Shown piece by piece: positions 1-64,000 of a DNA stretch of 64,000 bases. Position numbers and translations under genes: made by a program. A model generated the notes under the pieces. That model searched no databases and had not been told where the DNA came from. It was given only the letters and a program-made list of their open reading frames with translations. The stretch is from Bacteroidaceae bacterium (GTDB lineage: Bacteria > Bacteroidota > Bacteroidia > Bacteroidales > Bacteroidaceae). Numbering within the stretch: the stretch's first letter is position 1; each line of letters starts with the position of its first letter. Location of the stretch: the NCBI GenBank assembly GCA_017517605.1, contig JAFWYQ010000014.1, positions 1 to 64,000 on the forward strand, given 5' to 3'.

Positions 1-66
1 AGTACCACTTAACAGAAACTGCAGTACCACTTAACAGAAACTGCAGTACCTGTTAAGTGATACCAA
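1..66. repeat. 22-bp tandem repeat, array cut by the window edge
   Basis: AGTACC recurs at 1, 23 and 45, giving two identical 22-bp units and a diverged third that reads into GTTAAGTGATACC. Read on the other strand, the unit resembles the 22-bp unit at 35455-35591 (shared blocks CAGTA and CTTAA). The left edge of the array lies outside the window. Confidence 0.8.
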
Positions 67-151
67 GCGGGATACTGAATGTGCTTTTTTAGACACAAAG
101 CCTCAAGGGAACTTCCCATGCAGAAGAGTTAAAATCACCTGATTACTATAG

Positions 152-223
152 GAGCGGATTTATGTATCCGCTCAGAAGTGGGGCACGCTATATTCGGGCA
201 GACACATAGGTCTGCCCCTACGG
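152..223. repeat. dispersed palindromic element (REP-like), two hairpins
   Basis: Two hairpins sit side by side: GAGCGGAT/ATCCGCTC at 152-173, and GGGCAGAC/GTCTGCCC at 196-217 followed by CTACGG. The second is nearly identical to 40234-40262, so this is a dispersed repeat. The rest of positions 67-323 shows no gene that I can support. Confidence 0.6.
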
Positions 224-323
224 TGAGCGTATTCAAATGCTTCAGAAACATAAGATACAGCTTACCCTTATTTCTTTTGTTCTTATGTTCTTTTGTCTAA
301 AAAAAGAAAAGACTTTGAACCTT

Positions 324-1436
324 TCACTCAACCTTCCCCTTCACCACACCCAAGGCGATGACGATGAAGTAGTGAAGCCGGCGAGCCTTATTCAAGTGCG
401 ACTTGTCGATAAGGAGTTCGACACCCTCTCGGGAGAGGGTCTTCAGTTCCAGGGATTCGTCTTCGGTGACGAAGAGTTTGCGAAGGCCGCTGACGGTGGT
501 GTTGTAGAGTGCCTGCCCATCCTTGGTGTCGCGTCCCCATAGCGATTGGCAGATGGCATCCTTGCTGAGTCTGTAGGTGGGTGCAACGTCCAGCAACATC
601 TTCAACAGGGCCAGTTGGTTGCCCGAAGCCGTGCGGCGCTCGCCACTCCACAGATACACCACACCACGATGGAGGTCGATGCACGTGTTGCCCAAGAGGG
701 TCGTGTGGACAAATACCATATATACCACCTGCAGGAAACGCACCAACAGCCACGCGGCCAAGGCCAACAGGATGGCAGCAAACTGATTCCCACCAAACAG
801 ACGCATCTGTGCCCACACCTCCGATGCGGGAATGCGGACATGGGCATTCAGCCATCCGTGGTCGCACCAACCTATCCACACCGTGTCGGTAGTGAACTCT
901 CCCTCCAACTCCCTACTTACTTCTGTAAGCACTATCGGAGCATCTGCCCACAGGGAATCTTCCGTGGGGAACATATCTTTCAAATCACGGGCATTCCACT
1001 CGATGGCCGCCTCGGCATTCAGTCCCTCACGTGCCAAGGTAAGTGCAAACAGGGAGTCGGCAATGGCAAGATTATATCCGCTTTTTTGTCCATTTATGGA
1101 CGACATCATCATGAAAGTAGCTCTTGTGTCTATACGGAATTGTGAATACGGAGGATGATAGAACCGCGTAGAGATGAGGATCGTATCTATACCACCGGCG
1201 CCATTCTCTCCGATTATCCCATGCCTGGTTTTCTTACGATATTGTTCGTCATCAAAGTGTCCTCTATAGGGAATATTCATTATATCACACATCGAATCGC
1301 TCCACGTCGGAGCCTCGCGCACAAAGAGTTCATTGACCTGTCCGTAGAGCGCGTCGCGGCCCTCCCGAAAACTCTGTAGATAGGAGATTGCCACAAACAG
1401 AACAAGAAGTAGGGGTAACAGATAGTTAGTTTTCAT
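324..1436 (-). CDS. membrane-anchored winged-helix transcriptional regulator
   Basis: A 370-residue protein with a membrane segment near residues 4-18, a periplasmic region of about 200 residues, a second membrane segment near 218-244, and a C-terminal region near 255-345 that resembles the OmpR/ToxR winged-helix domain (Trans_reg_C). This is ToxR-like logic with the order reversed: the DNA-binding domain is C-terminal and should be cytoplasmic. I start it at the ATG at 1436 because the ATG 30 bases upstream lies inside the -7 box at 1462-1471. It is divergent from the thioredoxin-domain gene at 1672, and the shared intergenic region holds a perfect inverted repeat that could be its operator. 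The periplasmic ligand is unknown. The wHTH assignment is by pattern, not by search. Confidence 0.75.
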   Translation of the reverse strand: MKTNYLLPLLLVLFVAISYLQSFREGRDALYGQVNELFVREAPTWSDSMCDIMNIPYRGHFDDEQYRKKTRHGIIGENGAGGIDTILISTRFYHPPYSQFRIDTRATFMMMSSINGQKSGYNLAIADSLFALTLAREGLNAEAAIEWNARDLKDMFPTEDSLWADAPIVLTEVSRELEGEFTTDTVWIGWCDHGWLNAHVRIPASEVWAQMRLFGGNQFAAILLALAAWLLVRFLQVVYMVFVHTTLLGNTCIDLHRGVVYLWSGERRTASGNQLALLKMLLDVAPTYRLSKDAICQSLWGRDTKDGQALYNTTVSGLRKLFVTEDESLELKTLSREGVELLIDKSHLNKARRLHYFIVIALGVVKGKVE

Positions 1437-1461
1437 CTTTCTTTGATTATCTGAGTTTGCG

Positions 1462-1471
1462 TGCAAAGGTA
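1462..1471 (-). promoter_or_regulatory. -7 box of the winged-helix regulator gene
   Basis: On the minus strand this reads TACCTTTGCA, matching the Bacteroidales -7 consensus TAnnTTTG. It lies about 26 bases upstream of the start at 1436. No convincing -33 box is visible. Confidence 0.6.
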
Positions 1472-1522
1472 ATGCAAAATCCCCGTTTCACCGAACATTT
1501 TGTACATATTATGCCCTATACG

Positions 1523-1587
1523 AAAATCTAAAACCGCAACTTTTAGATTTTTGGCTATTTCCAAACGGCAAAGTATTAGATTTTTTC
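1523..1587. promoter_or_regulatory. candidate operator: inverted repeat plus a third half-site
   Basis: AAAATCTAAAA (1523-1533) and TTTTAGATTTT (1541-1551) form a perfect 11-bp inverted repeat with a 7-bp spacer. TTAGATTTTT recurs at 1576-1585, exactly 33 bp after its copy at 1543, and abuts the -33 box of the promoter for the 1672 gene. The layout suits a winged-helix activator. Binding is inferred. Confidence 0.55.
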
Positions 1588-1620
1588 TTTGGCGATCAAC
1601 AGAAAGTAGGTTACTTTTGC
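1588..1620 (+). promoter_or_regulatory. promoter of the thioredoxin-domain gene
   Basis: TTTG at 1588-1591, a 20-bp spacer, then TACTTTTGC at 1612-1620 match the Bacteroidales -33/-7 pattern. The start codon follows at 1672. Confidence 0.7.
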
Positions 1621-1671
1621 CAACGAAAAATTCGAAAGGAGAGAATAAATTAATCCATAAATAAAAACAGT

Positions 1672-3576
1672 ATGAGACAATCAATCCAATTCTTCACGTT
1701 GGCAATATTGTTATTGTTTGCCAATGGTCAGGCACTGGCCTTCAAAAAAGAGTTCAAAGCTACACAATGGCTGTACAGCAATGTCGGTAATGTAACAATC
1801 ACCCACGTGTTACTGACCGATACGGCCACCGTTGTCACCTTCCACAAACACGACACCACCAACGGTATCCGATTTGCCCAAGCCACTTGTCTTGTGGACG
1901 ACAATGGCAAGGAATACCGCATCAAGGGAAGCGAAGGAATCCCTCGTGGGGAGTTTTTCCAATTCTTTCCCAAGACTACTAACGAGACGAACGACTTCAA
2001 ACTGATATTCGAACCAATGCCCAAGAAGGCCCGATTCTTCGACCTGATAGAAGGACGAAAGGAGGATGACTTCCGCATTCTTGGCATTCACGATGCCAAG
2101 AAGCCTATCCCAATCCCCACTTTCGTTGATACCGTGAGCATACCACAAGACTTCATCCACACCGATACAGTCTGCCTACGTGGACGGATTGAAGGCTATT
2201 CGCGCAACTTGGGATTCACCACCCTACCCATTCATCTGTCCAATGTATTGACCAACGAAAGGATGCCAAAGGCAATAGAAATTCAGGAAGACGGTACATT
2301 TGAAACCAAGTTCGTGTCCTGTTACCCTTTTAATGAAACCTTGACCATCAACATGCCGCAAGGGCGAATATTCGCCGCATTCTATACCATACCGGGATGT
2401 ACCACCGTGGTCAACATCCACAAGGACTGGACGGTTGACTATACGGGTTCCGATGAAGAGATACTCCGCTACGAGAGACTGATGAAAAACGATGTAACAA
2501 ACCTATGCAGCTACGATTACTTCTCTTATGACAAAGACAAGGACTCTCTGTCATTCGTACAAATGCAGGAGAAATTGATGAGTTTGGCCAAGGACAACGA
2601 ATGCTTGGTCAACTACATTGCCTGGCGCAACGGCTTCACCCCTTGGGAACATCATTTGGCACACGTATGGAACAAGTTGGAACATGCCCGCTGGATATTC
2701 GATTATATATTGGATGCCCGATCCCGTCAAGACAGCATCATCGCCAACCCGAACAACTGGGCATTCTACAAACAATTGCCCTACAACGATGCCTCTTCGC
2801 TGACCTATTATTACATAGATCTTATCATGAACCGCTACGAATTTGCACCGGTATTGAGAAAAACGAACAGAATAATCCGCCAATCGGAGATGAACACCTA
2901 TATGCTTAAAGAGGATAGTATGAGAATGACTAACGACAAGTTGATTACGGGAAAGGAGAATGCATCACTTTGGGGGATGATGACCATTTTACGAAGTATG
3001 GAGTATGACCTCAAATTCCTACGTTCAAACAAGGAAGCCCAAACATTTTTGGTAGAAACCCGCCGCAAGACAGTAAGCCATCCAGCTCTACAAGCTCAAA
3101 TAGACCGCCTTTATGCCAAAGAACTGGAGCAACAGACTGCGACCTACAGTTTACCCGAATGTGAGGCTACCCGTATCCTGCGCCGTATGACAGACAAGTA
3201 CAAAGGGAAATACCTCCTTATCGACTTTTGGGGAATGGGATGCGGTCCTTGCCGACATGCGATTGAGCGCTCCAAAGAGTTACGCAAAGCCTTCAGAGAC
3301 CATCCAGAAGTGGATTTCCTCTTTATCGCAGCCCCTGAGTCAACCGAAGAGGCTTACAACAAATATGTAAAGGAGAATCTCGACGGGGAGGATTGCCAAC
3401 TCATCACCCGTGACGAGTACAACAAACTGATGGAACTCTTCCAATTCAGCGGAATTCCTCACTACGAAACACTTGACAAGCAGGGTAACGTAGTGCGCGA
3501 GGGTCTTGAATACGCCACCTACGATCAGGAATTGTTTGGAGCCTTAATAAGCATCTTGAAGAAGAAATTGGAATAA
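1672..3576 (+). CDS. secreted TlpA-like thioredoxin-domain protein
   Basis: A 634-residue protein with a cleavable signal peptide (hydrophobic core then ALA-F near residue 24) and no lipobox. The first 490 or so residues are a large region I do not recognise, with beta-rich stretches. The C-terminus (about 505-634) is a TlpA/thioredoxin-like fold with the redox pair C524-G-P-C527 following DFWGMG. It probably works in the periplasm as a thiol-disulfide reductase. It is divergent from the membrane-bound regulator, and the half-site beside its promoter suggests that regulator controls it. Proteins of this build are common in Bacteroidetes, but their substrates are mostly unknown. Confidence 0.8.
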   Translation: MRQSIQFFTLAILLLFANGQALAFKKEFKATQWLYSNVGNVTITHVLLTDTATVVTFHKHDTTNGIRFAQATCLVDDNGKEYRIKGSEGIPRGEFFQFFPKTTNETNDFKLIFEPMPKKARFFDLIEGRKEDDFRILGIHDAKKPIPIPTFVDTVSIPQDFIHTDTVCLRGRIEGYSRNLGFTTLPIHLSNVLTNERMPKAIEIQEDGTFETKFVSCYPFNETLTINMPQGRIFAAFYTIPGCTTVVNIHKDWTVDYTGSDEEILRYERLMKNDVTNLCSYDYFSYDKDKDSLSFVQMQEKLMSLAKDNECLVNYIAWRNGFTPWEHHLAHVWNKLEHARWIFDYILDARSRQDSIIANPNNWAFYKQLPYNDASSLTYYYIDLIMNRYEFAPVLRKTNRIIRQSEMNTYMLKEDSMRMTNDKLITGKENASLWGMMTILRSMEYDLKFLRSNKEAQTFLVETRRKTVSHPALQAQIDRLYAKELEQQTATYSLPECEATRILRRMTDKYKGKYLLIDFWGMGCGPCRHAIERSKELRKAFRDHPEVDFLFIAAPESTEEAYNKYVKENLDGEDCQLITRDEYNKLMELFQFSGIPHYETLDKQGNVVREGLEYATYDQELFGALISILKKKLE

Positions 3577-3615
3577 TATATAATAATGTATAAGAAATAC
3601 ATAGCATGAGGCCAA

Positions 3616-3673
3616 AAGATACGGACGTTGGACGCGCAAGATACGGTTCTTTCGTGTCCAACGTCCGTATCTT
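3616..3673. terminator. bidirectional hairpin between convergent genes
   Basis: Arms 3616-3633 and 3656-3673 are a perfect 18-bp inverted repeat (AAGATACGG... / ...CCGTATCTT) with a 22-base loop. It sits between the 3' ends of the thioredoxin-domain gene and tadA, so it can serve both strands. Confidence 0.75.
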
Positions 3674-3694
3674 GTAAAGAATGGTATTCTTCCT

Positions 3695-4126
3695 TTATCT
3701 CCGTTGCTTGAAGAACTCTTTCATGAGAGCCGCAGCCTCATCGGCCATCAAGCCCTGCTCCACCACAGTCTTAGGGTGAAGGGCATTGGGAGCATAGCGA
3801 CGGAAACCACGCTTCTCGTCTTCAGCACCGAAGACTACACGGCTCACTTGTGCCCAAGCTATGGCACCGGCACACATCACACATGGCTCCACCGTAACGT
3901 AAAGGGTACAATCAGTCAGATACTTGCCCCCCAACGCATTGGCTGCTGCTGTGATGGCCTGCATCTCGGCATGGGCCGTCACATCGTTCAATGTCTCAGT
4001 CAGGTTGTGGGCACGGGCAATCACGCGGTCCTTGCACACCACTACAGCCCCTACGGGCACTTCGCCTTCGTCGAACGCACATTGTGCTTCGCGCAAGGCC
4101 ATCTGCATGTATTGGGAATCGGTCAT
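3695..4126 (-). CDS. tadA: tRNA-specific adenosine deaminase
   Basis: A 143-residue member of the cytidine/deoxycytidylate deaminase superfamily. The zinc and catalytic motif HAE and the downstream PCVMC motif are both present, spaced as in TadA. It deaminates adenosine at the wobble position of tRNA-Arg(ACG) to inosine in the cytoplasm. Length is normal for bacterial TadA. It is convergent with the thioredoxin-domain gene, and its upstream region (4127-4367) contains word-like repeats but no recognisable -7 box. A guanine deaminase is the main alternative; the PCVMC spacing and length favour TadA. Confidence 0.93.
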   Translation of the reverse strand: MTDSQYMQMALREAQCAFDEGEVPVGAVVVCKDRVIARAHNLTETLNDVTAHAEMQAITAAANALGGKYLTDCTLYVTVEPCVMCAGAIAWAQVSRVVFGAEDEKRGFRRYAPNALHPKTVVEQGLMADEAAALMKEFFKQRR

Positions 4127-4129
4127 TGG

Positions 4130-4186
4130 TTGAGGTTCAAAGTTTAAAGTTTAAGGTTTAAAGTTCAAGGTTTAAGGTTCAAAGTT
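4130..4186. repeat. word-like repeat of GGTTCAAAGTTTAA
   Basis: Seven or so imperfect repeats of a GGTTTAAAGTTCAA-type word run from about 4130 to 4186, upstream of tadA. Similar words make up the palindrome at 5940-6050 and recur at 40022-40058. The remainder to 4367 is AT-rich, with no gene that I can support. Confidence 0.6.
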
Positions 4187-4367
4187 TCTCCAATGTACTA
4201 TTTAACGAATTACTATTTATGTACAATTGAGTGATTGATTCTCTTGAATTTGTCAACCGAATAGCAAAATTCTCAAATAGAAAATAAATCGTAAATAGTA
4301 AATCCATAAATAGTAAATTCTCTCACTTGCGAACTGATTCTTCACTCTTCATTCTTCACTCCATCAC

Positions 4368-4604
4368 TCATCTCCTCATCTCGTGTTCATTAAAAAGTGT
4401 GGGATAATCTGCCTCCATCATGTTGCGGTGGATGAATGAGAGAAGGGTTTCGCGCATCCAGCGTCCCTTGTTGGTAATCTTGTATTTCTTCAGATAATTA
4501 TCTACGATCTGTGCCTCCTCTTCGCTTACCAGACAGACCATACGTTGATGGCGTTTAGGCTCCGAAGGGGACACCAATACCCGTTTTTTTCCACTCTTTC
4601 TCAT
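4368..4604 (-). CDS. small basic protein, ribbon-helix-helix-like
   Basis: A 78-residue protein with a basic N-terminus (RKSGKKR) and a central segment, MVCLVSEEEAQIVDNYLKK, that resembles the strand and first helix of MobC/RHH-type proteins. The function is not known to me. I prefer the ATG at 4604: the next upstream in-frame ATG, at 4643, overlaps the -33 box of the promoter and precedes the -7 box at 4612-4620. The expected transcription start then falls almost on the start codon, so the mRNA may be leaderless. It is divergent from yraN. It could be a conserved DNA-binding protein rather than a plasmid relic, since no mobilisation genes are nearby. Confidence 0.6.
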   Translation of the reverse strand: MRKSGKKRVLVSPSEPKRHQRMVCLVSEEEAQIVDNYLKKYKITNKGRWMRETLLSFIHRNMMEADYPTLFNEHEMRR

Positions 4605-4611
4605 ATCTTTT

Positions 4612-4643
4612 GCAAAAATAATGCTAATAAAGTTGAAAGACAA
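4612..4643 (-). promoter_or_regulatory. promoter of the small RHH-like gene
   Basis: On the minus strand: TTG (4643-4641), 20-bp spacer, TATTTTTGC (4620-4612). It overlaps the yraN promoter, whose boxes mirror it on the other strand. Confidence 0.65.
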
Positions 4644-4664
4644 GAAAAAAGTTCTTATTTTTGC
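4633..4664 (+). promoter_or_regulatory. promoter of yraN-birA
   Basis: TTG (4633-4635), 20-bp spacer, TATTTTTGC (4656-4664). The -7 sequence and spacing are identical to the divergent promoter, so the two -33 regions interleave. Confidence 0.7.
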
Positions 4665-4684
4665 GTTTATTCTATAATAAAGTT

Positions 4685-5053
4685 ATGAGCGAGCATTACG
4701 AACTGGGGAAACGAGGCGAAGAGGAGGCCACCAAATTCCTACAAGAGAAAGGCTTTTACATCATGCACCGCAACTGGCGGAGTGGAAAGAAAGAGCTGGA
4801 CATTGTAGCACGCGATGGTGAGGAGGTGGTATTTGTAGAGGTGAAGTCCCGACGTAATACAGACTACGGACGGCCAGAAGATGCCATTGATGCCCGAAAA
4901 ATACGGCACATCCTTTCGTCAGCCGATGCGTATGTACGCAAATACCGTGTTGACCTGCCCATCCGCTTCGACATCGTCACCGTAGTTGGCAGTGAGCCGC
5001 CATACGAGATAGAGCATATACCCGATGCCTTCTTTCCACCGTTGTGGAAATAA
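4685..5053 (+). CDS. yraN: YraN family protein (UPF0102), nuclease-like fold
   Basis: A 122-residue protein starting MSEHYELGKRGEEEA, typical of the UPF0102/YraN family. The conserved G-E..A...L and the ELDIVARD...VFVEVKSR block match the restriction-endonuclease-like core (D and ExK). The cellular role is unsettled; members have been linked to DNA processing. The start is the ATG at 4685, about 20 bases after the -7 box. birA follows 86 bp downstream on the same strand and may be co-transcribed. Confidence 0.9.
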   Translation: MSEHYELGKRGEEEATKFLQEKGFYIMHRNWRSGKKELDIVARDGEEVVFVEVKSRRNTDYGRPEDAIDARKIRHILSSADAYVRKYRVDLPIRFDIVTVVGSEPPYEIEHIPDAFFPPLWK

Positions 5054-5139
5054 GTTGTGAGTGCTGAGTTATGAGTTGTGGGTGCTTTGAACCATGAATT
5101 TTGAACTTTAATTATAAACCTTAAAATAACAGACATCGC

Positions 5140-5940
5140 ATGAAAAAGATGAACCATCCATTGCACGGACACGGTTACGGCGGTGCCAACCTGGACAACG
5201 TGCAGATTATCCCCCTCAAGGAGGTGGACTCTACCAACAATTACTTGCGCAGCCTGCCTGCCGAGGAAGTGAAGAACGAAATTGTAGTGGCCGTGGCCAA
5301 AAGTCAGACAGCCGGACGAGGCCAACGAGGAAAGTCATGGGAAAGCGAAGAGGGCAAAAACCTGACATTCAGCATTCTGATACGCCCCACATTCTTGGAA
5401 GCCCGTCAGCAATTCATCCTTTCGCAAGCCATAGCATTGAGCATTAAAGAGGTGCTCTACGACTATGTACGTTCGCCTCATCCACGCATCAAATGGCCCA
5501 ACGACATCTATTGGAACAAAAAGAAATTAGGAGGCATCCTCATCGAAAATGACCTCACTGGCAAGCAACTGGACAAGTGTATTATCGGTGTAGGGCTCAA
5601 TCTGAATCAAGAACAATTCGCCAGCGACGCCCCCAACCCCGTAAGTGTGTGGCAGATAACGGGTCACACGACTGAACCGCTTACCATCCTTCGGAAAATC
5701 ATGCAACGTTTTTCAAGGTATTACGAACTGATAAAGAAAGGCGAAACCAACGACTTGATAGACCAATACCACAAGAGCCTTTTCCGCCGCGTAGGTTTCC
5801 ACAAGTTCCGTATTCCTGGTGGTGAAGAATTCGACGCACGCATCCGCCGCGTCGAGCCGGACGGTCACTTGGTATTGGAAAGGACGGACGGACAGAAGCA
5901 GACCTTCGGATTCAAAGAGGTAGAATATATATTGAATTGA
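5140..5940 (+). CDS. birA: biotin--[acetyl-CoA-carboxylase] ligase
   Basis: A 266-residue class I biotin protein ligase without the N-terminal DNA-binding domain of E. coli BirA. The biotin/ATP-binding motif GRGQRGKSW lies near residues 60-68, and KWPNDIYW...KLGGILIE near 125-145. It activates biotin to biotinyl-AMP and attaches it to biotin-dependent carboxylases. It starts with MKKMNHPLHGHGYGG, a slightly extended N-terminus. The intergenic stretch from yraN (5054-5139) carries GAGTTATGAGTTGTG-type words. It is convergent with the STAS gene. Confidence 0.93.
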   Translation: MKKMNHPLHGHGYGGANLDNVQIIPLKEVDSTNNYLRSLPAEEVKNEIVVAVAKSQTAGRGQRGKSWESEEGKNLTFSILIRPTFLEARQQFILSQAIALSIKEVLYDYVRSPHPRIKWPNDIYWNKKKLGGILIENDLTGKQLDKCIIGVGLNLNQEQFASDAPNPVSVWQITGHTTEPLTILRKIMQRFSRYYELIKKGETNDLIDQYHKSLFRRVGFHKFRIPGGEEFDARIRRVEPDGHLVLERTDGQKQTFGFKEVEYILN

Positions 5941-6050
5941 AGGTTCAAGAGGTTCAAAGTTTAAGGTTCAAAGTTCAAACAGTGCCGCATGACTTTGAAC
6001 CTTAAACCTCTTGAACTTTGAACCTCGAACCTCTTGAACTTTTGAGCCTT
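5940..6050. repeat. long word-repeat palindrome with conserved core
   Basis: Arms built from repeated AAGGTTCAAAG words (5940-5980) and their complement CTTTGAACCTT (5992-6050) flank the core AGTGCCGCATGAC at 5981-5993. Transcripts in either direction can fold into a long hairpin. It lies between the convergent birA and STAS genes and probably serves as a two-way terminator. The core recurs at 42504-42516. Confidence 0.7.
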
Positions 6051-6056
6051 ATAATC

Positions 6057-6359
6057 TTACTCTATGGTAAGAATACGTGAGAAGCCTGTCAGGTCGAATA
6101 CCGAACGGACTTCCGTGCTCAAACCGCGCAAAACAAATTTACTTCCCTTAGCGGTCAGCATCTTATGAGCGGTCAGTATCACACGCAAACCGGAACTGCT
6201 GACATACTCCAATGCATTACAATCAAATACAACTTTAATACCACTCTCGGCATAGAGAGGACGTATCTCCTTATCCAATTCAGGAGCTGTCACGGTATCC
6301 AGACGACCTTCGATTACCACAATCGTCTCTTCATTCACTTTGTTAAATTCTACTTTCAT
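6057..6359 (-). CDS. STAS-domain protein (anti-sigma antagonist type)
   Basis: A 100-residue single STAS domain of the SpoIIAA/RsbV type: EGRLDTVTAPEL near the N-terminus and the phosphorylation-site region YVSSSGLRVI near residues 52-61, where SpoIIAA has its regulated serine. In the classical scheme, the unphosphorylated form binds the HATPase kinase. It is the last gene of the six-gene operon beginning near 11897, 29 bp after the HATPase gene. No SigB-type sigma factor lies nearby, so the output of this switch is open. Confidence 0.88.
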   Translation of the reverse strand: MKVEFNKVNEETIVVIEGRLDTVTAPELDKEIRPLYAESGIKVVFDCNALEYVSSSGLRVILTAHKMLTAKGSKFVLRGLSTEVRSVFDLTGFSRILTIE

Positions 6360-6388
6360 ATTACTACTATTATTCTATTATGTTCTTT

Positions 6389-6796
6389 TCAAAGTTCCTT
6401 TCCCAATGTCAACACATTGCGTCCTTCGATACGTTGGTATTCCACCGTATTCATTATCTGTCGGATAAGGAAGATTCCCAATCCGCCTATTTCCCGTTCC
6501 TCAGCAGAAAGGGTAACATCTGCATCGGGAATCTGTGTCGGGTCAAACTCCTTGCCTGAATCGGTCAGGACAAATATCAACATGTTGTCATCTTTCTTGG
6601 CTGAGAGGGTAATGATTTCGTGTTCCTCTTTGGGATAGGCATAGAGGATAACATTGGAAACAGCCTCTTCCAATACCAAATTCAGGTTAAACACCAAATC
6701 AGGAGTCAACATGAACTCCTCGCCCAAATTCTCTACAAATTCGGCCAAACGACTTATCTCTGCAATGTCGTTCTTTAAGATCAATGTCTTTTCCAT
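6389..6796 (-). CDS. RsbW/SpoIIAB-like ATP-binding protein (HATPase_c_2)
   Basis: A 135-residue GHKL-type ATPase. The N-box LEEAVSNVI lies near residues 41-49, the G1-like DSGKEFDP near 80-87, and the G2 motif GGLGIFLI near 103-110. Such proteins phosphorylate a STAS partner or hold a regulatory target. It lies 11 bp after the PP2C gene and 29 bp before the STAS gene, so the three form a complete partner-switching set. Its target protein cannot be told from the sequence. Confidence 0.88.
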   Translation of the reverse strand: MEKTLILKNDIAEISRLAEFVENLGEEFMLTPDLVFNLNLVLEEAVSNVILYAYPKEEHEIITLSAKKDDNMLIFVLTDSGKEFDPTQIPDADVTLSAEEREIGGLGIFLIRQIMNTVEYQRIEGRNVLTLGKEL

Positions 6797-6807
6797 ATTT
6801 TTTCTAT

Positions 6808-8742
6808 TTATTTACTTTTCAAATGAAAGCACATCATTGTAATGTCATCACTCTGTTCGGCATCTGCCCGATGAAGGGTAACATCCGCCATCACCTCCTC
6901 CAGTATGACACGCGGCGACTCCTTGCTGCACGCTGTCATACGATTCAGCAGGCGTTCGTCGGAATAGAGTTCTTTTGAAGGGCTCTCTGCCTCGGTCACC
7001 CCGTCCGTATAGAGGAACATATAGGAATCCCTGTCAAAGGATATTTCTTGCCCTTCGTAAGGGAACCCTTCAAAGAGTCCCAACGGCAGATTAGGCATCA
7101 CATCCATATAAACGGCCTTACCATCGGGCGACAGGATAACCGGTGCATTGTGGCCCGCATTGCAATAAGTCAATACATTGGTATCCAAATCCAAGATTCC
7201 CATAAAGGCCGTACAGAACATGTTGGATTCGTTGTTGTCGGCCAAAGTGTTGTTCAAGGCCGAAATGATTTCCGCCGGTTGGGAGAAATGCGAAGCAACC
7301 GTTCGGAACAGACGGCAAGTAACAGCCATTACCAACGATGCCGGCACTCCCTTTCCTGACACGTCGCCAACGATAAAGTAGAACTTATTACCCTCGATGA
7401 AGAAGTCGTAAAGGTCGCCCCCAACCTCTTTAGCCGGTACCAGATTGGCATAGAGGTCAATATCCTCGCGCTCAGGGAAGGGCGGAAATATCTTGGGCAA
7501 CATACCCATCTGTATGTCGTTGGCAATGCGCAATTCACTCTCGATGCGCTCCTTGTTGGCCGTAGTCTCCTTCAAGTCGTTCATATAGGTCACCAAGGAC
7601 CTCTGCATATATTCAAAGGAGTCGTGCAATGTCTTCATCTCGTCGCGGCTATGAATTACCGGCAGTTCGGCCTCAAAGTTTCCATGCGCAATCTCGGTAG
7701 CTGACCCGGCAAACACAGTAAGGGGATTGGTCAACTTTCGGATGGTGTAATAACACAAGCCACCCATCAGCAACAGACCTAACACACCAATACACACCAA
7801 TACAATACGCATGGAATCGACTCCTGCAAAAATTTCGGAATACAGACACGACACAGCCACTGACCAACCTGTAGCCTTTACCGGAGCATAGAAGAAATAG
7901 AACTCGTTTCCATCCTGTTCGAATGTCTCTACGCCACTCTCACCATTCACCATGCGGTGTCCCATCTGTTTGAAAGCGGGATTGGTTAAAGCCAAACCGC
8001 TGGTAAAGAATGTTTCGCACAGGATAGCATCCGTATTGTCATGTACCAAGAAGGTTCCTCCACGGCCAATCATCAAACTGGTTGAATGGGGATAAGGCTT
8101 GATGGCATTTACCTTGCCCGCAAACCATTCCAACGATACGTCGGCCGTAAAGACCGCATACATTTTTCCTGTTTCATCATACAAGGGATAAGAGTAGGTT
8201 GTCATCACCACCTCACCTCCTCCATCGTCGTAGTAAGGCTCGCTCCAATAGGGCTTATTCAGCAACTTGGGTATCTGATACCAATCCATATAGTGGTATT
8301 CATAGTCTTCTGTACCCAATTGCTTTACAAAAATATTGCCATCAGTTGCACGATAGGCATAAGGCGAGAACAATACACCACGTTCGGGGAAATAAGCGGG
8401 TTCAAACGCTACGGCACTGCCGCAAATATTCGGATTAGCCTCCAACAATCTGCAAGTCAGTTCGTACATATAGTCCCCGTCTTCCTTGTGACTTGCCACA
8501 ATCCATGCCATATTCTGCACGGCCGACTCCACTTGTTCCAACACATGGGAAATTTCCTGATTGGTATATTCCAACGCGGCTTTTCCGCGCTGCATGGCCT
8601 CTTCGCGAACATAGTTACGGGCAGATTGATAGCTTGTCAGTATCACCACAAAGAATACCACTGCCATCACCAGCAGCAAATACAGGCTCAACCGTGCCGA
8701 AAAGGAGTTCTGAAGGTGAACCCTTTGCATATTCCACTTCAT
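6808..8742 (-). CDS. Cache-HAMP-PP2C (SpoIIE-type) sensor phosphatase
   Basis: A 644-residue inner-membrane protein. A membrane segment at about 17-37 is followed by a periplasmic domain of about 270 residues that resembles dCache/PDC sensors, a second membrane segment near 310-330, a HAMP-like region (about 335-385), a coiled linker, and a PP2C/SpoIIE phosphatase from about 430. Metal-binding motifs are visible: VGGDLYDFF, GDVSGKGVPAS and the late DDITMM. It should dephosphorylate the STAS protein when the sensor domain is engaged. The start ATG overlaps the stop of the binding-protein gene (ATGA), and GGAGG lies just before it, which is unusual in Bacteroidales. Confidence 0.9.
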   Translation of the reverse strand: MKWNMQRVHLQNSFSARLSLYLLLVMAVVFFVVILTSYQSARNYVREEAMQRGKAALEYTNQEISHVLEQVESAVQNMAWIVASHKEDGDYMYELTCRLLEANPNICGSAVAFEPAYFPERGVLFSPYAYRATDGNIFVKQLGTEDYEYHYMDWYQIPKLLNKPYWSEPYYDDGGGEVVMTTYSYPLYDETGKMYAVFTADVSLEWFAGKVNAIKPYPHSTSLMIGRGGTFLVHDNTDAILCETFFTSGLALTNPAFKQMGHRMVNGESGVETFEQDGNEFYFFYAPVKATGWSVAVSCLYSEIFAGVDSMRIVLVCIGVLGLLLMGGLCYYTIRKLTNPLTVFAGSATEIAHGNFEAELPVIHSRDEMKTLHDSFEYMQRSLVTYMNDLKETTANKERIESELRIANDIQMGMLPKIFPPFPEREDIDLYANLVPAKEVGGDLYDFFIEGNKFYFIVGDVSGKGVPASLVMAVTCRLFRTVASHFSQPAEIISALNNTLADNNESNMFCTAFMGILDLDTNVLTYCNAGHNAPVILSPDGKAVYMDVMPNLPLGLFEGFPYEGQEISFDRDSYMFLYTDGVTEAESPSKELYSDERLLNRMTACSKESPRVILEEVMADVTLHRADAEQSDDITMMCFHLKSK

Positions 8743-9710
8743 AATTTACCTCCTTTCAGCATTTCGTATGTAACAGGTTCGTTGATGCGGCGATGCTTCA
8801 ATAGCAAATCACTCAACTTTTTCACATCTTCGGGATGCAATTCAAAAGATGGAGCAGACCCCGGTGTGTCGCACTGAAGGCGTAAAATCTCCGCCAACAT
8901 CTTTTCTTGATGATAACGCCCGGATTTCAAATTCTCTCTCTTGATTGTTTTCATGACAATATCCAATGCCTCCTCCGGATTTTTGTGAGCATACTCCCAC
9001 CCCCGTTTGGATGCTTCAGCAAAGGCTTTGGCCTTTTCGGGATAGCGACGATAAAAATCCATTGATACATACAGTCCGTCTTCGGGATAATCGTACCCTT
9101 CATCCAACAACAGCATCACCGGTTTGTCTTCATACCCCGCAGCCTGAATCTGCAAACATTCATTGTAACTCATGGCCAAGGTAGCATCTATAGCTCCCGA
9201 TATATACAAGTTGGTATTTTCGATAAACGAAATCCATTGTATCTCCAGATTCCTTTCTACATCAAGAATGCGTGCCAAATCGCCAAAGCCAGCTTTCCAT
9301 ACACCAACCTTCTTGCCGCGTAAGTCTTCTATTGTACGAATATTATCATGTCTCGACACAATACACACCCCATTATGCTGCGAAGTTTGCAGAATATTTA
9401 CCATTTCAACACCACGATCCAGTTCCACCAATGCTTCCTGTAATTGCATGGTAATGATGTCACTGGAGCCTTCTATCAAACGATTTCGGGCAGAATAAGA
9501 CGCCGACGGATGTTGGAAATCCACATCCAAGCCTGCCTCTTTATAGAATCCCTTTTCCCAAGCTACATAATATCCGGCAAACTGGCTCTGTGGTGTCCAT
9601 TGGGGGGTGAACACAATACGCTGTGCCTGTGCAAGCATCGGCAAGAGCAACAGGAATAATGCCAAAGTTCTGAAATTCATCAATCTATTCATTTCTCTCA
9701 TTGTTTTCAT
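8739..9710 (-). CDS. NMT1/THI5-type ABC substrate-binding protein
   Basis: A 323-residue exported protein with a signal peptide ending near LLPMLAQAQ and no clear lipobox. The body matches the NMT1/SsuA/ThiY binding-protein class: FTPQWTPQSQFAGYYVAWEKGFY near the start, then LRGKKVGVWKAG and DATLAMSYNE. Members bind thiamin precursors, sulfonates or nitrate; the ligand here is unknown. I use the ATG at 9710, whose last bases overlap the ATPase stop codon (ATGA); the ATG at 9701 is possible. Both neighbours overlap it, so it belongs to the ABC-phosphatase operon. Confidence 0.87.
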   Translation of the reverse strand: MKTMREMNRLMNFRTLALFLLLLPMLAQAQRIVFTPQWTPQSQFAGYYVAWEKGFYKEAGLDVDFQHPSASYSARNRLIEGSSDIITMQLQEALVELDRGVEMVNILQTSQHNGVCIVSRHDNIRTIEDLRGKKVGVWKAGFGDLARILDVERNLEIQWISFIENTNLYISGAIDATLAMSYNECLQIQAAGYEDKPVMLLLDEGYDYPEDGLYVSMDFYRRYPEKAKAFAEASKRGWEYAHKNPEEALDIVMKTIKRENLKSGRYHQEKMLAEILRLQCDTPGSAPSFELHPEDVKKLSDLLLKHRRINEPVTYEMLKGGKL

Positions 9711-10801
9711 TCTTTCAATCCAAAGCAGAGCCTTACCCTTGGTCCTTCGGGACAATCCTCTACGGTTTCGTTCATGTGGTCGCACAGACCTTCGATGATG
9801 GCCATACTCAGTTCGTCGGGTGCAAACTCCTTGTCGTGCAACACCGATGTGATACCCGCAGGCATCAACAGTTCCAGCGACAGGGTCTTTTCCTTTTCTG
9901 AATAGCGCAAGGCCAAGTCTATGGTACCCTTGTCCAGCGGCACCACTTGCAGTACCTCTTCGCTGAGCAGCTGTACCCTGAACTTCTGTTCGTGCGACAA
10001 ATTGTTACGTTCGCAGAAGTGTGCCATGCCGGCATGCAACTCGTACAGGTCGTAACGGCGCGAACGCACCGCATAGTGGAAGTCGCGAATGCGGTTCACA
10101 AACACACGGGTAGCCTCCTGTCGGGGATGGTTGAACACCTCGTCCGATGTACCCACCTCCACAATATGTCCATCGGTCATGAAGACTACGCGGTCGGCTA
10201 TGTCTGATGCCAAGGCCATGTCGTGAGTGACCAGCACCAATGCCACCTCCTGCTTCAGTTTGCGAAGCACCTCTTTGACCTCGCTGGTGGCCAAGGGGTC
10301 GAGTGCAGAAGTGATTTCGTCGAGCAACAACACCTGGGGTTTCATCACCAGACAACGGGCCATGGCCACACGCTGGCGTTGTCCCGAAGAGAGTTCGCGG
10401 GGGAACATGTGCATCTTTTCGGCCAATCCCACCAATTCCAATTGGCGCACGGCTTCGGCCTCGGCCTCTTTCTCCGTCAGGTGCAACACGTGTTGGGGGG
10501 CAAGCATCAGATTATGCAACACTGTCAGGTGTGGGAAGAGGTTGTATGACTGGAACACCATGCCCACCTTCTGCCGACCGCCTTGCTTGCCCAGAGGCTT
10601 GCACGGGGCACCGTCCAGCAATATCTGTCCCGAATCCAATTTCTCCAATCCGGCAATGCAGCGTATGAGGGTGCTCTTGCCACACCCCATCGGACCAATC
10701 ACACATACGGCCTCGTGCGGTGCCACTGTCAGCGACACATCCTTCAGCACTTGCCGGTCGCCGAAAGATTTATTGATATGGGATATTTCAATCATGGACA
10801 A
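9707..10801 (-). CDS. ABC transporter ATPase with HATPase-like C-terminal extension
   Basis: A 364-residue protein. Residues 1-240 or so are a GlnQ-type ABC ATPase: Walker A GPMGCGKST, signature LSSGQRQRVAMAR (Ser in place of the usual Gly), Walker B LLLDEITSALDP and the H-loop THD. The remaining 120 residues are not the usual NIL or TOBE extension. Their layout follows the standalone RsbW-like protein of the same operon (helix with LLSEEV, strands, then LSMAIIEGLCDHMNETVED and a closing RVRLCFGLK), but the N-box Asn and the glycine loops are missing. It would energise the permease encoded just upstream (14-bp overlap), and the extension may link transport to the phosphatase module. The domain resemblance is my pattern reading. 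Confidence 0.85.
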   Translation of the reverse strand: MSMIEISHINKSFGDRQVLKDVSLTVAPHEAVCVIGPMGCGKSTLIRCIAGLEKLDSGQILLDGAPCKPLGKQGGRQKVGMVFQSYNLFPHLTVLHNLMLAPQHVLHLTEKEAEAEAVRQLELVGLAEKMHMFPRELSSGQRQRVAMARCLVMKPQVLLLDEITSALDPLATSEVKEVLRKLKQEVALVLVTHDMALASDIADRVVFMTDGHIVEVGTSDEVFNHPRQEATRVFVNRIRDFHYAVRSRRYDLYELHAGMAHFCERNNLSHEQKFRVQLLSEEVLQVVPLDKGTIDLALRYSEKEKTLSLELLMPAGITSVLHDKEFAPDELSMAIIEGLCDHMNETVEDCPEGPRVRLCFGLKE

Positions 10802-11897
10802 ACAGTTTTTGGCACATACCTCCTACTGACCTGGTAATCAACCACGAAAGCAACAGGTAGAGCAGTGAAACAATCAACAATGGCAGAAAAGCATCAAATG
10901 TCACCCCACGGATGGCATCCACAGCCTTCACCAAGTCCTTCTGAGCTATGTAGCCCGCATACGAGGTGGAGCGGAGCAACAGTTTCAACTCGGCAATCAC
11001 CAACGGCAGCATGGTGCGTACCGCCTGGGGAAAGACCACATAGCGATAGACCTGCCGCGAAGTAAGTCCCAGCATCAAGCCTGCTTCGCGCTGCTCCTTG
11101 CTTATCTGCGTGATGTGTATCTTGAAAATCTTTGTGAGCGAAGCCGAGGTGTAGACTCCCAATGCAATGGCTGCCACTACGATACCGCTCAGCGAGGTGG
11201 AGGCAAACACCACGTAGTAGAAGAACATCATCAGTACCACCGAGGGGATATCGTGGATGGTGAAGACAAACCAATGCAACGGATGGTAGAGCCACCCCCA
11301 TTTGTGGTTGATGCCCATATAGGTCAACAGCACGGCCAACAGGAAGGCAAATACGGCCGCTCCCAAGAAGATGATTACTGTGGTGTAGAAGCCGCCCGTA
11401 ATCAAGTGCCAAGCCTCGTCGGCAAACAGATTGCGATGAATGCGCTCCTTCCACCCCTGCAACCAACCACGGGCATCCACCTCCTTATCGGCCAAGGGGG
11501 CATACTGTCGCGTGGGCACCATCACGGCAATACCTCCCACCCCCTCGGCTGTCGCGCCGATGCGTCCCAAGCAGGTGTAGTCGGAGTTGGTGGCCATCAC
11601 CATGTCGGCCGTCACTCCATCCATCACCACGGCATCACGCTTGCCTGCCTCGATGTCGATGAACAGGTTCAACGTCTTATCATAGTCCTTCAAGTCCGCA
11701 CCGGGAAAGTGCACTTGGGCCAAACTGTCGCCAAGCACACCATGATACACCGCCAGCCGCTTGCCTGCCAAATCGTCCAAATCGGTATAGAGGCTCTCCG
11801 CGTCAGGACGGCATCCGCCAAGCGCCCCCAACAGGAGCAGACAGAGCAATATGCTCCACATGCGGCTCAGATTCTTTCTCTCAACAATACTCTTCAT
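10788..11897 (-). CDS. ABC permease fused to a single periplasmic binding lobe
   Basis: A protein of about 369 residues with a lipoprotein-like signal (LLLLGALGGC). Residues 30-150 or so look like one lobe of a family-3 solute-binding protein (DLAGKRLAVYHG, AGKRDAVVMDG). From about 165 on comes a polar amino-acid type permease domain with several membrane helices and the EAA loop EAGLMLGLTSRQVYRYVVFPQA that docks the ATPase. First gene of the six-gene operon. The start is uncertain: the ATG at 11909 lies within about 11 bases of the -7 box, so I chose 11897. Fusions of binding and permease domains are known; the missing half of the binding domain is notable. Confidence 0.8.
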   Translation of the reverse strand: MKSIVERKNLSRMWSILLCLLLLGALGGCRPDAESLYTDLDDLAGKRLAVYHGVLGDSLAQVHFPGADLKDYDKTLNLFIDIEAGKRDAVVMDGVTADMVMATNSDYTCLGRIGATAEGVGGIAVMVPTRQYAPLADKEVDARGWLQGWKERIHRNLFADEAWHLITGGFYTTVIIFLGAAVFAFLLAVLLTYMGINHKWGWLYHPLHWFVFTIHDIPSVVLMMFFYYVVFASTSLSGIVVAAIALGVYTSASLTKIFKIHITQISKEQREAGLMLGLTSRQVYRYVVFPQAVRTMLPLVIAELKLLLRSTSYAGYIAQKDLVKAVDAIRGVTFDAFLPLLIVSLLYLLLSWLITRSVGGMCQKLFVHD

Positions 11898-11919
11898 TTG
11901 ATTATTCATAAAATCAGAT

Positions 11920-11929
11920 TGCAAAGATA
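11920..11929 (-). promoter_or_regulatory. -7 box of the ABC-phosphatase operon
   Basis: Minus strand reads TATCTTTGCA, a strong TAnnTTTG match, 23 bases upstream of the chosen start. It appears to be the only promoter for all six genes, because the junctions downstream overlap or are at most 29 bp. Confidence 0.65.
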
Positions 11930-12030
11930 CTTATTAAATCCTTACAATCTGACATTTTTACTCAGTTTTTCTCCAAAGAGGGGGAATAGGTTGATTCCTT
12001 CAGAGACACCCTTCCTACTCCCCTCGGAAG

Positions 12031-12247
12031 AGATACGTATGTCTTCGGCGATGAGATACGTATGTCTTCAGCAATGAGATACGTATGTCTTCAGCAATGA
12101 GATACGTATGTCTTCAGCAATGAGATACGTATGTCTTCGGCAATGAGATACGTATGTCTCCGGCAAGGGGGTACGTATGTCTCCGGCAAGGGGATACGTA
12201 TATTTTCGACAAAGAGATACGTATATTATTGGTAATAAAGTATATAC
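12031..12247. repeat. 23-bp tandem array, nine copies plus one degenerate
   Basis: ATACGTA starts at 12033, 12056, 12079, 12102, 12125, 12148, (G)12171, 12194 and 12217, an exact 23-bp period; a decayed copy sits at 12240. Each unit has a palindromic TACGTA followed by TGTCTTC(A/G)GCAA. The period is not a multiple of three, so it does not encode a protein repeat. It lies between the operon start at 11897 and the 3' end of the pectate lyase gene. The rest of 11930-12378 shows no gene; 12298-12357 holds GTCCCCACA-type complementary words that could form a terminator hairpin for the lyase gene. Confidence 0.9.
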
Positions 12248-12378
12248 ATCCATGCAAATCCTTCTAAAAAGCCCTACAGAGGCACTCTTTGACACCTATG
12301 GGAAAGGGAGAAAAAGGCCGTCCCCACACCCTCCATAGAGTGGAAGATGTGGGGACGGGAATATTCCATAAATCGACT

Positions 12379-15300
12379 TTACAACGAGAGTGATACGGGT
12401 TTGATGGTACCGTCGTCGTTGAACTCAAGACGGTCGATGCAGACCTCGCGGTTATATCCGGCGGACCAGCCGAGTTTGATGCTCTCGGGACGGGCAAAGC
12501 GGTGATAGACGATGTACCATTCGTCGGTACCGGGTTTCTGCAACACCGAATGGTGGCCGGTACCGTAAACCTGCTTCGAGGGGTCCTGATTGAGGATGAC
12601 GGTGCGCTCCACCTGTGCGGGCTTGCCATTGCGGATGAACTCGGTGGGCGACTCGCTGATGAGGTAGCGCACGCGGTAGTTGGCACTGCGGGTGTCATTC
12701 TCGCTCCACATGAAGTAGTAGAGGCCGTTGCGGTAGAAGACGTAAGTGCCTTCGTTGTAACCATAGGAGCGCTTGTCGGGACGGTTGATGAGCACACGGG
12801 TACTGCCCTCCTTGATGGACACCATGTCGTCGTTCAACTCCGAACAGGCCAGGAAGCTGTTGCCCCAATAGAGATAGTACTTGCCCGTCTGTGGGTCCAT
12901 GAAGACATCGGGGTCAATCACCTGTGCCTTGATACCGGCAGGCGGAGTGTCGAGAAGGGGCTTTCCCAAAGCATCCTTGAAGGGGCCTTCGGGTTTGTCG
13001 GCCACGGCCACACCGATGTTCTTGCCGGCGGTGAAGTAGTAGAAGTACTTGTAAGAGACCTTCTTGCCCGTCTTCTTCAACTCCTTGGGGGTGCGGGCCA
13101 ACTTGCCCTTGACATACTTGCACTCGATGACACAGGGTGCCCAGGCATACCAATCAGTCCAAGAGACATCGGTATGGAGGTCGAGCATCACGCCCTCGTC
13201 CGTCCATGTCTGCAAGTCGGGCGAAGAGAACACCTTGAAGTCGTGGCTCTTCCACTGGTCCGCGCCATCCGTGGTAGGATAGATGTAATACTTGCCCGTC
13301 TGCTCGCTATAGAGCACTTCGGGGTCGGCATGAAGACCGGGGAAGACAGGATTCTTCACATTGGGAGCCACATGCTTTGCCTCGAGTCCGTCAGCCCATG
13401 CCTGCAAGCGTTCGTACTCGTCCTTGGTGAGGCGCATGAAAGAGCCATGCTGCGGACCGTTCACTCCCTCGATGTTCTGGGGAGAGGAGAAGTTGCGCAT
13501 ATTCTGGTCGGCCTTGCAGATGCGGTAGTTGCGGGGCTTGCTGCTATACTCGATATAAGCCACACGCCAAGTGCTGTCGCCAATGAGTTGGAAAGCCGAT
13601 GCGCCCTCGCACTTCTTCTTTCCCTCGAAATCGACGTAATCATCCTCCACGGGTTCGGGCCACGGGCCGGTGAGTTTCTTGCTGGCAGTGGTGAAGATAC
13701 CCGGTGTGCCGCCCTCCTTCTTGATCATCATGTGGAAGAGGCCGTCGGAGGGAAGGTAATTGATGTCAGCATCAATGGTGGCATACCCCCAATCGAAGAG
13801 GAGTTGCGGCTTGGTGAGTTTGGTGAATGTCTCGTCGGCGTATGAGTAGTACATGCGGTCGTACTTCTCTTCGGCACGGTTCCACATGGAGTAGTAGATC
13901 ATGTATCCGCCCTTCTTGCCATCGGGCCACTTGTAGTTGCGGTCCCAAATGATTTGAGGTGCCCACACACGGTTGATGGTACTCCAGTCCTTATAGACAT
14001 CGGGCGACTGGGGGTCGCAGAAGATGGAGGCACCCTTGCGGTAGTCGAAGGTGACCGACTTCCAATTTATGAGGTCATCGGAGGTAAGGAGGTCGATGCC
14101 GTAGTTGTCCCACTCGGCCGCCTTCTTCAGTTCCTTGAAACTGCTTACACGCATGTCAGTAGTTACCATCAGATACCCTTTCCCATCGTGGCGACGGGTG
14201 ACGTAGGCATCACGCTGGCCACCTTCGATGCGGGCATGTTGCTTGACATCCATGATGGGGTCACCGTTGATGAGGTCGTGGAAATGGAGTCCGTCGCGGC
14301 TAAGGGCGTATGCCGTCCACTCACCGCGTCCGCTCATGTGGCAATAGAGGTAGCCATAGTCGCCCGTCTGATAATTGCCGGGATGATGCTTGGTGTACCA
14401 TGCCGGGTACTTGTCGAGCACACGCTGCACATCGTTGCCAATCCAACTGTAGCCCATGCGACGTTCGCGGCTGATTTCGGCATAGTTGGCATGTTTCTTG
14501 CCATCACGGTCGCCGAAGTAAGGCTGTTCGGTCTCCAAGTCGTAGTTGCGTGCCCACAGAAGAGGAGCATTGGCATCGGGCACAAGGCGACGGTCCCACT
14601 TGCCATCAGCATCCTTATACATCTCGTGGCGATAGCCTTTGATGGCATGGTTGCGCAACCACTCTACGGCACTCTCAATGGCCTTCATCACAGCAGGTGA
14701 GGGATTCTTTACCCCCATCAACAGTTCCACCAAGTCGGCAGTTTCGCCCTCGGCAGTAAAGGAGGGGAACTCATAAGCACGGGCCTGTACCGGCTCCAAG
14801 GTCTCGAAGTGATGCTGCTGGCACCACACGGTGAGTTTGCCATCCTTGCGTATCTGGCTGTTTACGATGCACTGGATGGCCTTGTCGTAAGCCTGCTTGG
14901 CACGAGCCTTATCGGCATCGGAGAACTTCAAGGCATCGTAGGGGGCCTTGTCGCCCTCGGCTATATCGCGCATCAGTTTGATGACGTTGGCCATGGCATC
15001 GTCGTTGTAGGTGATATGTACCGAATAGTCGGGACGACCATCCTTGTGGGGGGCTTTCAGGGGATAGTATTGCGGCCATCCGCCGTTGTCGTACTGGGCC
15101 TCGAGCAGGTACTCGAAGCCGCGCATGAATGCCTCGCGGTAGACTTTCCGGCCGGTGGCCTTGTACATCTTGGCAAGGTAGAGCAGTTCGATGGAGGTGC
15201 TCATGTTGTCGATGGTGGAGCCTACCCCACTTGCCGACTTCATCTGCCGACGGATTTCGGCACGTTCGGCCGCAGCATCTCCCTCGGGCTTCTGATGCCA

Positions 15301-15543
15301 GCTCTGGTTCTTGGCCCATCCGCCACTGGGGAACTGGTAGGCCAGCACACTATCGGCCACGGTGCGTGCCTCGCGTGTCTTGTACCAGGCATCGTCCATG
15401 CCTCGTGCCAAGTCACGGAAGGAGGTTTCGCTCGCGGGGCGCGTCACTTGTCTCTTTTCTGAAATGTTCTGTGCCACGGCAGGAGTCAGGCAGGCTACGC
15501 ACAGTAGCGCCATGGCCATCAGTTTAGTTGTCTCTCTCTTCAT
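12379..15543 (-). CDS. secreted three-domain pectinolytic enzyme: PL10-GH43-GH43
   Basis: A 1054-residue protein with a signal peptide (ending PAVAQ near residue 25). Residues 40-385 or so are a family 10 pectate lyase, with FPSGGWAKN and NGGWPQYYP followed by ITYNDDAMANV. Residues about 390-720 form a first GH43-like five-bladed propeller (RDAYV, WAPQIIWD, candidate acid in CEGASAF). Residues about 735-1054 form a second GH43 domain (base in GLHADPEV, IDPDVFMD, acid in NEGTYVFY). The lyase would cleave polygalacturonate by beta-elimination, and the GH43 domains would remove arabinose or xylose side groups. A single chain with all three is unusual. Subfamilies are not assigned. Confidence 0.85.
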   Translation of the reverse strand: MKRETTKLMAMALLCVACLTPAVAQNISEKRQVTRPASETSFRDLARGMDDAWYKTREARTVADSVLAYQFPSGGWAKNQSWHQKPEGDAAAERAEIRRQMKSASGVGSTIDNMSTSIELLYLAKMYKATGRKVYREAFMRGFEYLLEAQYDNGGWPQYYPLKAPHKDGRPDYSVHITYNDDAMANVIKLMRDIAEGDKAPYDALKFSDADKARAKQAYDKAIQCIVNSQIRKDGKLTVWCQQHHFETLEPVQARAYEFPSFTAEGETADLVELLMGVKNPSPAVMKAIESAVEWLRNHAIKGYRHEMYKDADGKWDRRLVPDANAPLLWARNYDLETEQPYFGDRDGKKHANYAEISRERRMGYSWIGNDVQRVLDKYPAWYTKHHPGNYQTGDYGYLYCHMSGRGEWTAYALSRDGLHFHDLINGDPIMDVKQHARIEGGQRDAYVTRRHDGKGYLMVTTDMRVSSFKELKKAAEWDNYGIDLLTSDDLINWKSVTFDYRKGASIFCDPQSPDVYKDWSTINRVWAPQIIWDRNYKWPDGKKGGYMIYYSMWNRAEEKYDRMYYSYADETFTKLTKPQLLFDWGYATIDADINYLPSDGLFHMMIKKEGGTPGIFTTASKKLTGPWPEPVEDDYVDFEGKKKCEGASAFQLIGDSTWRVAYIEYSSKPRNYRICKADQNMRNFSSPQNIEGVNGPQHGSFMRLTKDEYERLQAWADGLEAKHVAPNVKNPVFPGLHADPEVLYSEQTGKYYIYPTTDGADQWKSHDFKVFSSPDLQTWTDEGVMLDLHTDVSWTDWYAWAPCVIECKYVKGKLARTPKELKKTGKKVSYKYFYYFTAGKNIGVAVADKPEGPFKDALGKPLLDTPPAGIKAQVIDPDVFMDPQTGKYYLYWGNSFLACSELNDDMVSIKEGSTRVLINRPDKRSYGYNEGTYVFYRNGLYYFMWSENDTRSANYRVRYLISESPTEFIRNGKPAQVERTVILNQDPSKQVYGTGHHSVLQKPGTDEWYIVYHRFARPESIKLGWSAGYNREVCIDRLEFNDDGTIKPVSLSL

Positions 15544-15552
15544 GGGTTTGTG

Positions 15553-15646
15553 GATTAGGTTGAAGGATTGGGGATTAAGGGTGAGGGATTAGGGAATGTC
15601 CTTACACCCTAAGCCTTACACCCTACACATTACCCCCCTGCACCTT
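15553..15646. repeat. word-repeat palindrome of GGGATTAGGGT type
   Basis: GGATTAGG, GGGATTAAGGGTGAGGG and similar words at about 15553-15596 face CCTTACACCCTAAG words at 15600-15632. It lies between two minus-strand genes, in the same style as 5940-6050, and could form a terminator-like hairpin for the 15649 gene. Confidence 0.5.
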
Positions 15647-15648
15647 CA

Positions 15649-16227
15649 TTACACTTCTATCTCTTCTAAGAATTCAAATTCAAAGTTCTTTCCCTTTACT
15701 GAGGGATATTGGCTGCGTGCATCCACTTCGGGACGTGCTTTCAAGTGCTCGACGATGCGGTTGTAGCAGTCCTGCCCGCTCTTGGCTTTCAATCGTACGC
15801 GGAAGGGTGTGTCCACATACTGGAACTTGCGGGTTTCGTCGCCGGGCATGGCGCGCTTGAACAACAGGCCGGCTTCGTACCAGCCATAGTGCACCATATT
15901 CAATTGGCTCTCGCGTGACTCGAAACGGGGAATCTCCACCTCAGGAGCCGACTTCTTCAGGCTGCCCACGGGGTGACGGTTGATTTCCTCCTGTGCCTTC
16001 TGGAAGGCTTCGAGGGTTTCTTGTTCCGTCTTGATGACAAGATAAAAGTTACGGTCATCAATCTTTCCTTTGAAGGGATAACGGGAATCCCCTTCCAAAA
16101 ACTTGTGCAACTTCTTCTCTGAGATACTGTCCATACGTATCTGCGGTATGGTTGACAAGAAGTCCAATACGCCGTCCTCGTCAGGGACTAAGGCTTCATA
16201 ATCAAAAAAACGAACGTATAAATTCAT
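15649..16227 (-). CDS. conserved protein of unknown function
   Basis: A 192-residue soluble protein without a signal peptide or membrane segment. It begins MNLYVRFFDYEALVPDEDGVL and is rich in charged residues. I recognise no enzymatic motif, and no function is assigned. It has its own promoter (16292-16325) and is flanked by manA upstream and the pectinolytic enzyme downstream, both on the same strand. It is probably a real gene: it has a good promoter and start, and ordinary composition for its neighbours. Confidence 0.75.
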   Translation of the reverse strand: MNLYVRFFDYEALVPDEDGVLDFLSTIPQIRMDSISEKKLHKFLEGDSRYPFKGKIDDRNFYLVIKTEQETLEAFQKAQEEINRHPVGSLKKSAPEVEIPRFESRESQLNMVHYGWYEAGLLFKRAMPGDETRKFQYVDTPFRVRLKAKSGQDCYNRIVEHLKARPEVDARSQYPSVKGKNFEFEFLEEIEV

Positions 16228-16291
16228 TGCGGTTTACGTTAAATAAAAAAAGGGTAAAAGAATCACTTTCCCACCAAGAAAGCGATTCGGC

Positions 16292-16325
16292 GGCAAAAGT
16301 AATGGTTTTCTGTCAAACAAACAAA
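16292..16325 (-). promoter_or_regulatory. promoter of the 15649 gene
   Basis: Minus strand: TTTG (16325-16322), 20-bp spacer, TACTTTTGCC (16301-16292). The start codon follows at 16227. The 214-bp gap to manA (16228-16441) contains nothing else I can support. Confidence 0.6.
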
Positions 16326-16441
16326 CGGGGCGAAATGTTTTTTCGGTCCGATGAGAAAAAAAGTGACGTATCCCACCTTATTTGCAGAGAGGGAGGCCCT
16401 CTTCCTGTAGAAGGGAGGTGGGGTGGCCATTGCCTGCCCCT

Positions 16442-17500
16442 CTACTTGCGGGTGAGGTGGAGGAATCGGGAGACGGAGCTGAGGAGGCTGCGGTCCTTCT
16501 TGTCGATGAAGGCATCGAGGATGCGGCACAGTCCGGCGGTCTCGTCGGGAATGATGTCGTAGTCGGCAATGGCGGCGGGTATGAGGCAGGTATGTCCGGC
16601 CTTGAGGGTGATTTCCTTGCCCGTTTCGCGCAGGCGGATTCGGCATTGTCCCTGCATACACATGGAGATGATGAAGGAGTCGTACTTGATGAGGTCGCGG
16701 TGTATGGGCTTGTCCACCTCGTTGATGCGCACGGTGAAGAAGGGGGTGTCCACCACCAGGCTTGCTCCGTTTTCGCGGGGGGTATAGAGGGTGCGGTACT
16801 CGCTCTCGACGGCGTAGTCAAGGGCTTGTGCGGCCAGCTCGGTGTGGAGTTCGCGCGGACGGCCGTCCATACCCGGGCGATTGTAGTCGAAGATGCGGTA
16901 GGTGACGTCGCTGCTCTGTTGCACCTCGGCCAGCAGGATGCCTCCGCAGATGGCGTGTACACGGCCGGCGGGGAGGTAGAAGACATCGCCGGCATGGACT
17001 TCGTGGCGAGCCAGCACCTCGGTGATGCTTCCGTCCTCCACACGCCGCTTGTACTCGTAGGGGGTGATGTGCTCTTTGAAGCCGGCATAGAGGTAGGCTC
17101 CGGGCTGGGCACTGATGACGTACCACATCTCGCTCTTCCCCCGTTTGCCATGTTCGCGCTGTGCCATGGTGTCGTCGGGGTGGACCTGTATGCTGAGGTC
17201 GGCGGCGGCATCGATAAACTTTACCAGCAGGGGCAACTGGTTGCCGTACTGACGGGCGACACTCTCGCCCAGGATAGCTTCGGGCTGACTGGCAATGACC
17301 TGTGTCAGGGGCATACCCTCGCACGGGCCGTTGGCCACGATGCTGGTGGCCGATGGCACTACACTCACTTCCCACGACTCGCCGATGGGTTCCTCATCGG
17401 CCGGCAACCCCTTCCAAGGCTTCAGTCCATGGCCTCCCCACACCACGGGGTGCAGGTTCGGGCGGAACAGCAGGGGGTACAATTCAGTATTTTCCATCAT
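16442..17500 (-). CDS. manA: mannose-6-phosphate isomerase, class I
   Basis: A 352-residue type I phosphomannose isomerase of the cupin fold. Metal-binding features are visible: QVHPDD near residues 100-105, KSEMWYV near 119-125, and the HAICGG segment. It interconverts mannose-6-phosphate and fructose-6-phosphate, linking mannose use and GDP-mannose synthesis to glycolysis. Length and the short form (no long C-terminal insertion) fit the bacterial class. A promoter lies at 17554-17587. Confidence 0.93.
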   Translation of the reverse strand: MMENTELYPLLFRPNLHPVVWGGHGLKPWKGLPADEEPIGESWEVSVVPSATSIVANGPCEGMPLTQVIASQPEAILGESVARQYGNQLPLLVKFIDAAADLSIQVHPDDTMAQREHGKRGKSEMWYVISAQPGAYLYAGFKEHITPYEYKRRVEDGSITEVLARHEVHAGDVFYLPAGRVHAICGGILLAEVQQSSDVTYRIFDYNRPGMDGRPRELHTELAAQALDYAVESEYRTLYTPRENGASLVVDTPFFTVRINEVDKPIHRDLIKYDSFIISMCMQGQCRIRLRETGKEITLKAGHTCLIPAAIADYDIIPDETAGLCRILDAFIDKKDRSLLSSVSRFLHLTRK

Positions 17501-17553
17501 TCTCTCTTTGCAACTTTTAGGTGGAGCAGCGGCCGGCGGGCCTCTGTTCCGCG

Positions 17554-17587
17554 GGCAAAGATATGTAATTTCTGTGGAAAGGGCAAA
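17554..17587 (-). promoter_or_regulatory. promoter of manA
   Basis: Minus strand: TTTG (17587-17584), 20-bp spacer, TATCTTTGCC (17563-17554), then about 53 bases to the start codon at 17500. Confidence 0.65.
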
Positions 17588-17658
17588 CTTCGCCCGCCTT
17601 TTTCTGTTTTACAGGTACTCCCCACTCCCACCCGACCGCTTTTCCTCATAAATAAGGA

Positions 17659-17691
17659 TTGCCCGTTCCGGCGGATGGCCGTACCTTTGCA
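17659..17691 (+). promoter_or_regulatory. promoter of the lipoprotein-TonB receptor pair
   Basis: TTG (17659-17661), 20-bp spacer, TACCTTTGCA (17682-17691), about 50 bases before the start at 17742. Confidence 0.7.
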
Positions 17692-17741
17692 GCCGGAAAA
17701 AAGGAATTACTAACTCATATAATAATAAGGTAAAGACTGAA

Positions 17742-18272
17742 ATGAACAGACTGAAGATGCTTCCCCTGGTGCTGATGGCACTGTGCAGCAGTGTGGCCTT
17801 TGTGGCTTGTAGTGATGATGATGACGAACCGAAACCGACCATCGACCCGGTGGTGAGTGCCGCCGAGTGGGCAGCCGGTGAATATGTGGGCACCACACTG
17901 ACCGACCTCGACAGCCGGGGCATGGTGATGCGCATCGACACCACCTACGACCAGCCCGTCACCCTCGGTCTGAACGAGCAGAAAGAGCTGGTACTGACCT
18001 ACAAGAACTGGACCGACCACATGGGCATGAGCTACGGCGACTTCCGCATCCTGCCTTTGGAGGCTACTGCCACCGAAGAGGCGGTAGTGATTACCGGCGA
18101 GTGCACCGACAGCCTCTACAAGGCGGGCGTGGGCTACCCTGCCACACTCAGTGTAGCAGGCACCATCGGCGGCGAGCCGAAGGTGGCCGACCTGACCATA
18201 CACATCGACCTGGTGGTAAGCCCCAAGATGACGCTGAAGTTCACACTGGACTATGAGGGGGGAGAGAGATAG
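17742..18272 (+). CDS. small calycin-like surface lipoprotein
   Basis: A 176-residue lipoprotein with lipobox VAFVAC followed by SDDDDE, an acidic stretch like the lipoprotein export signal for surface display in Bacteroidetes. The body (EWAAGEYVGTTLTDLDS..., alternating beta strands) looks like a lipocalin-type barrel. The function is unknown. The downstream TonB-dependent receptor starts 20 bp before this gene ends, so the two are translationally coupled and may act together in ligand capture. It resembles in style the lipoprotein at 51242-51718. Confidence 0.75.
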   Translation: MNRLKMLPLVLMALCSSVAFVACSDDDDEPKPTIDPVVSAAEWAAGEYVGTTLTDLDSRGMVMRIDTTYDQPVTLGLNEQKELVLTYKNWTDHMGMSYGDFRILPLEATATEEAVVITGECTDSLYKAGVGYPATLSVAGTIGGEPKVADLTIHIDLVVSPKMTLKFTLDYEGGER

Positions 18273-20583
18273 GAATTATAGGAACCATTGGAACTATTGG
18301 GACTACAGTTCCTATAGGAGAAAGACTGGACTAACGGGAATGCTCGCCTTGGCGGGCATTCTGTCGTTGGGGGCCACCGAGGCCGACTCGCTGCGGGTGG
18401 TCGATATTGAGGCGGTCACCATCGTGTCGCAGCCCAAGACACATGCGCCCCTCAGAGAGCAGCCATTGGCTACCACGCTGGTGGGGGCGGAGATGCTGAG
18501 GGAGCACAGCGTGCAGTCGGTGAAGGGGCTGTCGGGCCTGACGCCCAACCTCTTCATCCCCAACTATGGCAGCAGCCTCACTTCGGCTATATATATAAGA
18601 GGTATAGGTTCGCGCATCAACTCGCCTGCCGTGGGGTTGTATGTGGACAATGTGCCCTATCCCGACAAGGCGGCCTTCGACTTCCAGTTTGCCGATGTGG
18701 AGCGGGCGGACGTGCTGAGGGGTCCCCAAGGGACGCTCTACGGCCGCAACACGATGGGCGGACTGGTGATGCTCTACACCCACAACCCCTTGCGCTCGCC
18801 GGGGACCGAATATGTTGTCGGAGGGGCCTCGGCTGACATGAGCTACTATGCCTCGGCCAATGCCCGCTACAGGTTGAGTGCCCGCACGGGTCTCTCCCTC
18901 GGTATCCATGCGAACGAGGCGCGGGGCATACACCGCAACCCGACCACCGACCGGTGGGCCGAGCGGAAAGAGGGACTGGGCATCAACCTGCGACTGCTGC
19001 ACCTGCCCACCGACAACCTGCGGACCGACTTCACCCTGCGCTACGACCAGACAGACGAGGGGGGATATGCCTACCAGTACAACGGCTCCTTGACGGACGA
19101 CGGCGGACAGTACGACCACCTGAGAGGGAAGATAAGCAACAACCACCCCCATGGATACCGACGGGACATGCTGAACGCGGCTGCCCACATACAGTGGCAG
19201 GCTGATGCCTTCACACTGAGCAGCGTGACGGGCTACCAGGGCATCGACGATGACATGCGCATCGACCAGGACTTCCTGCCCGACGACATATTCACCCTGC
19301 GGCAGGAGCAGCGCATACATACCTTGACGCAGGAGCTGACCCTGAAGAGCCTGCCCCACCTCCGGTGGCAATGGGTGACGGGCGTGAGCGGCATGTGGCA
19401 AGGAAACAGGACGGAGGCCCCGGTGGACTTCTATGGCGACGGCATAGCGATGATACAACAGGCCATGGACGAGGGGATGCAGGGGACAGGCATACGGGTA
19501 GAGCTTACCGACGAGCGGCTGCACATACCCGGGCTGTTCAGCACACCGGTACAGAGCCTGGCCCTGTTCCACCAAAGCGACATACGGCTGGGCGAAAGGC
19601 TGACACTGACGGCGGGACTGAGGCTGGACCACGAGTGGCAGGCCATCGACTACGACTCGCACACGAGCGTGAACACCCTGTTCACCGGCATGGGACTGAC
19701 CGAGACTCCAGGGGTGAAGACGGTGGAGTACAAAGGCATCTTCAGGAAACAGCAGACCCACCTGCTGCCGCGCCTGGCCCTCACCCTGAGGACGGGGGCC
19801 GGGAGCCTCTATGCCTCGGTGGCCAAGGGACTGCGCTCGGGAGGATACAACATGCAGATGTTCAGTGAGATAATACAGCAGAGCTTCCGCTCATCGGAGC
19901 TGACCGAGGCGGAGGTGAGGCGACAGATAAACTACGACCCCGAATGGAGTCTGAACTACGAGGTGGGCACCCACCTCGACCTGCTGGAGGGACAGTTGCG
20001 GACGGACGCGAGCCTGTTCCTCATCGACACGCGCGACCAGCAGGTATCGCGCTTTACGGACAACGGACTGGGGCGCATACTGGTGAACGCGGGGCGGGCA
20101 CGAAGCTGGGGCGGCGAACTCACCGTGCAGGCGCAGCCGACGACCCACCTGAGCCTGACCATAGGCTATGGGTACACCCACGCCACCTTCACACGCTACG
20201 ACGGAGGCACCTCGGACGAGGGCCTGCGCATCGACTACACGGGCCACCGCGTGCCCTTTGCCCCGGAGCATACGGTGAGTGCCGGAGCACGATACACCAT
20301 CGGCCTGCCTGCCCGTCCGATGGGCCTCAGCCGCATCACCCTGCGCACCGATTACCAGGGCGCGGGCCGCATCTGGTGGACCGAGGCGAACGATGCCCAC
20401 CAGCCTTACTACCACCAGCTGCACGCGGGAGTGACACTGCACTTCCCCCGGATGGAGATGGACCTTGGCTGCAGGAACCTGACGGACACTGCCTACGACA
20501 CATTCCGCTTCCACAGCATGGGCAGGGACTTCTCGCAGAGGGGAAGGCCGAGGGAGTTTACTATAAGGCTGACTATCCACTAG
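18253..20583 (+). CDS. TonB-dependent outer-membrane receptor (non-SusC)
   Basis: A 776-residue receptor. The plug domain is visible at about residues 50-180 (IYIRGIGSRINSPAVGLYVD, VERADVLRGPQGTLYGRNTMGG), followed by a 22-strand-type barrel. There is no CarboxypepD-like N-terminal domain, so it is not a SusC protein and is closer to siderophore or cobalamin-type receptors. The start is uncertain: the first 28 residues (rich in NYRNHWNYWDY) come from a low-complexity stretch of repeated GGAACTATTGGGA words, and a shorter start at 18340 (MLALAGILSLGA) would give a compact signal peptide. The ligand is unknown. Confidence 0.85.
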   Translation: MRGERDRNYRNHWNYWDYSSYRRKTGLTGMLALAGILSLGATEADSLRVVDIEAVTIVSQPKTHAPLREQPLATTLVGAEMLREHSVQSVKGLSGLTPNLFIPNYGSSLTSAIYIRGIGSRINSPAVGLYVDNVPYPDKAAFDFQFADVERADVLRGPQGTLYGRNTMGGLVMLYTHNPLRSPGTEYVVGGASADMSYYASANARYRLSARTGLSLGIHANEARGIHRNPTTDRWAERKEGLGINLRLLHLPTDNLRTDFTLRYDQTDEGGYAYQYNGSLTDDGGQYDHLRGKISNNHPHGYRRDMLNAAAHIQWQADAFTLSSVTGYQGIDDDMRIDQDFLPDDIFTLRQEQRIHTLTQELTLKSLPHLRWQWVTGVSGMWQGNRTEAPVDFYGDGIAMIQQAMDEGMQGTGIRVELTDERLHIPGLFSTPVQSLALFHQSDIRLGERLTLTAGLRLDHEWQAIDYDSHTSVNTLFTGMGLTETPGVKTVEYKGIFRKQQTHLLPRLALTLRTGAGSLYASVAKGLRSGGYNMQMFSEIIQQSFRSSELTEAEVRRQINYDPEWSLNYEVGTHLDLLEGQLRTDASLFLIDTRDQQVSRFTDNGLGRILVNAGRARSWGGELTVQAQPTTHLSLTIGYGYTHATFTRYDGGTSDEGLRIDYTGHRVPFAPEHTVSAGARYTIGLPARPMGLSRITLRTDYQGAGRIWWTEANDAHQPYYHQLHAGVTLHFPRMEMDLGCRNLTDTAYDTFRFHSMGRDFSQRGRPREFTIRLTIH

Positions 20584-20664
20584 ATGGGCTAGATGGGCTA
20601 GATAGTCTAGAGATTCTAGATAGTCTAGATAGTCTAGATAATCTAGATAGTCTAGAATCTCTAA
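20584..20664. repeat. CTAGA-word repeat between convergent genes
   Basis: About ten units of a CTAGATAGT/CTAGATGGG word run from 20584 to 20664, between the ends of the TonB receptor and the HU-like gene. CTAGATAGTCTAG-type palindromes allow hairpins on both strands. Related word arrays are at 23821-23862 and 24283-24370. Confidence 0.7.
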
Positions 20665-20692
20665 AAAGCCCCACGGTGCTGCCCCTCCCGGG

Positions 20693-21160
20693 CTACTCGG
20701 TGGGGGCGGCTTCGGCCAGCCCCTTGGCCTTCAGATAGCCGGCCACGGAGCCGTAGGTGATGCCGTCCTCGGTGACGGGGCCAAGCTCGAAGGAGAGGTT
20801 CTTCACCACCCGCTCGCGCAGCTCCTTCGAGGGGGTGAAGAGGATGCGGGGCTGGCGCACGTGGCGACTGGGGTGGTAGTCGCGGATGTCGTCCACCCCC
20901 TCGCTCTTGAAGGTGAGGCGCAGGTGGCCCAAATGGCCAATCCGCACCGCATGGCCCAGCAACAGCTGCCGGACGGCACAATTGCCGAACAGTTCGAGCG
21001 CCATCTCCAGCTCCAACGGATTGAGCGACGTGTTCTCGGTGGCATACCGGGCCAGTTGCCGCGCAGAGAGCGGAGCACTGCTCACCGACAGGCCGTACCA
21101 CTTCTTTCCCTTCTCAGGCTTGGCAGGGTTGCCTCGCCTCACTAATTTTACCTTTGCCAT
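20693..21160 (-). CDS. HU-like DNA-binding protein
   Basis: A 155-residue protein of the Bacteroidales HU-related family: basic N-terminus MAKVKLVRRGNPAKPEKGKKWYG, a helical middle (LSARQLARYATENTSLNPLELEMAL), and a beta-arm region near LRLTFKSEGVDD. The C-terminal tail is acidic to alanine-rich (LAEAAPTE). It probably binds DNA as an architectural protein. It is convergent with the TonB receptor and divergent from the GH43 gene, and the 21161-21341 gap holds a 24-bp array. Confident on the family, not on the role. Confidence 0.8.
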   Translation of the reverse strand: MAKVKLVRRGNPAKPEKGKKWYGLSVSSAPLSARQLARYATENTSLNPLELEMALELFGNCAVRQLLLGHAVRIGHLGHLRLTFKSEGVDDIRDYHPSRHVRQPRILFTPSKELRERVVKNLSFELGPVTEDGITYGSVAGYLKAKGLAEAAPTE

Positions 21161-21221
21161 ATCATATTACATTACAATGTTATACCTCGTCACATCCTGG
21201 TGTCATACATAAACACACTAA

Positions 21222-21302
21222 TAGTCTGATACTACTTCACACTATTAGTCTGACCATACACCACACTATTAGTCTGATTGTATGCCACACCAATAGTCTG
21301 TT
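21222..21302. repeat. 24-bp tandem array, four copies
   Basis: TAGTCTG starts at 21222, 21246, 21270 and 21294, an exact 24-bp period, with CACACTAT before it in most units. It sits between the HU-like gene and the divergent GH43 gene. Confidence 0.85.
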
Positions 21303-21343
21303 TGGGTATTACTCCCCTATCTGCCTGCAAATATAGTAAGGAT

Positions 21344-21408
21344 GTGGGAAAAACTGACATTTCGGTGGAAAAAATTGTCATATCGGGGCAAAAATGATGG
21401 TTACTTCG
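21344..21408. promoter_or_regulatory. 21-bp direct repeats upstream of GH43
   Basis: Three imperfect units (21344-21364, 21365-21385, 21386-21408) share GTGG(G/A)AAAAA then (C/T)AT(T/A)TCG. The first two match at most positions with an exact 21-bp period, and the third is diverged. They end 12 bp before the -7 box, so a regulator bound here would touch the polymerase. Confidence 0.5.
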
Positions 21409-21419
21409 CGGGGAATTGC

Positions 21420-21428
21420 TATCTTTGC
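21420..21428 (+). promoter_or_regulatory. -7 box of the GH43 gene
   Basis: TATCTTTGC, a good TAnnTTTG match, 31 bases before the start at 21459. The -33 region is poor, which fits a promoter that needs an activator. Confidence 0.6.
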
Positions 21429-21458
21429 AACCAAACTAACCAAACAACTGATATAGAA

Positions 21459-23150
21459 ATGAAACGAATGACCCTGAGCGCCCTGCTGCTGGCCGCCGCC
21501 CTTGGAGGCAATGTGGCCGTGGCGCAAGAGAGTGAAAAGCCCTACGTGTCAGACGTATGGGTGGCCGACCTTGGTAACGGCAAGTACCATAACCCCATCC
21601 TGTGTGCCGACTACAGCGACCCCGACGTGTGCCGCGTGGGCGACGACTACTACATGACGGCATCGAGCTTCAACTGCCTGCCCGGTCTGCCCATCCTCCA
21701 CTCGAAGGACCTGGTGAACTGGACCATCATAGGCCACGCCGTGGCACACACGCTGCCTCCCGTGGAGACTCCCGAACGTCCGGAACACGGCAACCGTGTG
21801 TGGGCACCGGCCATACGGCATCACAACGGCACCTTCTACATCTTCTGGGGAGACCCCGACCAGGGTGCCTACATGGTGTCGGCCAAAGACCCGCGCGGCA
21901 CATGGACGGCTCCGAAGCTCATCAAACCGGCCAAAGGCCTCATCGACACCTGCCCCTTGTGGGACGACGACGGCAAGGTCTACCTCTACCATGCCTATGC
22001 GGGAAGCCGCGCAGGGCTGAAGAGCATCCTGGCCGTGTGTGAACTTGACCCCGAGACGCTGATGGCCACCACTCAGAGCCGCATCATCTTCGACGGACAC
22101 ATCGACCACCCCACATGCGAGGGCGCAAAGATTCATAAGTACAACGGCAAGTACTACCTGTTCCACCCCGCCGGAGGTGTGGCCACCGGATGGCAGGTGG
22201 TCGAGCGTGCCGACCATCCCTACGGCCCGTTCGAGTGCAAGACCGTACTTGCCCAAGGCAACACCACCATCAATGGCCCTCATCAGGGAGCATGGGTGGA
22301 CACCCCCACAGGCGAGCACTGGTTCTTCCACTTCCAGGACGTGGGAGCCTATGGCCGACTGGTGCATCTGCAACCCATGGAGTGGAAGAACGGATGGCCC
22401 GTCATCGGCGTTGACAAGGACGGCGACGGCTGCGGCGAGCCTGTGCTGACATACCGCAAGCCCAACGTGGGCAAGCAGTACCCCATACAGACGCCCCAAG
22501 AGAGCGACGAGTTCGACGGCATGACCCTGGGCAAGCAGTGGCAATGGCATGCCAACATCAACGAACTGTGGGCCTACTACGCCGGCGACAAGGGCTACAT
22601 GCGCCTCTACTCTTACCCAGTGGTGGAGGACTACAAGAGCCTCTGGAGTGTGGCCAACCTGCTGCTGCAGAAGACCCCGGCCTTCAACTTCACCGCCACC
22701 ATGAAGCTGACCTTCTGCCCGAGTGAAAAGTACACGGGCGAGCGCACCGGCCTGGTGGTGATGGGAATGGACTATGCCGGCCTCATCCTGGAGAACACCA
22801 AGGACGGCCTGGTGCTGAGTCAGGTGGAATGCAAGAGTGCCGACAAGGGTAAGGCCGAAACAGTGAAGGCCTCGACCACCCTGGAAGACGGCACCGTCTG
22901 GCTGAAGGCCGTCTTCAGCACCGACGCCACCGAGAAGAAGGCATTCGCCGACAAGGGCGACCGTGTGGTGACATGCGACTTCCTCTACAGCACCGACGGC
23001 AAGAAGTTCAAGAAGCTGGGCCAGCCCTTCCGTGTCCGCGAAGGCAAGTGGATAGGTGCCAAGATGGGTACCTTCTGCACCCGTCCCCACATGGTCATCA
23101 ACGACGGCGGCTGGGTGGACGTTGACTGGTTCCGCGTGACGAAGAAGTAA
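21459..23150 (+). CDS. secreted GH43 glycosidase with C-terminal lectin-like domain
   Basis: A 563-residue enzyme with a signal peptide (ALLLAAALGGNVAVAQ). The N-terminal five-bladed propeller carries the GH43 triad: base D54 in YSDPDV, pKa-tuning D163 in LIDTCPLWDD, and acid E221 in TCEGAKI. The C-terminal 200 or so residues resemble the DUF1349/concanavalin-like beta-sandwich found with GH43 arabinofuranosidases and xylosidases. It likely releases arabinose or xylose from pectin or xylan side chains in the periplasm. The start at 21459 is chosen because it begins the signal peptide and follows the -7 box. Confidence 0.9.
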   Translation: MKRMTLSALLLAAALGGNVAVAQESEKPYVSDVWVADLGNGKYHNPILCADYSDPDVCRVGDDYYMTASSFNCLPGLPILHSKDLVNWTIIGHAVAHTLPPVETPERPEHGNRVWAPAIRHHNGTFYIFWGDPDQGAYMVSAKDPRGTWTAPKLIKPAKGLIDTCPLWDDDGKVYLYHAYAGSRAGLKSILAVCELDPETLMATTQSRIIFDGHIDHPTCEGAKIHKYNGKYYLFHPAGGVATGWQVVERADHPYGPFECKTVLAQGNTTINGPHQGAWVDTPTGEHWFFHFQDVGAYGRLVHLQPMEWKNGWPVIGVDKDGDGCGEPVLTYRKPNVGKQYPIQTPQESDEFDGMTLGKQWQWHANINELWAYYAGDKGYMRLYSYPVVEDYKSLWSVANLLLQKTPAFNFTATMKLTFCPSEKYTGERTGLVVMGMDYAGLILENTKDGLVLSQVECKSADKGKAETVKASTTLEDGTVWLKAVFSTDATEKKAFADKGDRVVTCDFLYSTDGKKFKKLGQPFRVREGKWIGAKMGTFCTRPHMVINDGGWVDVDWFRVTKK

Positions 23151-23155
23151 GTATT

Positions 23156-23303
23156 TATTCACTAAGGAGATAAAGGGAGACAATAGGGAGATAAAAGGAG
23201 ATACAGGCCAATAGTACTGCCCATCATTGACAATACATTCGGCCTTTATCTCCCCAAGGAGCGAAGCGACTATCTCCCTTTTTCTCCCTCTATCTCCCCC
23301 CTC
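23156..23303. repeat. word-repeat palindrome of GGAGATAAAGGGAGA type
   Basis: GGAGATAAAG words at about 23166-23206 face CTTTATCTCC/CTATCTCCC words at 23243-23303, with AGTACTGCCCAT near the centre (23213-23224). It lies between the GH43 gene and the DUF456 gene, both on the plus strand, and may act as a terminator. Confidence 0.6.
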
Positions 23304-23322
23304 AACGAAATAAGACAACCTC

Positions 23323-23799
23323 ATGGACATCCTCCTCATCATCCTCGGCATCATCTGCCTCATCATCGGCCTGGCAGGCTGCGTCCTGCCCATGCTTCCC
23401 GGCCCGCCCGTGGCCTACGCAGGCCTCATCCTGCTGCACCTGACCGACCGCGCCCAACTCACCACCACCGAACTGCTGGTGTGCCTGCTGCTGGTCATCG
23501 TCGTGCAAGTACTCGACTACATCATCCCCATGCTGGGCACCAAGTACACCGGCGGCGGAGGCAAATGGGCCAACCGCGGCACCCTCATCGGCACCATCGT
23601 GGGCATGTTCTTCCTCCCTTGGGGCATCCTCATCGGCCCCTTCGTAGGCGCCTTCATGGGAGCCACCAAGGACGGCATGGACAACACGCAAGCCCTCAAG
23701 GCCGGCTTCGGCTCCCTCCTCGGCTTCCTCCTCGGCACCGTACTGAAGTTCGTCATCTGCGGCTACTTCATCTGGGTCTTCGTCCGAGAGCTGCTGTAG
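23323..23799 (+). CDS. DUF456 family membrane protein
   Basis: A 158-residue integral membrane protein made of hydrophobic helices with conserved glycine- and proline-rich turns (AGCVLPMLPGPPVAYAGL, LGTKYTGGGGKWANRGTLIG, GPFVGAF). This is the DUF456 pattern. The function is unknown. It is followed 97 bp later by folB on the same strand, separated by a CTAGACAAT word repeat. Its third codon positions are strongly C-rich, like folB. Confidence 0.85.
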   Translation: MDILLIILGIICLIIGLAGCVLPMLPGPPVAYAGLILLHLTDRAQLTTTELLVCLLLVIVVQVLDYIIPMLGTKYTGGGGKWANRGTLIGTIVGMFFLPWGILIGPFVGAFMGATKDGMDNTQALKAGFGSLLGFLLGTVLKFVICGYFIWVFVRELL

Positions 23800-23820
23800 C
23801 CGCCCCCCTTGCCCCCCCCC

Positions 23821-23862
23821 TAGACAATCTAGACAATCTAGAATCTCTAGAACTTCTAGTCC
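23821..23862. repeat. CTAGACAAT word repeat
   Basis: CTAGACAAT repeats followed by CTAGAATCTCTAGAACTTCTAG lie between DUF456 and folB. The words can pair with one another. Same style as 20584-20664. Confidence 0.6.
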
Positions 23863-23896
23863 CCATTAACCCCATCAAACCCATCAGCTACCTCCC

Positions 23897-24265
23897 ATGA
23901 CCATCCTATCCACCACCATCCTCCTCCCCCAAATGCACTTCCACGCCCGCCACGGCGTGCTCCCCCAAGAGCGCCTCGTCGGTGCCCAGTTCACCGTCTC
24001 ACTGGAAGTGTCCACCCGCTTCGACGAAGCCCTCCAGTCCGACAGCCTCGAAGGCACAGTCAGCTACGCCGACATCCATGCCGCCGTCAAGGACGAGATG
24101 TCCACCCCCTCCGCCCTCCTCGAGCACGTAGCCGGCCGCATCGCCCACCGCCTCCTCCACGACTTCCCCACCATCGACTCCCTCAAGATCGAGCTGATGA
24201 AGCACAACCCTCCCATGGGAGCCGACATCCCCGCCGCCGGCATCCGCCTCGAAGTCAAGCGGTAG
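23897..24265 (+). CDS. folB: dihydroneopterin aldolase
   Basis: A 122-residue FolB. The FHARHGVLPQER segment, the catalytic-region EVSTRFDEAL...GTVSYADI and the closing KHNPPMGADIPAAGIRLE are characteristic. It converts 7,8-dihydroneopterin to 6-hydroxymethyl-7,8-dihydropterin in folate synthesis. Length is normal. Very C-rich in third codon positions. folA and thyA, also of folate metabolism, are 10 kb away and not linked. Confidence 0.92.
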   Translation: MTILSTTILLPQMHFHARHGVLPQERLVGAQFTVSLEVSTRFDEALQSDSLEGTVSYADIHAAVKDEMSTPSALLEHVAGRIAHRLLHDFPTIDSLKIELMKHNPPMGADIPAAGIRLEVKR

Positions 24266-24282
24266 CCCCCTGCCCCCACATC

Positions 24283-24370
24283 CCTCTAGACAATCTAGAC
24301 TCTCTATACTCTCTAGATTATCTAGTCTATCTAGTCTATCTAGTCTATCTAGTCCATCTAGCCCCTCTAA
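24283..24370. repeat. CTAGA/CTATCTAGT word array
   Basis: CTAGACAATCTAGACTCTC then at least five CTAGTCTAT-type units run between the convergent folB and GH105 genes, ending close to the terminator at 24380. Members of the same word family are at 20584-20664 and 23821-23862. Confidence 0.7.
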
Positions 24371-24379
24371 GCCCCCCCA

Positions 24380-24411
24380 AAAAACAAGGGCGCGCCGTCC
24401 CCGGCGCGCCC
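24380..24411 (-). terminator. Rho-independent terminator of GH105-CE12
   Basis: GGGCGCGCC (24388-24396) and GGCGCGCCC (24403-24411) form a perfect 9-bp GC stem with a 6-base loop. On the minus strand the stem is followed by TTGTTTTTT (24387-24379). Confidence 0.85.
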
Positions 24412-24434
24412 TTCGCTATATCCTCCCTCCCCAA

Positions 24435-26360
24435 TCAGAGGTCACTGAAATCATAGTACTTCACATGCTGCTCCAAGCGGGGCACCTGGTTGCACACTGC
24501 CGAGATGAGCGACCATGCCACACGGTGCGCCCCATAGACATTCAAGTGCGTATCGTCCTGCAACCCCTTGGGATGCGAGGGCGAACCCTTGGGCAACCAC
24601 ATGTAGAGACGCTTGGAATCCTCAGGCCCCATAGACTCCACAATACCGTGAGTGATGGCATTGGCATCCACAAAGTACACATCCAACTCCTCAGCCACAC
24701 GGCGCGGCGAGAAGAGATAGTCCTTGTGAGTGTCGGTCAGACGCTGGCCGTCAAACTTACGGCGCACAATGGCATTGAACAGCACGGGAATGCCGCCACG
24801 CTGACGGGCCTCGAGCACAAAGCGGCGCAGGTTGGCATCGAACGTACCGCCAGGGGCTGTATACACCGACTCCTTCTTGTACTTCTCATCGTTGTGTCCG
24901 AACTGGATGAACACATAGTCGCCCGGACGGATGCGGGCAAGCACCTTGTCCCAACGGCCTTCGTTGATGAAGCTCTTGGTGCTTCGTCCGTTCTGTGCGT
25001 GGTTGTCCACCTCCACAGCATCGGTAAAGAAGTTCTGCAGCACCATGCCCCAGCCACGCTCGGGACTGCCCTTGCTGGTGTCCTTGTTGGCCATGGTAGA
25101 GTCGCCTATCATCAAGATGCGTATCTTGCCATGCTTGTTCTCAACAGTCACCGGTCCCTCATGGGGGAACAGACGCTCGCGCTCGAGGCAGGCATTGATG
25201 AAGGGACCGATGGCCTTCGGGTCGTTGTCGCGGATGAGCTCGTTGATGTAGTACTCATAGTCGCCCGAACGGTTGTTCTTGCCTCCCAAGCCGGCCACAG
25301 CACAGCAGTCGGTGATAGAGACCACCCCCTTCTTCTCCTCCTTGATGAAGCGCTTCAGGAAACCTTCGAAGCCCTTGTCAGCCACTGCCATATACTCGGC
25401 AGGCACCACACCCAGGCGGATACCCTTGTAGATGGAGTAGATGAACATGGCCGACACGGTTGACTCCAGGTAGTTGCCCTTGTCGCCACTGCGGTCAAGC
25501 ACTTGGTACCACAAGCCGGTCTTCTTGTCCTGGTAACGCTCGATCTGCTTCACCACATTGTCAAGTATCGCAAGCAGGGAGTCGCGGTTAGGCTCGTCCA
25601 CGGGGATGAACTCCAACGACTCGACAAGTGCCATGGCAAACCATCCCATGGCACGTCCCCATGAGTGGGCACTCTGCCCGGTCTCCTTGTCGCACCAGAA
25701 CATCTCGCGGCTCTCGTCCCACGCATGCTTATAGAGACCGGTGGCAGGGTCATACGTATGGCGGGCTACCACACAGAACTGGTTGATGATATCCTGGAAA
25801 GCCTCGGGCTTGCCGTAACGGGCTGCATACTCGGCATAGAAGGGACATCCCATATAAAGGCCATCCAACCACATCTGGTGGGGATAGACCTTCTTGTGCC
25901 AGAAGCCTCCCTCCTTAGTGCGGGGCTGACCGGCAAACTGCGAATAGAGCAGGTCGAGTGCCTTCTTGTACTTCTCCTCGCCCGTACGCGCGTACATATT
26001 AAATAATATCTTACCAGAGTTCACACGGTCGAGGCTGTAGTCTGTCAGCTTGTAGGCCACAATGGTGCCATCCTCGCGCACCATCGTGTCGCAATAAGCC
26101 TCGGCATAATCAAAATAGCGGCTGTCGCCATACATCTCCTCCAAACGGAGGAATGCCTGCAACTCCACCCCGTGGCAGTAGTCCCACTTGAGCTTCGGTT
26201 GGAAATCGAGCTGCCACGACTCAGGACAACGCACCATCTCCGACTCGGCCAATCTGACCGACAAAGGTAACTTCTCACTAATCTTTTCCGTCTGTGCCTG
26301 CATTGGTAACGCACACAGCATAACGGCCATTCCCCAAAGGGATAAAAGGATTCTTTTCAT
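24435..26360 (-). CDS. GH105 unsaturated uronyl hydrolase fused to CE12 acetylesterase
   Basis: A 641-residue secreted protein (signal peptide to about residue 22). Residues 30-385 or so are a GH105 (alpha/alpha)6 barrel of the YteR/RhiN type, with the candidate catalytic D166 in YPHQMWLDGLY and the HSWGRAMGW segment. Residues 412-641 are an SGNH esterase of the rhamnogalacturonan acetylesterase type (CE12): GDST at 419-422, GHND at 488-491, and D602/H605 in DDTHLN. It would hydrolyse the unsaturated galacturonyl end left by lyases and remove acetyl groups from rhamnogalacturonan. Divergent from an ExuT-like transporter, with interleaved promoters, which fits joint control. Confidence 0.9.
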   Translation of the reverse strand: MKRILLSLWGMAVMLCALPMQAQTEKISEKLPLSVRLAESEMVRCPESWQLDFQPKLKWDYCHGVELQAFLRLEEMYGDSRYFDYAEAYCDTMVREDGTIVAYKLTDYSLDRVNSGKILFNMYARTGEEKYKKALDLLYSQFAGQPRTKEGGFWHKKVYPHQMWLDGLYMGCPFYAEYAARYGKPEAFQDIINQFCVVARHTYDPATGLYKHAWDESREMFWCDKETGQSAHSWGRAMGWFAMALVESLEFIPVDEPNRDSLLAILDNVVKQIERYQDKKTGLWYQVLDRSGDKGNYLESTVSAMFIYSIYKGIRLGVVPAEYMAVADKGFEGFLKRFIKEEKKGVVSITDCCAVAGLGGKNNRSGDYEYYINELIRDNDPKAIGPFINACLERERLFPHEGPVTVENKHGKIRILMIGDSTMANKDTSKGSPERGWGMVLQNFFTDAVEVDNHAQNGRSTKSFINEGRWDKVLARIRPGDYVFIQFGHNDEKYKKESVYTAPGGTFDANLRRFVLEARQRGGIPVLFNAIVRRKFDGQRLTDTHKDYLFSPRRVAEELDVYFVDANAITHGIVESMGPEDSKRLYMWLPKGSPSHPKGLQDDTHLNVYGAHRVAWSLISAVCNQVPRLEQHVKYYDFSDL

Positions 26361-26401
26361 TCTTATATAGTATTAATTAAGTAAATGTCTGCCTTATCGG
26401 G

Positions 26402-26434
26402 TGCAAAATTATCCAAAATTCCTTGTATATCCAA
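26402..26434 (-). promoter_or_regulatory. promoter of GH105-CE12
   Basis: Minus strand: TTG (26434-26432), 20-bp spacer, TAATTTTGCA (26411-26402), about 42 bases before the start at 26360. Confidence 0.65.
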
Positions 26435-26454
26435 GAAAAAGGCTGTACCTTTGG
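26423..26454 (+). promoter_or_regulatory. promoter of the ExuT-like transporter
   Basis: TTG (26423-26425), 20-bp spacer, TACCTTTGG (26446-26454). It interleaves with the divergent GH105 promoter in the same geometry as 4612-4664. Confidence 0.65.
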
Positions 26455-26491
26455 CGACAAAATTCAATTTACTAATTAATTAACTGGTATC

Positions 26492-27952
26492 ATGGGTATC
26501 AATCAAAACTACAAAAAAACTAATTTCAGATGGGTGATGTGCGCTCTGCTGTTCGTCGCCACTACGGTCAACTACATGGACCGTCAGGTACTTTCGCTTA
26601 CCTGGAAAGACTTTATCGCGCCCGAATTCCACTGGACGGACGCTAATTACGGTGACATCACCGCAGTATTCTCAATCGTGTATGCAATCTGCATGCTCTT
26701 TGCCGGCCGCTTCGTTGACTGGATGGGAACCAAGAAGGGTTTCCTTTGGGCCATCGGAGTATGGAGTGCCGGTGCCTGTTTGCACGCAGCTTGCGGATGG
26801 GCAACTATGCAAGTTGAAGGTATCGGTTCAGTAGCCGAAATGACTGCTGCAACAGGTGCCATCGCTGTTTCTATCGCAACTGTCAGCGTATGGTTCTTTA
26901 TCGCTGCACGCTGTATCCTGGCATTGGGTGAGGCCGGTAACTTCCCCGCAGCCATCAAGACTACAGCCGAGTACTTCCCCAAGAAGGACCGCGCATTCGC
27001 AACATCTGTGTTCAACGCTGGTGCCTCTGTAGGTGCCCTCGCTGCTCCTGCCACTATCCCCTTGTTGGCCCAGTACTTCAAGGATAAAGGTATCGGTGGC
27101 GGTTGGGAAATGGCCTTCATCATCATCGGTGCCCTCGGTTTCTTGTGGATGTTCTTCTGGGTATTCCTCTACAGTAAACCCCGCGACAGCAAGTATGTGA
27201 ATAAAGCAGAGTTGGAATACATCGAGCAAGACAAGGATGACGAACCTGTCAAGACTGATGCTCCCGAACGTAAGCTCTCTTTTGCCGAGTGCTTCAAGTT
27301 CAAGCAGACATGGGCCTTTGCCGTTGGTAAGTTCTTCACCGATGGTGTATGGTGGCTCTACCTTTTCTGGGCACCTGCTTACTTCTCTGACCAATACGGT
27401 TACAGTTCTTCATCTTCTATGGGTATCGCCCTCATCTTCACACTGTACCTCATTGTAACCATCCTGTCACTCTACGGAGGTTATCTGCCCAAACTCTTTG
27501 TGGAGAAACAAGGCATGAACCCCTATGCTGGACGTATGAAGGCTATGCTTATCTTTGCGTTCTTGCCGTTGCCCGCATTGTTCGCCCAAAGCGCTGGTGA
27601 AATCTCTGTATGGTGGCCTGCCATTATTATCGGTTTGGCTGGTGCCGGACATCAAGCTTGGAGTGCCAACCTCTTCTCTACCATCGGTGACATGTTCCCG
27701 AAGTCAGCCATTGCAACCATCACAGGTATTGGTGGTATGGCCGGAGGTATAGGTTCATTCCTTATCAACAAGGGCGCCGGTGCTCTCTTCACTTACTCTG
27801 AAGAAGCAGGACAGGCATTCACCTTCATGGGCTTCGAAGGCAAGCAAGCTGGTTACATGATTGTATTCTGCATCTGTGCCGTTGCCTACTTGGTTGCATG
27901 GTCTATCATGAAGACCCTCGTACCGAAGTACAAGCCTATCGTAGTACGTTAA
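26492..27952 (+). CDS. MFS transporter, hexuronate (ExuT-like) family
   Basis: A 486-residue major facilitator with about 12 membrane helices. The start NFRWVMCALLFVATTVNYMDRQVLS and RCILALGEAGNFPAAIKT are typical of the ACS/ExuT-GarP group that imports hexuronates with protons across the inner membrane. A long loop near residue 100 (QVEGIGSVAEMTAATG) makes it somewhat longer than the E. coli homologue. Divergence from the GH105-CE12 gene supports uptake of galacturonate-derived products. Substrate choice within the family cannot be read from sequence alone. Confidence 0.87.
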   Translation: MGINQNYKKTNFRWVMCALLFVATTVNYMDRQVLSLTWKDFIAPEFHWTDANYGDITAVFSIVYAICMLFAGRFVDWMGTKKGFLWAIGVWSAGACLHAACGWATMQVEGIGSVAEMTAATGAIAVSIATVSVWFFIAARCILALGEAGNFPAAIKTTAEYFPKKDRAFATSVFNAGASVGALAAPATIPLLAQYFKDKGIGGGWEMAFIIIGALGFLWMFFWVFLYSKPRDSKYVNKAELEYIEQDKDDEPVKTDAPERKLSFAECFKFKQTWAFAVGKFFTDGVWWLYLFWAPAYFSDQYGYSSSSSMGIALIFTLYLIVTILSLYGGYLPKLFVEKQGMNPYAGRMKAMLIFAFLPLPALFAQSAGEISVWWPAIIIGLAGAGHQAWSANLFSTIGDMFPKSAIATITGIGGMAGGIGSFLINKGAGALFTYSEEAGQAFTFMGFEGKQAGYMIVFCICAVAYLVAWSIMKTLVPKYKPIVVR

Positions 27953-27977
27953 TCATCTACTAATCATCCGTTAGTAT

Positions 27978-28015
27978 AAAAGGGGAAGAGACCGAGGTTT
28001 CTTCCCCTCTTTTAT
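27978..28015 (+). terminator. Rho-independent terminator of the transporter gene
   Basis: AGGGGAAG (27981-27988) pairs with CTTCCCCT (28001-28008), followed by CTTTTATT. It starts 26 bases after the stop codon. Confidence 0.8.
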
Positions 28016-28126
28016 TGTATGTCCCGAGCAAGAAGAGGAGGGACAATGACTATTCACCCGTCTACGTTAAGCCATCCTTCCACAAAGCGATAGTTATCCT
28101 TCCATAAAGCGATAGCGAAAGGTCAA

Positions 28127-28220
28127 AAGTGCAGTGCGGCACTGTACAATTGTGTAGTGCGGCACTGCACTATAGCGTAGTGCGGCATTGCACTTTAGCG
28201 TAGTGCGGCACTGCACTTTT
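28127..28220. repeat. 23-bp tandem array with palindromic AGTGCGGCACT
   Basis: GTGCGGC starts at 28134, 28157, 28180 and 28203, an exact 23-bp period. Each unit centres on AGTGCGGCACT or close to it, followed by GCAC. Two AAAGCGATAG words precede it (about 28084 and 28106). It lies in the 543-bp gap before rpsA, which otherwise contains only the terminator and the rpsA promoter. Confidence 0.85.
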
Positions 28221-28396
28221 AAACTTTCGCAGTACATCTATAGACGAACAACCATAGATGACGAGGAAAAACGGTATAGTCAGACAGACAAGCCCGTAAA
28301 GGAGGGGAATTAAGGGCAAATCAGTCATTAGATTCAGGATAAAGCGAGGATGTATAAAAACCTTCCATCAAACATTGCAATTTAACTAACATTTTA

Positions 28397-28429
28397 TTGT
28401 TCAATCGGATAAAAAGCTGTACCTTTGCA
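28397..28429 (+). promoter_or_regulatory. promoter of rpsA
   Basis: TTG (28397-28399), 20-bp spacer, TACCTTTGCA (28420-28429). The 60-base leader that follows is very AT-rich, as expected where S1 and not a Shine-Dalgarno sequence drives initiation. Confidence 0.75.
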
Positions 28430-28495
28430 GCCGATTTAAGTTTAGTCAACATAATGTCTAACGTAATTAATTAAAAATTAAACACTTAATTATTA

Positions 28496-30289
28496 ATGGA
28501 AAAATTTTTGAATGTAGCTCCCATGGAAGATTTTAACTGGGAAGCCTACGAAAATGGCGCTGCTGAGACCAATCTCAGCAAAGAAGAGTTGGAGAAGGCC
28601 TATGATGGTACTTTGAACAACGTAAACAACAACGAGGTAGTAGATGGTACTGTTATCTCAATGAACAAGCGCGAGGTTGTTGTTAACATCGGTTACAAGT
28701 CAGACGGTATCATTCCTCTGAGCGAGTTCCGTTACAACCCCGAGTTGGCCATCGGTGACACTGTAGAGGTGTATATCGAGAACCAGGAAGACAAGAAGGG
28801 TCAGTTGATCCTCTCTCACAAGAAGGCACGTGCTGCACGCTCTTGGGATCGTGTAAACGCTGCACTTGAAAACGAAGAAATCGTTAAGGGTTACGTTAAG
28901 TGCCGCACTAAGGGTGGTATGATTGTTGACGTATTCGGTATCGAGGCATTCTTGCCCGGTTCACAGATTGACGTTAAGCCCATCCGCGACTATGACGTAT
29001 TCGTTGACAAGACAATGGAGTTCAAGATTGTTAAGATCAATCAAGAGTTCAAGAACGTTGTGGTATCTCACAAGGCTCTTATCGAAGCTGAACTCGAACA
29101 GCAGAAGAAGGAAATCATCGGTAAACTTGAAAAGGGACAGGTACTTGAAGGTACTGTCAAGAACATCACTTCATACGGTGTATTCATCGACTTGGGTGGC
29201 GTTGACGGCTTGATTCACATCACAGACCTCTCTTGGGGCCGCGTAAGCGATCCGAAGGAAGTGGTTGAACTCGACCAGAAGATTAACGTAGTTATCCTCG
29301 ACTTCGATGATGAAAAGAAGCGTATCGCTCTCGGCTTGAAGCAGTTGACTCCTCATCCTTGGGATGCTTTGGATGCTAACTTGGCCGTTGGTGACAAGGT
29401 ACAGGGTAAGGTAGTGGTTATGGCTGACTACGGTGCATTCATCGAAATCGCTCCCGGTGTAGAAGGTTTGATCCACGTATCTGAAATGTCTTGGAGCCAG
29501 CACTTGCGTAGCGCTCAGGACTTCATGAAGGTAGGCGACACTGTAGAAGCTGTTGTGTTGACTTTGGACCGCGACGAGCGCAAGATGTCTCTCGGCATCA
29601 AGCAGTTGAAGCAAGATCCATGGGAAGCTATCGAAGAGAAGTATCCTGTAGGTAGCAAGCACACTGCTAAGGTCCGCAACTTCACTAACTTCGGCGTATT
29701 CGTAGAAATCGAAGAAGGTGTTGATGGCCTCATCCACATCTCTGACCTCTCTTGGACCAAGAAGGTTAAGCATCCTTCTGAATTTACTCAGATTGGTGCC
29801 GACATCGAAGTACAGGTTCTCGAGATTGACAAGGACAACCGCCGCTTGAGCCTCGGTCACAAGCAGTTGGAAGAGAATCCTTGGGATGTATTCGAAACAG
29901 TATTTACCGTTGATTCTATCCACGAAGGTACTATCATCGAAATGTTGGATAAGGGCGCAGTTGTATCCTTGCCCTATGGCGTAGAAGGTTTCGCAACTCC
30001 CAAGCACCTTGTAAAAGAAGACGGTTCTCAAGCCCAGCTCGATGAAAAGCTTGAGTTCAAGGTAATCGAATTCAACAAGGAAGCTAAGCGCATCATCCTC
30101 TCTCACAGCCGTATCTTTGAAGATGTAGCTAAGGCTGAGGCTAAGGCCGAAAAGAAAGCTGCTGCCAAGAAGAACAACAAGAAAGAGAAGGAAGAAACTC
30201 CAGCTATTCAGAATCAGGCTGCTTCTACTACACTTGGTGACATTGATGCATTGGCAGCTTTGAAAGAGCAAATGGAGAAAGGCAAGTAA
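28496..30289 (+). CDS. rpsA: 30S ribosomal protein S1
   Basis: A 597-residue protein with six S1 OB-fold repeats between about residues 45 and 545, each with the pattern GTVKNITSYGVFIDLGGVDGLIH or similar and an LSLGHKQL-type end. The tail (about 550-597) is rich in Lys and Ala, then acidic. S1 recruits mRNA to the 30S subunit, which matters especially in Bacteroidetes because they seldom use Shine-Dalgarno sequences. Codon choice is visibly biased, as in highly expressed genes. It has a strong promoter and its own terminator. Confidence 0.97.
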   Translation: MEKFLNVAPMEDFNWEAYENGAAETNLSKEELEKAYDGTLNNVNNNEVVDGTVISMNKREVVVNIGYKSDGIIPLSEFRYNPELAIGDTVEVYIENQEDKKGQLILSHKKARAARSWDRVNAALENEEIVKGYVKCRTKGGMIVDVFGIEAFLPGSQIDVKPIRDYDVFVDKTMEFKIVKINQEFKNVVVSHKALIEAELEQQKKEIIGKLEKGQVLEGTVKNITSYGVFIDLGGVDGLIHITDLSWGRVSDPKEVVELDQKINVVILDFDDEKKRIALGLKQLTPHPWDALDANLAVGDKVQGKVVVMADYGAFIEIAPGVEGLIHVSEMSWSQHLRSAQDFMKVGDTVEAVVLTLDRDERKMSLGIKQLKQDPWEAIEEKYPVGSKHTAKVRNFTNFGVFVEIEEGVDGLIHISDLSWTKKVKHPSEFTQIGADIEVQVLEIDKDNRRLSLGHKQLEENPWDVFETVFTVDSIHEGTIIEMLDKGAVVSLPYGVEGFATPKHLVKEDGSQAQLDEKLEFKVIEFNKEAKRIILSHSRIFEDVAKAEAKAEKKAAAKKNNKKEKEETPAIQNQAASTTLGDIDALAALKEQMEKGK

Positions 30290-30347
30290 ATTCACAACAT
30301 AAACTGTTTCTAATAGCAGTTTAGAAGTGAAGTTCCTATAACTCCTC

Positions 30348-30386
30348 AAAAGGCCGATGAGATAGATTTATTTTCATCGGCCTTTT
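30348..30386 (+). terminator. terminator of rpsA
   Basis: AAAAGGCCGATGA (30348-30360) and TCATCGGCCTTTT (30374-30386) are perfect 13-bp arms; the T-run is part of the second arm. It could also act for the other strand. Confidence 0.85.
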
Positions 30387-30402
30387 CTATAGCATATTTG
30401 AG

Positions 30403-31341
30403 ATGGAAAAATTTGAAGTCCACATTTTAGGTTGCGGTTCTGCACTACCCACCACACGCCATTTCCCGACATCCCAAGTATTGAATATTCGGGAAAAGTT
30501 GTTTATGATAGACTGTGGCGAGGGTGCACAAATGCAGTTGCGACGTTCACGACTGAAGTTCAGCAGACTGAACCATATATTCATCAGTCACTTGCACGGC
30601 GACCATTGCTTCGGACTTATAGGATTAATCTCAACTTTAGCTCTATTGGGACGTACTGCAACCCTACATATCTACGCATTAAAGGAATTGGAGCAACTGA
30701 TGCGTCCTTGGCTTAATTTTTTCTGCCAAGGTATAGATTTTGCCATAGAATTTCATCCTTTTACAGAAAAAGGAAACGAAATCATCTACGAAGACCGTTC
30801 TGTAACGGTAACCACCATCCCCTTAAAACACCGCGTACCATGTTGCGGCTTCTTATTTTCCGAAAAGAAGACTCCTGACCACATCGTCCGCAGTATGATA
30901 GACTTTTATCAAGTTCCGACACACGAACTGAATCGCATCAAGAATGGAGGAGACTACGTTACTCCCCAAGGAGAAATAATCCCACATAACCGATTGACGA
31001 CACCTTCATGTCCTCCACGTAAGTATGCATATTGTTCAGATACAACATACATACCTGAAAACGTCTCTCTATTACAAGATGTTGATTTACTTTTCCACGA
31101 AACCACATTTGGAAAAGATAACGAAGTACGTGCCCGCGAAACATTTCATACAACAGCCCAACAAGCTGCGGCATTAGCAAAAAGTGCCAATGCCAAGCAA
31201 CTGATTATTGGTCACTTCAGTGCCCGATATGAAGATGAAACCTGTCTGTTGAATGAAGCGAAAGAAGTTTTTCCAAATACACTATTAGCCAAAGAGAATA
31301 TGTGTATAAGCATTAAAAGCCCACTCACAATTAAACTTTAG
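30403..31341 (+). CDS. rnz: ribonuclease Z
   Basis: A 312-residue metallo-beta-lactamase-fold nuclease. The zinc motif SHLHGDHCFG lies near residues 61-70, with further ligands in YCSDTTY and GHFSARY. It processes the 3' ends of tRNA precursors. Full length for the bacterial enzyme. It is followed 24 bp later by an ECF sigma factor on the same strand with no visible promoter of its own between them, so the two may be co-transcribed. Confidence 0.95.
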   Translation: MEKFEVHILGCGSALPTTRHFPTSQVLNIREKLFMIDCGEGAQMQLRRSRLKFSRLNHIFISHLHGDHCFGLIGLISTLALLGRTATLHIYALKELEQLMRPWLNFFCQGIDFAIEFHPFTEKGNEIIYEDRSVTVTTIPLKHRVPCCGFLFSEKKTPDHIVRSMIDFYQVPTHELNRIKNGGDYVTPQGEIIPHNRLTTPSCPPRKYAYCSDTTYIPENVSLLQDVDLLFHETTFGKDNEVRARETFHTTAQQAAALAKSANAKQLIIGHFSARYEDETCLLNEAKEVFPNTLLAKENMCISIKSPLTIKL

Positions 31342-31365
31342 ATTTTACTCAAAGTCATATTATAG

Positions 31366-31938
31366 ATGAGCGAACAGGAAAACAAGATAAAAGCTACTGA
31401 CGAAGCAAGCCTCGTAAAGCAATTGCAATGTTCTGAAACACGAAACAAAGCATTTGAACGAATGGTGCATCTCTTTAGCGAACAATTATATTGGCAAATA
31501 CGTCGTATGGTGTTGTCACATGACGATGCAAACGATTTATTGCAAAATACGTTCATCAAAGCATGGAGCAACATAGACAGTTTCCGCGGAGATGCCCGGC
31601 TTTCGACATGGTTATATCGCATTGCATTAAACGAGACACTTACCTTCCTGACTCATGAACGAAATCTGTATACAGTAGACCTCGATTCCCCAGAAGGTTC
31701 CATCGCTGACCACATAGAAGGAGACGATTGGTTTGATGGCGACGACGCTCAAAAACTGTTACAAGAGGCTATTCTGACACTACCGGACAAGCAACGCTTG
31801 GTCTTCAATCTAAAATACTTCGAAGAAATGAAGTATGAGGACATGTCGAATTTACTGAATACGAGTGTTGGAGCACTGAAAGCTTCATACCATTTGGCAG
31901 TAACAAAAATAAGCAAATTTTTAGAGGATTACTTTTAA
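31366..31938 (+). CDS. ECF-type RNA polymerase sigma factor
   Basis: A 190-residue sigma-70 family protein with region 2 (about residues 25-95, DDANDLLQNTFIKAWSNI and FRGDARLSTWLYRIA) and region 4 (about 130-185, LPDKQRLVFNLKYFEEMKYEDMSNLL). It directs RNA polymerase to a small regulon. The next two genes encode a probable membrane anti-sigma factor and a small periplasmic protein, a standard envelope-stress arrangement. Confidence 0.93.
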   Translation: MSEQENKIKATDEASLVKQLQCSETRNKAFERMVHLFSEQLYWQIRRMVLSHDDANDLLQNTFIKAWSNIDSFRGDARLSTWLYRIALNETLTFLTHERNLYTVDLDSPEGSIADHIEGDDWFDGDDAQKLLQEAILTLPDKQRLVFNLKYFEEMKYEDMSNLLNTSVGALKASYHLAVTKISKFLEDYF

Positions 31939-31988
31939 ACCTTATGAAAAAAATCGTGTCAAAAAGACAACGAAAGAATATAACTAAT

Positions 31989-32384
31989 ATGAAAGAAGAA
32001 CAAGAAATCATCAAAAAATGTGGGAAAGGGAACCCTTTCAAAGTACCAGAAGGGTATTTTGAAGATTTTGCTCGCAACATAATGACCCAACTCCCCGCAA
32101 ATGATGATACAGCAGTTGAAGAAGAACCTACTATCACCCTCTGGCAACGTATAAAGCCATTGTTGTATATGGCCGCAATGTTTGTTGGCATGATAGTTTG
32201 TGTGCGAGTTGTGTTGGGAACTCACTTCAACAATACTACAGTTGGCAACGCCGGCAATATTGCTGCAGTAGAATACAGCTTGACCGACTTTGACCAAATG
32301 AGCGACGAAGAACTTACATTCATCGTAGAAAGCACTATGATGGATAATTATGACTTGTATCAGTATTTGACTGAAATTGATTGA
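31989..32384 (+). CDS. probable membrane anti-sigma factor
   Basis: A 131-residue single-pass protein. The N-terminal cytoplasmic part has GKGNPFKVPEGYFEDFARNI, a pattern common in proteins next to ECF sigma factors in Bacteroidetes. A membrane segment lies near residues 58-78, and the C-terminus is periplasmic and acidic. It is expected to hold the upstream sigma factor inactive. An in-frame ATG at 31944 would add 15 mostly basic residues; I prefer 31989 because the conserved region begins there. No classic zinc anti-sigma motif is visible. Confidence 0.7.
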   Translation: MKEEQEIIKKCGKGNPFKVPEGYFEDFARNIMTQLPANDDTAVEEEPTITLWQRIKPLLYMAAMFVGMIVCVRVVLGTHFNNTTVGNAGNIAAVEYSLTDFDQMSDEELTFIVESTMMDNYDLYQYLTEID

Positions 32385-32417
32385 ATAAAGAGCTTAATTT
32401 ACTAAATACCCCAAGAG

Positions 32418-32879
32418 ATGAAACAAAGATTATTCATGTTGTTTGCACTTTGCATGTTGTGTATATCATATACAACAGCACAACCCAAGCACTTGAGTCG
32501 CGAGGAATTCAACAAGAAATTCCAAGCTTTCATCATCGAGAATGCAAAACTTACAGAAAAGGAGGCTTTGGAATTCTTTCCGATTTACAACGAATGCCAA
32601 AAAAAGAAGAACGAACTGAACGGAGAAATTTGGAAATTACTGCGTAAAGAGACACAGGAGAGGCAAAAACTCAGCGAAGTTGAATACCAGAAAATGTTGG
32701 AAGAGATTGCCGAACTTCGAATCAAAATCGAAAAGCTGGAAAAAGACTACATCCAACGCTACCACAAAGTTCTTCCTTACAGCAAAATATTCGATGTAAA
32801 CGAAGCTGAAACACGTTTCAACCGTGAATTAGTAAGAAAGACAAACTATCGAAATAACAGGAACAATAAAAATAAGTGA
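32418..32879 (+). CDS. small periplasmic helical protein, Spy/CpxP-like
   Basis: A 153-residue exported protein (signal peptide ending TTAQ near residue 22). The rest is almost all charged alpha-helix, with a coiled-coil-like segment at about 75-120 and a basic tail. This recalls the Spy/CpxP class of periplasmic chaperones that often end such operons, but I see no LTxxQ motif, so the link is by context and build only. Last gene of the rnz-sigma-anti-sigma run. Confidence 0.65.
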   Translation: MKQRLFMLFALCMLCISYTTAQPKHLSREEFNKKFQAFIIENAKLTEKEALEFFPIYNECQKKKNELNGEIWKLLRKETQERQKLSEVEYQKMLEEIAELRIKIEKLEKDYIQRYHKVLPYSKIFDVNEAETRFNRELVRKTNYRNNRNNKNK

Positions 32880-32904
32880 AAATAGTTTTTATATGATGAT
32901 TGCT

Positions 32905-32967
32905 GTTGGCGTCTTACGATGCCAACTAATAGAAAAAGGCTGTCTGTGAAGATTGCCTTTTTTTTAT
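32905..32967 (+). terminator. terminator of the sigma factor operon
   Basis: A small hairpin GTTGGC/GCCAAC (32905-32926) is followed by AAAAAGGC (32933-32940) pairing with GCCTTTTT (32955-32962) and a T-run to about 32966. Confidence 0.75.
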
Positions 32968-33015
32968 TCATATAAAAACTGATTCGCCATCTGAGAGAGA
33001 GAGCTCATGCTGCCC

Positions 33016-34491
33016 TTACAATACGTTTGGAACTTTTTCGGGTAAATGGCCACTACGGATACGCCATTCTGCAGGATATAGATTATTAGCCCGGTTTCCT
33101 ACATTTTTAACAAACCCCAAAGGTACTCCTTGGTACACGAGTAATAAATAGCCCCGAGGAGATGAATTATCCAACACGACAGCTTCATGGCGCAAATAAG
33201 AAACTGACGTTTCATAATCAACATTTACAACAGGGAATGCTAATGGATGCAAAGATGGGCTCATCGCCAATGCATGATGAGGAACCCAATCGCGCCCTTT
33301 CAATGAAGCTACAGAAATCCCGGCATGAAGAATTGTTAAATGTTTCTCTAATAAATCAACTATCCCACTCCACTTTTGGGGAAGAGCAACCACTACAGTG
33401 TCTGCTACTTTCCATGCATACGCATCGGGATTATCCAACCACATACGACAAGACTCATACGAAGGGAAAGACACTTTCTGAGATTTACCTTTCATGTCCT
33501 TACCTCTTGTACGGGAAAATTTTTGCTTTTTCTTGTCGGAATCGGGGGTATAACCCACGCTCTCCAAACAGAATGCACATTCTGTCTCATTGTCATTAAC
33601 TATCGGTTTACGCAATGCCGCCAAAAAGAATCCCTCGCCTTTGACATGTGAGGGCAAAAAGCGATAGACAGGTACGGATTCTCCACTTGTAACATCACCA
33701 CAAATCCCCCACTCTTTTTCAACTGGAACAATTAACGGCTCTGCACCCAAATGCTGCATCATCCAACGGACATTCTCCTCATCTTCCCATGCATTGTAAG
33801 TACAAGTACTGTAGATAAACAATCCGCCCGGTTTCAAACACCCCCACACATCGGAGACAATGCTACGCTGACGTTGCCAACAAATACCCACATTTTCTTT
33901 ACTCCACTCCCCTATCGAATCGGCATCCTTACGGAACATACCCTCACCTGAGCAAGGTACATCTGCCAGAATAACATCAAAAACATTAGTCAAGGGAGTA
34001 AAATCCACAGGGGCATTCTGAGTCACTACCACATCAGGGTGTCCCCATTTCACCATATTCTCGGCCAATACTTGGGCACGGGCACGAATAATTTCATTGG
34101 AAACCAACAGACTTCCTTCAGGCAAGACGGCACGTGCCAATGTAGATTTTCCCCCTGGAGCGGCACACAAATCAAGCATTGTACATGCAGTTGGCACATA
34201 TTGTTTCAGTACACGCTGAACAAACATCGACGAGGCTTCCTGCACATAATAACAACCGGCATGAAACAAGGGATCGAACGTGAAAGCAGGACGCTCAGAA
34301 AGATAATACCCATCTTCGGCCCAAGGAACAGGTTCACACGAGGATGCAGAAAGTTTATTTTTCCACTTCAACGGGTTCACACGAATACTGACAGGAGATT
34401 CCGATTGCAAGGCTTCAAAAAACAACTTATATTCGTCTTCGCCAAGCAAATCACGCATATATTCAGAGAAATCTACAGGTAATTGTACCAT
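33016..34491 (-). CDS. NOL1/NOP2/Sun-type RNA m5C methyltransferase (RsmF-like)
   Basis: A 491-residue SAM-dependent methyltransferase. The SAM-binding motif [14 protein letters not shown] lies near residues 108-121, and two catalytic cysteines appear in DVPCSGEG and [14 protein letters not shown]. The C-terminal half carries a PUA-like RNA-binding region as in RsmF/YebU, pointing to 16S rRNA cytosine methylation. The start at 34491 ([12 protein letters not shown]) follows the -7 box; upstream in-frame starts lie inside the promoter. Divergent from thyA. Confidence 0.88.
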
Positions 34492-34517
34492 ATCTTCTAA
34501 TACAAACTTGAAAAACG

Positions 34518-34549
34518 TTGCAAAGATAAAGAAAAAGTGTACCTTTGCA
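34518..34549 (+). promoter_or_regulatory. promoter of thyA
   Basis: TTG (34518-34520), 19-bp spacer, TACCTTTGCA (34540-34549). The two divergent promoters share nearly the same 33 bp, so only one polymerase can bind at a time. Confidence 0.7.
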
Positions 34550-34550
34550 A
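34519..34550 (-). promoter_or_regulatory. promoter of the m5C methyltransferase
   Basis: Minus strand: TTG (34550-34548), 19-bp spacer, TATCTTTGCA (34528-34519). Its -33 lies within the -7 box of the thyA promoter. Confidence 0.65.
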
Positions 34551-34576
34551 CCATAAAACTCAAAAGAATCAATTAT

Positions 34577-35374
34577 ATGAAACAATATCTTGATTTGCTC
34601 GACCGTATCCTGAAAGAGGGAGTACGCAAAGATGACCGAACAGGTACGGGCATCATCAGTGTTTTCGGCCACCAGATGCGCTTCAACCTGGAAGAAGGTT
34701 TTCCCCTGTTGACCACAAAAAAACTACACTTGAAATCCATCATCCACGAACTGCTTTGGTTCCTGCAAGGCGATACCAACGTAAAGTACTTGCAAGAAAA
34801 TGGTGTACGTATCTGGAACGAATGGGCTGACCCCGAAACCGGCGACTTAGGCCACATCTATGGCTACCAATGGCGTTCGTGGCCCGATTATAAAGGTGGG
34901 CACATCGACCAGATAAAGGAGGCGGTGGAGACCATCAAGAACAATCCCACCTCGCGCCGCATCATCGTAAGCGCATGGAATGTAGCGGACTTAGGCAACA
35001 TGAATCTCCCCCCGTGCCATGCCTTCTTCCAGTTCTACGTTGCCGACGGACGACTGAGTCTGCAACTCTACCAACGCAGTGCCGACAGTTTCTTGGGAGT
35101 TCCGTTCAACATTGCATCGTATGCCCTCCTGCTGATGATGATGGCACAAGTTACAGGTTTGAAAGCCGGCGACTTCGTTCACACCCTGGGCGACACGCAC
35201 ATCTACATGGATCATCTCGAACAGGTAAAACTCCAACTTACCCGCGATCCACGCCCACTTCCCACCATGCGCATCAATCCTGATGTAAAGGACATCTTCA
35301 GCTTCAAGTACGAAGACTTCCAGCTTGAGAACTACGATCCGCATCCACACATCAAAGGAAAAGTGTCAGTATAA
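34577..35374 (+). CDS. thyA: thymidylate synthase
   Basis: A 265-residue ThyA. The nucleophile is C147 in [12 protein letters not shown], preceded by the arginine pair of [11 protein letters not shown], with [18 protein letters not shown] following. It methylates dUMP to dTMP using methylene-tetrahydrofolate. The start at 34577 ([12 protein letters not shown]) is standard; an upstream frame extends into the promoter. folA, which recycles the dihydrofolate product, follows 301 bp downstream, past a 22-bp repeat array. Confidence 0.97.
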
Positions 35375-35454
35375 ATACCAATAGGACGGTTTACGGAATT
35401 CTGATGACATATTAAAGAAGAGGGAAACCATGAGTTATACTTGCACAAATATCG

Positions 35455-35591
35455 CTTAAGCGTTACTGAAATATCTCTTAAGTGATACTGAAGTTTCTCT
35501 TAAGCGTTACTGAAGTTCCTCTTAAGCGTTACTGAAGTTCCTCTTAAGCGTTACCAAAGTTCCTCTTAAGAGATAATTCGCCAAACTTAAG
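35455..35591. repeat. 22-bp tandem array, seven CTTAAG units
   Basis: CTTAAG starts at 35455, 35477 (CTTAAG), 35499, 35521, 35543, 35565 and 35586, a 22-bp period with the last step 21. Typical units continue with CGTTACTGAAGTTC. It fills most of the thyA-folA gap (35375-35675), which contains no gene and no clear -7 box. Read in reverse it resembles the array at 1-66. Confidence 0.9.
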
Positions 35592-35675
35592 AGTTATTTC
35601 ATAAGTGCCCTCCTTTAATCAGAACCTCATCATTGATAATCCGTTTCTCCCGTACCTAAACAAGTTATAACCAAT

Positions 35676-36170
35676 ATGATATCCATCATTGTTTGTATAG
35701 CCAAAAATCATGCTATCGGGCACGAGAACAAACTGCTCTACTGGTTGCCCAACGACTTGAAGCGTTTCAAGCAACTAACCACAGGACATACCATCATTAT
35801 GGGACGCCGCACTTTCGAGTCGTTTCCTAAAGGCGCATTGCCCAACCGACGCAACGTAGTTCTCTCACGCCAAACAGACATCCACTTCGAAGGAGCCGAA
35901 CACTTCCCCACCCTCGAAGAAGCATTGGCAAGTTGTCGCCCCGACGAAGACATCTTCATTATCGGTGGGGCCACAGTTTATGAACAAGCCATGCCCCTTT
36001 CCGACCGCCTGCTCATCACGCATGTTGAGGACACACCGAAGCAAGCCGATGCATTCTTCCCCATTATCGACACCGCACTATGGAAGGAAGTAAACCGCGA
36101 GGAACACGGTACTGACGAGAAGCACAATTACCCCTACGCCTTCGTGGATTATGAGAGAGTAAAAGAATAA
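35676..36170 (+). CDS. folA: dihydrofolate reductase
   Basis: A 164-residue DHFR. SIIVCIAKNHAIGHENKLLYWLPNDLKRFK at the start gives the substrate-binding loop with the catalytic acid D in PND, and GRRTFESFP and IIGGATVYEQAM the cofactor site. It reduces dihydrofolate to tetrahydrofolate with NADPH and is functionally paired with thyA upstream. Length is normal. Confidence 0.96.
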   Translation: MISIIVCIAKNHAIGHENKLLYWLPNDLKRFKQLTTGHTIIMGRRTFESFPKGALPNRRNVVLSRQTDIHFEGAEHFPTLEEALASCRPDEDIFIIGGATVYEQAMPLSDRLLITHVEDTPKQADAFFPIIDTALWKEVNREEHGTDEKHNYPYAFVDYERVKE

Positions 36171-36219
36171 GAAACAATAATCCCCGCAACTTGAATAAGG
36201 TTGCGGGGATTATTGTTTC
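36171..36219. terminator. bidirectional terminator between folA and rseP
   Basis: A perfect 20-bp inverted repeat, 36171-36190 and 36200-36219, with a 9-base loop (GC core CCCCGCAAC/GTTGCGGGG). It starts directly after the folA stop codon and ends 13 bp before the rseP stop, so it serves both convergent genes. Confidence 0.9.
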
Positions 36220-36232
36220 TCTATGTTTTAAC

Positions 36233-37591
36233 TTAGAACAAGAACCTTACCACATCGTTGAAATTGGCCCATATCATCAGACCAAAGAGGAGAACCATGC
36301 CGAAGATTTGGGCACGCTCCATAAACTTGTCACTCGGTTTGCGACGGGTGATGACTTCGTAAAGGAGGAACAACACATGACCACCGTCCAAAGCAGGGAT
36401 GGGCAAGATATTCATGAAGGCCAGAATGATGCTGAGGAAAGCAGTCATCTTCCAGAAAAGATACCAATCCCATGTGGCAGGGAAGATACTTCCGATAGTA
36501 CCAAAGCCTCCGAGACTGTTAGCACCCTCTTTGGTAAAGACATATTTAAGGTCATCAACATATCCCTTCAACACATTCATTCCGTATGCCGTACCTGCCG
36601 GGAATGATTCCCAGAAGCTATAGGTAAGACGCGTTGGCTCATAACCAATCGCAGCCACAAAGCCCAATTTGAAATCAGCATCCAACACGGCTGTCAGCGT
36701 ATCTTGTCCTCCTTGAGCGCGAGCCACGATAAACTCTACATTACGCAAAGGTAAGATATTCTCGGGCAAAGTGATGGAATCTGATTTGGCGCGCAAAGCG
36801 GCGATACACTCCGTAAACTCGTTATACGAGCCGATGGGACGGCCATTGAAAGCCAAGAACTTGTCGCCCTTCTGCAAACCGGCTTGGTCGGCAGGCGTAC
36901 CGGCAACCACACTATCCACTACGGCAGGGATGAGAATATCCACAAAGGGAGTTCCATCCTGATTCATGTGTAACAAACCGAACTCTTCGGGTATGGAGAT
37001 GGCTACTTCCTGTCCGTTGCGCATAACCGTCACCGTCTCAGCATCGGCAATGGCGCGGAACATATCAGCACCGTATTTGTCGAACGCACCTTCGTTGGTG
37101 TGCAGCAGGATGTCACCATCGCGGAATCCCATCTCCTTGGCCTGTTGGCTGAACTTCATACCATTTGTCAATTCGGGTATCGAGATATAGCTGTCGCCCC
37201 ACTTGAACATAATCATGGAGTAGATGAAGAGAGCCGCAATGAAATTGACCATCACACCGCCCACCATGATAAGCAGACGCTGCCAAGCGGGTTTGGCACG
37301 GAATTCCCACGGTTCTATGGGATGGTTCAAGTCCTCGCTACTCTGTGTCTCATCCACCATACCGGCTATCTGAACATAACCTCCCAAAGGCACCCAACCG
37401 ATGCCGTACTCCGTCTCGCTGTTCTTGGGTTTCCATTTGAAGAGCGAAAACCAAGGGTCGAAGAAAAGATAGAATTTGGTTACACGTACTTTGAATAATT
37501 TTGCAAAAAGGAAATGCCCTCCCTCGTGGATGATGACCAACAAAGCTAACGACATCATCAATTGCAGGGCACGAATCAAAACTGTTTCCAC
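36233..37591 (-). CDS. rseP: RIP metalloprotease, site-2 protease family
   Basis: A 452-residue inner-membrane zinc protease. The catalytic HEGGH (HExxH) sits in the first membrane helix near residues 20-24, with the third zinc ligand in PIPALDGGH near 400. At least one PDZ domain lies between (GTPADQAGLQKGDKFLAFNG). It cleaves membrane-bound anti-sigma factors and remnant signal peptides. It follows dxr at 20 bp, the common Bacteroidetes order, and may act on the anti-sigma factor encoded at 31989, although that is inference. Confidence 0.93.
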   Translation of the reverse strand: METVLIRALQLMMSLALLVIIHEGGHFLFAKLFKVRVTKFYLFFDPWFSLFKWKPKNSETEYGIGWVPLGGYVQIAGMVDETQSSEDLNHPIEPWEFRAKPAWQRLLIMVGGVMVNFIAALFIYSMIMFKWGDSYISIPELTNGMKFSQQAKEMGFRDGDILLHTNEGAFDKYGADMFRAIADAETVTVMRNGQEVAISIPEEFGLLHMNQDGTPFVDILIPAVVDSVVAGTPADQAGLQKGDKFLAFNGRPIGSYNEFTECIAALRAKSDSITLPENILPLRNVEFIVARAQGGQDTLTAVLDADFKLGFVAAIGYEPTRLTYSFWESFPAGTAYGMNVLKGYVDDLKYVFTKEGANSLGGFGTIGSIFPATWDWYLFWKMTAFLSIILAFMNILPIPALDGGHVLFLLYEVITRRKPSDKFMERAQIFGMVLLFGLMIWANFNDVVRFLF

Positions 37592-37611
37592 TACTGTATT
37601 ACTTTTGTTTG

Positions 37612-38781
37612 TTAATTATTATTCATCATTTCCTCCGCCACACGCCGCGCTTCGGCATCTGTGGCTACGTAATCTTCGTATGTAGGCTTGGCAATGAACT
37701 GTGTCCGCTGCATAGTCTGTTCTATCACCTCGCTCATACGCAGGAAGGGGATACGGTCCTTCAAAAAGGCAGCATTCACCACTTCGTTGGCTGCGTTCAA
37801 GATACATGCCATGTTGCCGCCACGGTGCAATGCTTCGTAGGCAAGTGCCAAGCAACGGAAACGGACGGTATCGGGCTGTTCGAAGGTGAAATTTGTAATC
37901 TTTGTAAAGTCCAAACGGTCAAACGACGCCTTCACACGGAAGGGATAAGAGAATGCATACTGGATAGGCAAGCGCATGTCGGGCACTCCGAGTTGCGCCT
38001 TTACGGCACCATCCTCAAACTGTACCATAGAGTGGATGACCGACTGGGGATGCACCACCACCTGTATCTGTTCGGGACGTACACCGAAAAGCCACTTGGC
38101 TTCGATAACCTCGAATCCCTTGTTCATCATCGAAGCCGAGTCGATGGTAATCTTGGCTCCCATGTCCCAATTGGGATGCTTCAATGCTTGCGCCTTGGTC
38201 ACATGAGCCAATTCCTCCATGGTACATTTCAAGAAGGGACCTCCCGAAGCGGTCAGCAATATCTTCTCTATGGGATTGTCCATCTCGCCTGCCAAACACT
38301 GGAAGATTGCCGAATGTTCGGAGTCAACAGGCAGGATAGGTACACGGTGCTTCAAGGCCAGTTCGTTGATGAGTTCGCCAGCCACCACCAAAGTCTCTTT
38401 GTTGGCAAGGGCAATAGGTTTGCCTGCTTGAATCGCACGCATCGTGGGGCGCAGTCCGGCATAACCCACCATAGCAGCCAACACCATGTCAACAGGACCT
38501 GCTTCGGCCACTTCACACAAAGCATCAGTTCCTGCATATACTTTGATTGGGAGGTCTGCCAAAGCCTCCTTCAACTGCTGGTACTTGGCTTCGTTGGCAA
38601 TCACCACTGCATCGGGCATGAAGCGGCGAGCCTGCTCAATGAGCAACTCCACACGATTGTTGGCCGTCAGGGCATACGCCTCATAGAGGTCGGGGTGCTC
38701 GGCTATCACCTCCAAAGCCTGTGTACCGATAGAACCGGTAGAGCCAAGAATAGCTATTCGCTTTTTCTTTATTTCTTCCAT
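37612..38781 (-). CDS. dxr: 1-deoxy-D-xylulose 5-phosphate reductoisomerase
   Basis: A 389-residue DXR. The NADPH-binding GSTGSIGTQALEV lies near residues 13-25, with ANKETLVVAGE and SEHSAIFQ near the centre and TASGGPFL after them. It makes 2-C-methyl-D-erythritol 4-phosphate, the committed step of the non-mevalonate isoprenoid pathway. The start at 38781 (MEEIKKKRIAIL) is chosen over a TTG nine bases upstream. It lies in a cluster with an M23 protein gene upstream and rseP downstream. Confidence 0.95.
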   Translation of the reverse strand: MEEIKKKRIAILGSTGSIGTQALEVIAEHPDLYEAYALTANNRVELLIEQARRFMPDAVVIANEAKYQQLKEALADLPIKVYAGTDALCEVAEAGPVDMVLAAMVGYAGLRPTMRAIQAGKPIALANKETLVVAGELINELALKHRVPILPVDSEHSAIFQCLAGEMDNPIEKILLTASGGPFLKCTMEELAHVTKAQALKHPNWDMGAKITIDSASMMNKGFEVIEAKWLFGVRPEQIQVVVHPQSVIHSMVQFEDGAVKAQLGVPDMRLPIQYAFSYPFRVKASFDRLDFTKITNFTFEQPDTVRFRCLALAYEALHRGGNMACILNAANEVVNAAFLKDRIPFLRMSEVIEQTMQRTQFIAKPTYEDYVATDAEARRVAEEMMNNN

Positions 38782-38838
38782 AATTGTCAATCTCTATCAA
38801 TAAAGGCCTCAAGGATCTTAAGGCCACTAAAGTCATGG

Positions 38839-39711
38839 TTAGAACACTATGTATTTCTCAGGATTCAGAGGCTGACCATTGTTCCACAATTCGAAATACA
38901 GATGGGGACCTGTAGAATGCACACCTTTCTTACCTGCCAGTCCGATTGCTTCTCCAGCCTTCACGGCCTGTCCTTGTCCTTTCAACAGTGCACTGCAATG
39001 CTGATAGATTGACACCAATCCTTTTTTATGTTGCAGTGCTATGACATAACCCATATCCATAGAATAACCACTCCAAAGCACCGTGCCGTCCAACGTGGCC
39101 AACACACTTGAATTGGGGCTGGTGGCAATGTCCACACCGTAATGCTGCTGTTCCACATCAAACACCGAGGCCAGAATACCACGCACCGGACAATGGAATT
39201 TCAATCCCGTCATGTCCGAACTCCCCTGGCGGGTTCCCGTCAGGTTGTATCGTTCAGCGTCTTCGTATTGAGAACGGAACAATTCTTCCCGTTCTGTTGC
39301 CTCCTCCAGCATGTCCACAGGCATTTCGCGCAAAGAATCAATGTCTGCTATTGACTGCACAGAGTCCAACTCCACACGACCGGCCAAAAGGTCCTGAATA
39401 TTCTGTACATACCGGTGCTGTTGCTCGGCCACCTGCTCCAGCGAATCCACCCGCAAAGCATTAGTCACAATGGCAGAACGCAACTCGTTGCTCATGTATC
39501 CGGGCAGATAATTCCGCAAAGGAGTGAACACCATCAGCAACGATGTAAAGAAGAACAGCAGCAACAACACGGTAAAAAGCAGCGATAGTCCGTTCAGTTT
39601 CGACACATACAAGGAGAACACCTCCTCCAAGGTGTTTTCATTCAATATTGTCAGTTTGTACTTGAACTTGATGTTGTGCCACCAATGTCTTCTCTTTCGT
39701 TTTTTTGCCAT
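38839..39711 (-). CDS. M23-type peptidase-like protein, probably zinc-deficient
   Basis: A 290-residue protein. A basic cytoplasmic start (MAKKRKRRHWW), one membrane segment near residues 45-65, a coiled region, then an M23/LytM domain from about 165. H190 and D194 (HYGVD) are kept, and H270 of the HxH motif is kept, but the second His, a zinc ligand in LytM, is Y272 (GPHLYFE). It may therefore be a non-catalytic regulator of cell-wall hydrolases, as in EnvC or NlpD. It is the first gene of the dxr-rseP cluster. Confidence 0.85.
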   Translation of the reverse strand: MAKKRKRRHWWHNIKFKYKLTILNENTLEEVFSLYVSKLNGLSLLFTVLLLLFFFTSLLMVFTPLRNYLPGYMSNELRSAIVTNALRVDSLEQVAEQQHRYVQNIQDLLAGRVELDSVQSIADIDSLREMPVDMLEEATEREELFRSQYEDAERYNLTGTRQGSSDMTGLKFHCPVRGILASVFDVEQQHYGVDIATSPNSSVLATLDGTVLWSGYSMDMGYVIALQHKKGLVSIYQHCSALLKGQGQAVKAGEAIGLAGKKGVHSTGPHLYFELWNNGQPLNPEKYIVF

Positions 39712-39729
39712 ACGTGTAAGTATATTATG

Positions 39730-39739
39730 TGCAAAAGTA
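39730..39739 (-). promoter_or_regulatory. -7 box of the M23-dxr-rseP cluster
   Basis: Minus strand reads TACTTTTGCA, about 19 bases upstream of the start at 39711. The -33 region is weak. Confidence 0.6.
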
Positions 39740-39875
39740 CACATTTCCCACCATATAACCGCATTTGTTCATGCAATTTAACGGATAAAATGCATATTAA
39801 AACCTAAAGAACCCGTTCTATTCTATTGAACAAAGGCTTCAGAAACCGGGATGCAGCGCACAATTTCTTTATTCA

Positions 39876-39947
39876 AAGATTATGAACATACATTCAAACC
39901 TTTTGAATGTATGTTTAAAGCTTTTGAACTTACGTTTAAAGGGCGTA
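39876..39947. repeat. 21-bp tandem array of TTTGAAC words
   Basis: CTTTTGAA starts at 39900 and 39921, each followed by (T/C)TACGTTTAAAG or a close form, and a diverged unit precedes them. The unit is close to self-complementary (CATTCAAA/TTTGAATG). It lies in a 580-bp gap (39712-40291) without genes. Confidence 0.65.
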
Positions 39948-40180
39948 AATAAAGAAGTGATACAAAGCATTTCAGTTTCTGCAACATAGAATAAAAGAAA
40001 GGCAAGGGGAAGAATAAAAAAGCTCAAGGTAAAGCACTTGAACTTTAAACCTTGAACTAATATTAACGCGAGTCCGATATAAGGAGCGGAACAACTACAA
40101 CTCCTCCCCTGCGCTTAGCTAATCTTTGTCAATTTCAATTCTTGATTTTTTCATACACAGAGGTTTCTTTTGTTATCGCC

Positions 40181-40262
40181 CACTGTAGGGGCAGCCCCAT
40201 ATATCTGCCCGGATATATGTCGCACTCTGCATTCGGACAGACACACAGGTCTGCCCCTACGG
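40181..40262. repeat. dispersed palindromic element, nested hairpins
   Basis: Outer arms GTAGGGGCAG (40185-40194) and CTGCCCCTAC (40251-40260) enclose inner ATATATCTGCCCGGATATAT. The right end, 40234-40262, is nearly the same as 195-223, so this is a second copy of one element. It lies just past the 3' end of the PL1 gene. Confidence 0.65.
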
Positions 40263-40291
40263 CAATGATGCAACTTATGTACAAAGATTCG

Positions 40292-42421
40292 CTACCTGCT
40301 ATACCAATAAAGCGTACGTCCACCAACGATGTACATGCCCGAAGGCAGGCCATTGAGGGCTCGTTTGTAATATACCCCCTTGCGGACAAGCTGGCCTCCC
40401 GTGGTATAAACATCCACGTACTCAGGCATCGGCTCCGCCAAAGTCTCGTCTATGCCATCGGCCTTGACGGGTATCAGTATCATCGACACCACCACCTGCT
40501 TGCCACCGAAACGAAGGCCGAAGGAACCAGTGGCAGGCTTGGCAAAACCAATCTTGTGGCTCACCACCGTGGCATTGCCGCTACCATCCTTGCGAGGGAA
40601 AATATAGTCAGTGCTGGCATAGGTCACACCATTCAGAGAGGCAATATACGAATCTCCGTCGGCATAATTGTCATATCCCGTCAACTCCACCGAAGCTATT
40701 TGCACTCCTTCGGGAAGTTTCACCGTAAAATCCACACCGCTGGAGTACTTGATACCGTTATTGTTTCCCGTGGCATACCCCTTGCTCTTGTTGTTGGTGA
40801 TGGAGTATCCGCCTTCAAAGGTCCACACCACATCGTTCTTGGCACAAGTGGCAGTCAATGACGAAATCTCAGCAGGCTGTCCAACCTCCTCTTCATCGGT
40901 AAGGATATATCCCATCGGTTCGCCACCCTCCAATCCTGCCTCCATGATGTGAGCCACCAAGCTGTTCAAGTACACCTCCAACATGGTATATCCCTCGTCG
41001 TTATGGTCATTGCGGTCAGCCGCATTGTTGGGGTTCAGTCCATTGGCAGTCTCCCACTCGTCAGGCATACCATCGCGGTCGGTATCTATAGGACAAGGCT
41101 TACTCTCCAGCGCAGGCCATGCACTCCAGTCAGCACCGGCACCGGCGGGTTTGTTGTCCGAAGGGGTATTGATGATACCCGGCTGATTGGAATTGCCAAC
41201 ACCCGTATACGAAGCTTTTCCATGACGGGCATCATACACCATCAGCGTATCTACCCAATCGCGTGAAAGAGAGGCACCCACATATTGAAGCACCTTTTCG
41301 TAAGCCTCATCGGCCGTATGCGTGGTCACATACACAAAGTCCATCGGCTCGGCCAACTTCATAGTGTCCTTGGCAACAGAGGTGTATTTGCCATCGTTAC
41401 CCGAAGCATCAATCTGATTATAGAACCCATTTGTCCAGTTATCATTGGTCACCGAAGAATGGAGGGTATTCACATTACCTTCCACATAGTAGTCGCCCCA
41501 TACGTGCTCAGTGGGTTTATAGTCCGGATAATTTGTGACATATTCCGTAGTACGCACATTAACAGCCGCAATACGTTTCTGGATGGTAGCATTACGTTTC
41601 AACGTAGCCGGTCCGGGTTTGTAGTAGTTATTGACGATGTTCACCGTCATGGCCTCACCACCGTAGCAACCGTTTCCACCCCAGTTGTAGATGACATTGT
41701 TACGCATATCCATCCGCTCGTCCAATTGTGTAGTGTAGCGTGGGCCAAGGCGTGGTGTGCGGCTATTGTGATGAATCACCAGATTGTGGTGATAGCTGAT
41801 ACCACTACCTCCCCAGTTACCGCCATAGCCGTGATTGCCCTTGGCATGTTGCGACTGATACATGCTCTGCGACGAGATACACCACTGCACCGTTGTGTTT
41901 GTACACCCACAGAAAGAGAGACATTCATCCACACTCCAGCTGACCGAGCAGTGGTCAATCATCAGGTTCTTCTGGTCGAGGCCGCCCAAACCGTCGCCCT
42001 CGTGGTCGCTGTATCGGTCGCCCAAGCGGAAGCGCATGAATCGGATAATGACATTGTTGGCATCAACCGTGAAGGGATAGTCAGCCACACAGATGCCATC
42101 ACCGGGAGCTGTCTGCCCCGCAATCGTCACATTGGCCGAACTGACCGAAAGGGGCGACTTCAAGTGTATGGTTCCCGACACATCAAACACAATCGTCTTC
42201 GTTCCTCTCTGCGCCAATGCCCAACGGAGCGAACCCTCGCCACTATCCTCCAGATTGGTCACATGATACACCTCACCACCACGACCACCGGTAACGTAGC
42301 GGCCGAAGCCCTCAGCACCGGGAAAAGCGGGAAGTTTCTCTTCCTGAGCCATCATATTGGAAACTCCAATAAAAGAACATACAAAAGAGGTGAAAACCTG
42401 TTTTAAAAATCGTTTGTTCAT
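40292..42421 (-). CDS. secreted pectate lyase, PL1-like
   Basis: A 709-residue secreted protein (signal peptide to about residue 26). From FPGAEGFGRYVTGGRGGEVYHVTNL on it is a right-handed beta-helix pectate lyase (SIRFMRFRLGD-type turns, DHCSVSWSVDE). A calcium-binding DTDRDGMPDEWE repeat follows near residue 445, then a beta-sandwich. The end (VYTTGGQLVRKG...LPSGMYIVGGR) looks like a type IX secretion sorting domain. It would cleave homogalacturonan outside or on the cell surface. Last gene of the downstream pectin operon, separated from the DUF5123-type lipoprotein by a large palindrome. The start at 42421 begins the signal peptide. Confidence 0.88.
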   Translation of the reverse strand: MNKRFLKQVFTSFVCSFIGVSNMMAQEEKLPAFPGAEGFGRYVTGGRGGEVYHVTNLEDSGEGSLRWALAQRGTKTIVFDVSGTIHLKSPLSVSSANVTIAGQTAPGDGICVADYPFTVDANNVIIRFMRFRLGDRYSDHEGDGLGGLDQKNLMIDHCSVSWSVDECLSFCGCTNTTVQWCISSQSMYQSQHAKGNHGYGGNWGGSGISYHHNLVIHHNSRTPRLGPRYTTQLDERMDMRNNVIYNWGGNGCYGGEAMTVNIVNNYYKPGPATLKRNATIQKRIAAVNVRTTEYVTNYPDYKPTEHVWGDYYVEGNVNTLHSSVTNDNWTNGFYNQIDASGNDGKYTSVAKDTMKLAEPMDFVYVTTHTADEAYEKVLQYVGASLSRDWVDTLMVYDARHGKASYTGVGNSNQPGIINTPSDNKPAGAGADWSAWPALESKPCPIDTDRDGMPDEWETANGLNPNNAADRNDHNDEGYTMLEVYLNSLVAHIMEAGLEGGEPMGYILTDEEEVGQPAEISSLTATCAKNDVVWTFEGGYSITNNKSKGYATGNNNGIKYSSGVDFTVKLPEGVQIASVELTGYDNYADGDSYIASLNGVTYASTDYIFPRKDGSGNATVVSHKIGFAKPATGSFGLRFGGKQVVVSMILIPVKADGIDETLAEPMPEYVDVYTTGGQLVRKGVYYKRALNGLPSGMYIVGGRTLYWYSR

Positions 42422-42442
42422 ATTAGTTGCATTAAACTCGTA

Positions 42443-42569
42443 TTTAGAGCAAAGAGACACAGAGTTCTAAGTTGTGAGTTCTGAATTATGAGTTTTGAGT
42501 TATAGTACCGCATGGCCACTCAAGACTCAGAACTCAGAACTCTGTGCCTCCGTATCCCTTTGCTCTAAA
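42443..42569. repeat. 127-bp imperfect palindrome with shared core
   Basis: TTTAGAGCAAAG (42443-) pairs with CTTTGCTCTAAA (-42569), and between them GAGTTCTGAGTT-type words pair with CAGAACTCAGAACTC. The centre, AGTACCGCATGGC (42504-42516), is nearly the same as the core at 5981-5993. It lies between two minus-strand genes of the pectin locus and could reduce read-through into PL1. Confidence 0.75.
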
Positions 42570-42615
42570 AAGAAACAAATTCTACATTCTTTTCAAGACA
42601 TCCGTTTCTTGTACA

Positions 42616-44301
42616 TCAATGCCAACGCGGATCACCGATATTCTTCAACGCCTTGACATCTTCGTGATCAGAAAGTTTGAAATTGCTTTCAAGTGGAGCT
42701 ACAAACAGTTCGTCAGTAGTCGCAGACAATGCCTCCCCATCCAAGGCGGCCTTAGGAGCACCCGTATTGGCATCCATAGTCCACAACAAATCCGAAGTAA
42801 AGTAGCACTTATCACAAGCGGGCTTGGCATCGCCACTCCAACCGGAAATACCATTAGCCACTGCATCTGCAGTATTCTTTCCTGCTATACCGAACAAGCA
42901 GTTCTTGATATTAAATTCAGGAACAACCTTTCCCTTATAATCAACAAACGGCTTGCTGTCTGCAATACAGTACACAAATGTACAGTTCTCGATATTGATT
43001 GATTTTATTTCGTCCAATCCCTTGGTACCGACAAATGTCTTCTCGCCATTGGATAGTGTGGTATTGGTCATCTTGATGTTTCTTACCACAGCACCGGCAT
43101 TGTCAGCGTTGGCAATACCATAGCCACCAATAGAGTCGAGCACACAATTGTCCATAATGAAACGGTTCACGGTCGTACTGTTCTTCAAACGCATCACACC
43201 ACGCTTATATTTGATGATACTGTTCGTAATTACAATAGAGTCGATGCTTGAACCGGCACCGTCAAAGTTGAACAGATAGGTTCCACCATAGTTCGAGCCG
43301 GTCTTAGGCTTATCTTCGATATCGGTAAAGAAGATTTTATCCAAGACGATACCATCAATCTGAGAATTTGCCTGAATATCGAAGTTTCCAGCAACAGCAA
43401 AGATTGCTTCACCGGCCAAGCTGAGTCCGGTAACGAACTTGACAGTACCTGTAGAATTCAGTTTCAAAGTCGGCATCTTGTAAGTGACACCACCCTGAAG
43501 CACAAAAGTAACGTTACCGCCATGAGCAGCAGCTACCGAATCGATGTACTCTCCATCAAACAGTTTGTAACTTTCGTCAGCAGTCAGATTGCGGAGGTCT
43601 ACCACACCAATGACATTACCTTCTTCATCTTCAATACCTCCAAAGTCCTCGGCTGCAGAAGTGGCAAACAGTTTCTTACCCTTATAGACAGTTCCCATGT
43701 AGGCTTCCACACGATATTCCGTCTTGGGACTCAATCCGCGAACAATGACTTCTCCTGCCTGCAAATCAGTCTCGGTCAATTCTATCTTAGCCGCCAATTC
43801 GTCGTTCTTCACCTTATAGACCTTCAATGTATCGTACTGCACCTCACCTTCCCAACGAATACGGGCTTGTGTATCAATAATGTCAGAGCCACTTACATTC
43901 TCCAACATCGTGGGGAAATCAAGCGTAGTTACCGAAGTCTGGTATACCTTTGATTCAGGAATCTTGCTGCTGGTAGCCTTAATCTTGACATTATACTCCA
44001 TATCGTATTTCAGGTTATTGAAAGTATGGGTAGCCTCAGCAGTTTCAACCACAATAGAATCACTACCATCAGTAGGAATCAGGGTCAACACATACATGTC
44101 CGCATCCGAATAGTCGTCCCACTCAATGGTAATATACGGAATCTGATTGGCATCCAAGCCAATGGTGAAAGCATCTTCACCTAATACAGGACGAAACAGT
44201 CTCGACATGGTACTGTCATCGTCGCTACAGCTTGTAAAACATCCCAAGCCGGCAGTCACTGCACCCAGCAGCCACAATGATTTATAGATATTTTTCATCA
44301 T
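42616..44301 (-). CDS. pectin-locus lipoprotein, FN3 plus beta-helix (DUF4957/DUF5123-like)
   Basis: A 561-residue lipoprotein with lipobox GCFTSC followed by SDDDS. Two fibronectin type III-like segments lie near residues 45-125 and 130-220, followed by a parallel beta-helix region (repeated IDSIVITNSIIKYKRG-type rungs) that fits the DUF4957/DUF5123 pair. Such proteins occupy the SusE position next to SusC/SusD in pectin loci and probably bind pectic glycans on the cell surface. It follows susD by 14 bp. Confidence 0.8.
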   Translation of the reverse strand: MMKNIYKSLWLLGAVTAGLGCFTSCSDDDSTMSRLFRPVLGEDAFTIGLDANQIPYITIEWDDYSDADMYVLTLIPTDGSDSIVVETAEATHTFNNLKYDMEYNVKIKATSSKIPESKVYQTSVTTLDFPTMLENVSGSDIIDTQARIRWEGEVQYDTLKVYKVKNDELAAKIELTETDLQAGEVIVRGLSPKTEYRVEAYMGTVYKGKKLFATSAAEDFGGIEDEEGNVIGVVDLRNLTADESYKLFDGEYIDSVAAAHGGNVTFVLQGGVTYKMPTLKLNSTGTVKFVTGLSLAGEAIFAVAGNFDIQANSQIDGIVLDKIFFTDIEDKPKTGSNYGGTYLFNFDGAGSSIDSIVITNSIIKYKRGVMRLKNSTTVNRFIMDNCVLDSIGGYGIANADNAGAVVRNIKMTNTTLSNGEKTFVGTKGLDEIKSINIENCTFVYCIADSKPFVDYKGKVVPEFNIKNCLFGIAGKNTADAVANGISGWSGDAKPACDKCYFTSDLLWTMDANTGAPKAALDGEALSATTDELFVAPLESNFKLSDHEDVKALKNIGDPRWH

Positions 44302-44315
44302 TTGTTCAAATTTTG

Positions 44316-46520
44316 TTATTTATACATTGTTACAACAGTACCAATCTCTACGTTCACGCCTGCATCTTCGTATCCAAAGCAATAGCCGTCGTTGTTCAAC
44401 ACATTGCTTGTGGAAATAGTAGTCGTACCAATCGGCAAATAAGAAGGTACAACACCCTCACCATACATACCACTACCTGTATATCCACGATAAATGCGGG
44501 TAGCATAATCACTTCTCTGGTAAGCCATCTTCTTGGTGATGTCGGTAGTTCCGTCTTCATTCTGAGTAACAGTCACTGTCTGATTGTCTTTTTTCAACTC
44601 ATAAGTCACCACACCTGTCTCTGCATCGGTAGACTTCACGGGTTTTGCAGTATATTCCACACCATTATATACGTATGTGGTTACAGACTTCAGCATCTTC
44701 TTTCCCCAATCGAGAGAATAGAATGACTTGGCCCCTTCAGGAAGTCGAGCAATGACATCCGCCTCTTCCATACCATACTTACTGTTAATCCAAACCAAAT
44801 CATCTGCATTCTTTGTTCCATCAGGTTTGTAGCAATACAATTTATTTGCCCAATCGAGATACTTATCTGCTTCAGTAATGAGTTCGCTGTATTGTGTAGT
44901 GATAGAGCCATCCTTCAAACCGTTGTACAAGTCCGGTGTCATGGCAATACCCCAAGCCATCTGCGCCTTGATGTTCTCGTTCAACTTCTCGCCATAGTTG
45001 TTCCAACGTTGGAGGTCCCACTTACGGATACATTCGCCACCGAACTCCCATGCACGTTCATCCACAATGGCATTGAAGAATGCAGTTTTGTCTGTCAAGG
45101 CATTTACATAGTCTGTCACATCTTGTGCATAAGTGGGACTATTGGCAAATGCACGGGCACGGACAGTAGTCAACATTTCCTTGGCAAGTTCCGTAGGTCC
45201 ATTCAATTCATTCTCAGCTTCGGCCAACATCAACAGTACTTCGGAATAACGCATCAACGGCCAATTGATACCAGTACCCTTCGAAGAGGCTGAGCCCAAG
45301 TCATAGGGGCTATTGTAACGGTCCCACTTAGCCACATTCATACCTGTAGAGCCACTTGCCAATGCAATGGTATCGTTGTCGTGTGAATAACGTGAACAAG
45401 TGGCATCACGACGCACATCGTTCTCGGCAAACGACATGTAATAGATGGGATTGATTCCTACCTGGTTGGTAGTAGTACCGTTAGAAGCCTTGGAATTGGT
45501 ATTGGTCACACCGATACACCAGCCCACGTCACCACCTTTTCCTTCCAAGAAAGCCACCTCAAAGAGTACTTCTGCATTATTCTTTACGATACGGCTCACC
45601 TGATTGTCGAATGCTTCAGAGTAATCGCTATTCAAGGCGCGTCCCTTCAGTTCAATCAACTTCTGGCAATAATTCTTGGCCATTTCATAGTAATCGGCAC
45701 ACGAACGGGCTACCTTTGCGTTTCCTTCCATATCGGTATAGGTAACAGCCAATTGAGGGTCGTTCTGATAATCCAGATAGTCGTCAGCCTTTTTCATTGT
45801 TCCTTCAGCAGTCATTCCATATCCGGCACGGAAAAGGGCAATCTTGGCAATCAATCCCATACAGAAATCGCGGTTCATACGCTCGATACCACCGGTATTG
45901 GCATCCGAGAACTTCATGTTTGGCTCAATATCAACCAACTGCTGCAAACAATTGCTGTAAATAATGTGCTTGTCCGTACGGGGTTTGTCCAATTCCTGAC
46001 CGTATGCGGCCGGTTCGTTGTAAAAAGGCACATCACCCCAGAAGTTACACATCATCAGGTAACGCCAGCTCTTCAAACAGATGGCCTCACCCAAAATCTG
46101 TTGCATCTCGGCCTCGTTCTTGATGTCGCTTTCCGAAATGCCATCTATTATCTGATTGGCAAGGTCAATGGCTTCCAAGCAGTTGTTCCATGCTTTGTAT
46201 ATATCAGAAAAAGAGACATCGGCCGAGGCCTGCAATCCCCAAATATCGCTACGGTGTCCGCCACTGGGACGCCCTGAATTGGGACTCTGTGTCTCCACAT
46301 CGGTATTCTGCATCCACACATTCGACATACGCGAAGTGAATGGGTCCTCACAGAATTTCACATACACTCCATTGATTGCCATGGTGGCATCTTCCACATT
46401 ACTGAATGTAAGGGCAGGATCTTGATTGGACGGGAAACTCACTTCCAATGTATCGTCACAGGCTGTCAAGGAGAGTCCTGCAGCAAATGCCAAGGCTATA
46501 TATTTATTCTTCATTTTCAT
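44316..46520 (-). CDS. SusD/RagB family outer-membrane lipoprotein
   Basis: A 734-residue lipoprotein (lipobox SLTAC, then DDTLEV) with TPR-type helices. It has the SusD-family C-terminal signature near RAWEFGGECIRKWDLQRWN. It caps the neighbouring SusC transporter and captures oligosaccharides. The C-terminal 150 residues (PVKSTDAETGVVTYELKKDN...) make it longer than usual SusD proteins. Encoded 31 bp after susC. Confidence 0.93.
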   Translation of the reverse strand: MKMKNKYIALAFAAGLSLTACDDTLEVSFPSNQDPALTFSNVEDATMAINGVYVKFCEDPFTSRMSNVWMQNTDVETQSPNSGRPSGGHRSDIWGLQASADVSFSDIYKAWNNCLEAIDLANQIIDGISESDIKNEAEMQQILGEAICLKSWRYLMMCNFWGDVPFYNEPAAYGQELDKPRTDKHIIYSNCLQQLVDIEPNMKFSDANTGGIERMNRDFCMGLIAKIALFRAGYGMTAEGTMKKADDYLDYQNDPQLAVTYTDMEGNAKVARSCADYYEMAKNYCQKLIELKGRALNSDYSEAFDNQVSRIVKNNAEVLFEVAFLEGKGGDVGWCIGVTNTNSKASNGTTTNQVGINPIYYMSFAENDVRRDATCSRYSHDNDTIALASGSTGMNVAKWDRYNSPYDLGSASSKGTGINWPLMRYSEVLLMLAEAENELNGPTELAKEMLTTVRARAFANSPTYAQDVTDYVNALTDKTAFFNAIVDERAWEFGGECIRKWDLQRWNNYGEKLNENIKAQMAWGIAMTPDLYNGLKDGSITTQYSELITEADKYLDWANKLYCYKPDGTKNADDLVWINSKYGMEEADVIARLPEGAKSFYSLDWGKKMLKSVTTYVYNGVEYTAKPVKSTDAETGVVTYELKKDNQTVTVTQNEDGTTDITKKMAYQRSDYATRIYRGYTGSGMYGEGVVPSYLPIGTTTISTSNVLNNDGYCFGYEDAGVNVEIGTVVTMYK

Positions 46521-46551
46521 ATTTACTTATTTATCAAGTTAAACGGCAAAA

Positions 46552-49500
46552 TTACAGGGTCACGTTCAAACCAAATGTCCAACCACGGCTCTTCGGATAA
46601 GAAGAGTAGTCGATACCCGGAGTAAGTCCAGAATAACTGCTGTTGCGTGCATAGGTACTCACTTCAGGGTCGTATCCGCTATAACCGGTCAGACAGAAGA
46701 GGTTAGTTGCCGTCACATAGAAGCGGCAATTCTGCACTCCGGCCTTAGTGGTCAATGCTTTGGGAAGTGTATAACCCAATGTCAAACTCTGCAAGCGCAG
46801 GAACGAAGCATCTTCCATGGCCCATGACGTAGGAACAACCACGGCACTACCGAATGAATAGGGACTCCAGTATTCCTTGGCATTGGCACCTTCGTTCCAA
46901 TATGCCAACTCTTCCAGTGTTGTCAACAATTCACCGGTTTGTGGATTAAGGTAAGAGTAAGCGTTACCCGGACGGAAATCGTTCAGCATGTTGGGATAAG
47001 AGCCGCTTCGGTATTGCTGAGAAGAGGCTATCTTGTTTGCATTATACACATCGTTGCCAATGCTGTAAGTGAAGTTGGCAGTGAAGTCAAAATCTCTCAA
47101 GAAAGTACCACTGAGTCCGAAACCACCTTGACAGACAGGATTGGTATCGCCAATGATAGTACGGTCGTATGAATCCACCACACCATCGGGCACACCGTCC
47201 GCACCACTGATGTCGCGCAACTTGATGGTACCGGGGCGTGTGCCAATCTGTCCGCCCAACAATGCGGTAGCGTCAGCCTGACCGTCCTTCAATATATACT
47301 TCTTGGTAACAGGGTCGTAGCTTTCAAAGTCATCGGTGGTGTAGTAACCATCACAAATCCATCCATAAATCATACCGATAGGTTGTCCCACCTTAGCGAT
47401 ATAGTCTTCCTGATTCTTGTTGTCTGTTCCTGCCCAACCTGAGGGGAACGGCATTGACTCCAAATCACCATTCAGTTTATCAATCTCTCCCTTGTTGAAT
47501 CCGATGTTGAAGTTGGCATCCAACGTAAAGTTAGGCTTACGCACAAGGCTTGCATTCAAAGCCACTTCCACACCCTTGTTGGTAGTCTTGCCACTATTTT
47601 CATACACCTTAGTGTAGCCCGGTGCCGTAATATTGTGTTCAACCAACAGATCCTTAGTAGAGTTCCAATAAAAATCAACTGTACCGTTGATGCGTTCGTT
47701 AAGGAATCCGAAGTCGATACCGATGTTACGGGTAATCATTGACTCCCAAGTAAGCAAAGGATTGGCAATGGTTGCACCCGAAAGATAGTGATGATTCTCC
47801 ACATCGCCCACACCGTAGCGTTTGCTTCCAGAGTCCACGCTGTAAAGTCTGAAGGCTGCATCACTTTTGATGTTGTCGTTACCTGCTGTACCATACGACA
47901 CACGCAACTTCAAGTTCGAAAGCCATTCTTTCGTTGACTGCATCCAATCCTCTTCCAACACACGCCATGCCACAGCTGCAGCCGGGAAGAATCCCCAATG
48001 TCTGTTATCCTCACTAAGGAATTTTGAACTTCCGTCCTCACGGGCTGTAAGGGTCAACAAGTAACGTTCGTTAAAGTTGTAATTAATACGTCCGAAAAAC
48101 GATACCAGGTTGTCATTCGGGCTTGTATAACTCTTGACCGTCGGAGTTCCTCCCCCTTTCGAGAAGTTGTCGAACACCTGTTCAGGAGTATAGGATTTAC
48201 TGTACTTTGAACCGTGCATCATGTTGTAGGCCGAAGCGTTTGAACCATATTCAGTACCACCCATGATACTGAAACGATGTTCGTCATTGGCTCCAACCTT
48301 GAAATCATACGTCAAATGTGCAGACCCACGCACACGGGTCGAGTTCTGTTTCTGCCACTCAGCCAACGGCAGGCCACCTTCGTACGAAGCATTGGTAGTG
48401 GTTGCTCCCCACCAGTTCTTGGTGTCATTGAATCCGTAAGTGTAACCGCCTTCACCATGCAGTGTCAAGCCTTCAATGATTTTCCAGTCCAAGCTGGCAT
48501 TGAATTGGAAACGGCGCTGTTCTCTCTTTCTCCAATAGCGGGCAACCTGCTCAGCAAGCGTCATGGTACTGTTGAGATACTCTTGGTATTCATCATCGCT
48601 CATAGAAGAGAAGTCTGGAGTGACGAATCCCGACAAGCCGTTGGTGGCCACCGAAGTGACGGCTTGTGAAGTACGGATTTTATATGTTCCACCCTGTGTT
48701 CCCGAACCATTGACTTCCTGATCGCTTATGCGGGCATTCAAACCGAGTTTCACATTTTTGTTTATCTGATGATTCAGCTTGAAACTGACAGACAAGCGTT
48801 GGTAGTCGTTGTTAGGCATCAATCCTCCGTTGTAGTCGTAGGTACCGCTCAACGAATACATCGTCTTTTCTGTACCACCCGACACACTGACGTTATGGGA
48901 TTGGGTAATTACATCGGCACCGAACATATCATCCTGCCAATCTATGGCATCCATGCTCTTATAGATGTCAAAGTCGTCATACACACCGAAATTCTTTTCA
49001 AAATTGGCTACATCGTCCGAACCGCGCAACATGGCATACTCGTAGTTGCTCATGATGTAGTCATACGTATTCATGGATTCCAAGCGATTGGCAATTCTCT
49101 TGGTTTGAACGAATCCATTGTAGTTGACGCGCGACTTACCCGACTTGGCACCCTTGGTGGTAATCAAGATTACACCGTTTGCACCACGCGAACCGTATAT
49201 GGCAGTGGAAGAGGCATCGCGCAATACAGTGATGTCCTCAATATCGTTGGACGAAATGTCGCTGATGGACTCTGTTGGGAAGCCGTCCACAATGTAAAGA
49301 GGTGTATTGTCGCTGGTGATAGAGCCACCACCACGCACACGGATAACGATTTCAGCATCGGGCGAGCCATCCGATGTGGTCACACGCACACCTGGTAACT
49401 TTCCGGCCAATGCTTCGGCCACATTCGGGACAGGCACTTTGGTCAAAGCGTCACCTTTCACAGTGGCAACCGAACCCGTCAAGTCCTTCTTCTTCATGGT

Positions 49501-49848
49501 TCCATAACCCACAACAACCACATCTTCCAATTCGTTGTTGTCTTCGTGCAACTTGACAATAATCTGGTTTTTCTCACCCACAGTAATCTCTTGAGTGGTA
49601 TACCCGATAAATGACACTTGAAGTACATCGGCACTGTTTACATTTGACAGCGAGAAATTACCGTCAATGTCTGTAACTGCACCATTCGAGGCACTTCCTT
49701 TCACATACACGGTGGCACCGATAACCGGTTCACCCGTAGCATCTGACACCTGACCTGTAACCGTCTTCACCTGTGCCACAGAGGCAAGGCTCAACGCCAA
49801 CAATCCCATCAGTATCGATGCCCGTTTTTTCAGAAATCTCAAATACAT
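46552..49848 (-). CDS. SusC/RagA family TonB-linked outer-membrane transporter
   Basis: A 1098-residue protein. Signal peptide to about residue 25, a CarboxypepD-like domain (TGQVSDATGEPVIGATVYVKG), a TonB box region before VVVVGYGTMKKKDLTGS, a plug (EDITVLRDASSTAIYGSRGANGV), and a barrel ending in FGLNVTL. With its SusD it imports oligosaccharides, probably pectic given the PL1 gene downstream. A promoter is at 49953-49988, with a leader of about 100 bases. Confidence 0.95.
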   Translation of the reverse strand: MYLRFLKKRASILMGLLALSLASVAQVKTVTGQVSDATGEPVIGATVYVKGSASNGAVTDIDGNFSLSNVNSADVLQVSFIGYTTQEITVGEKNQIIVKLHEDNNELEDVVVVGYGTMKKKDLTGSVATVKGDALTKVPVPNVAEALAGKLPGVRVTTSDGSPDAEIVIRVRGGGSITSDNTPLYIVDGFPTESISDISSNDIEDITVLRDASSTAIYGSRGANGVILITTKGAKSGKSRVNYNGFVQTKRIANRLESMNTYDYIMSNYEYAMLRGSDDVANFEKNFGVYDDFDIYKSMDAIDWQDDMFGADVITQSHNVSVSGGTEKTMYSLSGTYDYNGGLMPNNDYQRLSVSFKLNHQINKNVKLGLNARISDQEVNGSGTQGGTYKIRTSQAVTSVATNGLSGFVTPDFSSMSDDEYQEYLNSTMTLAEQVARYWRKREQRRFQFNASLDWKIIEGLTLHGEGGYTYGFNDTKNWWGATTTNASYEGGLPLAEWQKQNSTRVRGSAHLTYDFKVGANDEHRFSIMGGTEYGSNASAYNMMHGSKYSKSYTPEQVFDNFSKGGGTPTVKSYTSPNDNLVSFFGRINYNFNERYLLTLTAREDGSSKFLSEDNRHWGFFPAAAVAWRVLEEDWMQSTKEWLSNLKLRVSYGTAGNDNIKSDAAFRLYSVDSGSKRYGVGDVENHHYLSGATIANPLLTWESMITRNIGIDFGFLNERINGTVDFYWNSTKDLLVEHNITAPGYTKVYENSGKTTNKGVEVALNASLVRKPNFTLDANFNIGFNKGEIDKLNGDLESMPFPSGWAGTDNKNQEDYIAKVGQPIGMIYGWICDGYYTTDDFESYDPVTKKYILKDGQADATALLGGQIGTRPGTIKLRDISGADGVPDGVVDSYDRTIIGDTNPVCQGGFGLSGTFLRDFDFTANFTYSIGNDVYNANKIASSQQYRSGSYPNMLNDFRPGNAYSYLNPQTGELLTTLEELAYWNEGANAKEYWSPYSFGSAVVVPTSWAMEDASFLRLQSLTLGYTLPKALTTKAGVQNCRFYVTATNLFCLTGYSGYDPEVSTYARNSSYSGLTPGIDYSSYPKSRGWTFGLNVTL

Positions 49849-49952
49849 AAGAGTTTGTTTAATGATTAAATTTTAGGTTTAGTTATTTTATTCTCTCTCA
49901 AAATCGCATGGCTAATGCAAACAGTTATTCACGTATTACATCATAGATTGGT

Positions 49953-49988
49953 GGCAAAGATACAAATAGAAAATAAAATATGCACAAA
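49953..49988 (-). promoter_or_regulatory. promoter of the downstream pectin operon
   Basis: Minus strand: TTTG (49988-49985), 22-bp spacer, TATCTTTGCC (49962-49953). The leader to 49848 contains AAACCTAA and TTAATCATTAAAC, similar to the leader of the other SusC gene. Confidence 0.55.
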
Positions 49989-50082
49989 TTAACAGAGGAA
50001 AATAATCCTTTACACAAAATTTAATCCCTTTTAGAACAAAATCCACCAACTACAGATACAGCCTACTTGTTGAAGCCAACAC

Positions 50083-50135
50083 AACATTTTGAGGTTTCAG
50101 CCAGTTTTAAGCAAAAACATTTTGAGGTTTTAGCC
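50083..50135. promoter_or_regulatory. 20-bp direct repeats upstream of susC (candidate activator site)
   Basis: AACATTTTGAGGTTTCAGCC (50083-50102) and a copy with one change (50116-50135) are 33 bp apart, centre to centre. They lie about 120-170 bp upstream of the -7 box on the susC side of the 50154 terminator. Widely spaced direct repeats fit a dimeric activator such as a hybrid two-component regulator; that is inference. Confidence 0.5.
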
Positions 50136-50153
50136 TATATCAGTATAAGGCAA

Positions 50154-50187
50154 TAAAAAAAGGATGTACCTTCGCAGGCACATCCTT
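50154..50187 (-). terminator. terminator of the 50217 gene
   Basis: Minus strand: AGGATGT (50186-50180) pairs with ACATCCT (50167-50161), followed by TTTTTTATT (50160-50152). It separates the two SusC operons. Confidence 0.85.
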
Positions 50188-50216
50188 CCATTTAAAAATC
50201 AATATGCTTTAACACA

Positions 50217-51134
50217 TTACTTAATAACCTTTACAGTCTTAACAGCACCGTTAGCCAAAGTCTGCTTAACGAGGTTGATACCCTTCACAGGAGCAGCAAT
50301 CTGCTGACCGGCAACAGTGAAGTACTCTGTAGCTACTACATCAGCATTAGCAACAGCTGAAGAGATGTTGTCAGAACCATCAGCAGTCAGCAATACAAAT
50401 TCGCCAGCGTCACCCTTGATAGAAACAGCTACATCACCTTCTGCATCAAACCATGCGCCACCGAAAGTAATCTTAGAGCCACATGCATTTACCAAATACT
50501 TGCAACCTGCGAATACGGGGAACTTGATAACACCCATACCGTTCAATTTCAATTCACTGGCTTCATCACCTGTGAAGATCACTTCAGGCCAAGGGATAGG
50601 ATTCATTACATTGTTGAACTCACCTTCACCCTTAACAGTAACATCCAAAAGGTTGAAAGTTTCAGCTGCAACCTGCATAGCCATGCGATAACCGATAGCT
50701 GCACCTTCTTCAAATACGGTATAGTTCTTGTGGGTAGAGAGCTTTGCCCATACATAGATATAACCATCCTTCAAAGCATCGATACCAATAACTGCACCGC
50801 CTACAGGAGCTGAAGGAGGAGTAGTAGTTGCAGGATTGGCACCATTTGCATCCTTGGGGTTATTACTTCCCTGCATACCGATATTTGCATCAATTTCTGT
50901 ACCATCGAATACGAACGCAGCATATTCGTTTGCAGATATGCCTGTTGACTTGTAAGAATCGTCAAAAGCTACATACATCTTGAAATTTTCATTCTCACCC
51001 AGCGAAGTTCCTGCTGTAAGAGCAGAAGCATCACTTGAAAGACCCAAACCTTCAGGATTTACCTGAACGTAGCTCTGTGCATTCACACATACACTTGCTG
51101 CCAAAGCAGCTACAAAAAGTAAACTCTTTTTCAT
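50217..51134 (-). CDS. secreted protein of unknown function with sorting-like tail
   Basis: A 305-residue secreted protein (signal peptide ending CVNAQ near residue 20). The middle is beta-rich and low in charge, with an NPATTTPPSAPVGG linker near 105. The end, EYFTVAGQQIAAPVKGINLVKQ then AVKTVKVIK, matches the style of type IX secretion C-terminal domains. I do not recognise the main domain. It is the last gene of the upstream pectin operon, so it may bind or cut pectin outside the cell; that is context only. Confidence 0.7.
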   Translation of the reverse strand: MKKSLLFVAALAASVCVNAQSYVQVNPEGLGLSSDASALTAGTSLGENENFKMYVAFDDSYKSTGISANEYAAFVFDGTEIDANIGMQGSNNPKDANGANPATTTPPSAPVGGAVIGIDALKDGYIYVWAKLSTHKNYTVFEEGAAIGYRMAMQVAAETFNLLDVTVKGEGEFNNVMNPIPWPEVIFTGDEASELKLNGMGVIKFPVFAGCKYLVNACGSKITFGGAWFDAEGDVAVSIKGDAGEFVLLTADGSDNISSAVANADVVATEYFTVAGQQIAAPVKGINLVKQTLANGAVKTVKVIK

Positions 51135-51241
51135 AAATGTTTAATTTAAAATGGTTAGTAATTTATTATAAAATATTTCTAAATGTTTCCCTTTTTAAAT
51201 GGTAGGGGAATTGCGTAAAAGCAATACCCCTACCATAGCTG

Positions 51242-51718
51242 TTATTCAACCAGATTTCCAGAAAAAGAATGAGCGTATTCGTATGATTTACGTCCTACTC
51301 TCACACTTTTTACGAAATTGATAGAAGCGACCTTGTTTCCCTCTTCATCGTAACGGATATAGCCACGGAAATTATTAGCGCCCAAACCATTACTTGTAGA
51401 CATGTTATAGAATACAAAACCATGACTTCCTTCTTGTGCGATATTTGCTACACTGGTAGCATCCAAACTCAACTCTGCGGATTTGATTGTCACATCCACG
51501 CAATAGGCAGAATCTGTAGGAGTCAAGGTGATGGTTCCGGTTCCACGGAGAGTATCGGTATCCAGCACACGCATCCACTCGCCCTCGTAAGTACCCTGAA
51601 CCAATGCTTGTGTATCCTCATTAGACGGATTGAAACCTGTTTCTTCATCTTCGCTACATGCTACAAATGTGACACCAATAGCTAGTAGCATAAATGCGGT
51701 ATATAAAAACTTTTTCAT
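51242..51718 (-). CDS. small calycin-like lipoprotein
   Basis: A 158-residue lipoprotein with lipobox GVTFVAC then SEDEETG, a likely surface-export signal. The body (LVQGTYEGEWMRVLD, TGTITLTPTD) reads as a small beta-barrel, similar in plan to the lipoprotein at 17742-18272. It lies between susD and the 50217 gene. Small lipoproteins at this position may bind glycans or proteins; no function is assigned. Confidence 0.75.
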   Translation of the reverse strand: MKKFLYTAFMLLAIGVTFVACSEDEETGFNPSNEDTQALVQGTYEGEWMRVLDTDTLRGTGTITLTPTDSAYCVDVTIKSAELSLDATSVANIAQEGSHGFVFYNMSTSNGLGANNFRGYIRYDEEGNKVASINFVKSVRVGRKSYEYAHSFSGNLVE

Positions 51719-51747
51719 CTTTTATTCTTTAAATTTAGTCATGAATA

Positions 51748-53574
51748 TTAATAACCCGGATTCTGTTCTTCAGGAGAAATTGCAGTATTAGAACCTAACT
51801 CTTCAGCAGGAATCGGACGATACCACTTCACTTCACCTAAGGCATTGCTCATGTCGTCAATGCTGCCAATCAACGAGTTAAACTGAACGTTGTAGCGCAC
51901 TAACTGGCGTGTACGACGTAAATCCATCCAACGTTGGTTCTCTGCATACAACTCACGTGCACGCTCGTCAAGGATAAGGTCAAGCATTGTCAAATCATCC
52001 TTCTGCGGATATTCGGGAAGATAGTTGTTCAAATTGTTACGTAAGTCGGCTGCCTTGGCACGATTACGGACTGCATTAATCTTAACCCATGCTTCAGTCT
52101 CTTCTCCTGCCATATAGTATGCTTCTGCTGCTACCAAATAAATATCACTGGCATGGAGCAATACAATATCGCGGAATCCGTTTGAAGAATTACCTGCAAC
52201 CAATGGAGTAGTAGGGTCATCATATTTACGCACACTAGGAGTAAAATTCAACTCTGCTGCCAATGTCGCATCATTATAGTTCTTTGATTCTGGGCTTTTG
52301 AAAGATCCATCAGCATTAAACGAATACTTCAACACTGGATTAGTCATCAAATATGCATGAGGTGTATTCACATAACTACCCATCGCAAAACGTTCTTTAT
52401 TGGCAGTCAAATAAGCCTCAAAATCAGCCTTTGAAGTATAATAAGGCGCATAATAATAAGCTACAGGCAAAGATTGCCATGCCACATTATTATAATAAGC
52501 ATAGTAACCTGTAGATTTATCAGTACCCCATTTAGTTGCATCACCATCATAATTAACCATCGTAGTCATGAAGGTTCCTTGATAACGCTCATCGCCTTCG
52601 CCCCACAAGAAGAGGGATTTTACAGAAGGCACCTTTACAGAACTGCTGACCTTGCAGCCGTTAGCATCCTGTGCACCATAGTATGAACCGAAATCATTCT
52701 GCAATCCGTGTCCTCCTTCAGTGTTGGCATCACCCGGATAGGTAGCTCTGTCAAACTGTATGGTAAAGAAGGTCTCGGGATTGTTGTTCTCGTTAGCAGC
52801 AGACCATTTCGTATCAAAACTTTGTGTAAGGGGCACGTCCTTGATTGCCTCTTCTGCCCACTTGGCCGCTTCAGTGAAATAGATATTACCCTTCTTTTCG
52901 TAAGTACCCTTTGCAGCATCAGTCAATGTTGTCTCCAAATCCCATCCTGCAGCCAGATACAATTTAGCTAACAAGGCATATACCGCTTTCTTATTGATAG
53001 TTCCATCGTTGCTGGTAGCAGGCAATGAAGCATCATTAATAATAGAGAGCAAATCGTTAATTGCATTATCATACACAGTCTTCAATTCTGCACGCGGATA
53101 AGCACGGTTGGCATCGTTGATATAGTTATCAGAATAAGGTACTGAACCGAAATGCTGAGTCAACATATAATAACCATAAGCACGGAAGAACTTGGCCTCT
53201 GCTGCATACTTTTCGCCACCGTAGTGAATCAAAGCGTTACCATTATTGATAAGCTGATAACAAGCCACATACAGATTCTTTACGCTACTATTTTCGGGGG
53301 TAGTGGTATATTGTTGAAACTGTGTGGGTGTCTTTCCACGACTAGGCACATAGAGGTCTGTTCCATCTTCGTAGATATCTGTCCAGGTTGACATATTTCT
53401 CAACGAATAGTAGGCATAGTAACGGAAAGACTCCAAACCAGCCTCAGTAGAGAAATACTCGTCAGCCGTAATACCTCCAGCAGACTTATTGTCTGCTTCG
53501 AGGAAGTCATCGCAACCAGTGAAGGCACATGCGGCCATCAATGCGAATGCTGATATATAAAGTTTCTTCTTCAT
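51748..53574 (-). CDS. SusD/RagB family outer-membrane lipoprotein (second pair)
   Basis: A 608-residue lipoprotein (lipobox AFTGC, then DDFLEADNKSAGG). The helical SusD body and the C-terminal LDERARELYAENQRWMDLRRT are typical. It is the partner of the SusC protein encoded 29 bp upstream. Length is usual for the family. The ligand is probably a glycan, with pectin favoured by the neighbourhood. Confidence 0.95.
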   Translation of the reverse strand: MKKKLYISAFALMAACAFTGCDDFLEADNKSAGGITADEYFSTEAGLESFRYYAYYSLRNMSTWTDIYEDGTDLYVPSRGKTPTQFQQYTTTPENSSVKNLYVACYQLINNGNALIHYGGEKYAAEAKFFRAYGYYMLTQHFGSVPYSDNYINDANRAYPRAELKTVYDNAINDLLSIINDASLPATSNDGTINKKAVYALLAKLYLAAGWDLETTLTDAAKGTYEKKGNIYFTEAAKWAEEAIKDVPLTQSFDTKWSAANENNNPETFFTIQFDRATYPGDANTEGGHGLQNDFGSYYGAQDANGCKVSSSVKVPSVKSLFLWGEGDERYQGTFMTTMVNYDGDATKWGTDKSTGYYAYYNNVAWQSLPVAYYYAPYYTSKADFEAYLTANKERFAMGSYVNTPHAYLMTNPVLKYSFNADGSFKSPESKNYNDATLAAELNFTPSVRKYDDPTTPLVAGNSSNGFRDIVLLHASDIYLVAAEAYYMAGEETEAWVKINAVRNRAKAADLRNNLNNYLPEYPQKDDLTMLDLILDERARELYAENQRWMDLRRTRQLVRYNVQFNSLIGSIDDMSNALGEVKWYRPIPAEELGSNTAISPEEQNPGY

Positions 53575-53603
53575 TTTTTCGTAATTCTTAAGCGGTTAAT
53601 CAA

Positions 53604-56600
53604 TTAAAGTTTAATGCTTGCACCAAACTGCCATGTAACAGTACTAGGACCATCGTTCTTCAGTGAAGAATTAGCCCATTCGGGGTCGAATCCCTTATAA
53701 TCGGTAAACACGAACGGATTGGTTACAGTACAGTAGAGACGCAACTTCTGCATACCCATCTTCTTCAACAGTTTCTTATTGAAAGAGTAACCCAATGTTA
53801 TGTGCTTAACCTTTACGTAAGAAGCATCAGTATATTGGTTGGTACCACCAATCCAAAGGTCTGAACCTACACCACTGTTAGCTCCACCATTGTTGGGGAA
53901 AGGATAGTTTCCATAGTGAGTTTCCTTCTGGTATACAGGATTGATGTATGTTCCATCGGGATTCATACCGTCGCAGTCAATCAATGCTCCGGCAGGAATG
54001 TAATAATCTACATTCAACTTAGAGCGGCCACGGTCGCTGTAGTTGGTATATTCACGATAGAAATAAGAAGATACTGTATAATCCTGCTTGGTATAGAGAG
54101 AGAAAGAGAAGTCCCACTCTCTGAAACTCAAGTTAGAATTGAAACTACCTGTCCATGCGGGAGTAGCGCTATATACCTTCTTGTCGTTATCGTCGAACTT
54201 ACCGTTTCCATCGCGGTCGTTGATGATAACCTGACCTTCGGTCCATCCGTAGCACTTATAATAGTAATCGTACTCCTTCATAGTCGCACCAGGAGTCAAT
54301 CCTTTCAAACGGGCAATTTCAGTATCAGGCACCTTCATATCCTTGTCGCTGACAATGCCGGTCCACTCATATCCATACACATTATGGAAAGGTTCACCAA
54401 CGAACAATCCATCAGACGGCATATCTTCCTTCAAACCATTGGTATCAAGAATCTTGTTTTCGTTGGCTGCAAATGAGAAGGAAGTTTCCCAATGCCAATC
54501 TTTATTGGTAACATTCACGGTATTCAATGAAAGCTCAATACCACGGTTTCTTACCTTACCGATATTAGTATCCATCTCGATAGTACCACCACCACTTGTT
54601 GCACCGGCCTCCAAGGGGAGTTTTACAGGGAAGAGGATATCTCGTGAATCTTTTTTGTAAAGGTCGATTGTTCCTGTAATGCGGTTGTTCAAGAAACCGA
54701 AATCAATACCAAAGTTAATTTCCTCAGAAGTCTCCCATGACAAATTCTCATCTACAATACCGCTAGGATAGAAGGCACTCTGCAATCCCGAGCCAAGGAA
54801 TGTATAAGCAGGACCACCGACTGTACGCTGAGTAGGATAATTACCTACACCCGAGTTGTTACCTGTCATACCATAGCTCAAACGGAGTTTCAAATTGCTC
54901 AACCAATCGCGCTTCATCCACTCTTCCTCAGACATACGCCATGCGATAGCAGCAGAGGGGAAGCTACCCCAACGATGACCATCGGCAAAGCGCGAAGAAC
55001 CGTCCCAACGAACTGTACCGGTAAACATATACTTACCTGCGAAAGTATAGTTAGCGCGGAAAGCATATGACATCATACTATTCTCGGAATAACCTGTAGA
55101 AGTATTGGTAACGTCAAACAAATCTCCAGAAGTTCCCATATTATTCCATTCTGAACCATCCAACACACCATAAGCCGTCATGGTGCTTGATTCACCATTG
55201 TAAGCTTCCATACTAAACAATCCCATCAAATCAATAGAATGCTTCTCATCAATGGTTGTGTTATAGTTTACTATATTGTCCCAAGTCCAAGAGAAACCTC
55301 TACTAGTAGAGCGAATTGCGCGGTTATTTTCAGCATAATCACTAATCAATCCATCTTCGCTCTTCTTATTGAAGGTACCTTCGCGATAGTAGTTGAAATT
55401 CGGAGAGAAGGTTGTCTTCAAACTCAACCCCTTAACAGGTTTAATTTGCAAATAGAAGTTACCCAATACGCGCCATGTTTCGCGAGCTCTGGTCTGATTA
55501 TCCATATATACAAACGGGGTCGGTTGGTCAGAAAACTGATAGCCATTATCTGACCCCATTGCTTCATAGTTACCCGGTTTTCCATTGATTTCACCATCGG
55601 CATTATAAGGCTGCATAAATGGATTCATACGATAAGCATTGGTAACAGCATCGTCGTTGGCATACCCTTTTTCAATACTTGCCATATTGAAACTGAATCC
55701 TGCAGAAACATATTTATTGATAGTAGCATCCACACTACCCTTGAAGTTGATACGTGTCTGCTCGTCACCTTTATATATACCATCTTCAGAGTTGTAACCA
55801 ACGCCCAAATGATAACCAACATTCTCGGTACTACCGCTTACGGCCAAATAATGATTCTGCTGATGACCATTCTGAGTCACCATGTCGGGCCAATTATATG
55901 TTTCATTAGCGGCCATCAACTCTTTCAAACGAGAAATATTTCTCTCAGAATTCCAAAGCGACATCTGTTCGTAAGCTCCCATTGTATAAGCGGGGCGACC
56001 ACTTGTTGCAGTAGCAGAACCACCTTCGGCATAAGCCAAGAATTTCAAGAAACGATAATTATAGAACTCTTGTCCGTCCATAAAGTCCGGCATACGGGCA
56101 GTTTTGGTTACACCGTAATATCCATCGTAAGAGATGTTAGGCTTATTGCCGCTGCTCTTGGTTACACCAGCACCACTCTTAGTGGTAACCATTACCACAC
56201 CTGCAGTTGCACGAGAACCGTAGATTGCAGTAGAAGAAGCATCCTTCAACACGTCCATACGCTCGATATCCTGCGGATTTAAGAAATCGATATCATCGCA
56301 GATAACTCCGTCAACCACATACATAGGCTTTGTATTAGAATTGATAGATGACTTACCACGGATTTCGATATCGAAACCACCACCGGAACGGGCTGAAGAC
56401 TGTGTGATACTCACACCGGGAACTGAACCTTGCAAGTTCTCCAATACAGAAGGAGCACCCTTGGCTAACAATTTCTCGGTTCCAATAGATGCAATAGAAC
56501 CTGTTAAATCGGTCTTCTTCATCACACCATAGCCTACTACTACTACTTCGTCAAGAGCTTCGGTATCTTCAACCAAAACGACTTTGATTGATGTACGATT

Positions 56601-56867
56601 ACCTACCTTTACCTCTTGGGTGATATAACCCAAATAAGAGAGTTCAATCACATCCGATGCTTTCAAGCTCTTGAAACTGATATTTCCGTCCAAGTCGCTG
56701 ACTTCACCAGTCGATGTGCCTTTCACACGTGCGCTTACGCCAATCATCGGTTCACCCAATTCGTCAATGACATTCAGGGTAACGGCATTCTGAGCATAAG
56801 CAAAAAGACAAAACATGCTGAGCATAAGCGTAGCTGTCGTCTTTTTTAAGAATTGCTTAAAATCCAT
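53604..56867 (-). CDS. SusC/RagA family TonB-linked transporter (second pair)
   Basis: A 1087-residue protein. It has a signal peptide, a CarboxypepD-like domain (VIDELGEPMIGVSARVKG), a TonB-box stretch (EALDEVVVVGYGVMKKTDLTGS), a plug (MDVLKDASSTAIYGSRATAGV) and a barrel ending FGASIKL. I start it at 56867 (MDFKQFLKK), where the signal peptide begins. It leads an operon with SusD, a lipoprotein and a secreted protein. The promoter is at 56961-56995. Confidence 0.95.
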   Translation of the reverse strand: MDFKQFLKKTTATLMLSMFCLFAYAQNAVTLNVIDELGEPMIGVSARVKGTSTGEVSDLDGNISFKSLKASDVIELSYLGYITQEVKVGNRTSIKVVLVEDTEALDEVVVVGYGVMKKTDLTGSIASIGTEKLLAKGAPSVLENLQGSVPGVSITQSSARSGGGFDIEIRGKSSINSNTKPMYVVDGVICDDIDFLNPQDIERMDVLKDASSTAIYGSRATAGVVMVTTKSGAGVTKSSGNKPNISYDGYYGVTKTARMPDFMDGQEFYNYRFLKFLAYAEGGSATATSGRPAYTMGAYEQMSLWNSERNISRLKELMAANETYNWPDMVTQNGHQQNHYLAVSGSTENVGYHLGVGYNSEDGIYKGDEQTRINFKGSVDATINKYVSAGFSFNMASIEKGYANDDAVTNAYRMNPFMQPYNADGEINGKPGNYEAMGSDNGYQFSDQPTPFVYMDNQTRARETWRVLGNFYLQIKPVKGLSLKTTFSPNFNYYREGTFNKKSEDGLISDYAENNRAIRSTSRGFSWTWDNIVNYNTTIDEKHSIDLMGLFSMEAYNGESSTMTAYGVLDGSEWNNMGTSGDLFDVTNTSTGYSENSMMSYAFRANYTFAGKYMFTGTVRWDGSSRFADGHRWGSFPSAAIAWRMSEEEWMKRDWLSNLKLRLSYGMTGNNSGVGNYPTQRTVGGPAYTFLGSGLQSAFYPSGIVDENLSWETSEEINFGIDFGFLNNRITGTIDLYKKDSRDILFPVKLPLEAGATSGGGTIEMDTNIGKVRNRGIELSLNTVNVTNKDWHWETSFSFAANENKILDTNGLKEDMPSDGLFVGEPFHNVYGYEWTGIVSDKDMKVPDTEIARLKGLTPGATMKEYDYYYKCYGWTEGQVIINDRDGNGKFDDNDKKVYSATPAWTGSFNSNLSFREWDFSFSLYTKQDYTVSSYFYREYTNYSDRGRSKLNVDYYIPAGALIDCDGMNPDGTYINPVYQKETHYGNYPFPNNGGANSGVGSDLWIGGTNQYTDASYVKVKHITLGYSFNKKLLKKMGMQKLRLYCTVTNPFVFTDYKGFDPEWANSSLKNDGPSTVTWQFGASIKL

Positions 56868-56960
56868 ACTGACTTTACATTTAATAGTTAATATTAGGTT
56901 TATAATTTTTTTCTCTCTTCCTACGCAATGATACATAAAAAGCCAACATTACAATAACGT

Positions 56961-56995
56961 GGCGAAGATACATATAAAAAATTAAAGAATACAAA
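56961..56995 (-). promoter_or_regulatory. promoter of the upstream pectin operon
   Basis: Minus strand: TTTG (56995-56992), 21-bp spacer, TATCTTCGCC (56970-56961), a one-base departure from TAnnTTTG. The weak -7 box fits an activated promoter. The stretch 57040-57260 is rich in short inverted words (TGCGCA twice near 57158-57176, and GGAGAAATTCC/GGCGGAAATTC); I see no gene there. Confidence 0.5.
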
Positions 56996-57364
56996 AAAAC
57001 AAGAAAAAAAATGCGTTTAAACAAGAAAAAACTTCTTTTCGTGTGCGAGAACGGAAAGAAGTTAAACTTAGATACGGAAGATTCGTATTCTTCCAGACTT
57101 TTTTTCCTATCCTAAAATTCCACTGAAATTTAGGAGAAATTCCATTCGTCCGCAACTGCGCACCAAAGGATGCGCAGGAGAATTTCGGCGGAAATTCAGG
57201 GATGATTCTTCGGAACTTTAGGATTGGTAATTCCGGAACAGTCCCAAAAGTTGGTTATATTTAGTGATGTATAAAAAAAATAACTTAATTGTGTTTAGAA
57301 CACAGAGACATAACCAAGTTTTCGGACTGACCCGTAATCCACTGGCAAAAGTTTGCATTCTTCC

Positions 57365-57401
57365 CAAAAAAGAGGCTGCATCATCGTGTGACACAGCCTC
57401 T
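57365..57401 (-). terminator. terminator of the exb operon
   Basis: Minus strand: AGAGGCTG (57401-57394) pairs with CAGCCTCT (57378-57371), followed by TTTTTTG. It sits 22 bases after the stop of the last exbD. Confidence 0.85.
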
Positions 57402-57422
57402 TTACATTATATATTCAAACTA

Positions 57423-57887
57423 TTAGTTGCGGGAATCCGCAGAATAGTTGATGTTCAACGCCCAAGCTTTACGCAACTCTTGCTTGATGTCGGTTACGAT
57501 ACCCATGCGGGTGTCGCGGTCTACCTTGAGAGAAACTTTCATGAAGGGTTTGTCTGCTTCATTCATGGCTTCACGCTCTTGGTATACGTAATCCTGCACT
57601 TCGTAGAGGTTGGCAAACTTATCGTTCAACTGAATTTGAGTACCAGAACCCACTTTAGCACGCCATTCGCGGGTAGGCTTACCCACGTAGATGTATGACA
57701 CGAGTGATTTCTTGGTCATCTTCTCAATTTCAGTACCTCTGGGCACTCTGAATTCCACCATCAAAGTAACTTCACGCATTGTAGTAACAATCATGAAGAA
57801 GAACAAGATGGTAAAGATCAAGTCAGGCAATGATGACGTATTCAACGCCGGCATACCTCTTTTTTCTCCTTTTCCAAATTTACTCAT
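57423..57887 (-). CDS. exbD: ExbD/TolR family biopolymer transport protein (second copy)
   Basis: A 154-residue ExbD-type protein: short cytoplasmic start (RGMPALNTSSLPDLIFTILFFF) with the conserved membrane Asp (D in LPDLIF), then a periplasmic domain. With ExbB it turns the proton-motive force into movement for TonB. The second of two tandem exbD genes, 12 bp after the first, as is usual in Bacteroidetes. Confidence 0.93.
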   Translation of the reverse strand: MSKFGKGEKRGMPALNTSSLPDLIFTILFFFMIVTTMREVTLMVEFRVPRGTEIEKMTKKSLVSYIYVGKPTREWRAKVGSGTQIQLNDKFANLYEVQDYVYQEREAMNEADKPFMKVSLKVDRDTRMGIVTDIKQELRKAWALNINYSADSRN

Positions 57888-57899
57888 AATTATTACTTT

Positions 57900-58481
57900 T
57901 TAGCGTAAGTTATAGTTTTTAGGTTCTGCTTCCGAAATTTTCATCGGATAGTATGTACGAATGGCAAGTTGCTGGTCTTCGTTCAAGTTAACATAAGGTT
58001 TACCGAACTTACGACGAGCCAACTCATCACGCAATTCGTTGTATGCAGCCACCAGCTCATTCTGAACTTCAAAGTACTTTGAATAACTTGTACCACGGTC
58101 GCTCTGCAATGAAATCACGTGCTTGTCGGTGATATATACTGTACCGAAGAAGTCGATTTCATGGGGAGCCTTATCGGGCAAGTTAGGCAAGTTTTCCGGA
58201 TTGTCGATGAACTCTTTAGCTCGTTCGCGAATCTCACTTACATCAGCCACATCACTGCCAATCATCAATTCGTCCATGGCATTGATTCTGACCTGGAGCA
58301 CGTTACGCTCCCTTACTTTAGTATCTTCCTGTTGCAAATTCTCTTCGGGAGGAGGCGGCAAACGACGTGCCAAACCCTTATCCGTATCCATTGAGGTTGT
58401 GGTAAGGAAGAAGATAAGCAAGATGAAAGAGATGTCAGCGGTAGAACTTGAGTTCAGTTCCGGTACTGATCTTTTTCCCAT
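57900..58481 (-). CDS. exbD: ExbD/TolR family biopolymer transport protein (first copy)
   Basis: A 193-residue ExbD-type protein: RSVPELNSSSTADISFILLIFFL gives the membrane segment with the conserved Asp (D in TADISF), then a longer periplasmic part with a proline-rich segment (PPPPEEN near residue 46) than the second copy. It follows the 159-residue membrane protein gene at 31 bp. It is part of the motor that drives the SusC-type transporters. Confidence 0.93.
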   Translation of the reverse strand: MGKRSVPELNSSSTADISFILLIFFLTTTSMDTDKGLARRLPPPPEENLQQEDTKVRERNVLQVRINAMDELMIGSDVADVSEIRERAKEFIDNPENLPNLPDKAPHEIDFFGTVYITDKHVISLQSDRGTSYSKYFEVQNELVAAYNELRDELARRKFGKPYVNLNEDQQLAIRTYYPMKISEAEPKNYNLR

Positions 58482-58512
58482 TATTCTTTACTTTAATTAA
58501 TAGGTTCTTAAA

Positions 58513-58992
58513 TTACTTTTTGAAGATACCTGACAAATTCACAACCAATGCCAAAGCAGCTACAGCCAACAAGGCATAGAGTGAATAGCAGAACAAGTCT
58601 GAAACTTTCAACAATGCAGCATCAGAGAAGTATGAACCATTAGCCAATCTCAAGGGCTCGTCAGAAGCCATTGCCCATGAACCAACCATGATACCAACAA
58701 GGATTACTACTGATACGATTGAAACTGCTCTATCAGGTACACCGGTAATATTCACACCCTTGGGACCACCCAATGAATCGATGGTGTTGCCCAAAGCTCC
58801 CAATACTGTAGCCAAGATACAGATTGCAGCCATGATATACATGAACACAATCAAAGTACCTGTATGCTCGGGAGAATTGTATTTACCGACCATATTATCG
58901 TAGCCAACTCCGAAGAAGAGTCCGAAGACTACCACAGCGGCGATAATCAATGCGATAAATACGAAAAATGATACTCTATGTGCTTTCATCAC
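58513..58992 (-). CDS. small membrane protein of the exb operon
   Basis: A 159-residue protein with four predicted membrane helices (about 10-30, 46-68, 90-108 and 132-155). I know of no function, but a protein like this is often found between exbB and exbD genes in Bacteroidetes. It may be an accessory part of the energy-transducing complex. The start could also be the second Met, one codon later. Confidence 0.8.
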   Translation of the reverse strand: MMKAHRVSFFVFIALIIAAVVVFGLFFGVGYDNMVGKYNSPEHTGTLIVFMYIMAAICILATVLGALGNTIDSLGGPKGVNITGVPDRAVSIVSVVILVGIMVGSWAMASDEPLRLANGSYFSDAALLKVSDLFCYSLYALLAVAALALVVNLSGIFKK

Positions 58993-59023
58993 TAAATTCT
59001 TTTTACTTAATTAAAGTCTATTA

Positions 59024-59842
59024 TTACTTCTTCAAGTTGTACTTCATGATGAGGTCGAGCAATGTGATAGAAGAATCTTCCATATCAGCAGTCAAAGCCT
59101 CAATCTTAGAAAGGATATAGTTGTAGAATACCTGAAGAACCAAAGCGGCAACGATACCGAAGATAGTAGTAATCAAAGCCACCTTCATACCACCGGCTAC
59201 AACGGTCGGAGAGATATCACCTGCAGCCTCGATAGCGTCGAATGACTGCACCATACCAATCACAGTACCCAAGAATCCGAGTGAAGGAGACATGGCGATG
59301 AACAAGGTAATCCATGAGCAACCCTTCTCGAGGTAAGCTGTCTGAACGCCACCGTAAGAAACTACTGAACGCTCAACTACGTCGATACCTTCTTCGATAC
59401 GCATCAAGCCCTGGTAGCAGATAGAAGCAACAGGACCACGAGTGTTGCGGCAGATAGTCTTGGCACCTTCAACATCGCCCTTAGAGAGAGCAGCCTCAAC
59501 CTTAGCCATCAATTTCTTAGTGTTCACTTCAGCAAGGCTCAAGTAAATGATACGCTCGATACAGAAAGCCAAACCGATTACCAACGCAATAGCAACCAAA
59601 GACATGAAGCTTGCATCACCTTCGATGAACTTGGTCTTGATGTCCTTGTGGAAACCACCTTCAACTTCCTCCACAACGGGAGCTTCTTCGGCTACGGGAG
59701 CCTCATCAACAACTGCTGAATCAACAGCAGCAGAATCTACAACTTCAGTAGAAGCAGCAGCTTCTTCCTGAGCCATTACTGACTGGGTAAGACCAAAGGT
59801 CATCATTCCCATCACTGCAACAATTGCAAAAATCTTTTTCAT
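59024..59842 (-). CDS. exbB: ExbB/TolQ/MotA family proton-channel protein
   Basis: A 272-residue protein. An N-terminal hydrophobic segment (signal-like, to about residue 25) is followed by an acidic Ala/Glu/Val-rich stretch (VVDSAAVDSAVVDEAPVAEEAP) before the first channel helix near residue 78. The MotA/TolQ/ExbB core follows, with LGTVIGMVQSFDAI and VVAGGMKVALITTIFGI near the end. It forms the proton channel with ExbD. The acidic insert is unlike E. coli ExbB. First gene of the operon. Confidence 0.93.
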   Translation of the reverse strand: MKKIFAIVAVMGMMTFGLTQSVMAQEEAAASTEVVDSAAVDSAVVDEAPVAEEAPVVEEVEGGFHKDIKTKFIEGDASFMSLVAIALVIGLAFCIERIIYLSLAEVNTKKLMAKVEAALSKGDVEGAKTICRNTRGPVASICYQGLMRIEEGIDVVERSVVSYGGVQTAYLEKGCSWITLFIAMSPSLGFLGTVIGMVQSFDAIEAAGDISPTVVAGGMKVALITTIFGIVAALVLQVFYNYILSKIEALTADMEDSSITLLDLIMKYNLKK

Positions 59843-59965
59843 TGTGTCTTTAAAATTTTTAAGATTAAGTAATTATTAATTTATTGTTTATTTCTCTCTT
59901 TCTCTTTTGTTTTGTCCCTCTCTATGTTCAAGGTTTCTGTTTCCATTTAAAGTTACAGTACCATG

Positions 59966-60053
59966 CGGAGAGAGGGGGATTCGAACCCCCGATACGCTTT
60001 AGGCGTATACACGCTTTCCAGGCGTGCCTCTTCAACCACTCGAGCATCTCTCC
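59966..60053 (-). tRNA. tRNA-Ser (anticodon GGA)
   Basis: Minus strand folds as an 88-base class II tRNA: acceptor GGAGAGA/TCTCTCC with discriminator G, T-arm GGGGGTTCGAATCCCCC, a long variable arm (TACGC...GCGTA), and anticodon loop CTGGAAA giving GGA, which reads TCC and TCT serine codons. No CCA is encoded. Confidence 0.95.
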
Positions 60054-60233
60054 CTTTCACATTCTTTTTGTTAAAATTGAATGCTTTTCATCCCTTATTT
60101 TTATGGTCCACCGAGTTTTCAGCTACAAATGTATTCTTTTTATTCGGCTTATACATCTTTCTTTCCGATTTAATTTCACGAAAAGGCCAAAATTAATATA
60201 TTTTAAAACATTCAAGCACTTTTTTGCGCTCTT

Positions 60234-61019
60234 TCACCTCTTTTCAAATACCTTTTTCGCATTTTCTGTCGTTAATTTCGCCACCTCTTCCACCTCACGT
60301 CCGTACACTGAAGCGACATGTGCAAGTGTGTATTTTATGAAGGATGTTTCGTTCCGTTTTCCCCGACAAGGCACGGGTGCCAAATAGGGAGAATCGGTCT
60401 CCAAAACTATCCGTTCGAGAGGTATCCCTGTCAACACACCAGGCAAGGCGGATTTCTTGAAGGTGAGCACTCCGTTTATGCCCAACATGAATCCTTCGAA
60501 CGATAGCAACCGGCGGGCATCGTCTGCCGAACCGGTAAAGCTGTGGAAAATGCCCCGCAAGGAGGTGTGACGATAGTCGCACATCAAGGCATAGAGTTCG
60601 TCGAACGCTTCGCGGCAATGGATAACCACGGGTAGGTCGTACTCCAATGCCCAAGCAATCTGTTGGCGAAGGGCATCCTCCTGTTCGTGACGGAAGGTCT
60701 TGTCCCAATAGAGGTCAAGCCCCACCTCACCAATCGCCACAAAGGGATGCGAAGGGTTGTCGAGCATGGGTTTCATTGCATCCAGTTCGGCTTGATACCC
60801 TTCCCCCACTGAGGTTGGATGAAGCCCCAACATGGGGAAGCAATACCCTTCGTAATCACGACACACCTGCAGGAGGCTCTCCACCGTAGAGGCATCAATG
60901 TTAGGCATATAGATTCTGCCGACTCCTGCTTCGCGGGCACGTGTCATCACATCGTGAATATCATCTGCAAACTCCTCGGTAAAGAGGTGCGAATGGGTGT
61001 CGATGACAAGCTGCTGCAT
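60234..61019 (-). CDS. tatD: TatD family metal-dependent hydrolase
   Basis: A 261-residue TIM-barrel hydrolase. Metal-binding motifs are THSHLF near residues 7-12, GEVGLD near 97-102, HCREAF near 134-139 and ETDSPYLAP near 210-218. Members act as DNases or D-aminoacyl-tRNA deacylases. It follows the polyprenyl synthetase gene at 36 bp and may be co-transcribed with it. The 180 bp between it and the tRNA show nothing I can support. Confidence 0.92.
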   Translation of the reverse strand: MQQLVIDTHSHLFTEEFADDIHDVMTRAREAGVGRIYMPNIDASTVESLLQVCRDYEGYCFPMLGLHPTSVGEGYQAELDAMKPMLDNPSHPFVAIGEVGLDLYWDKTFRHEQEDALRQQIAWALEYDLPVVIHCREAFDELYALMCDYRHTSLRGIFHSFTGSADDARRLLSFEGFMLGINGVLTFKKSALPGVLTGIPLERIVLETDSPYLAPVPCRGKRNETSFIKYTLAHVASVYGREVEEVAKLTTENAKKVFEKR

Positions 61020-61055
61020 ACACGTTGTGTTTTCTACCCTTACCTTATTATATTA

Positions 61056-62033
61056 TTACACTTTACGTCCCATCAGCGAGAGGGCGAAGTTCCTCAATTC
61101 CTGCTTGCGCTCTTCGGGCACAGAAACTTTGGCCAGGCACTCTTCGGCCGCATGGAAGTAGGATTCGATTTTGCGGTGACACAACTCCTTGATTCCGATA
61201 GCATCGTACAAGGCAGTGACGGCGCGCACTTTCTCTTCGGGGTTATACTCTGTAGCGGCTATCCAACGGTCGAGTTCGGCACGTTGTTCCTTATCGGCGC
61301 GTTGCAAGGCATTGATGAGCATATAGGTTTTCTTGTTGCAAAGGATGTCGCCTCCCACTTTCTTGCCGAAAACGGCAGGGTCGCCATATACATCCAGATA
61401 GTCGTCCTGCAACTGGAAAGCCAAGCCCAACTGCAAGCCGAAGTCGTACAACCGGCGGGCATCTTCGGGCGAAGCGCCTGCCTGTACGGCACCTATCTGC
61501 ATACTGGCGGCCAACAGGACGGAGGTTTTCAGACGAATCATTTCCAGATACTCTTCTTCGGTGACATTGTTGCGTGTCTCGAACTCCATGTCGTATTGCT
61601 GGCCTTCGCCAATCTCCAACGCCGTTTCGTTGAAGATGTCCATCACGGTCTTCAGGCAAGGTGCCGGGCATTGAGTCATCAGCTTGTAAGCCAACACTAG
61701 CATGGTGTCGCCGGAAAGGGTGGCCGTATTCTCGTCCCACTTCTTGTGCACGGTGGGATTACCGCGACGCAGGTCGGCCTTGTCCATCAAATCATCGTGG
61801 AGCAAAGTGTAATTATGATACGTTTCGATGGCGGCCGCGGCGGGCAATGCATCGTCCACCTCTACCTTATATATATTATAGGCCATCAACATCAAGACGG
61901 GACGTATGCGTTTGCCACCAAGAGCCAACGTATACTCTACCGGCTCGTACAATCCCACGGGAGGGCGCTTGTAGTCAAGTCCGGCAATGAACTTGTTAAT
62001 CTTGTCCAGAAGTTGTGATGAAGTGTACATCAT
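61056..62033 (-). CDS. polyprenyl (farnesyl/geranylgeranyl-type) diphosphate synthase
   Basis: A 325-residue prenyltransferase. It has the first Asp-rich motif LLHDDLMDKADLRRGNPT near residues 82-99 and the second LQDDYLDVYGD near 213-223. It condenses isopentenyl diphosphate with an allylic partner; chain length (C15 or C20) cannot be fixed from the sequence. It uses products of the dxr pathway. Encoded between tonB and tatD, all on the minus strand. Confidence 0.92.
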   Translation of the reverse strand: MMYTSSQLLDKINKFIAGLDYKRPPVGLYEPVEYTLALGGKRIRPVLMLMAYNIYKVEVDDALPAAAAIETYHNYTLLHDDLMDKADLRRGNPTVHKKWDENTATLSGDTMLVLAYKLMTQCPAPCLKTVMDIFNETALEIGEGQQYDMEFETRNNVTEEEYLEMIRLKTSVLLAASMQIGAVQAGASPEDARRLYDFGLQLGLAFQLQDDYLDVYGDPAVFGKKVGGDILCNKKTYMLINALQRADKEQRAELDRWIAATEYNPEEKVRAVTALYDAIGIKELCHRKIESYFHAAEECLAKVSVPEERKQELRNFALSLMGRKV

Positions 62034-62052
62034 AGTTATTTCCCTTCATTTA

Positions 62053-62090
62053 AAAAGAGGCTGCTTGACATTTCTCAGGCAACCTCTTTT
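62053..62090 (-). terminator. terminator of tonB
   Basis: AAAAGAGG (62053-62060) pairs with CCTCTTTT (62083-62090), with imperfect pairing inside (GC..TGA / TCA..GC). T-runs border both arms, so it can act on both strands; it separates tonB from the synthase gene. Confidence 0.75.
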
Positions 62091-62121
62091 ATATATTGCA
62101 TTCCTTAATGTTACCGACCGA

Positions 62122-62811
62122 TTATTGGAGGCGGAACTGTACGGGCAAAGTAAACTTCACACGTACGGGTTTACCACGCTGTTCACCGGGCTTCCACTTA
62201 GGCATGGTTGAAACCACGCGGAGGGCTTCCTTGTCCAGATAGGGGTCAACGCTACGGATAACGGTAGGCTCTACGATAGAACCGTCGCGGTTAACCACGA
62301 ACTGTACGATTACACGTCCCTGAACACCGTTTTCCTGTGAGATGGCGGGATACTTGATGTTCTTCTGCAAGTACTTCATCAACTCAGCAGTACCACCGGG
62401 GAACTCGGGCATGTTCTCTACCACCTGGAAGATTTCCTCTTCCTTCTCGGGTTCTTCAACTACTACGTTCTCGATGTTCTGAATCTCAACCACTTCACCC
62501 ATATCTTCATCAGACATAATCATGGTTTCTTCGATTTCAGCATCATCCTCCACAATCTCGATTGTTTCAGTAATGGCCTTAGCCTCTACCGGCACGGGAG
62601 CAACGAGCTTTTCCTGCATGGTGATGGGGATGATTTCCTCTTCAAAGTTCAACATCGGAGCCTCAATAATCTCACCAGTGTCAATAACATCATGTCGTGT
62701 CCACTCGAATGCGACGAACATGATAGCTAAAATAAAGATGAATCCCATCAACAAACCAGTGGTCTTTTTGCCTTCCAAATCGGCAACAGGAGCTTTTTTA
62801 ACTTCTAGCAT
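62122..62811 (-). CDS. tonB: TonB family energy-transducing protein
   Basis: A 229-residue protein. A short cytoplasmic start, one membrane helix near residues 20-38, a Glu/Val-rich periplasmic linker (about 75-125) in place of the usual proline-rich one, and a C-terminal TonB domain with the FPGG, QENGVQGRVIVQFVVN and WKPGEQRGKPVRVKF segments. It links the ExbB/ExbD motor to outer-membrane receptors. It is not in the exb operon but lies about 2.3 kb from exbB. Confidence 0.93.
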   Translation of the reverse strand: MLEVKKAPVADLEGKKTTGLLMGFIFILAIMFVAFEWTRHDVIDTGEIIEAPMLNFEEEIIPITMQEKLVAPVPVEAKAITETIEIVEDDAEIEETMIMSDEDMGEVVEIQNIENVVVEEPEKEEEIFQVVENMPEFPGGTAELMKYLQKNIKYPAISQENGVQGRVIVQFVVNRDGSIVEPTVIRSVDPYLDKEALRVVSTMPKWKPGEQRGKPVRVKFTLPVQFRLQ

Positions 62812-62859
62812 AGCTTTTATTTATTTTTTTGTTTTTAATATGCGGTTTTTCAATGTTTG

Positions 62860-62869
62860 GGCAAATGTA
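62860..62869 (-). promoter_or_regulatory. -7 box of tonB
   Basis: Minus strand reads TACATTTGCC, matching TAnnTTTG, 49 bases before the start at 62811. The region 62890-63180 is word-rich (GAAAAAAAGTTTTTTC, GGATAAAAGGGACAAAA) with no gene that I can support. Confidence 0.55.
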
Positions 62870-63186
62870 GCACATATTTTTCATTTAGAATAACACTTGC
62901 TATATTTTTTTTTCAAACAACAGCATTTTTTAAGTTTTTTAATCCTTCGGAAGGAGAAAAGAGGGATAAAAGGGACAAAATTTCTCTCCAACTTGAAAAA
63001 AAGTTTTTTCAGACAGGGGAAAAATTCTTCTCCAACAAAGCCCAAACCTTACCCTGGGGATAAGGTTACCTTAACCGTCGGCTAAGCCACCCCTATCATA
63101 CGCCTGATCAGAATGCTTTTAAAAAAAACGCGGATGCACAATAAAAAAAGGAGAAGGAAGTTTCCATATATAATAAGGTTTATCTA

Positions 63187-63195
63187 TCTTTGCTT
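63187..63195 (+). promoter_or_regulatory. -7 box of porQ
   Basis: TATCTTTGC, only 10 bases before the ATG at 63206, so the 5' leader would be very short. Confidence 0.6.
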
Positions 63196-63205
63196 CGCAA
63201 ATTAT

Positions 63206-64000
63206 GAAAAGACATTGGACACTTATTCTGTTGATGGCACTGGCCAGTGCAAGCATGGCACAAGACGGCACTACGGTCTTCCCCTTCCTGCGCCTGCCCC
63301 ACTCGGCTCATGCAACGGCATTGGGTGGCGAGAACATTACCACCATTACCGATGACCTGACTCTAGCCTTCCACAATCCAGCCTTGCTGAGCAACGTGGC
63401 GGACAAGACACTGAACCTGAACTTCACATCGTACATCGAGGGCAGCAAGGTGGCCAGTGCTGCCTTCTCGCGTCAATTCGGCGAGCGTTCGGCATGGGCA
63501 GCATCCGTGCAATATATGGATTATGGCGAGATGACAGAGACAGACATCGATAACAATGAGTTAGGCACACTATCGGCCAAGGATATGGCCTTCATGGCCA
63601 CCTACAACTACCTGCTCAGCGAACAATGGAGCGGTGGTGTGACGGCCAAGTTCATCCACGGAAGTTATGCCGAATACACCTCGTTTGCCATCGGTGTGGA
63701 TTTAGGAATCAACTACTTCCACGAAGAAAATGACTTCTCAGCCTCCCTTACTCTGAAAAACCTGGGCGGACAAGTGAAGACCTTTGATGAGGAGCACGAG
63801 AAACTCCCCCTGAACATGCAAGTGGGATTCACCAAACGACTGGCTCATGCCCCCATCCGCATCTCGGCCACATTGGACGACTTGACACATTGGGAATCAT
63901 CGTATTACAATCCCGAAGGAAAAGACATCAGCTTTAGCGACCTGCTATTCAACCACGTAATACTGGGTGTAGAGATAGCACCGAGCGACCGCTTTTATCT
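63206..64000 (+). CDS. porQ: type IX secretion protein PorQ (start of gene)
   Basis: The first 265 residues of an outer-membrane beta-barrel protein, open to the window's right edge. A signal peptide (LILLMALASASMAQ) is followed by FPFLRLPHSAHATALGGENITTITDDLTLAFHNPALL, the usual opening of PorQ, and alternating barrel strands. PorQ belongs to the type IX secretion machinery, which fits the sorting-like tails on the PL1 lyase and the 50217 protein. The 3' part lies outside the window, so length and end cannot be checked. Confidence 0.87.

Follow-up and report, generated by a model that had tools for sequence, protein, structure and literature searches.

A STAS phospho-switch as a candidate gate on an ABC importer in Bacteroidaceae

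In a 64,000-nucleotide stretch of Bacteroidaceae DNA (the window), one gene cluster joins an ABC importer to a phosphatase, a kinase and a STAS protein. What does this switch control? A first-pass annotation of the same DNA had described the cluster and given the switch no target. We find that the ATPase of the importer has an end predicted to fold like the switch kinase, and for this reason the switch likely controls the importer rather than a sigma factor, the ATPase itself being the likely answer to the question of the target. In the form that we propose, to which we give an even chance, a phosphorylation-controlled gate acts on the importer, with the STAS protein docking on the predicted RsbW-fold pseudo-kinase domain of the ATPase.

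Six genes on one strand

The six genes (Table 1) all lie on the minus strand within 6057-11929, where the first-pass annotation had placed them, and each of the domains that it named has a Pfam match. In transcription order they encode the permease, the ATPase, an NMT1 binding protein, a dCache-HAMP-SpoIIE phosphatase, a HATPase_c_2 protein and a STAS protein. The sequence bears out the ATGA overlaps at the ATPase/NMT1 and NMT1/PP2C junctions and the gaps of 11 bp (PP2C to HATPase) and 29 bp (HATPase to STAS). The 14 bp overlap given for permease and ATPase needs a TTG start; with the ATG at 10795 it is 8 bp, and a homolog (P0001) begins MIEISHI, a start that matches this ATG. Two features were absent from that description, a C-terminal domain of 131 residues on the ATPase (hereafter CTD) and an incomplete N-terminal binding domain on the permease.

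Table 1. Cluster features in window coordinates, listed in the direction of transcription
Feature	Position	Strand	Size	Basis or remark
Terminator-like hairpin	12318..12358	-		18-pair stem and T tail
-7-box-like sequence TATCTTTG	11922..11929	-		pattern match
Permease	10788..11909	-	373 aa	alternative start possible at 11897
Permease N-terminal extracytoplasmic domain	11475..11798	-	residues ~38-145	weak SBP matches
ABC ATPase	9707..10795	-	362 aa	Pfam ABC_tran; ArtP 3c41/2olj
ATPase CTD, predicted RsbW/SpoIIAB fold without N-box Asn	9710..10102	-	residues 232-362	predicted model
ATPase Glu280 codon (CTD position 49)	9956..9958	-		aligned to RsbW Glu49 through an alignment chain
NMT1/THI5-type periplasmic binding protein	8739..9710	-		Pfam NMT1, E 7.7e-37
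Sensor phosphatase: MCP-like PDC/dCache, HAMP, SpoIIE-type PP2C	6808..8742	-	644 aa	Pfam
RsbW-like kinase, HATPase_c_2	6389..6796	-	135 aa	Pfam, E 6.4e-25
STAS protein	6057..6359	-	100 aa	Pfam STAS, E 1.2e-18; TIGR00377 over cut-off

Evidence for a promoter and a terminator is weak. The -7 box reported before the cluster is present at 11929-11922 as TATCTTTG, but it says little about a promoter because TAnnTTTG has 52 matches over both strands of the window, two of them inside cluster genes on the cluster strand. A hairpin lies on the same strand between the upstream gene and the cluster, and we take it as a consensus match only, since the region holds five terminator-like sites against 6.2 expected.

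ATPase and permease core are of the polar amino acid ABC importer type (ArtPQ/GlnPQ); ATPase residues 1-236 best match solved ArtP (3c41/2olj, E ~1e-64). The N-terminal domain of the permease likely corresponds to a single lobe of a binding protein like SBP_bac_3. Permease residues ~40-120 align to model positions ~117-221 in NCBIfam SBP matches, weakly and always under cut-off, and Foldseek matched parts of 4ymx and 4prs at E ~1e-2 only. A Pfam search of the window permease at E 1 left SBP_bac_3 unmatched, and by the same search the permease holds no complete family-3 binding protein. A long form of the permease, found in relatives such as L013, has 498 aa and two SBP_bac_3 stretches. Relatives of the short form number 586 among protein matches at large, with 120 among the matches listed and 39 used further; searched for in 61 relatives and 393 genomes of the order, the short form was found only in the window's genome and in one other (G012).

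The best solved relatives of the NMT1 protein are 4nmy (E 5.1e-19), 3ix1 and THI5, and it distantly resembles binders of thiamine precursors and sulfonates. We considered it as the importer's own binding protein and do not favour this, because its gene adjoins that of the PP2C (directly, at 25 of the 36 PP2C loci examined) and its distances track the PP2C (r 0.91) rather than the ATPase (r 0.50). At 18 of those 25 adjacent loci no CTD-bearing ATPase lies within 8 kb. The NMT1 protein thus probably does not belong to the importer. A possible exception is the window, whose permease binding domain looks incomplete.

The remaining three genes encode an RsbU/V/W-type module, with a SpoIIE-type PP2C, a HATPase_c_2 kinase and a STAS protein side by side. 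In the source genome, which is incomplete, SpoIIE matched only the PP2C of this cluster. By alignment, the residues of such a module are in place: the kinase, compared with RsbW of known structure (6m36, E 5.2e-5), puts its N-box Glu44 on RsbW Glu49 and Asn48 on Asn53, and Ser55 of the STAS protein falls on the phosphorylatable serine of the SpoIIAA SSGL motif.

The C-terminal domain of the ATPase

Among the best 60 of 584 solved relatives, coverage of the ATPase stops at residue 236, or at 255 for PotA; a plain amino acid ATPase was dropped as a description. Some NCBIfam models of polyamine type extend to residues 284-291. Searched alone, residues 232-362 gave no Pfam match over cut-off, and Pfam annotation thus leaves the CTD unseen. 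A confident predicted model and its fold match indicate a GHKL fold like that of the anti-sigma kinases RsbW and SpoIIAB.

At the level of sequence the similarity to RsbW-type kinases is weak. With HATPase_c_2 at its curated cut-off (Pfam) the window CTD is unmatched, and of 33 CTD members 3 gave matches, at best with E 0.016; a PDB profile search with the CTD gave one chance-level match, which is not significant; and hhalign of 33 CTD rows against a single kinase gave E 0.18, likewise not significant. A wide profile comparison reached E 1e-4 (probability 57%). As the other sequence routes are weak or negative, the identity of the CTD is settled only by this comparison together with the predicted model.

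The N-box position is Val in the window and V, I, L or M, never Asn, in 104 of 104 close homologs. Other CTD sets have Asn there in 8 of 41, 4 of 24 and 0 of 15 sequences, and from the two distant sets that retain it we conclude that its loss is not uniform or that the alignment slips. Motifs that we take to be counterparts of G1 and G2 seem lost, as read by eye only. The helix 2 glutamate, at the position of RsbW Glu49, is invariant in the close CTD set and occurs in only 8 of 24 Akkermansia CTDs. In RsbW, Glu49 contacts the STAS serine (PMC7340262). It is the one RsbV-contacting residue kept in the CTD, Asp42, Lys44 and Ser48 being replaced; RsbW Arg23 and Tyr118 have no secure alignment to the CTD.

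Linkage across genomes and the target of the switch

Of the 49 places in 399 family genomes that hold a domain-bearing ATPase, 12 have a switch gene no more than 7.5 kb away, in many gene orders, and 9 have a PP2C gene there against 0.7 expected. The linkage of ABC pair and switch is beyond chance and recurs in differing orders. Rare adjacency in relatives, which the first-pass annotation had named as a refutation, is thus only partly excluded: linkage prevails in the clade of the window, with 12 of 14 rows in one set, and is the exception elsewhere, as at the 49 family places and among the examined Akkermansia CTD-ATPase loci (0 of 24 with a switch gene). Distances of ABC and switch proteins correlate only moderately (r 0.36-0.50 with the ATPase). 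The earlier suggestion that uptake and sensing feed one output gains from this linkage and loses from a binding protein that is probably not the importer's. Because the ATPase has the predicted RsbW-fold domain, a path from sensor to switch to importer is likelier than one in which both modules feed some third output.

In the gate that we propose, the periplasmic binding protein and the Cache-HAMP-PP2C phosphatase would sense a metabolite. By analogy with RsbW/RsbV, SpoIIAB/SpoIIAA and SiaB/SiaC, the HATPase protein would phosphorylate the STAS protein, the PP2C would oppose it by dephosphorylation, and the unphosphorylated form would dock. The putative docking site is the CTD, from which transport would be gated, whether opened or closed. 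Binding of the STAS protein by the CTD would face competition from the HATPase protein, in a partner switch whose second partner is a transporter instead of a sigma factor. A tentative proposal, whose chance we put a little short of even, is that the ATPase gained its RsbW-fold pseudo-kinase domain as a platform on which a STAS protein under phospho-control can land, such that a periplasmic sensor phosphatase gates uptake directly and without transcription. If true, it would be a second STAS route to the control of ABC transporters, present across Bacteroidales and with the same domain in Akkermansia. It names one domain (the CTD) and one residue (Glu280) as points for a test.

The signal might instead run in reverse, with the CTD pairing with a second CTD or with the kinase of the switch, the transporter state setting the kinase, and the STAS protein carrying a transport signal to some other target, in keeping with the first-pass annotation. 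We regard this as unlikely, if worth weighing. ABC ATPases function as dimers, so that two CTDs would stand side by side. RsbW, too, homodimerises, through an alpha1/beta1 surface (PMC7340262). The gene neighbourhoods point both ways: in three near-copies (L018, L019 and L021) the HATPase gene comes immediately after the ATPase gene, whereas over all 18 linked loci the direct neighbour of the permease or ATPase gene is more often STAS (7) than HATPase (3). STAS-APH fusion proteins adjoin some modules and are a possible other output. The glutamate that the close set keeps invariant is the RsbW residue facing STAS, which argues for docking of the STAS protein rather than pairing of kinases.

Could the two modules be ordinary neighbours, the CTD being an old structural or stabilising domain and the shared operons reflecting a common nutrient response? 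Most CTD-ATPases do stand alone (63 of 81 distinct ones lack a switch gene up to 7.5 kb away, in keeping with the Akkermansia loci), so the CTD is of use even where no switch is linked to it. PP2C relatives are common, in 148 of 399 family genomes, and 29 of the 36 examined PP2C loci lack a CTD-ATPase within 8 kb. This reading is nonetheless improbable, given that the linkage recurs far above chance in different orders, that the predicted fold of the CTD is that of the switch kinase itself, and that the close set keeps Glu49 despite losing the N-box Asn. Genome co-occurrence was set aside as decisive functional evidence. PP2C is found in 32 of 32 family genomes with a CTD versus 116 of 367 without, and SpoIIE in 13 of 14 domain-bearing genomes tested, but the contrast vanishes within one genus (18 of 18 versus 16 of 19) and within Akkermansia (19 of 22 versus 36 of 37), so the family-wide association may be shared ancestry only.

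The first-pass annotation saw no SigB-like sigma factor nearby. In the source genome (~80% complete) and 40 relatives, 0 of 41 exceed the TIGR02980 cut-off, which covers SigB/F/G types only. Matches under that cut-off, of whichever sigma type, occur in 40 of the 41; the best of the source genome scores 127 bits against a cut-off of 234 and, like its others, lies on other contigs. In view of that SigB/F/G search it is distinctly improbable that the switch acts, as in Bacillus and Chlamydia, on a sigma factor or on some other regulator with its gene outside the cluster, and that the importer merely supplies ligand. In favour of this reading are the weaker sigma matches and the classical role of PP2C, RsbW and RsbV types in the control of sigma factors (PMC11619594); the Chlamydia counterparts are reported to act on the main sigma (PMC4552016).

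Precedents for the proposed gate

The nearest precedent is MlaF-MlaB of the Escherichia coli phospholipid ABC transporter, in which a small STAS protein directly serves an ABC ATPase; here such docking is predicted. In the accessible text, its authors report that the PDB yielded them no further pairing of STAS with ABC, and suggest that such regulation may be wider (PMC7367683). MlaB binds the nucleotide-binding domain itself, that text mentions no RsbW-fold domain and it leaves MlaB phosphorylation unproven, whereas the window cluster co-encodes a phosphatase and a kinase. With the mlaB_1 model the window STAS protein scores 22.7 bits, under the cut-off of 90, and is not of MlaB type by this model. 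The cluster is a second candidate for STAS control of the ABC family, with its own phosphatase and kinase supplied.

RsbU-RsbV-RsbW and SpoIIE-SpoIIAA-SpoIIAB comprise the same three protein types, with STAS serine and kinase N-box aligned. The window differs from them in the absence of a SigB/F/G sigma over cut-off and in a second predicted RsbW-fold domain, without the N-box Asn, on an ABC ATPase. In SiaABCD of Pseudomonas aeruginosa, a PP2C, a kinase and their substrate protein are reported to act on an enzyme in place of a sigma factor (PMC7647112). That enzyme is a diguanylate cyclase and our proposed target an importer; Pfam found no cyclase domain in the six cluster proteins. The SiaA model matches the window PP2C weakly and under cut-off (64.5 of 700 bits), and SiaB and SiaC models are absent from the NCBIfam matches of the cluster proteins.

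MalFGK2-EIIAGlc and NrtBCD-PII are cases of ABC importers regulated by cytosolic regulators, neither, to our knowledge, with a STAS or RsbW-fold domain, and we know of few cases in which an ABC importer is switched on or off after synthesis. The corresponding entries (4jbw and 8wm7) show the signalling protein bound to the importer. A literature search, with subscription papers largely outside its coverage, found among titles and opening lines of abstracts no description of an ABC ATPase that carries an RsbW-fold domain. The gate would offer a target for PP2C switches, which are common in this family. The named relatives of the source bacterium come, by their record titles, mostly from animal guts.

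Cluster layout and surroundings

The six ORFs of the cluster lie where the first-pass annotation had placed them, all on the minus strand of the window, and Pfam assigns them BPD_transp_1, ABC_tran, NMT1, PDC/dCache-HAMP-SpoIIE, HATPase_c_2 and STAS. The claimed 14 bp permease-ATPase overlap shrinks to 8 bp, using the ATG shared with a homolog (P0001); the remaining junctions (ATGA, ATGA, 11 bp and 29 bp) are as claimed. The −7-like box is present, but is only one among 52 such matches in the window. A terminator-like hairpin precedes the cluster, in a region with 5 such sites found versus 6.2 expected. From the sequence, joint transcription of the six genes is plausible. The 23-bp unit of an upstream tandem array (8.5 copies, 91% match) has a consensus containing the palindrome ATACGTAT.

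Features of the window and of loci carrying relatives
Feature	Locus	Position
Six-gene cluster	window	6057-11929
−7-like box	window	11929-11922
Hairpin, upstream of cluster, same strand	window	12358-12318
Tandem array, just upstream of cluster	window	12030-12224
GTTCAAA/GAACCTC motifs repeated on both strands, between convergent STAS and biotin ligase gene ends	window	5941-6056
Short permease form	window	10788-11909
Gene order of the window	also L007, L012, L098	
STAS first, PP2C and HATPase fused	L016, L017	
STAS-x-PP2C-ABC-HATP-PERM	L019, L021 (Paludibacteraceae)	
HATP-STAS-PERM-ABC	L122, L159	
PERM-ABC-STAS	L008, L099	
Permease-ATPase fusion with NMT1-PP2C-STAS	L130-L132	
Permease-ATPase fusion with STAS-APH	L153	
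Permease and CTD-ATPase in one ORF (~900 aa)	L130, L131, L132, L135-L137, L148, L152-L157, L160, L162	
STAS fused to APH-family kinase domain, beside module or ATPase (Pfam)	L099	2678-3889
As preceding	L153	4079-5437
STAS-APH-like ORF (sequence likeness)	L102	2972-4180
Similar to preceding	L104, L105	
HATPase_c_2 and STAS naturally fused in one protein, upstream of NMT1-PP2C	L110	5792-6547
CitMHS/Na_sulph_symp with TrkA_C, beside ABC genes	L012	1654-3426
Sodium:dicarboxylate symporter, beside ABC genes	L021	11080-12330
ORFs starting like the secondary transporters of L012/L021	L015, L022	

A candidate docking domain on the ATPase

The first-pass interpretation overlooked the ATPase C-terminal domain (CTD; residues 232-362, predicted RsbW/SpoIIAB fold), which points to the importer as the putative target of the switch. 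An alignment chain runs from CTD position 49 (ATPase Glu280) through kinase Glu44 to RsbW Glu49 (the crystal construct starts at residue 5), which, according to a passage of PMC7340262, touches RsbV Ser56 in RsbV-RsbW structures. Position 49 is Glu in 104/104 distinct sequences among the listed homologs (the close set), in 34/41 from Bacteroidales loci whose ATPase is a separate protein, in 13/15 fused permease-ATPases and in 8/24 Akkermansia sequences. In place of the N-box Asn, the close set has V, I, L or M throughout (104/104); Asn occurs there in 8/41 Bacteroidales separate-ATPase, 4/24 Akkermansia and 0/15 fused sequences, so that its loss is non-uniform unless the alignment is shifted at this point. 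In the close set, helix 1 opens with an almost unvarying YDLYxL motif (ATPase 248-253). Aligned to RsbW, the CTD has no counterparts of Asp42, Lys44 and Ser48; Arg23 and Tyr118 align to it insecurely. A pseudo-kinase fold keeping the docking glutamate is suggestive, though not proof.

The sensor PP2C would dephosphorylate STAS, which would then dock on the CTD and gate uptake; the HATPase protein would phosphorylate STAS and compete for it. This gating by docking is the simplest reading using the predicted fold, and we judge its chances about even. According to passages of the respective papers, partner switches acting on enzymes exist (SiaABCD, PMC7647112) and MlaB, itself a STAS protein, binds the ATPase of an ABC transporter, a case without a second in the PDB per its authors (PMC7367683). 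Flow in the reverse direction, through the kinase, is rather unlikely. Direct same-strand neighbours of permease or ATPase at the 18 linked loci (a switch gene near the CTD-ATPase) are STAS in 7, NMT1 in 6, HATPase in 3 and PP2C in 3, the last two at the same three near-copies.

Linkage to switch genes

Among 399 family genomes the CTD was found at 49 places in 32 genomes; all were fetched, and two of the 49 (in G361 and G401) carry a stop within the matched stretch. A switch gene (PP2C, HATPase kinase or STAS) lies within 7.5 kb at at least 12/49, a lower bound because some contigs end inside that distance. PP2C does so at 9/49 versus 0.70 expected (Poisson 6e-8), the expectation coming from PP2C numbers and genome sizes, with related genomes not independent. 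A scan of named genomes, partly overlapping the family sample, covered 36 loci. On a FastTree tree with several long branches flagged, linkage requires 6 changes versus 16.5 in shuffles, and 12/14 members of one starred set around the window are linked.

That importer and switch are unrelated neighbours is slightly less likely than reverse flow. Evidence against a link comes from Akkermansia, where switch genes lie near the CTD-ATPase at 0/24 loci. PP2C is present in 32/32 CTD-bearing family genomes versus 116/367 others, but comparisons within two genera show no such contrast, with PP2C in 18/18 genomes with the CTD versus 16/19 without in g48 and in 19/22 versus 36/37 in Akkermansia. Action of the switch on a distant sigma or other target is the least likely reading. 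A SigB/F/G-type sigma exceeded the TIGR02980 cut-off in 0/41 genomes, with weaker sigma matches, of this or another type, in 40/41. The linked device without a SigB-type sigma that the first reading proposed is supported. Linkage is present in 18/81 distinct CTD-bearing ATPases.

Two modules and their neighbours

NMT1 lies directly next to PP2C at 25/36 PP2C loci examined; a CTD-ATPase lies within 8 kb at 7/36, not an unbiased rate, since the loci were picked by rank from the PP2C places listed and in part for lying in CTD-carrying genomes. Over 11-13 linked loci, distances correlate for PP2C-NMT1 (0.91), ATPase-permease (0.78), HATPase with PP2C and NMT1 (0.63-0.76) and across modules (0.36-0.56), each reached by at most 9 of 2000 permutations. 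Adjacency and correlations thus separate module A (permease and ATPase/CTD) from module B (NMT1, PP2C and HATPase); STAS occurs beside either. The binding protein's assignment to the importer is therefore doubtful. The window's permease seems to retain one lobe of a family-3 binding domain. Among solved structures, the NMT1 protein best matches 4nmy, 3ix1 (which binds formylpyrimidine) and THI5; the sensed ligand could thus, as a guess, be a pyrimidine or thiamine-like compound.

Gene order varies widely among linked loci. In one genome (G012) the parts are split, with PERM-ABC on contig C1, PERM-ABC-STAS on C54 and NMT1-PP2C-HATP on C44. Loci with fused permease-ATPases belong to other Bacteroidaceae genera, and the fused ORF of L137 reaches 1155 aa. 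STAS-APH fusions may provide a further output of the switch. The secondary transporters at L012 and L021 hint at the importer's substrate. The short permease form has 586 homologs in public protein sets (E 0.001) and almost none in the sampled genomes.
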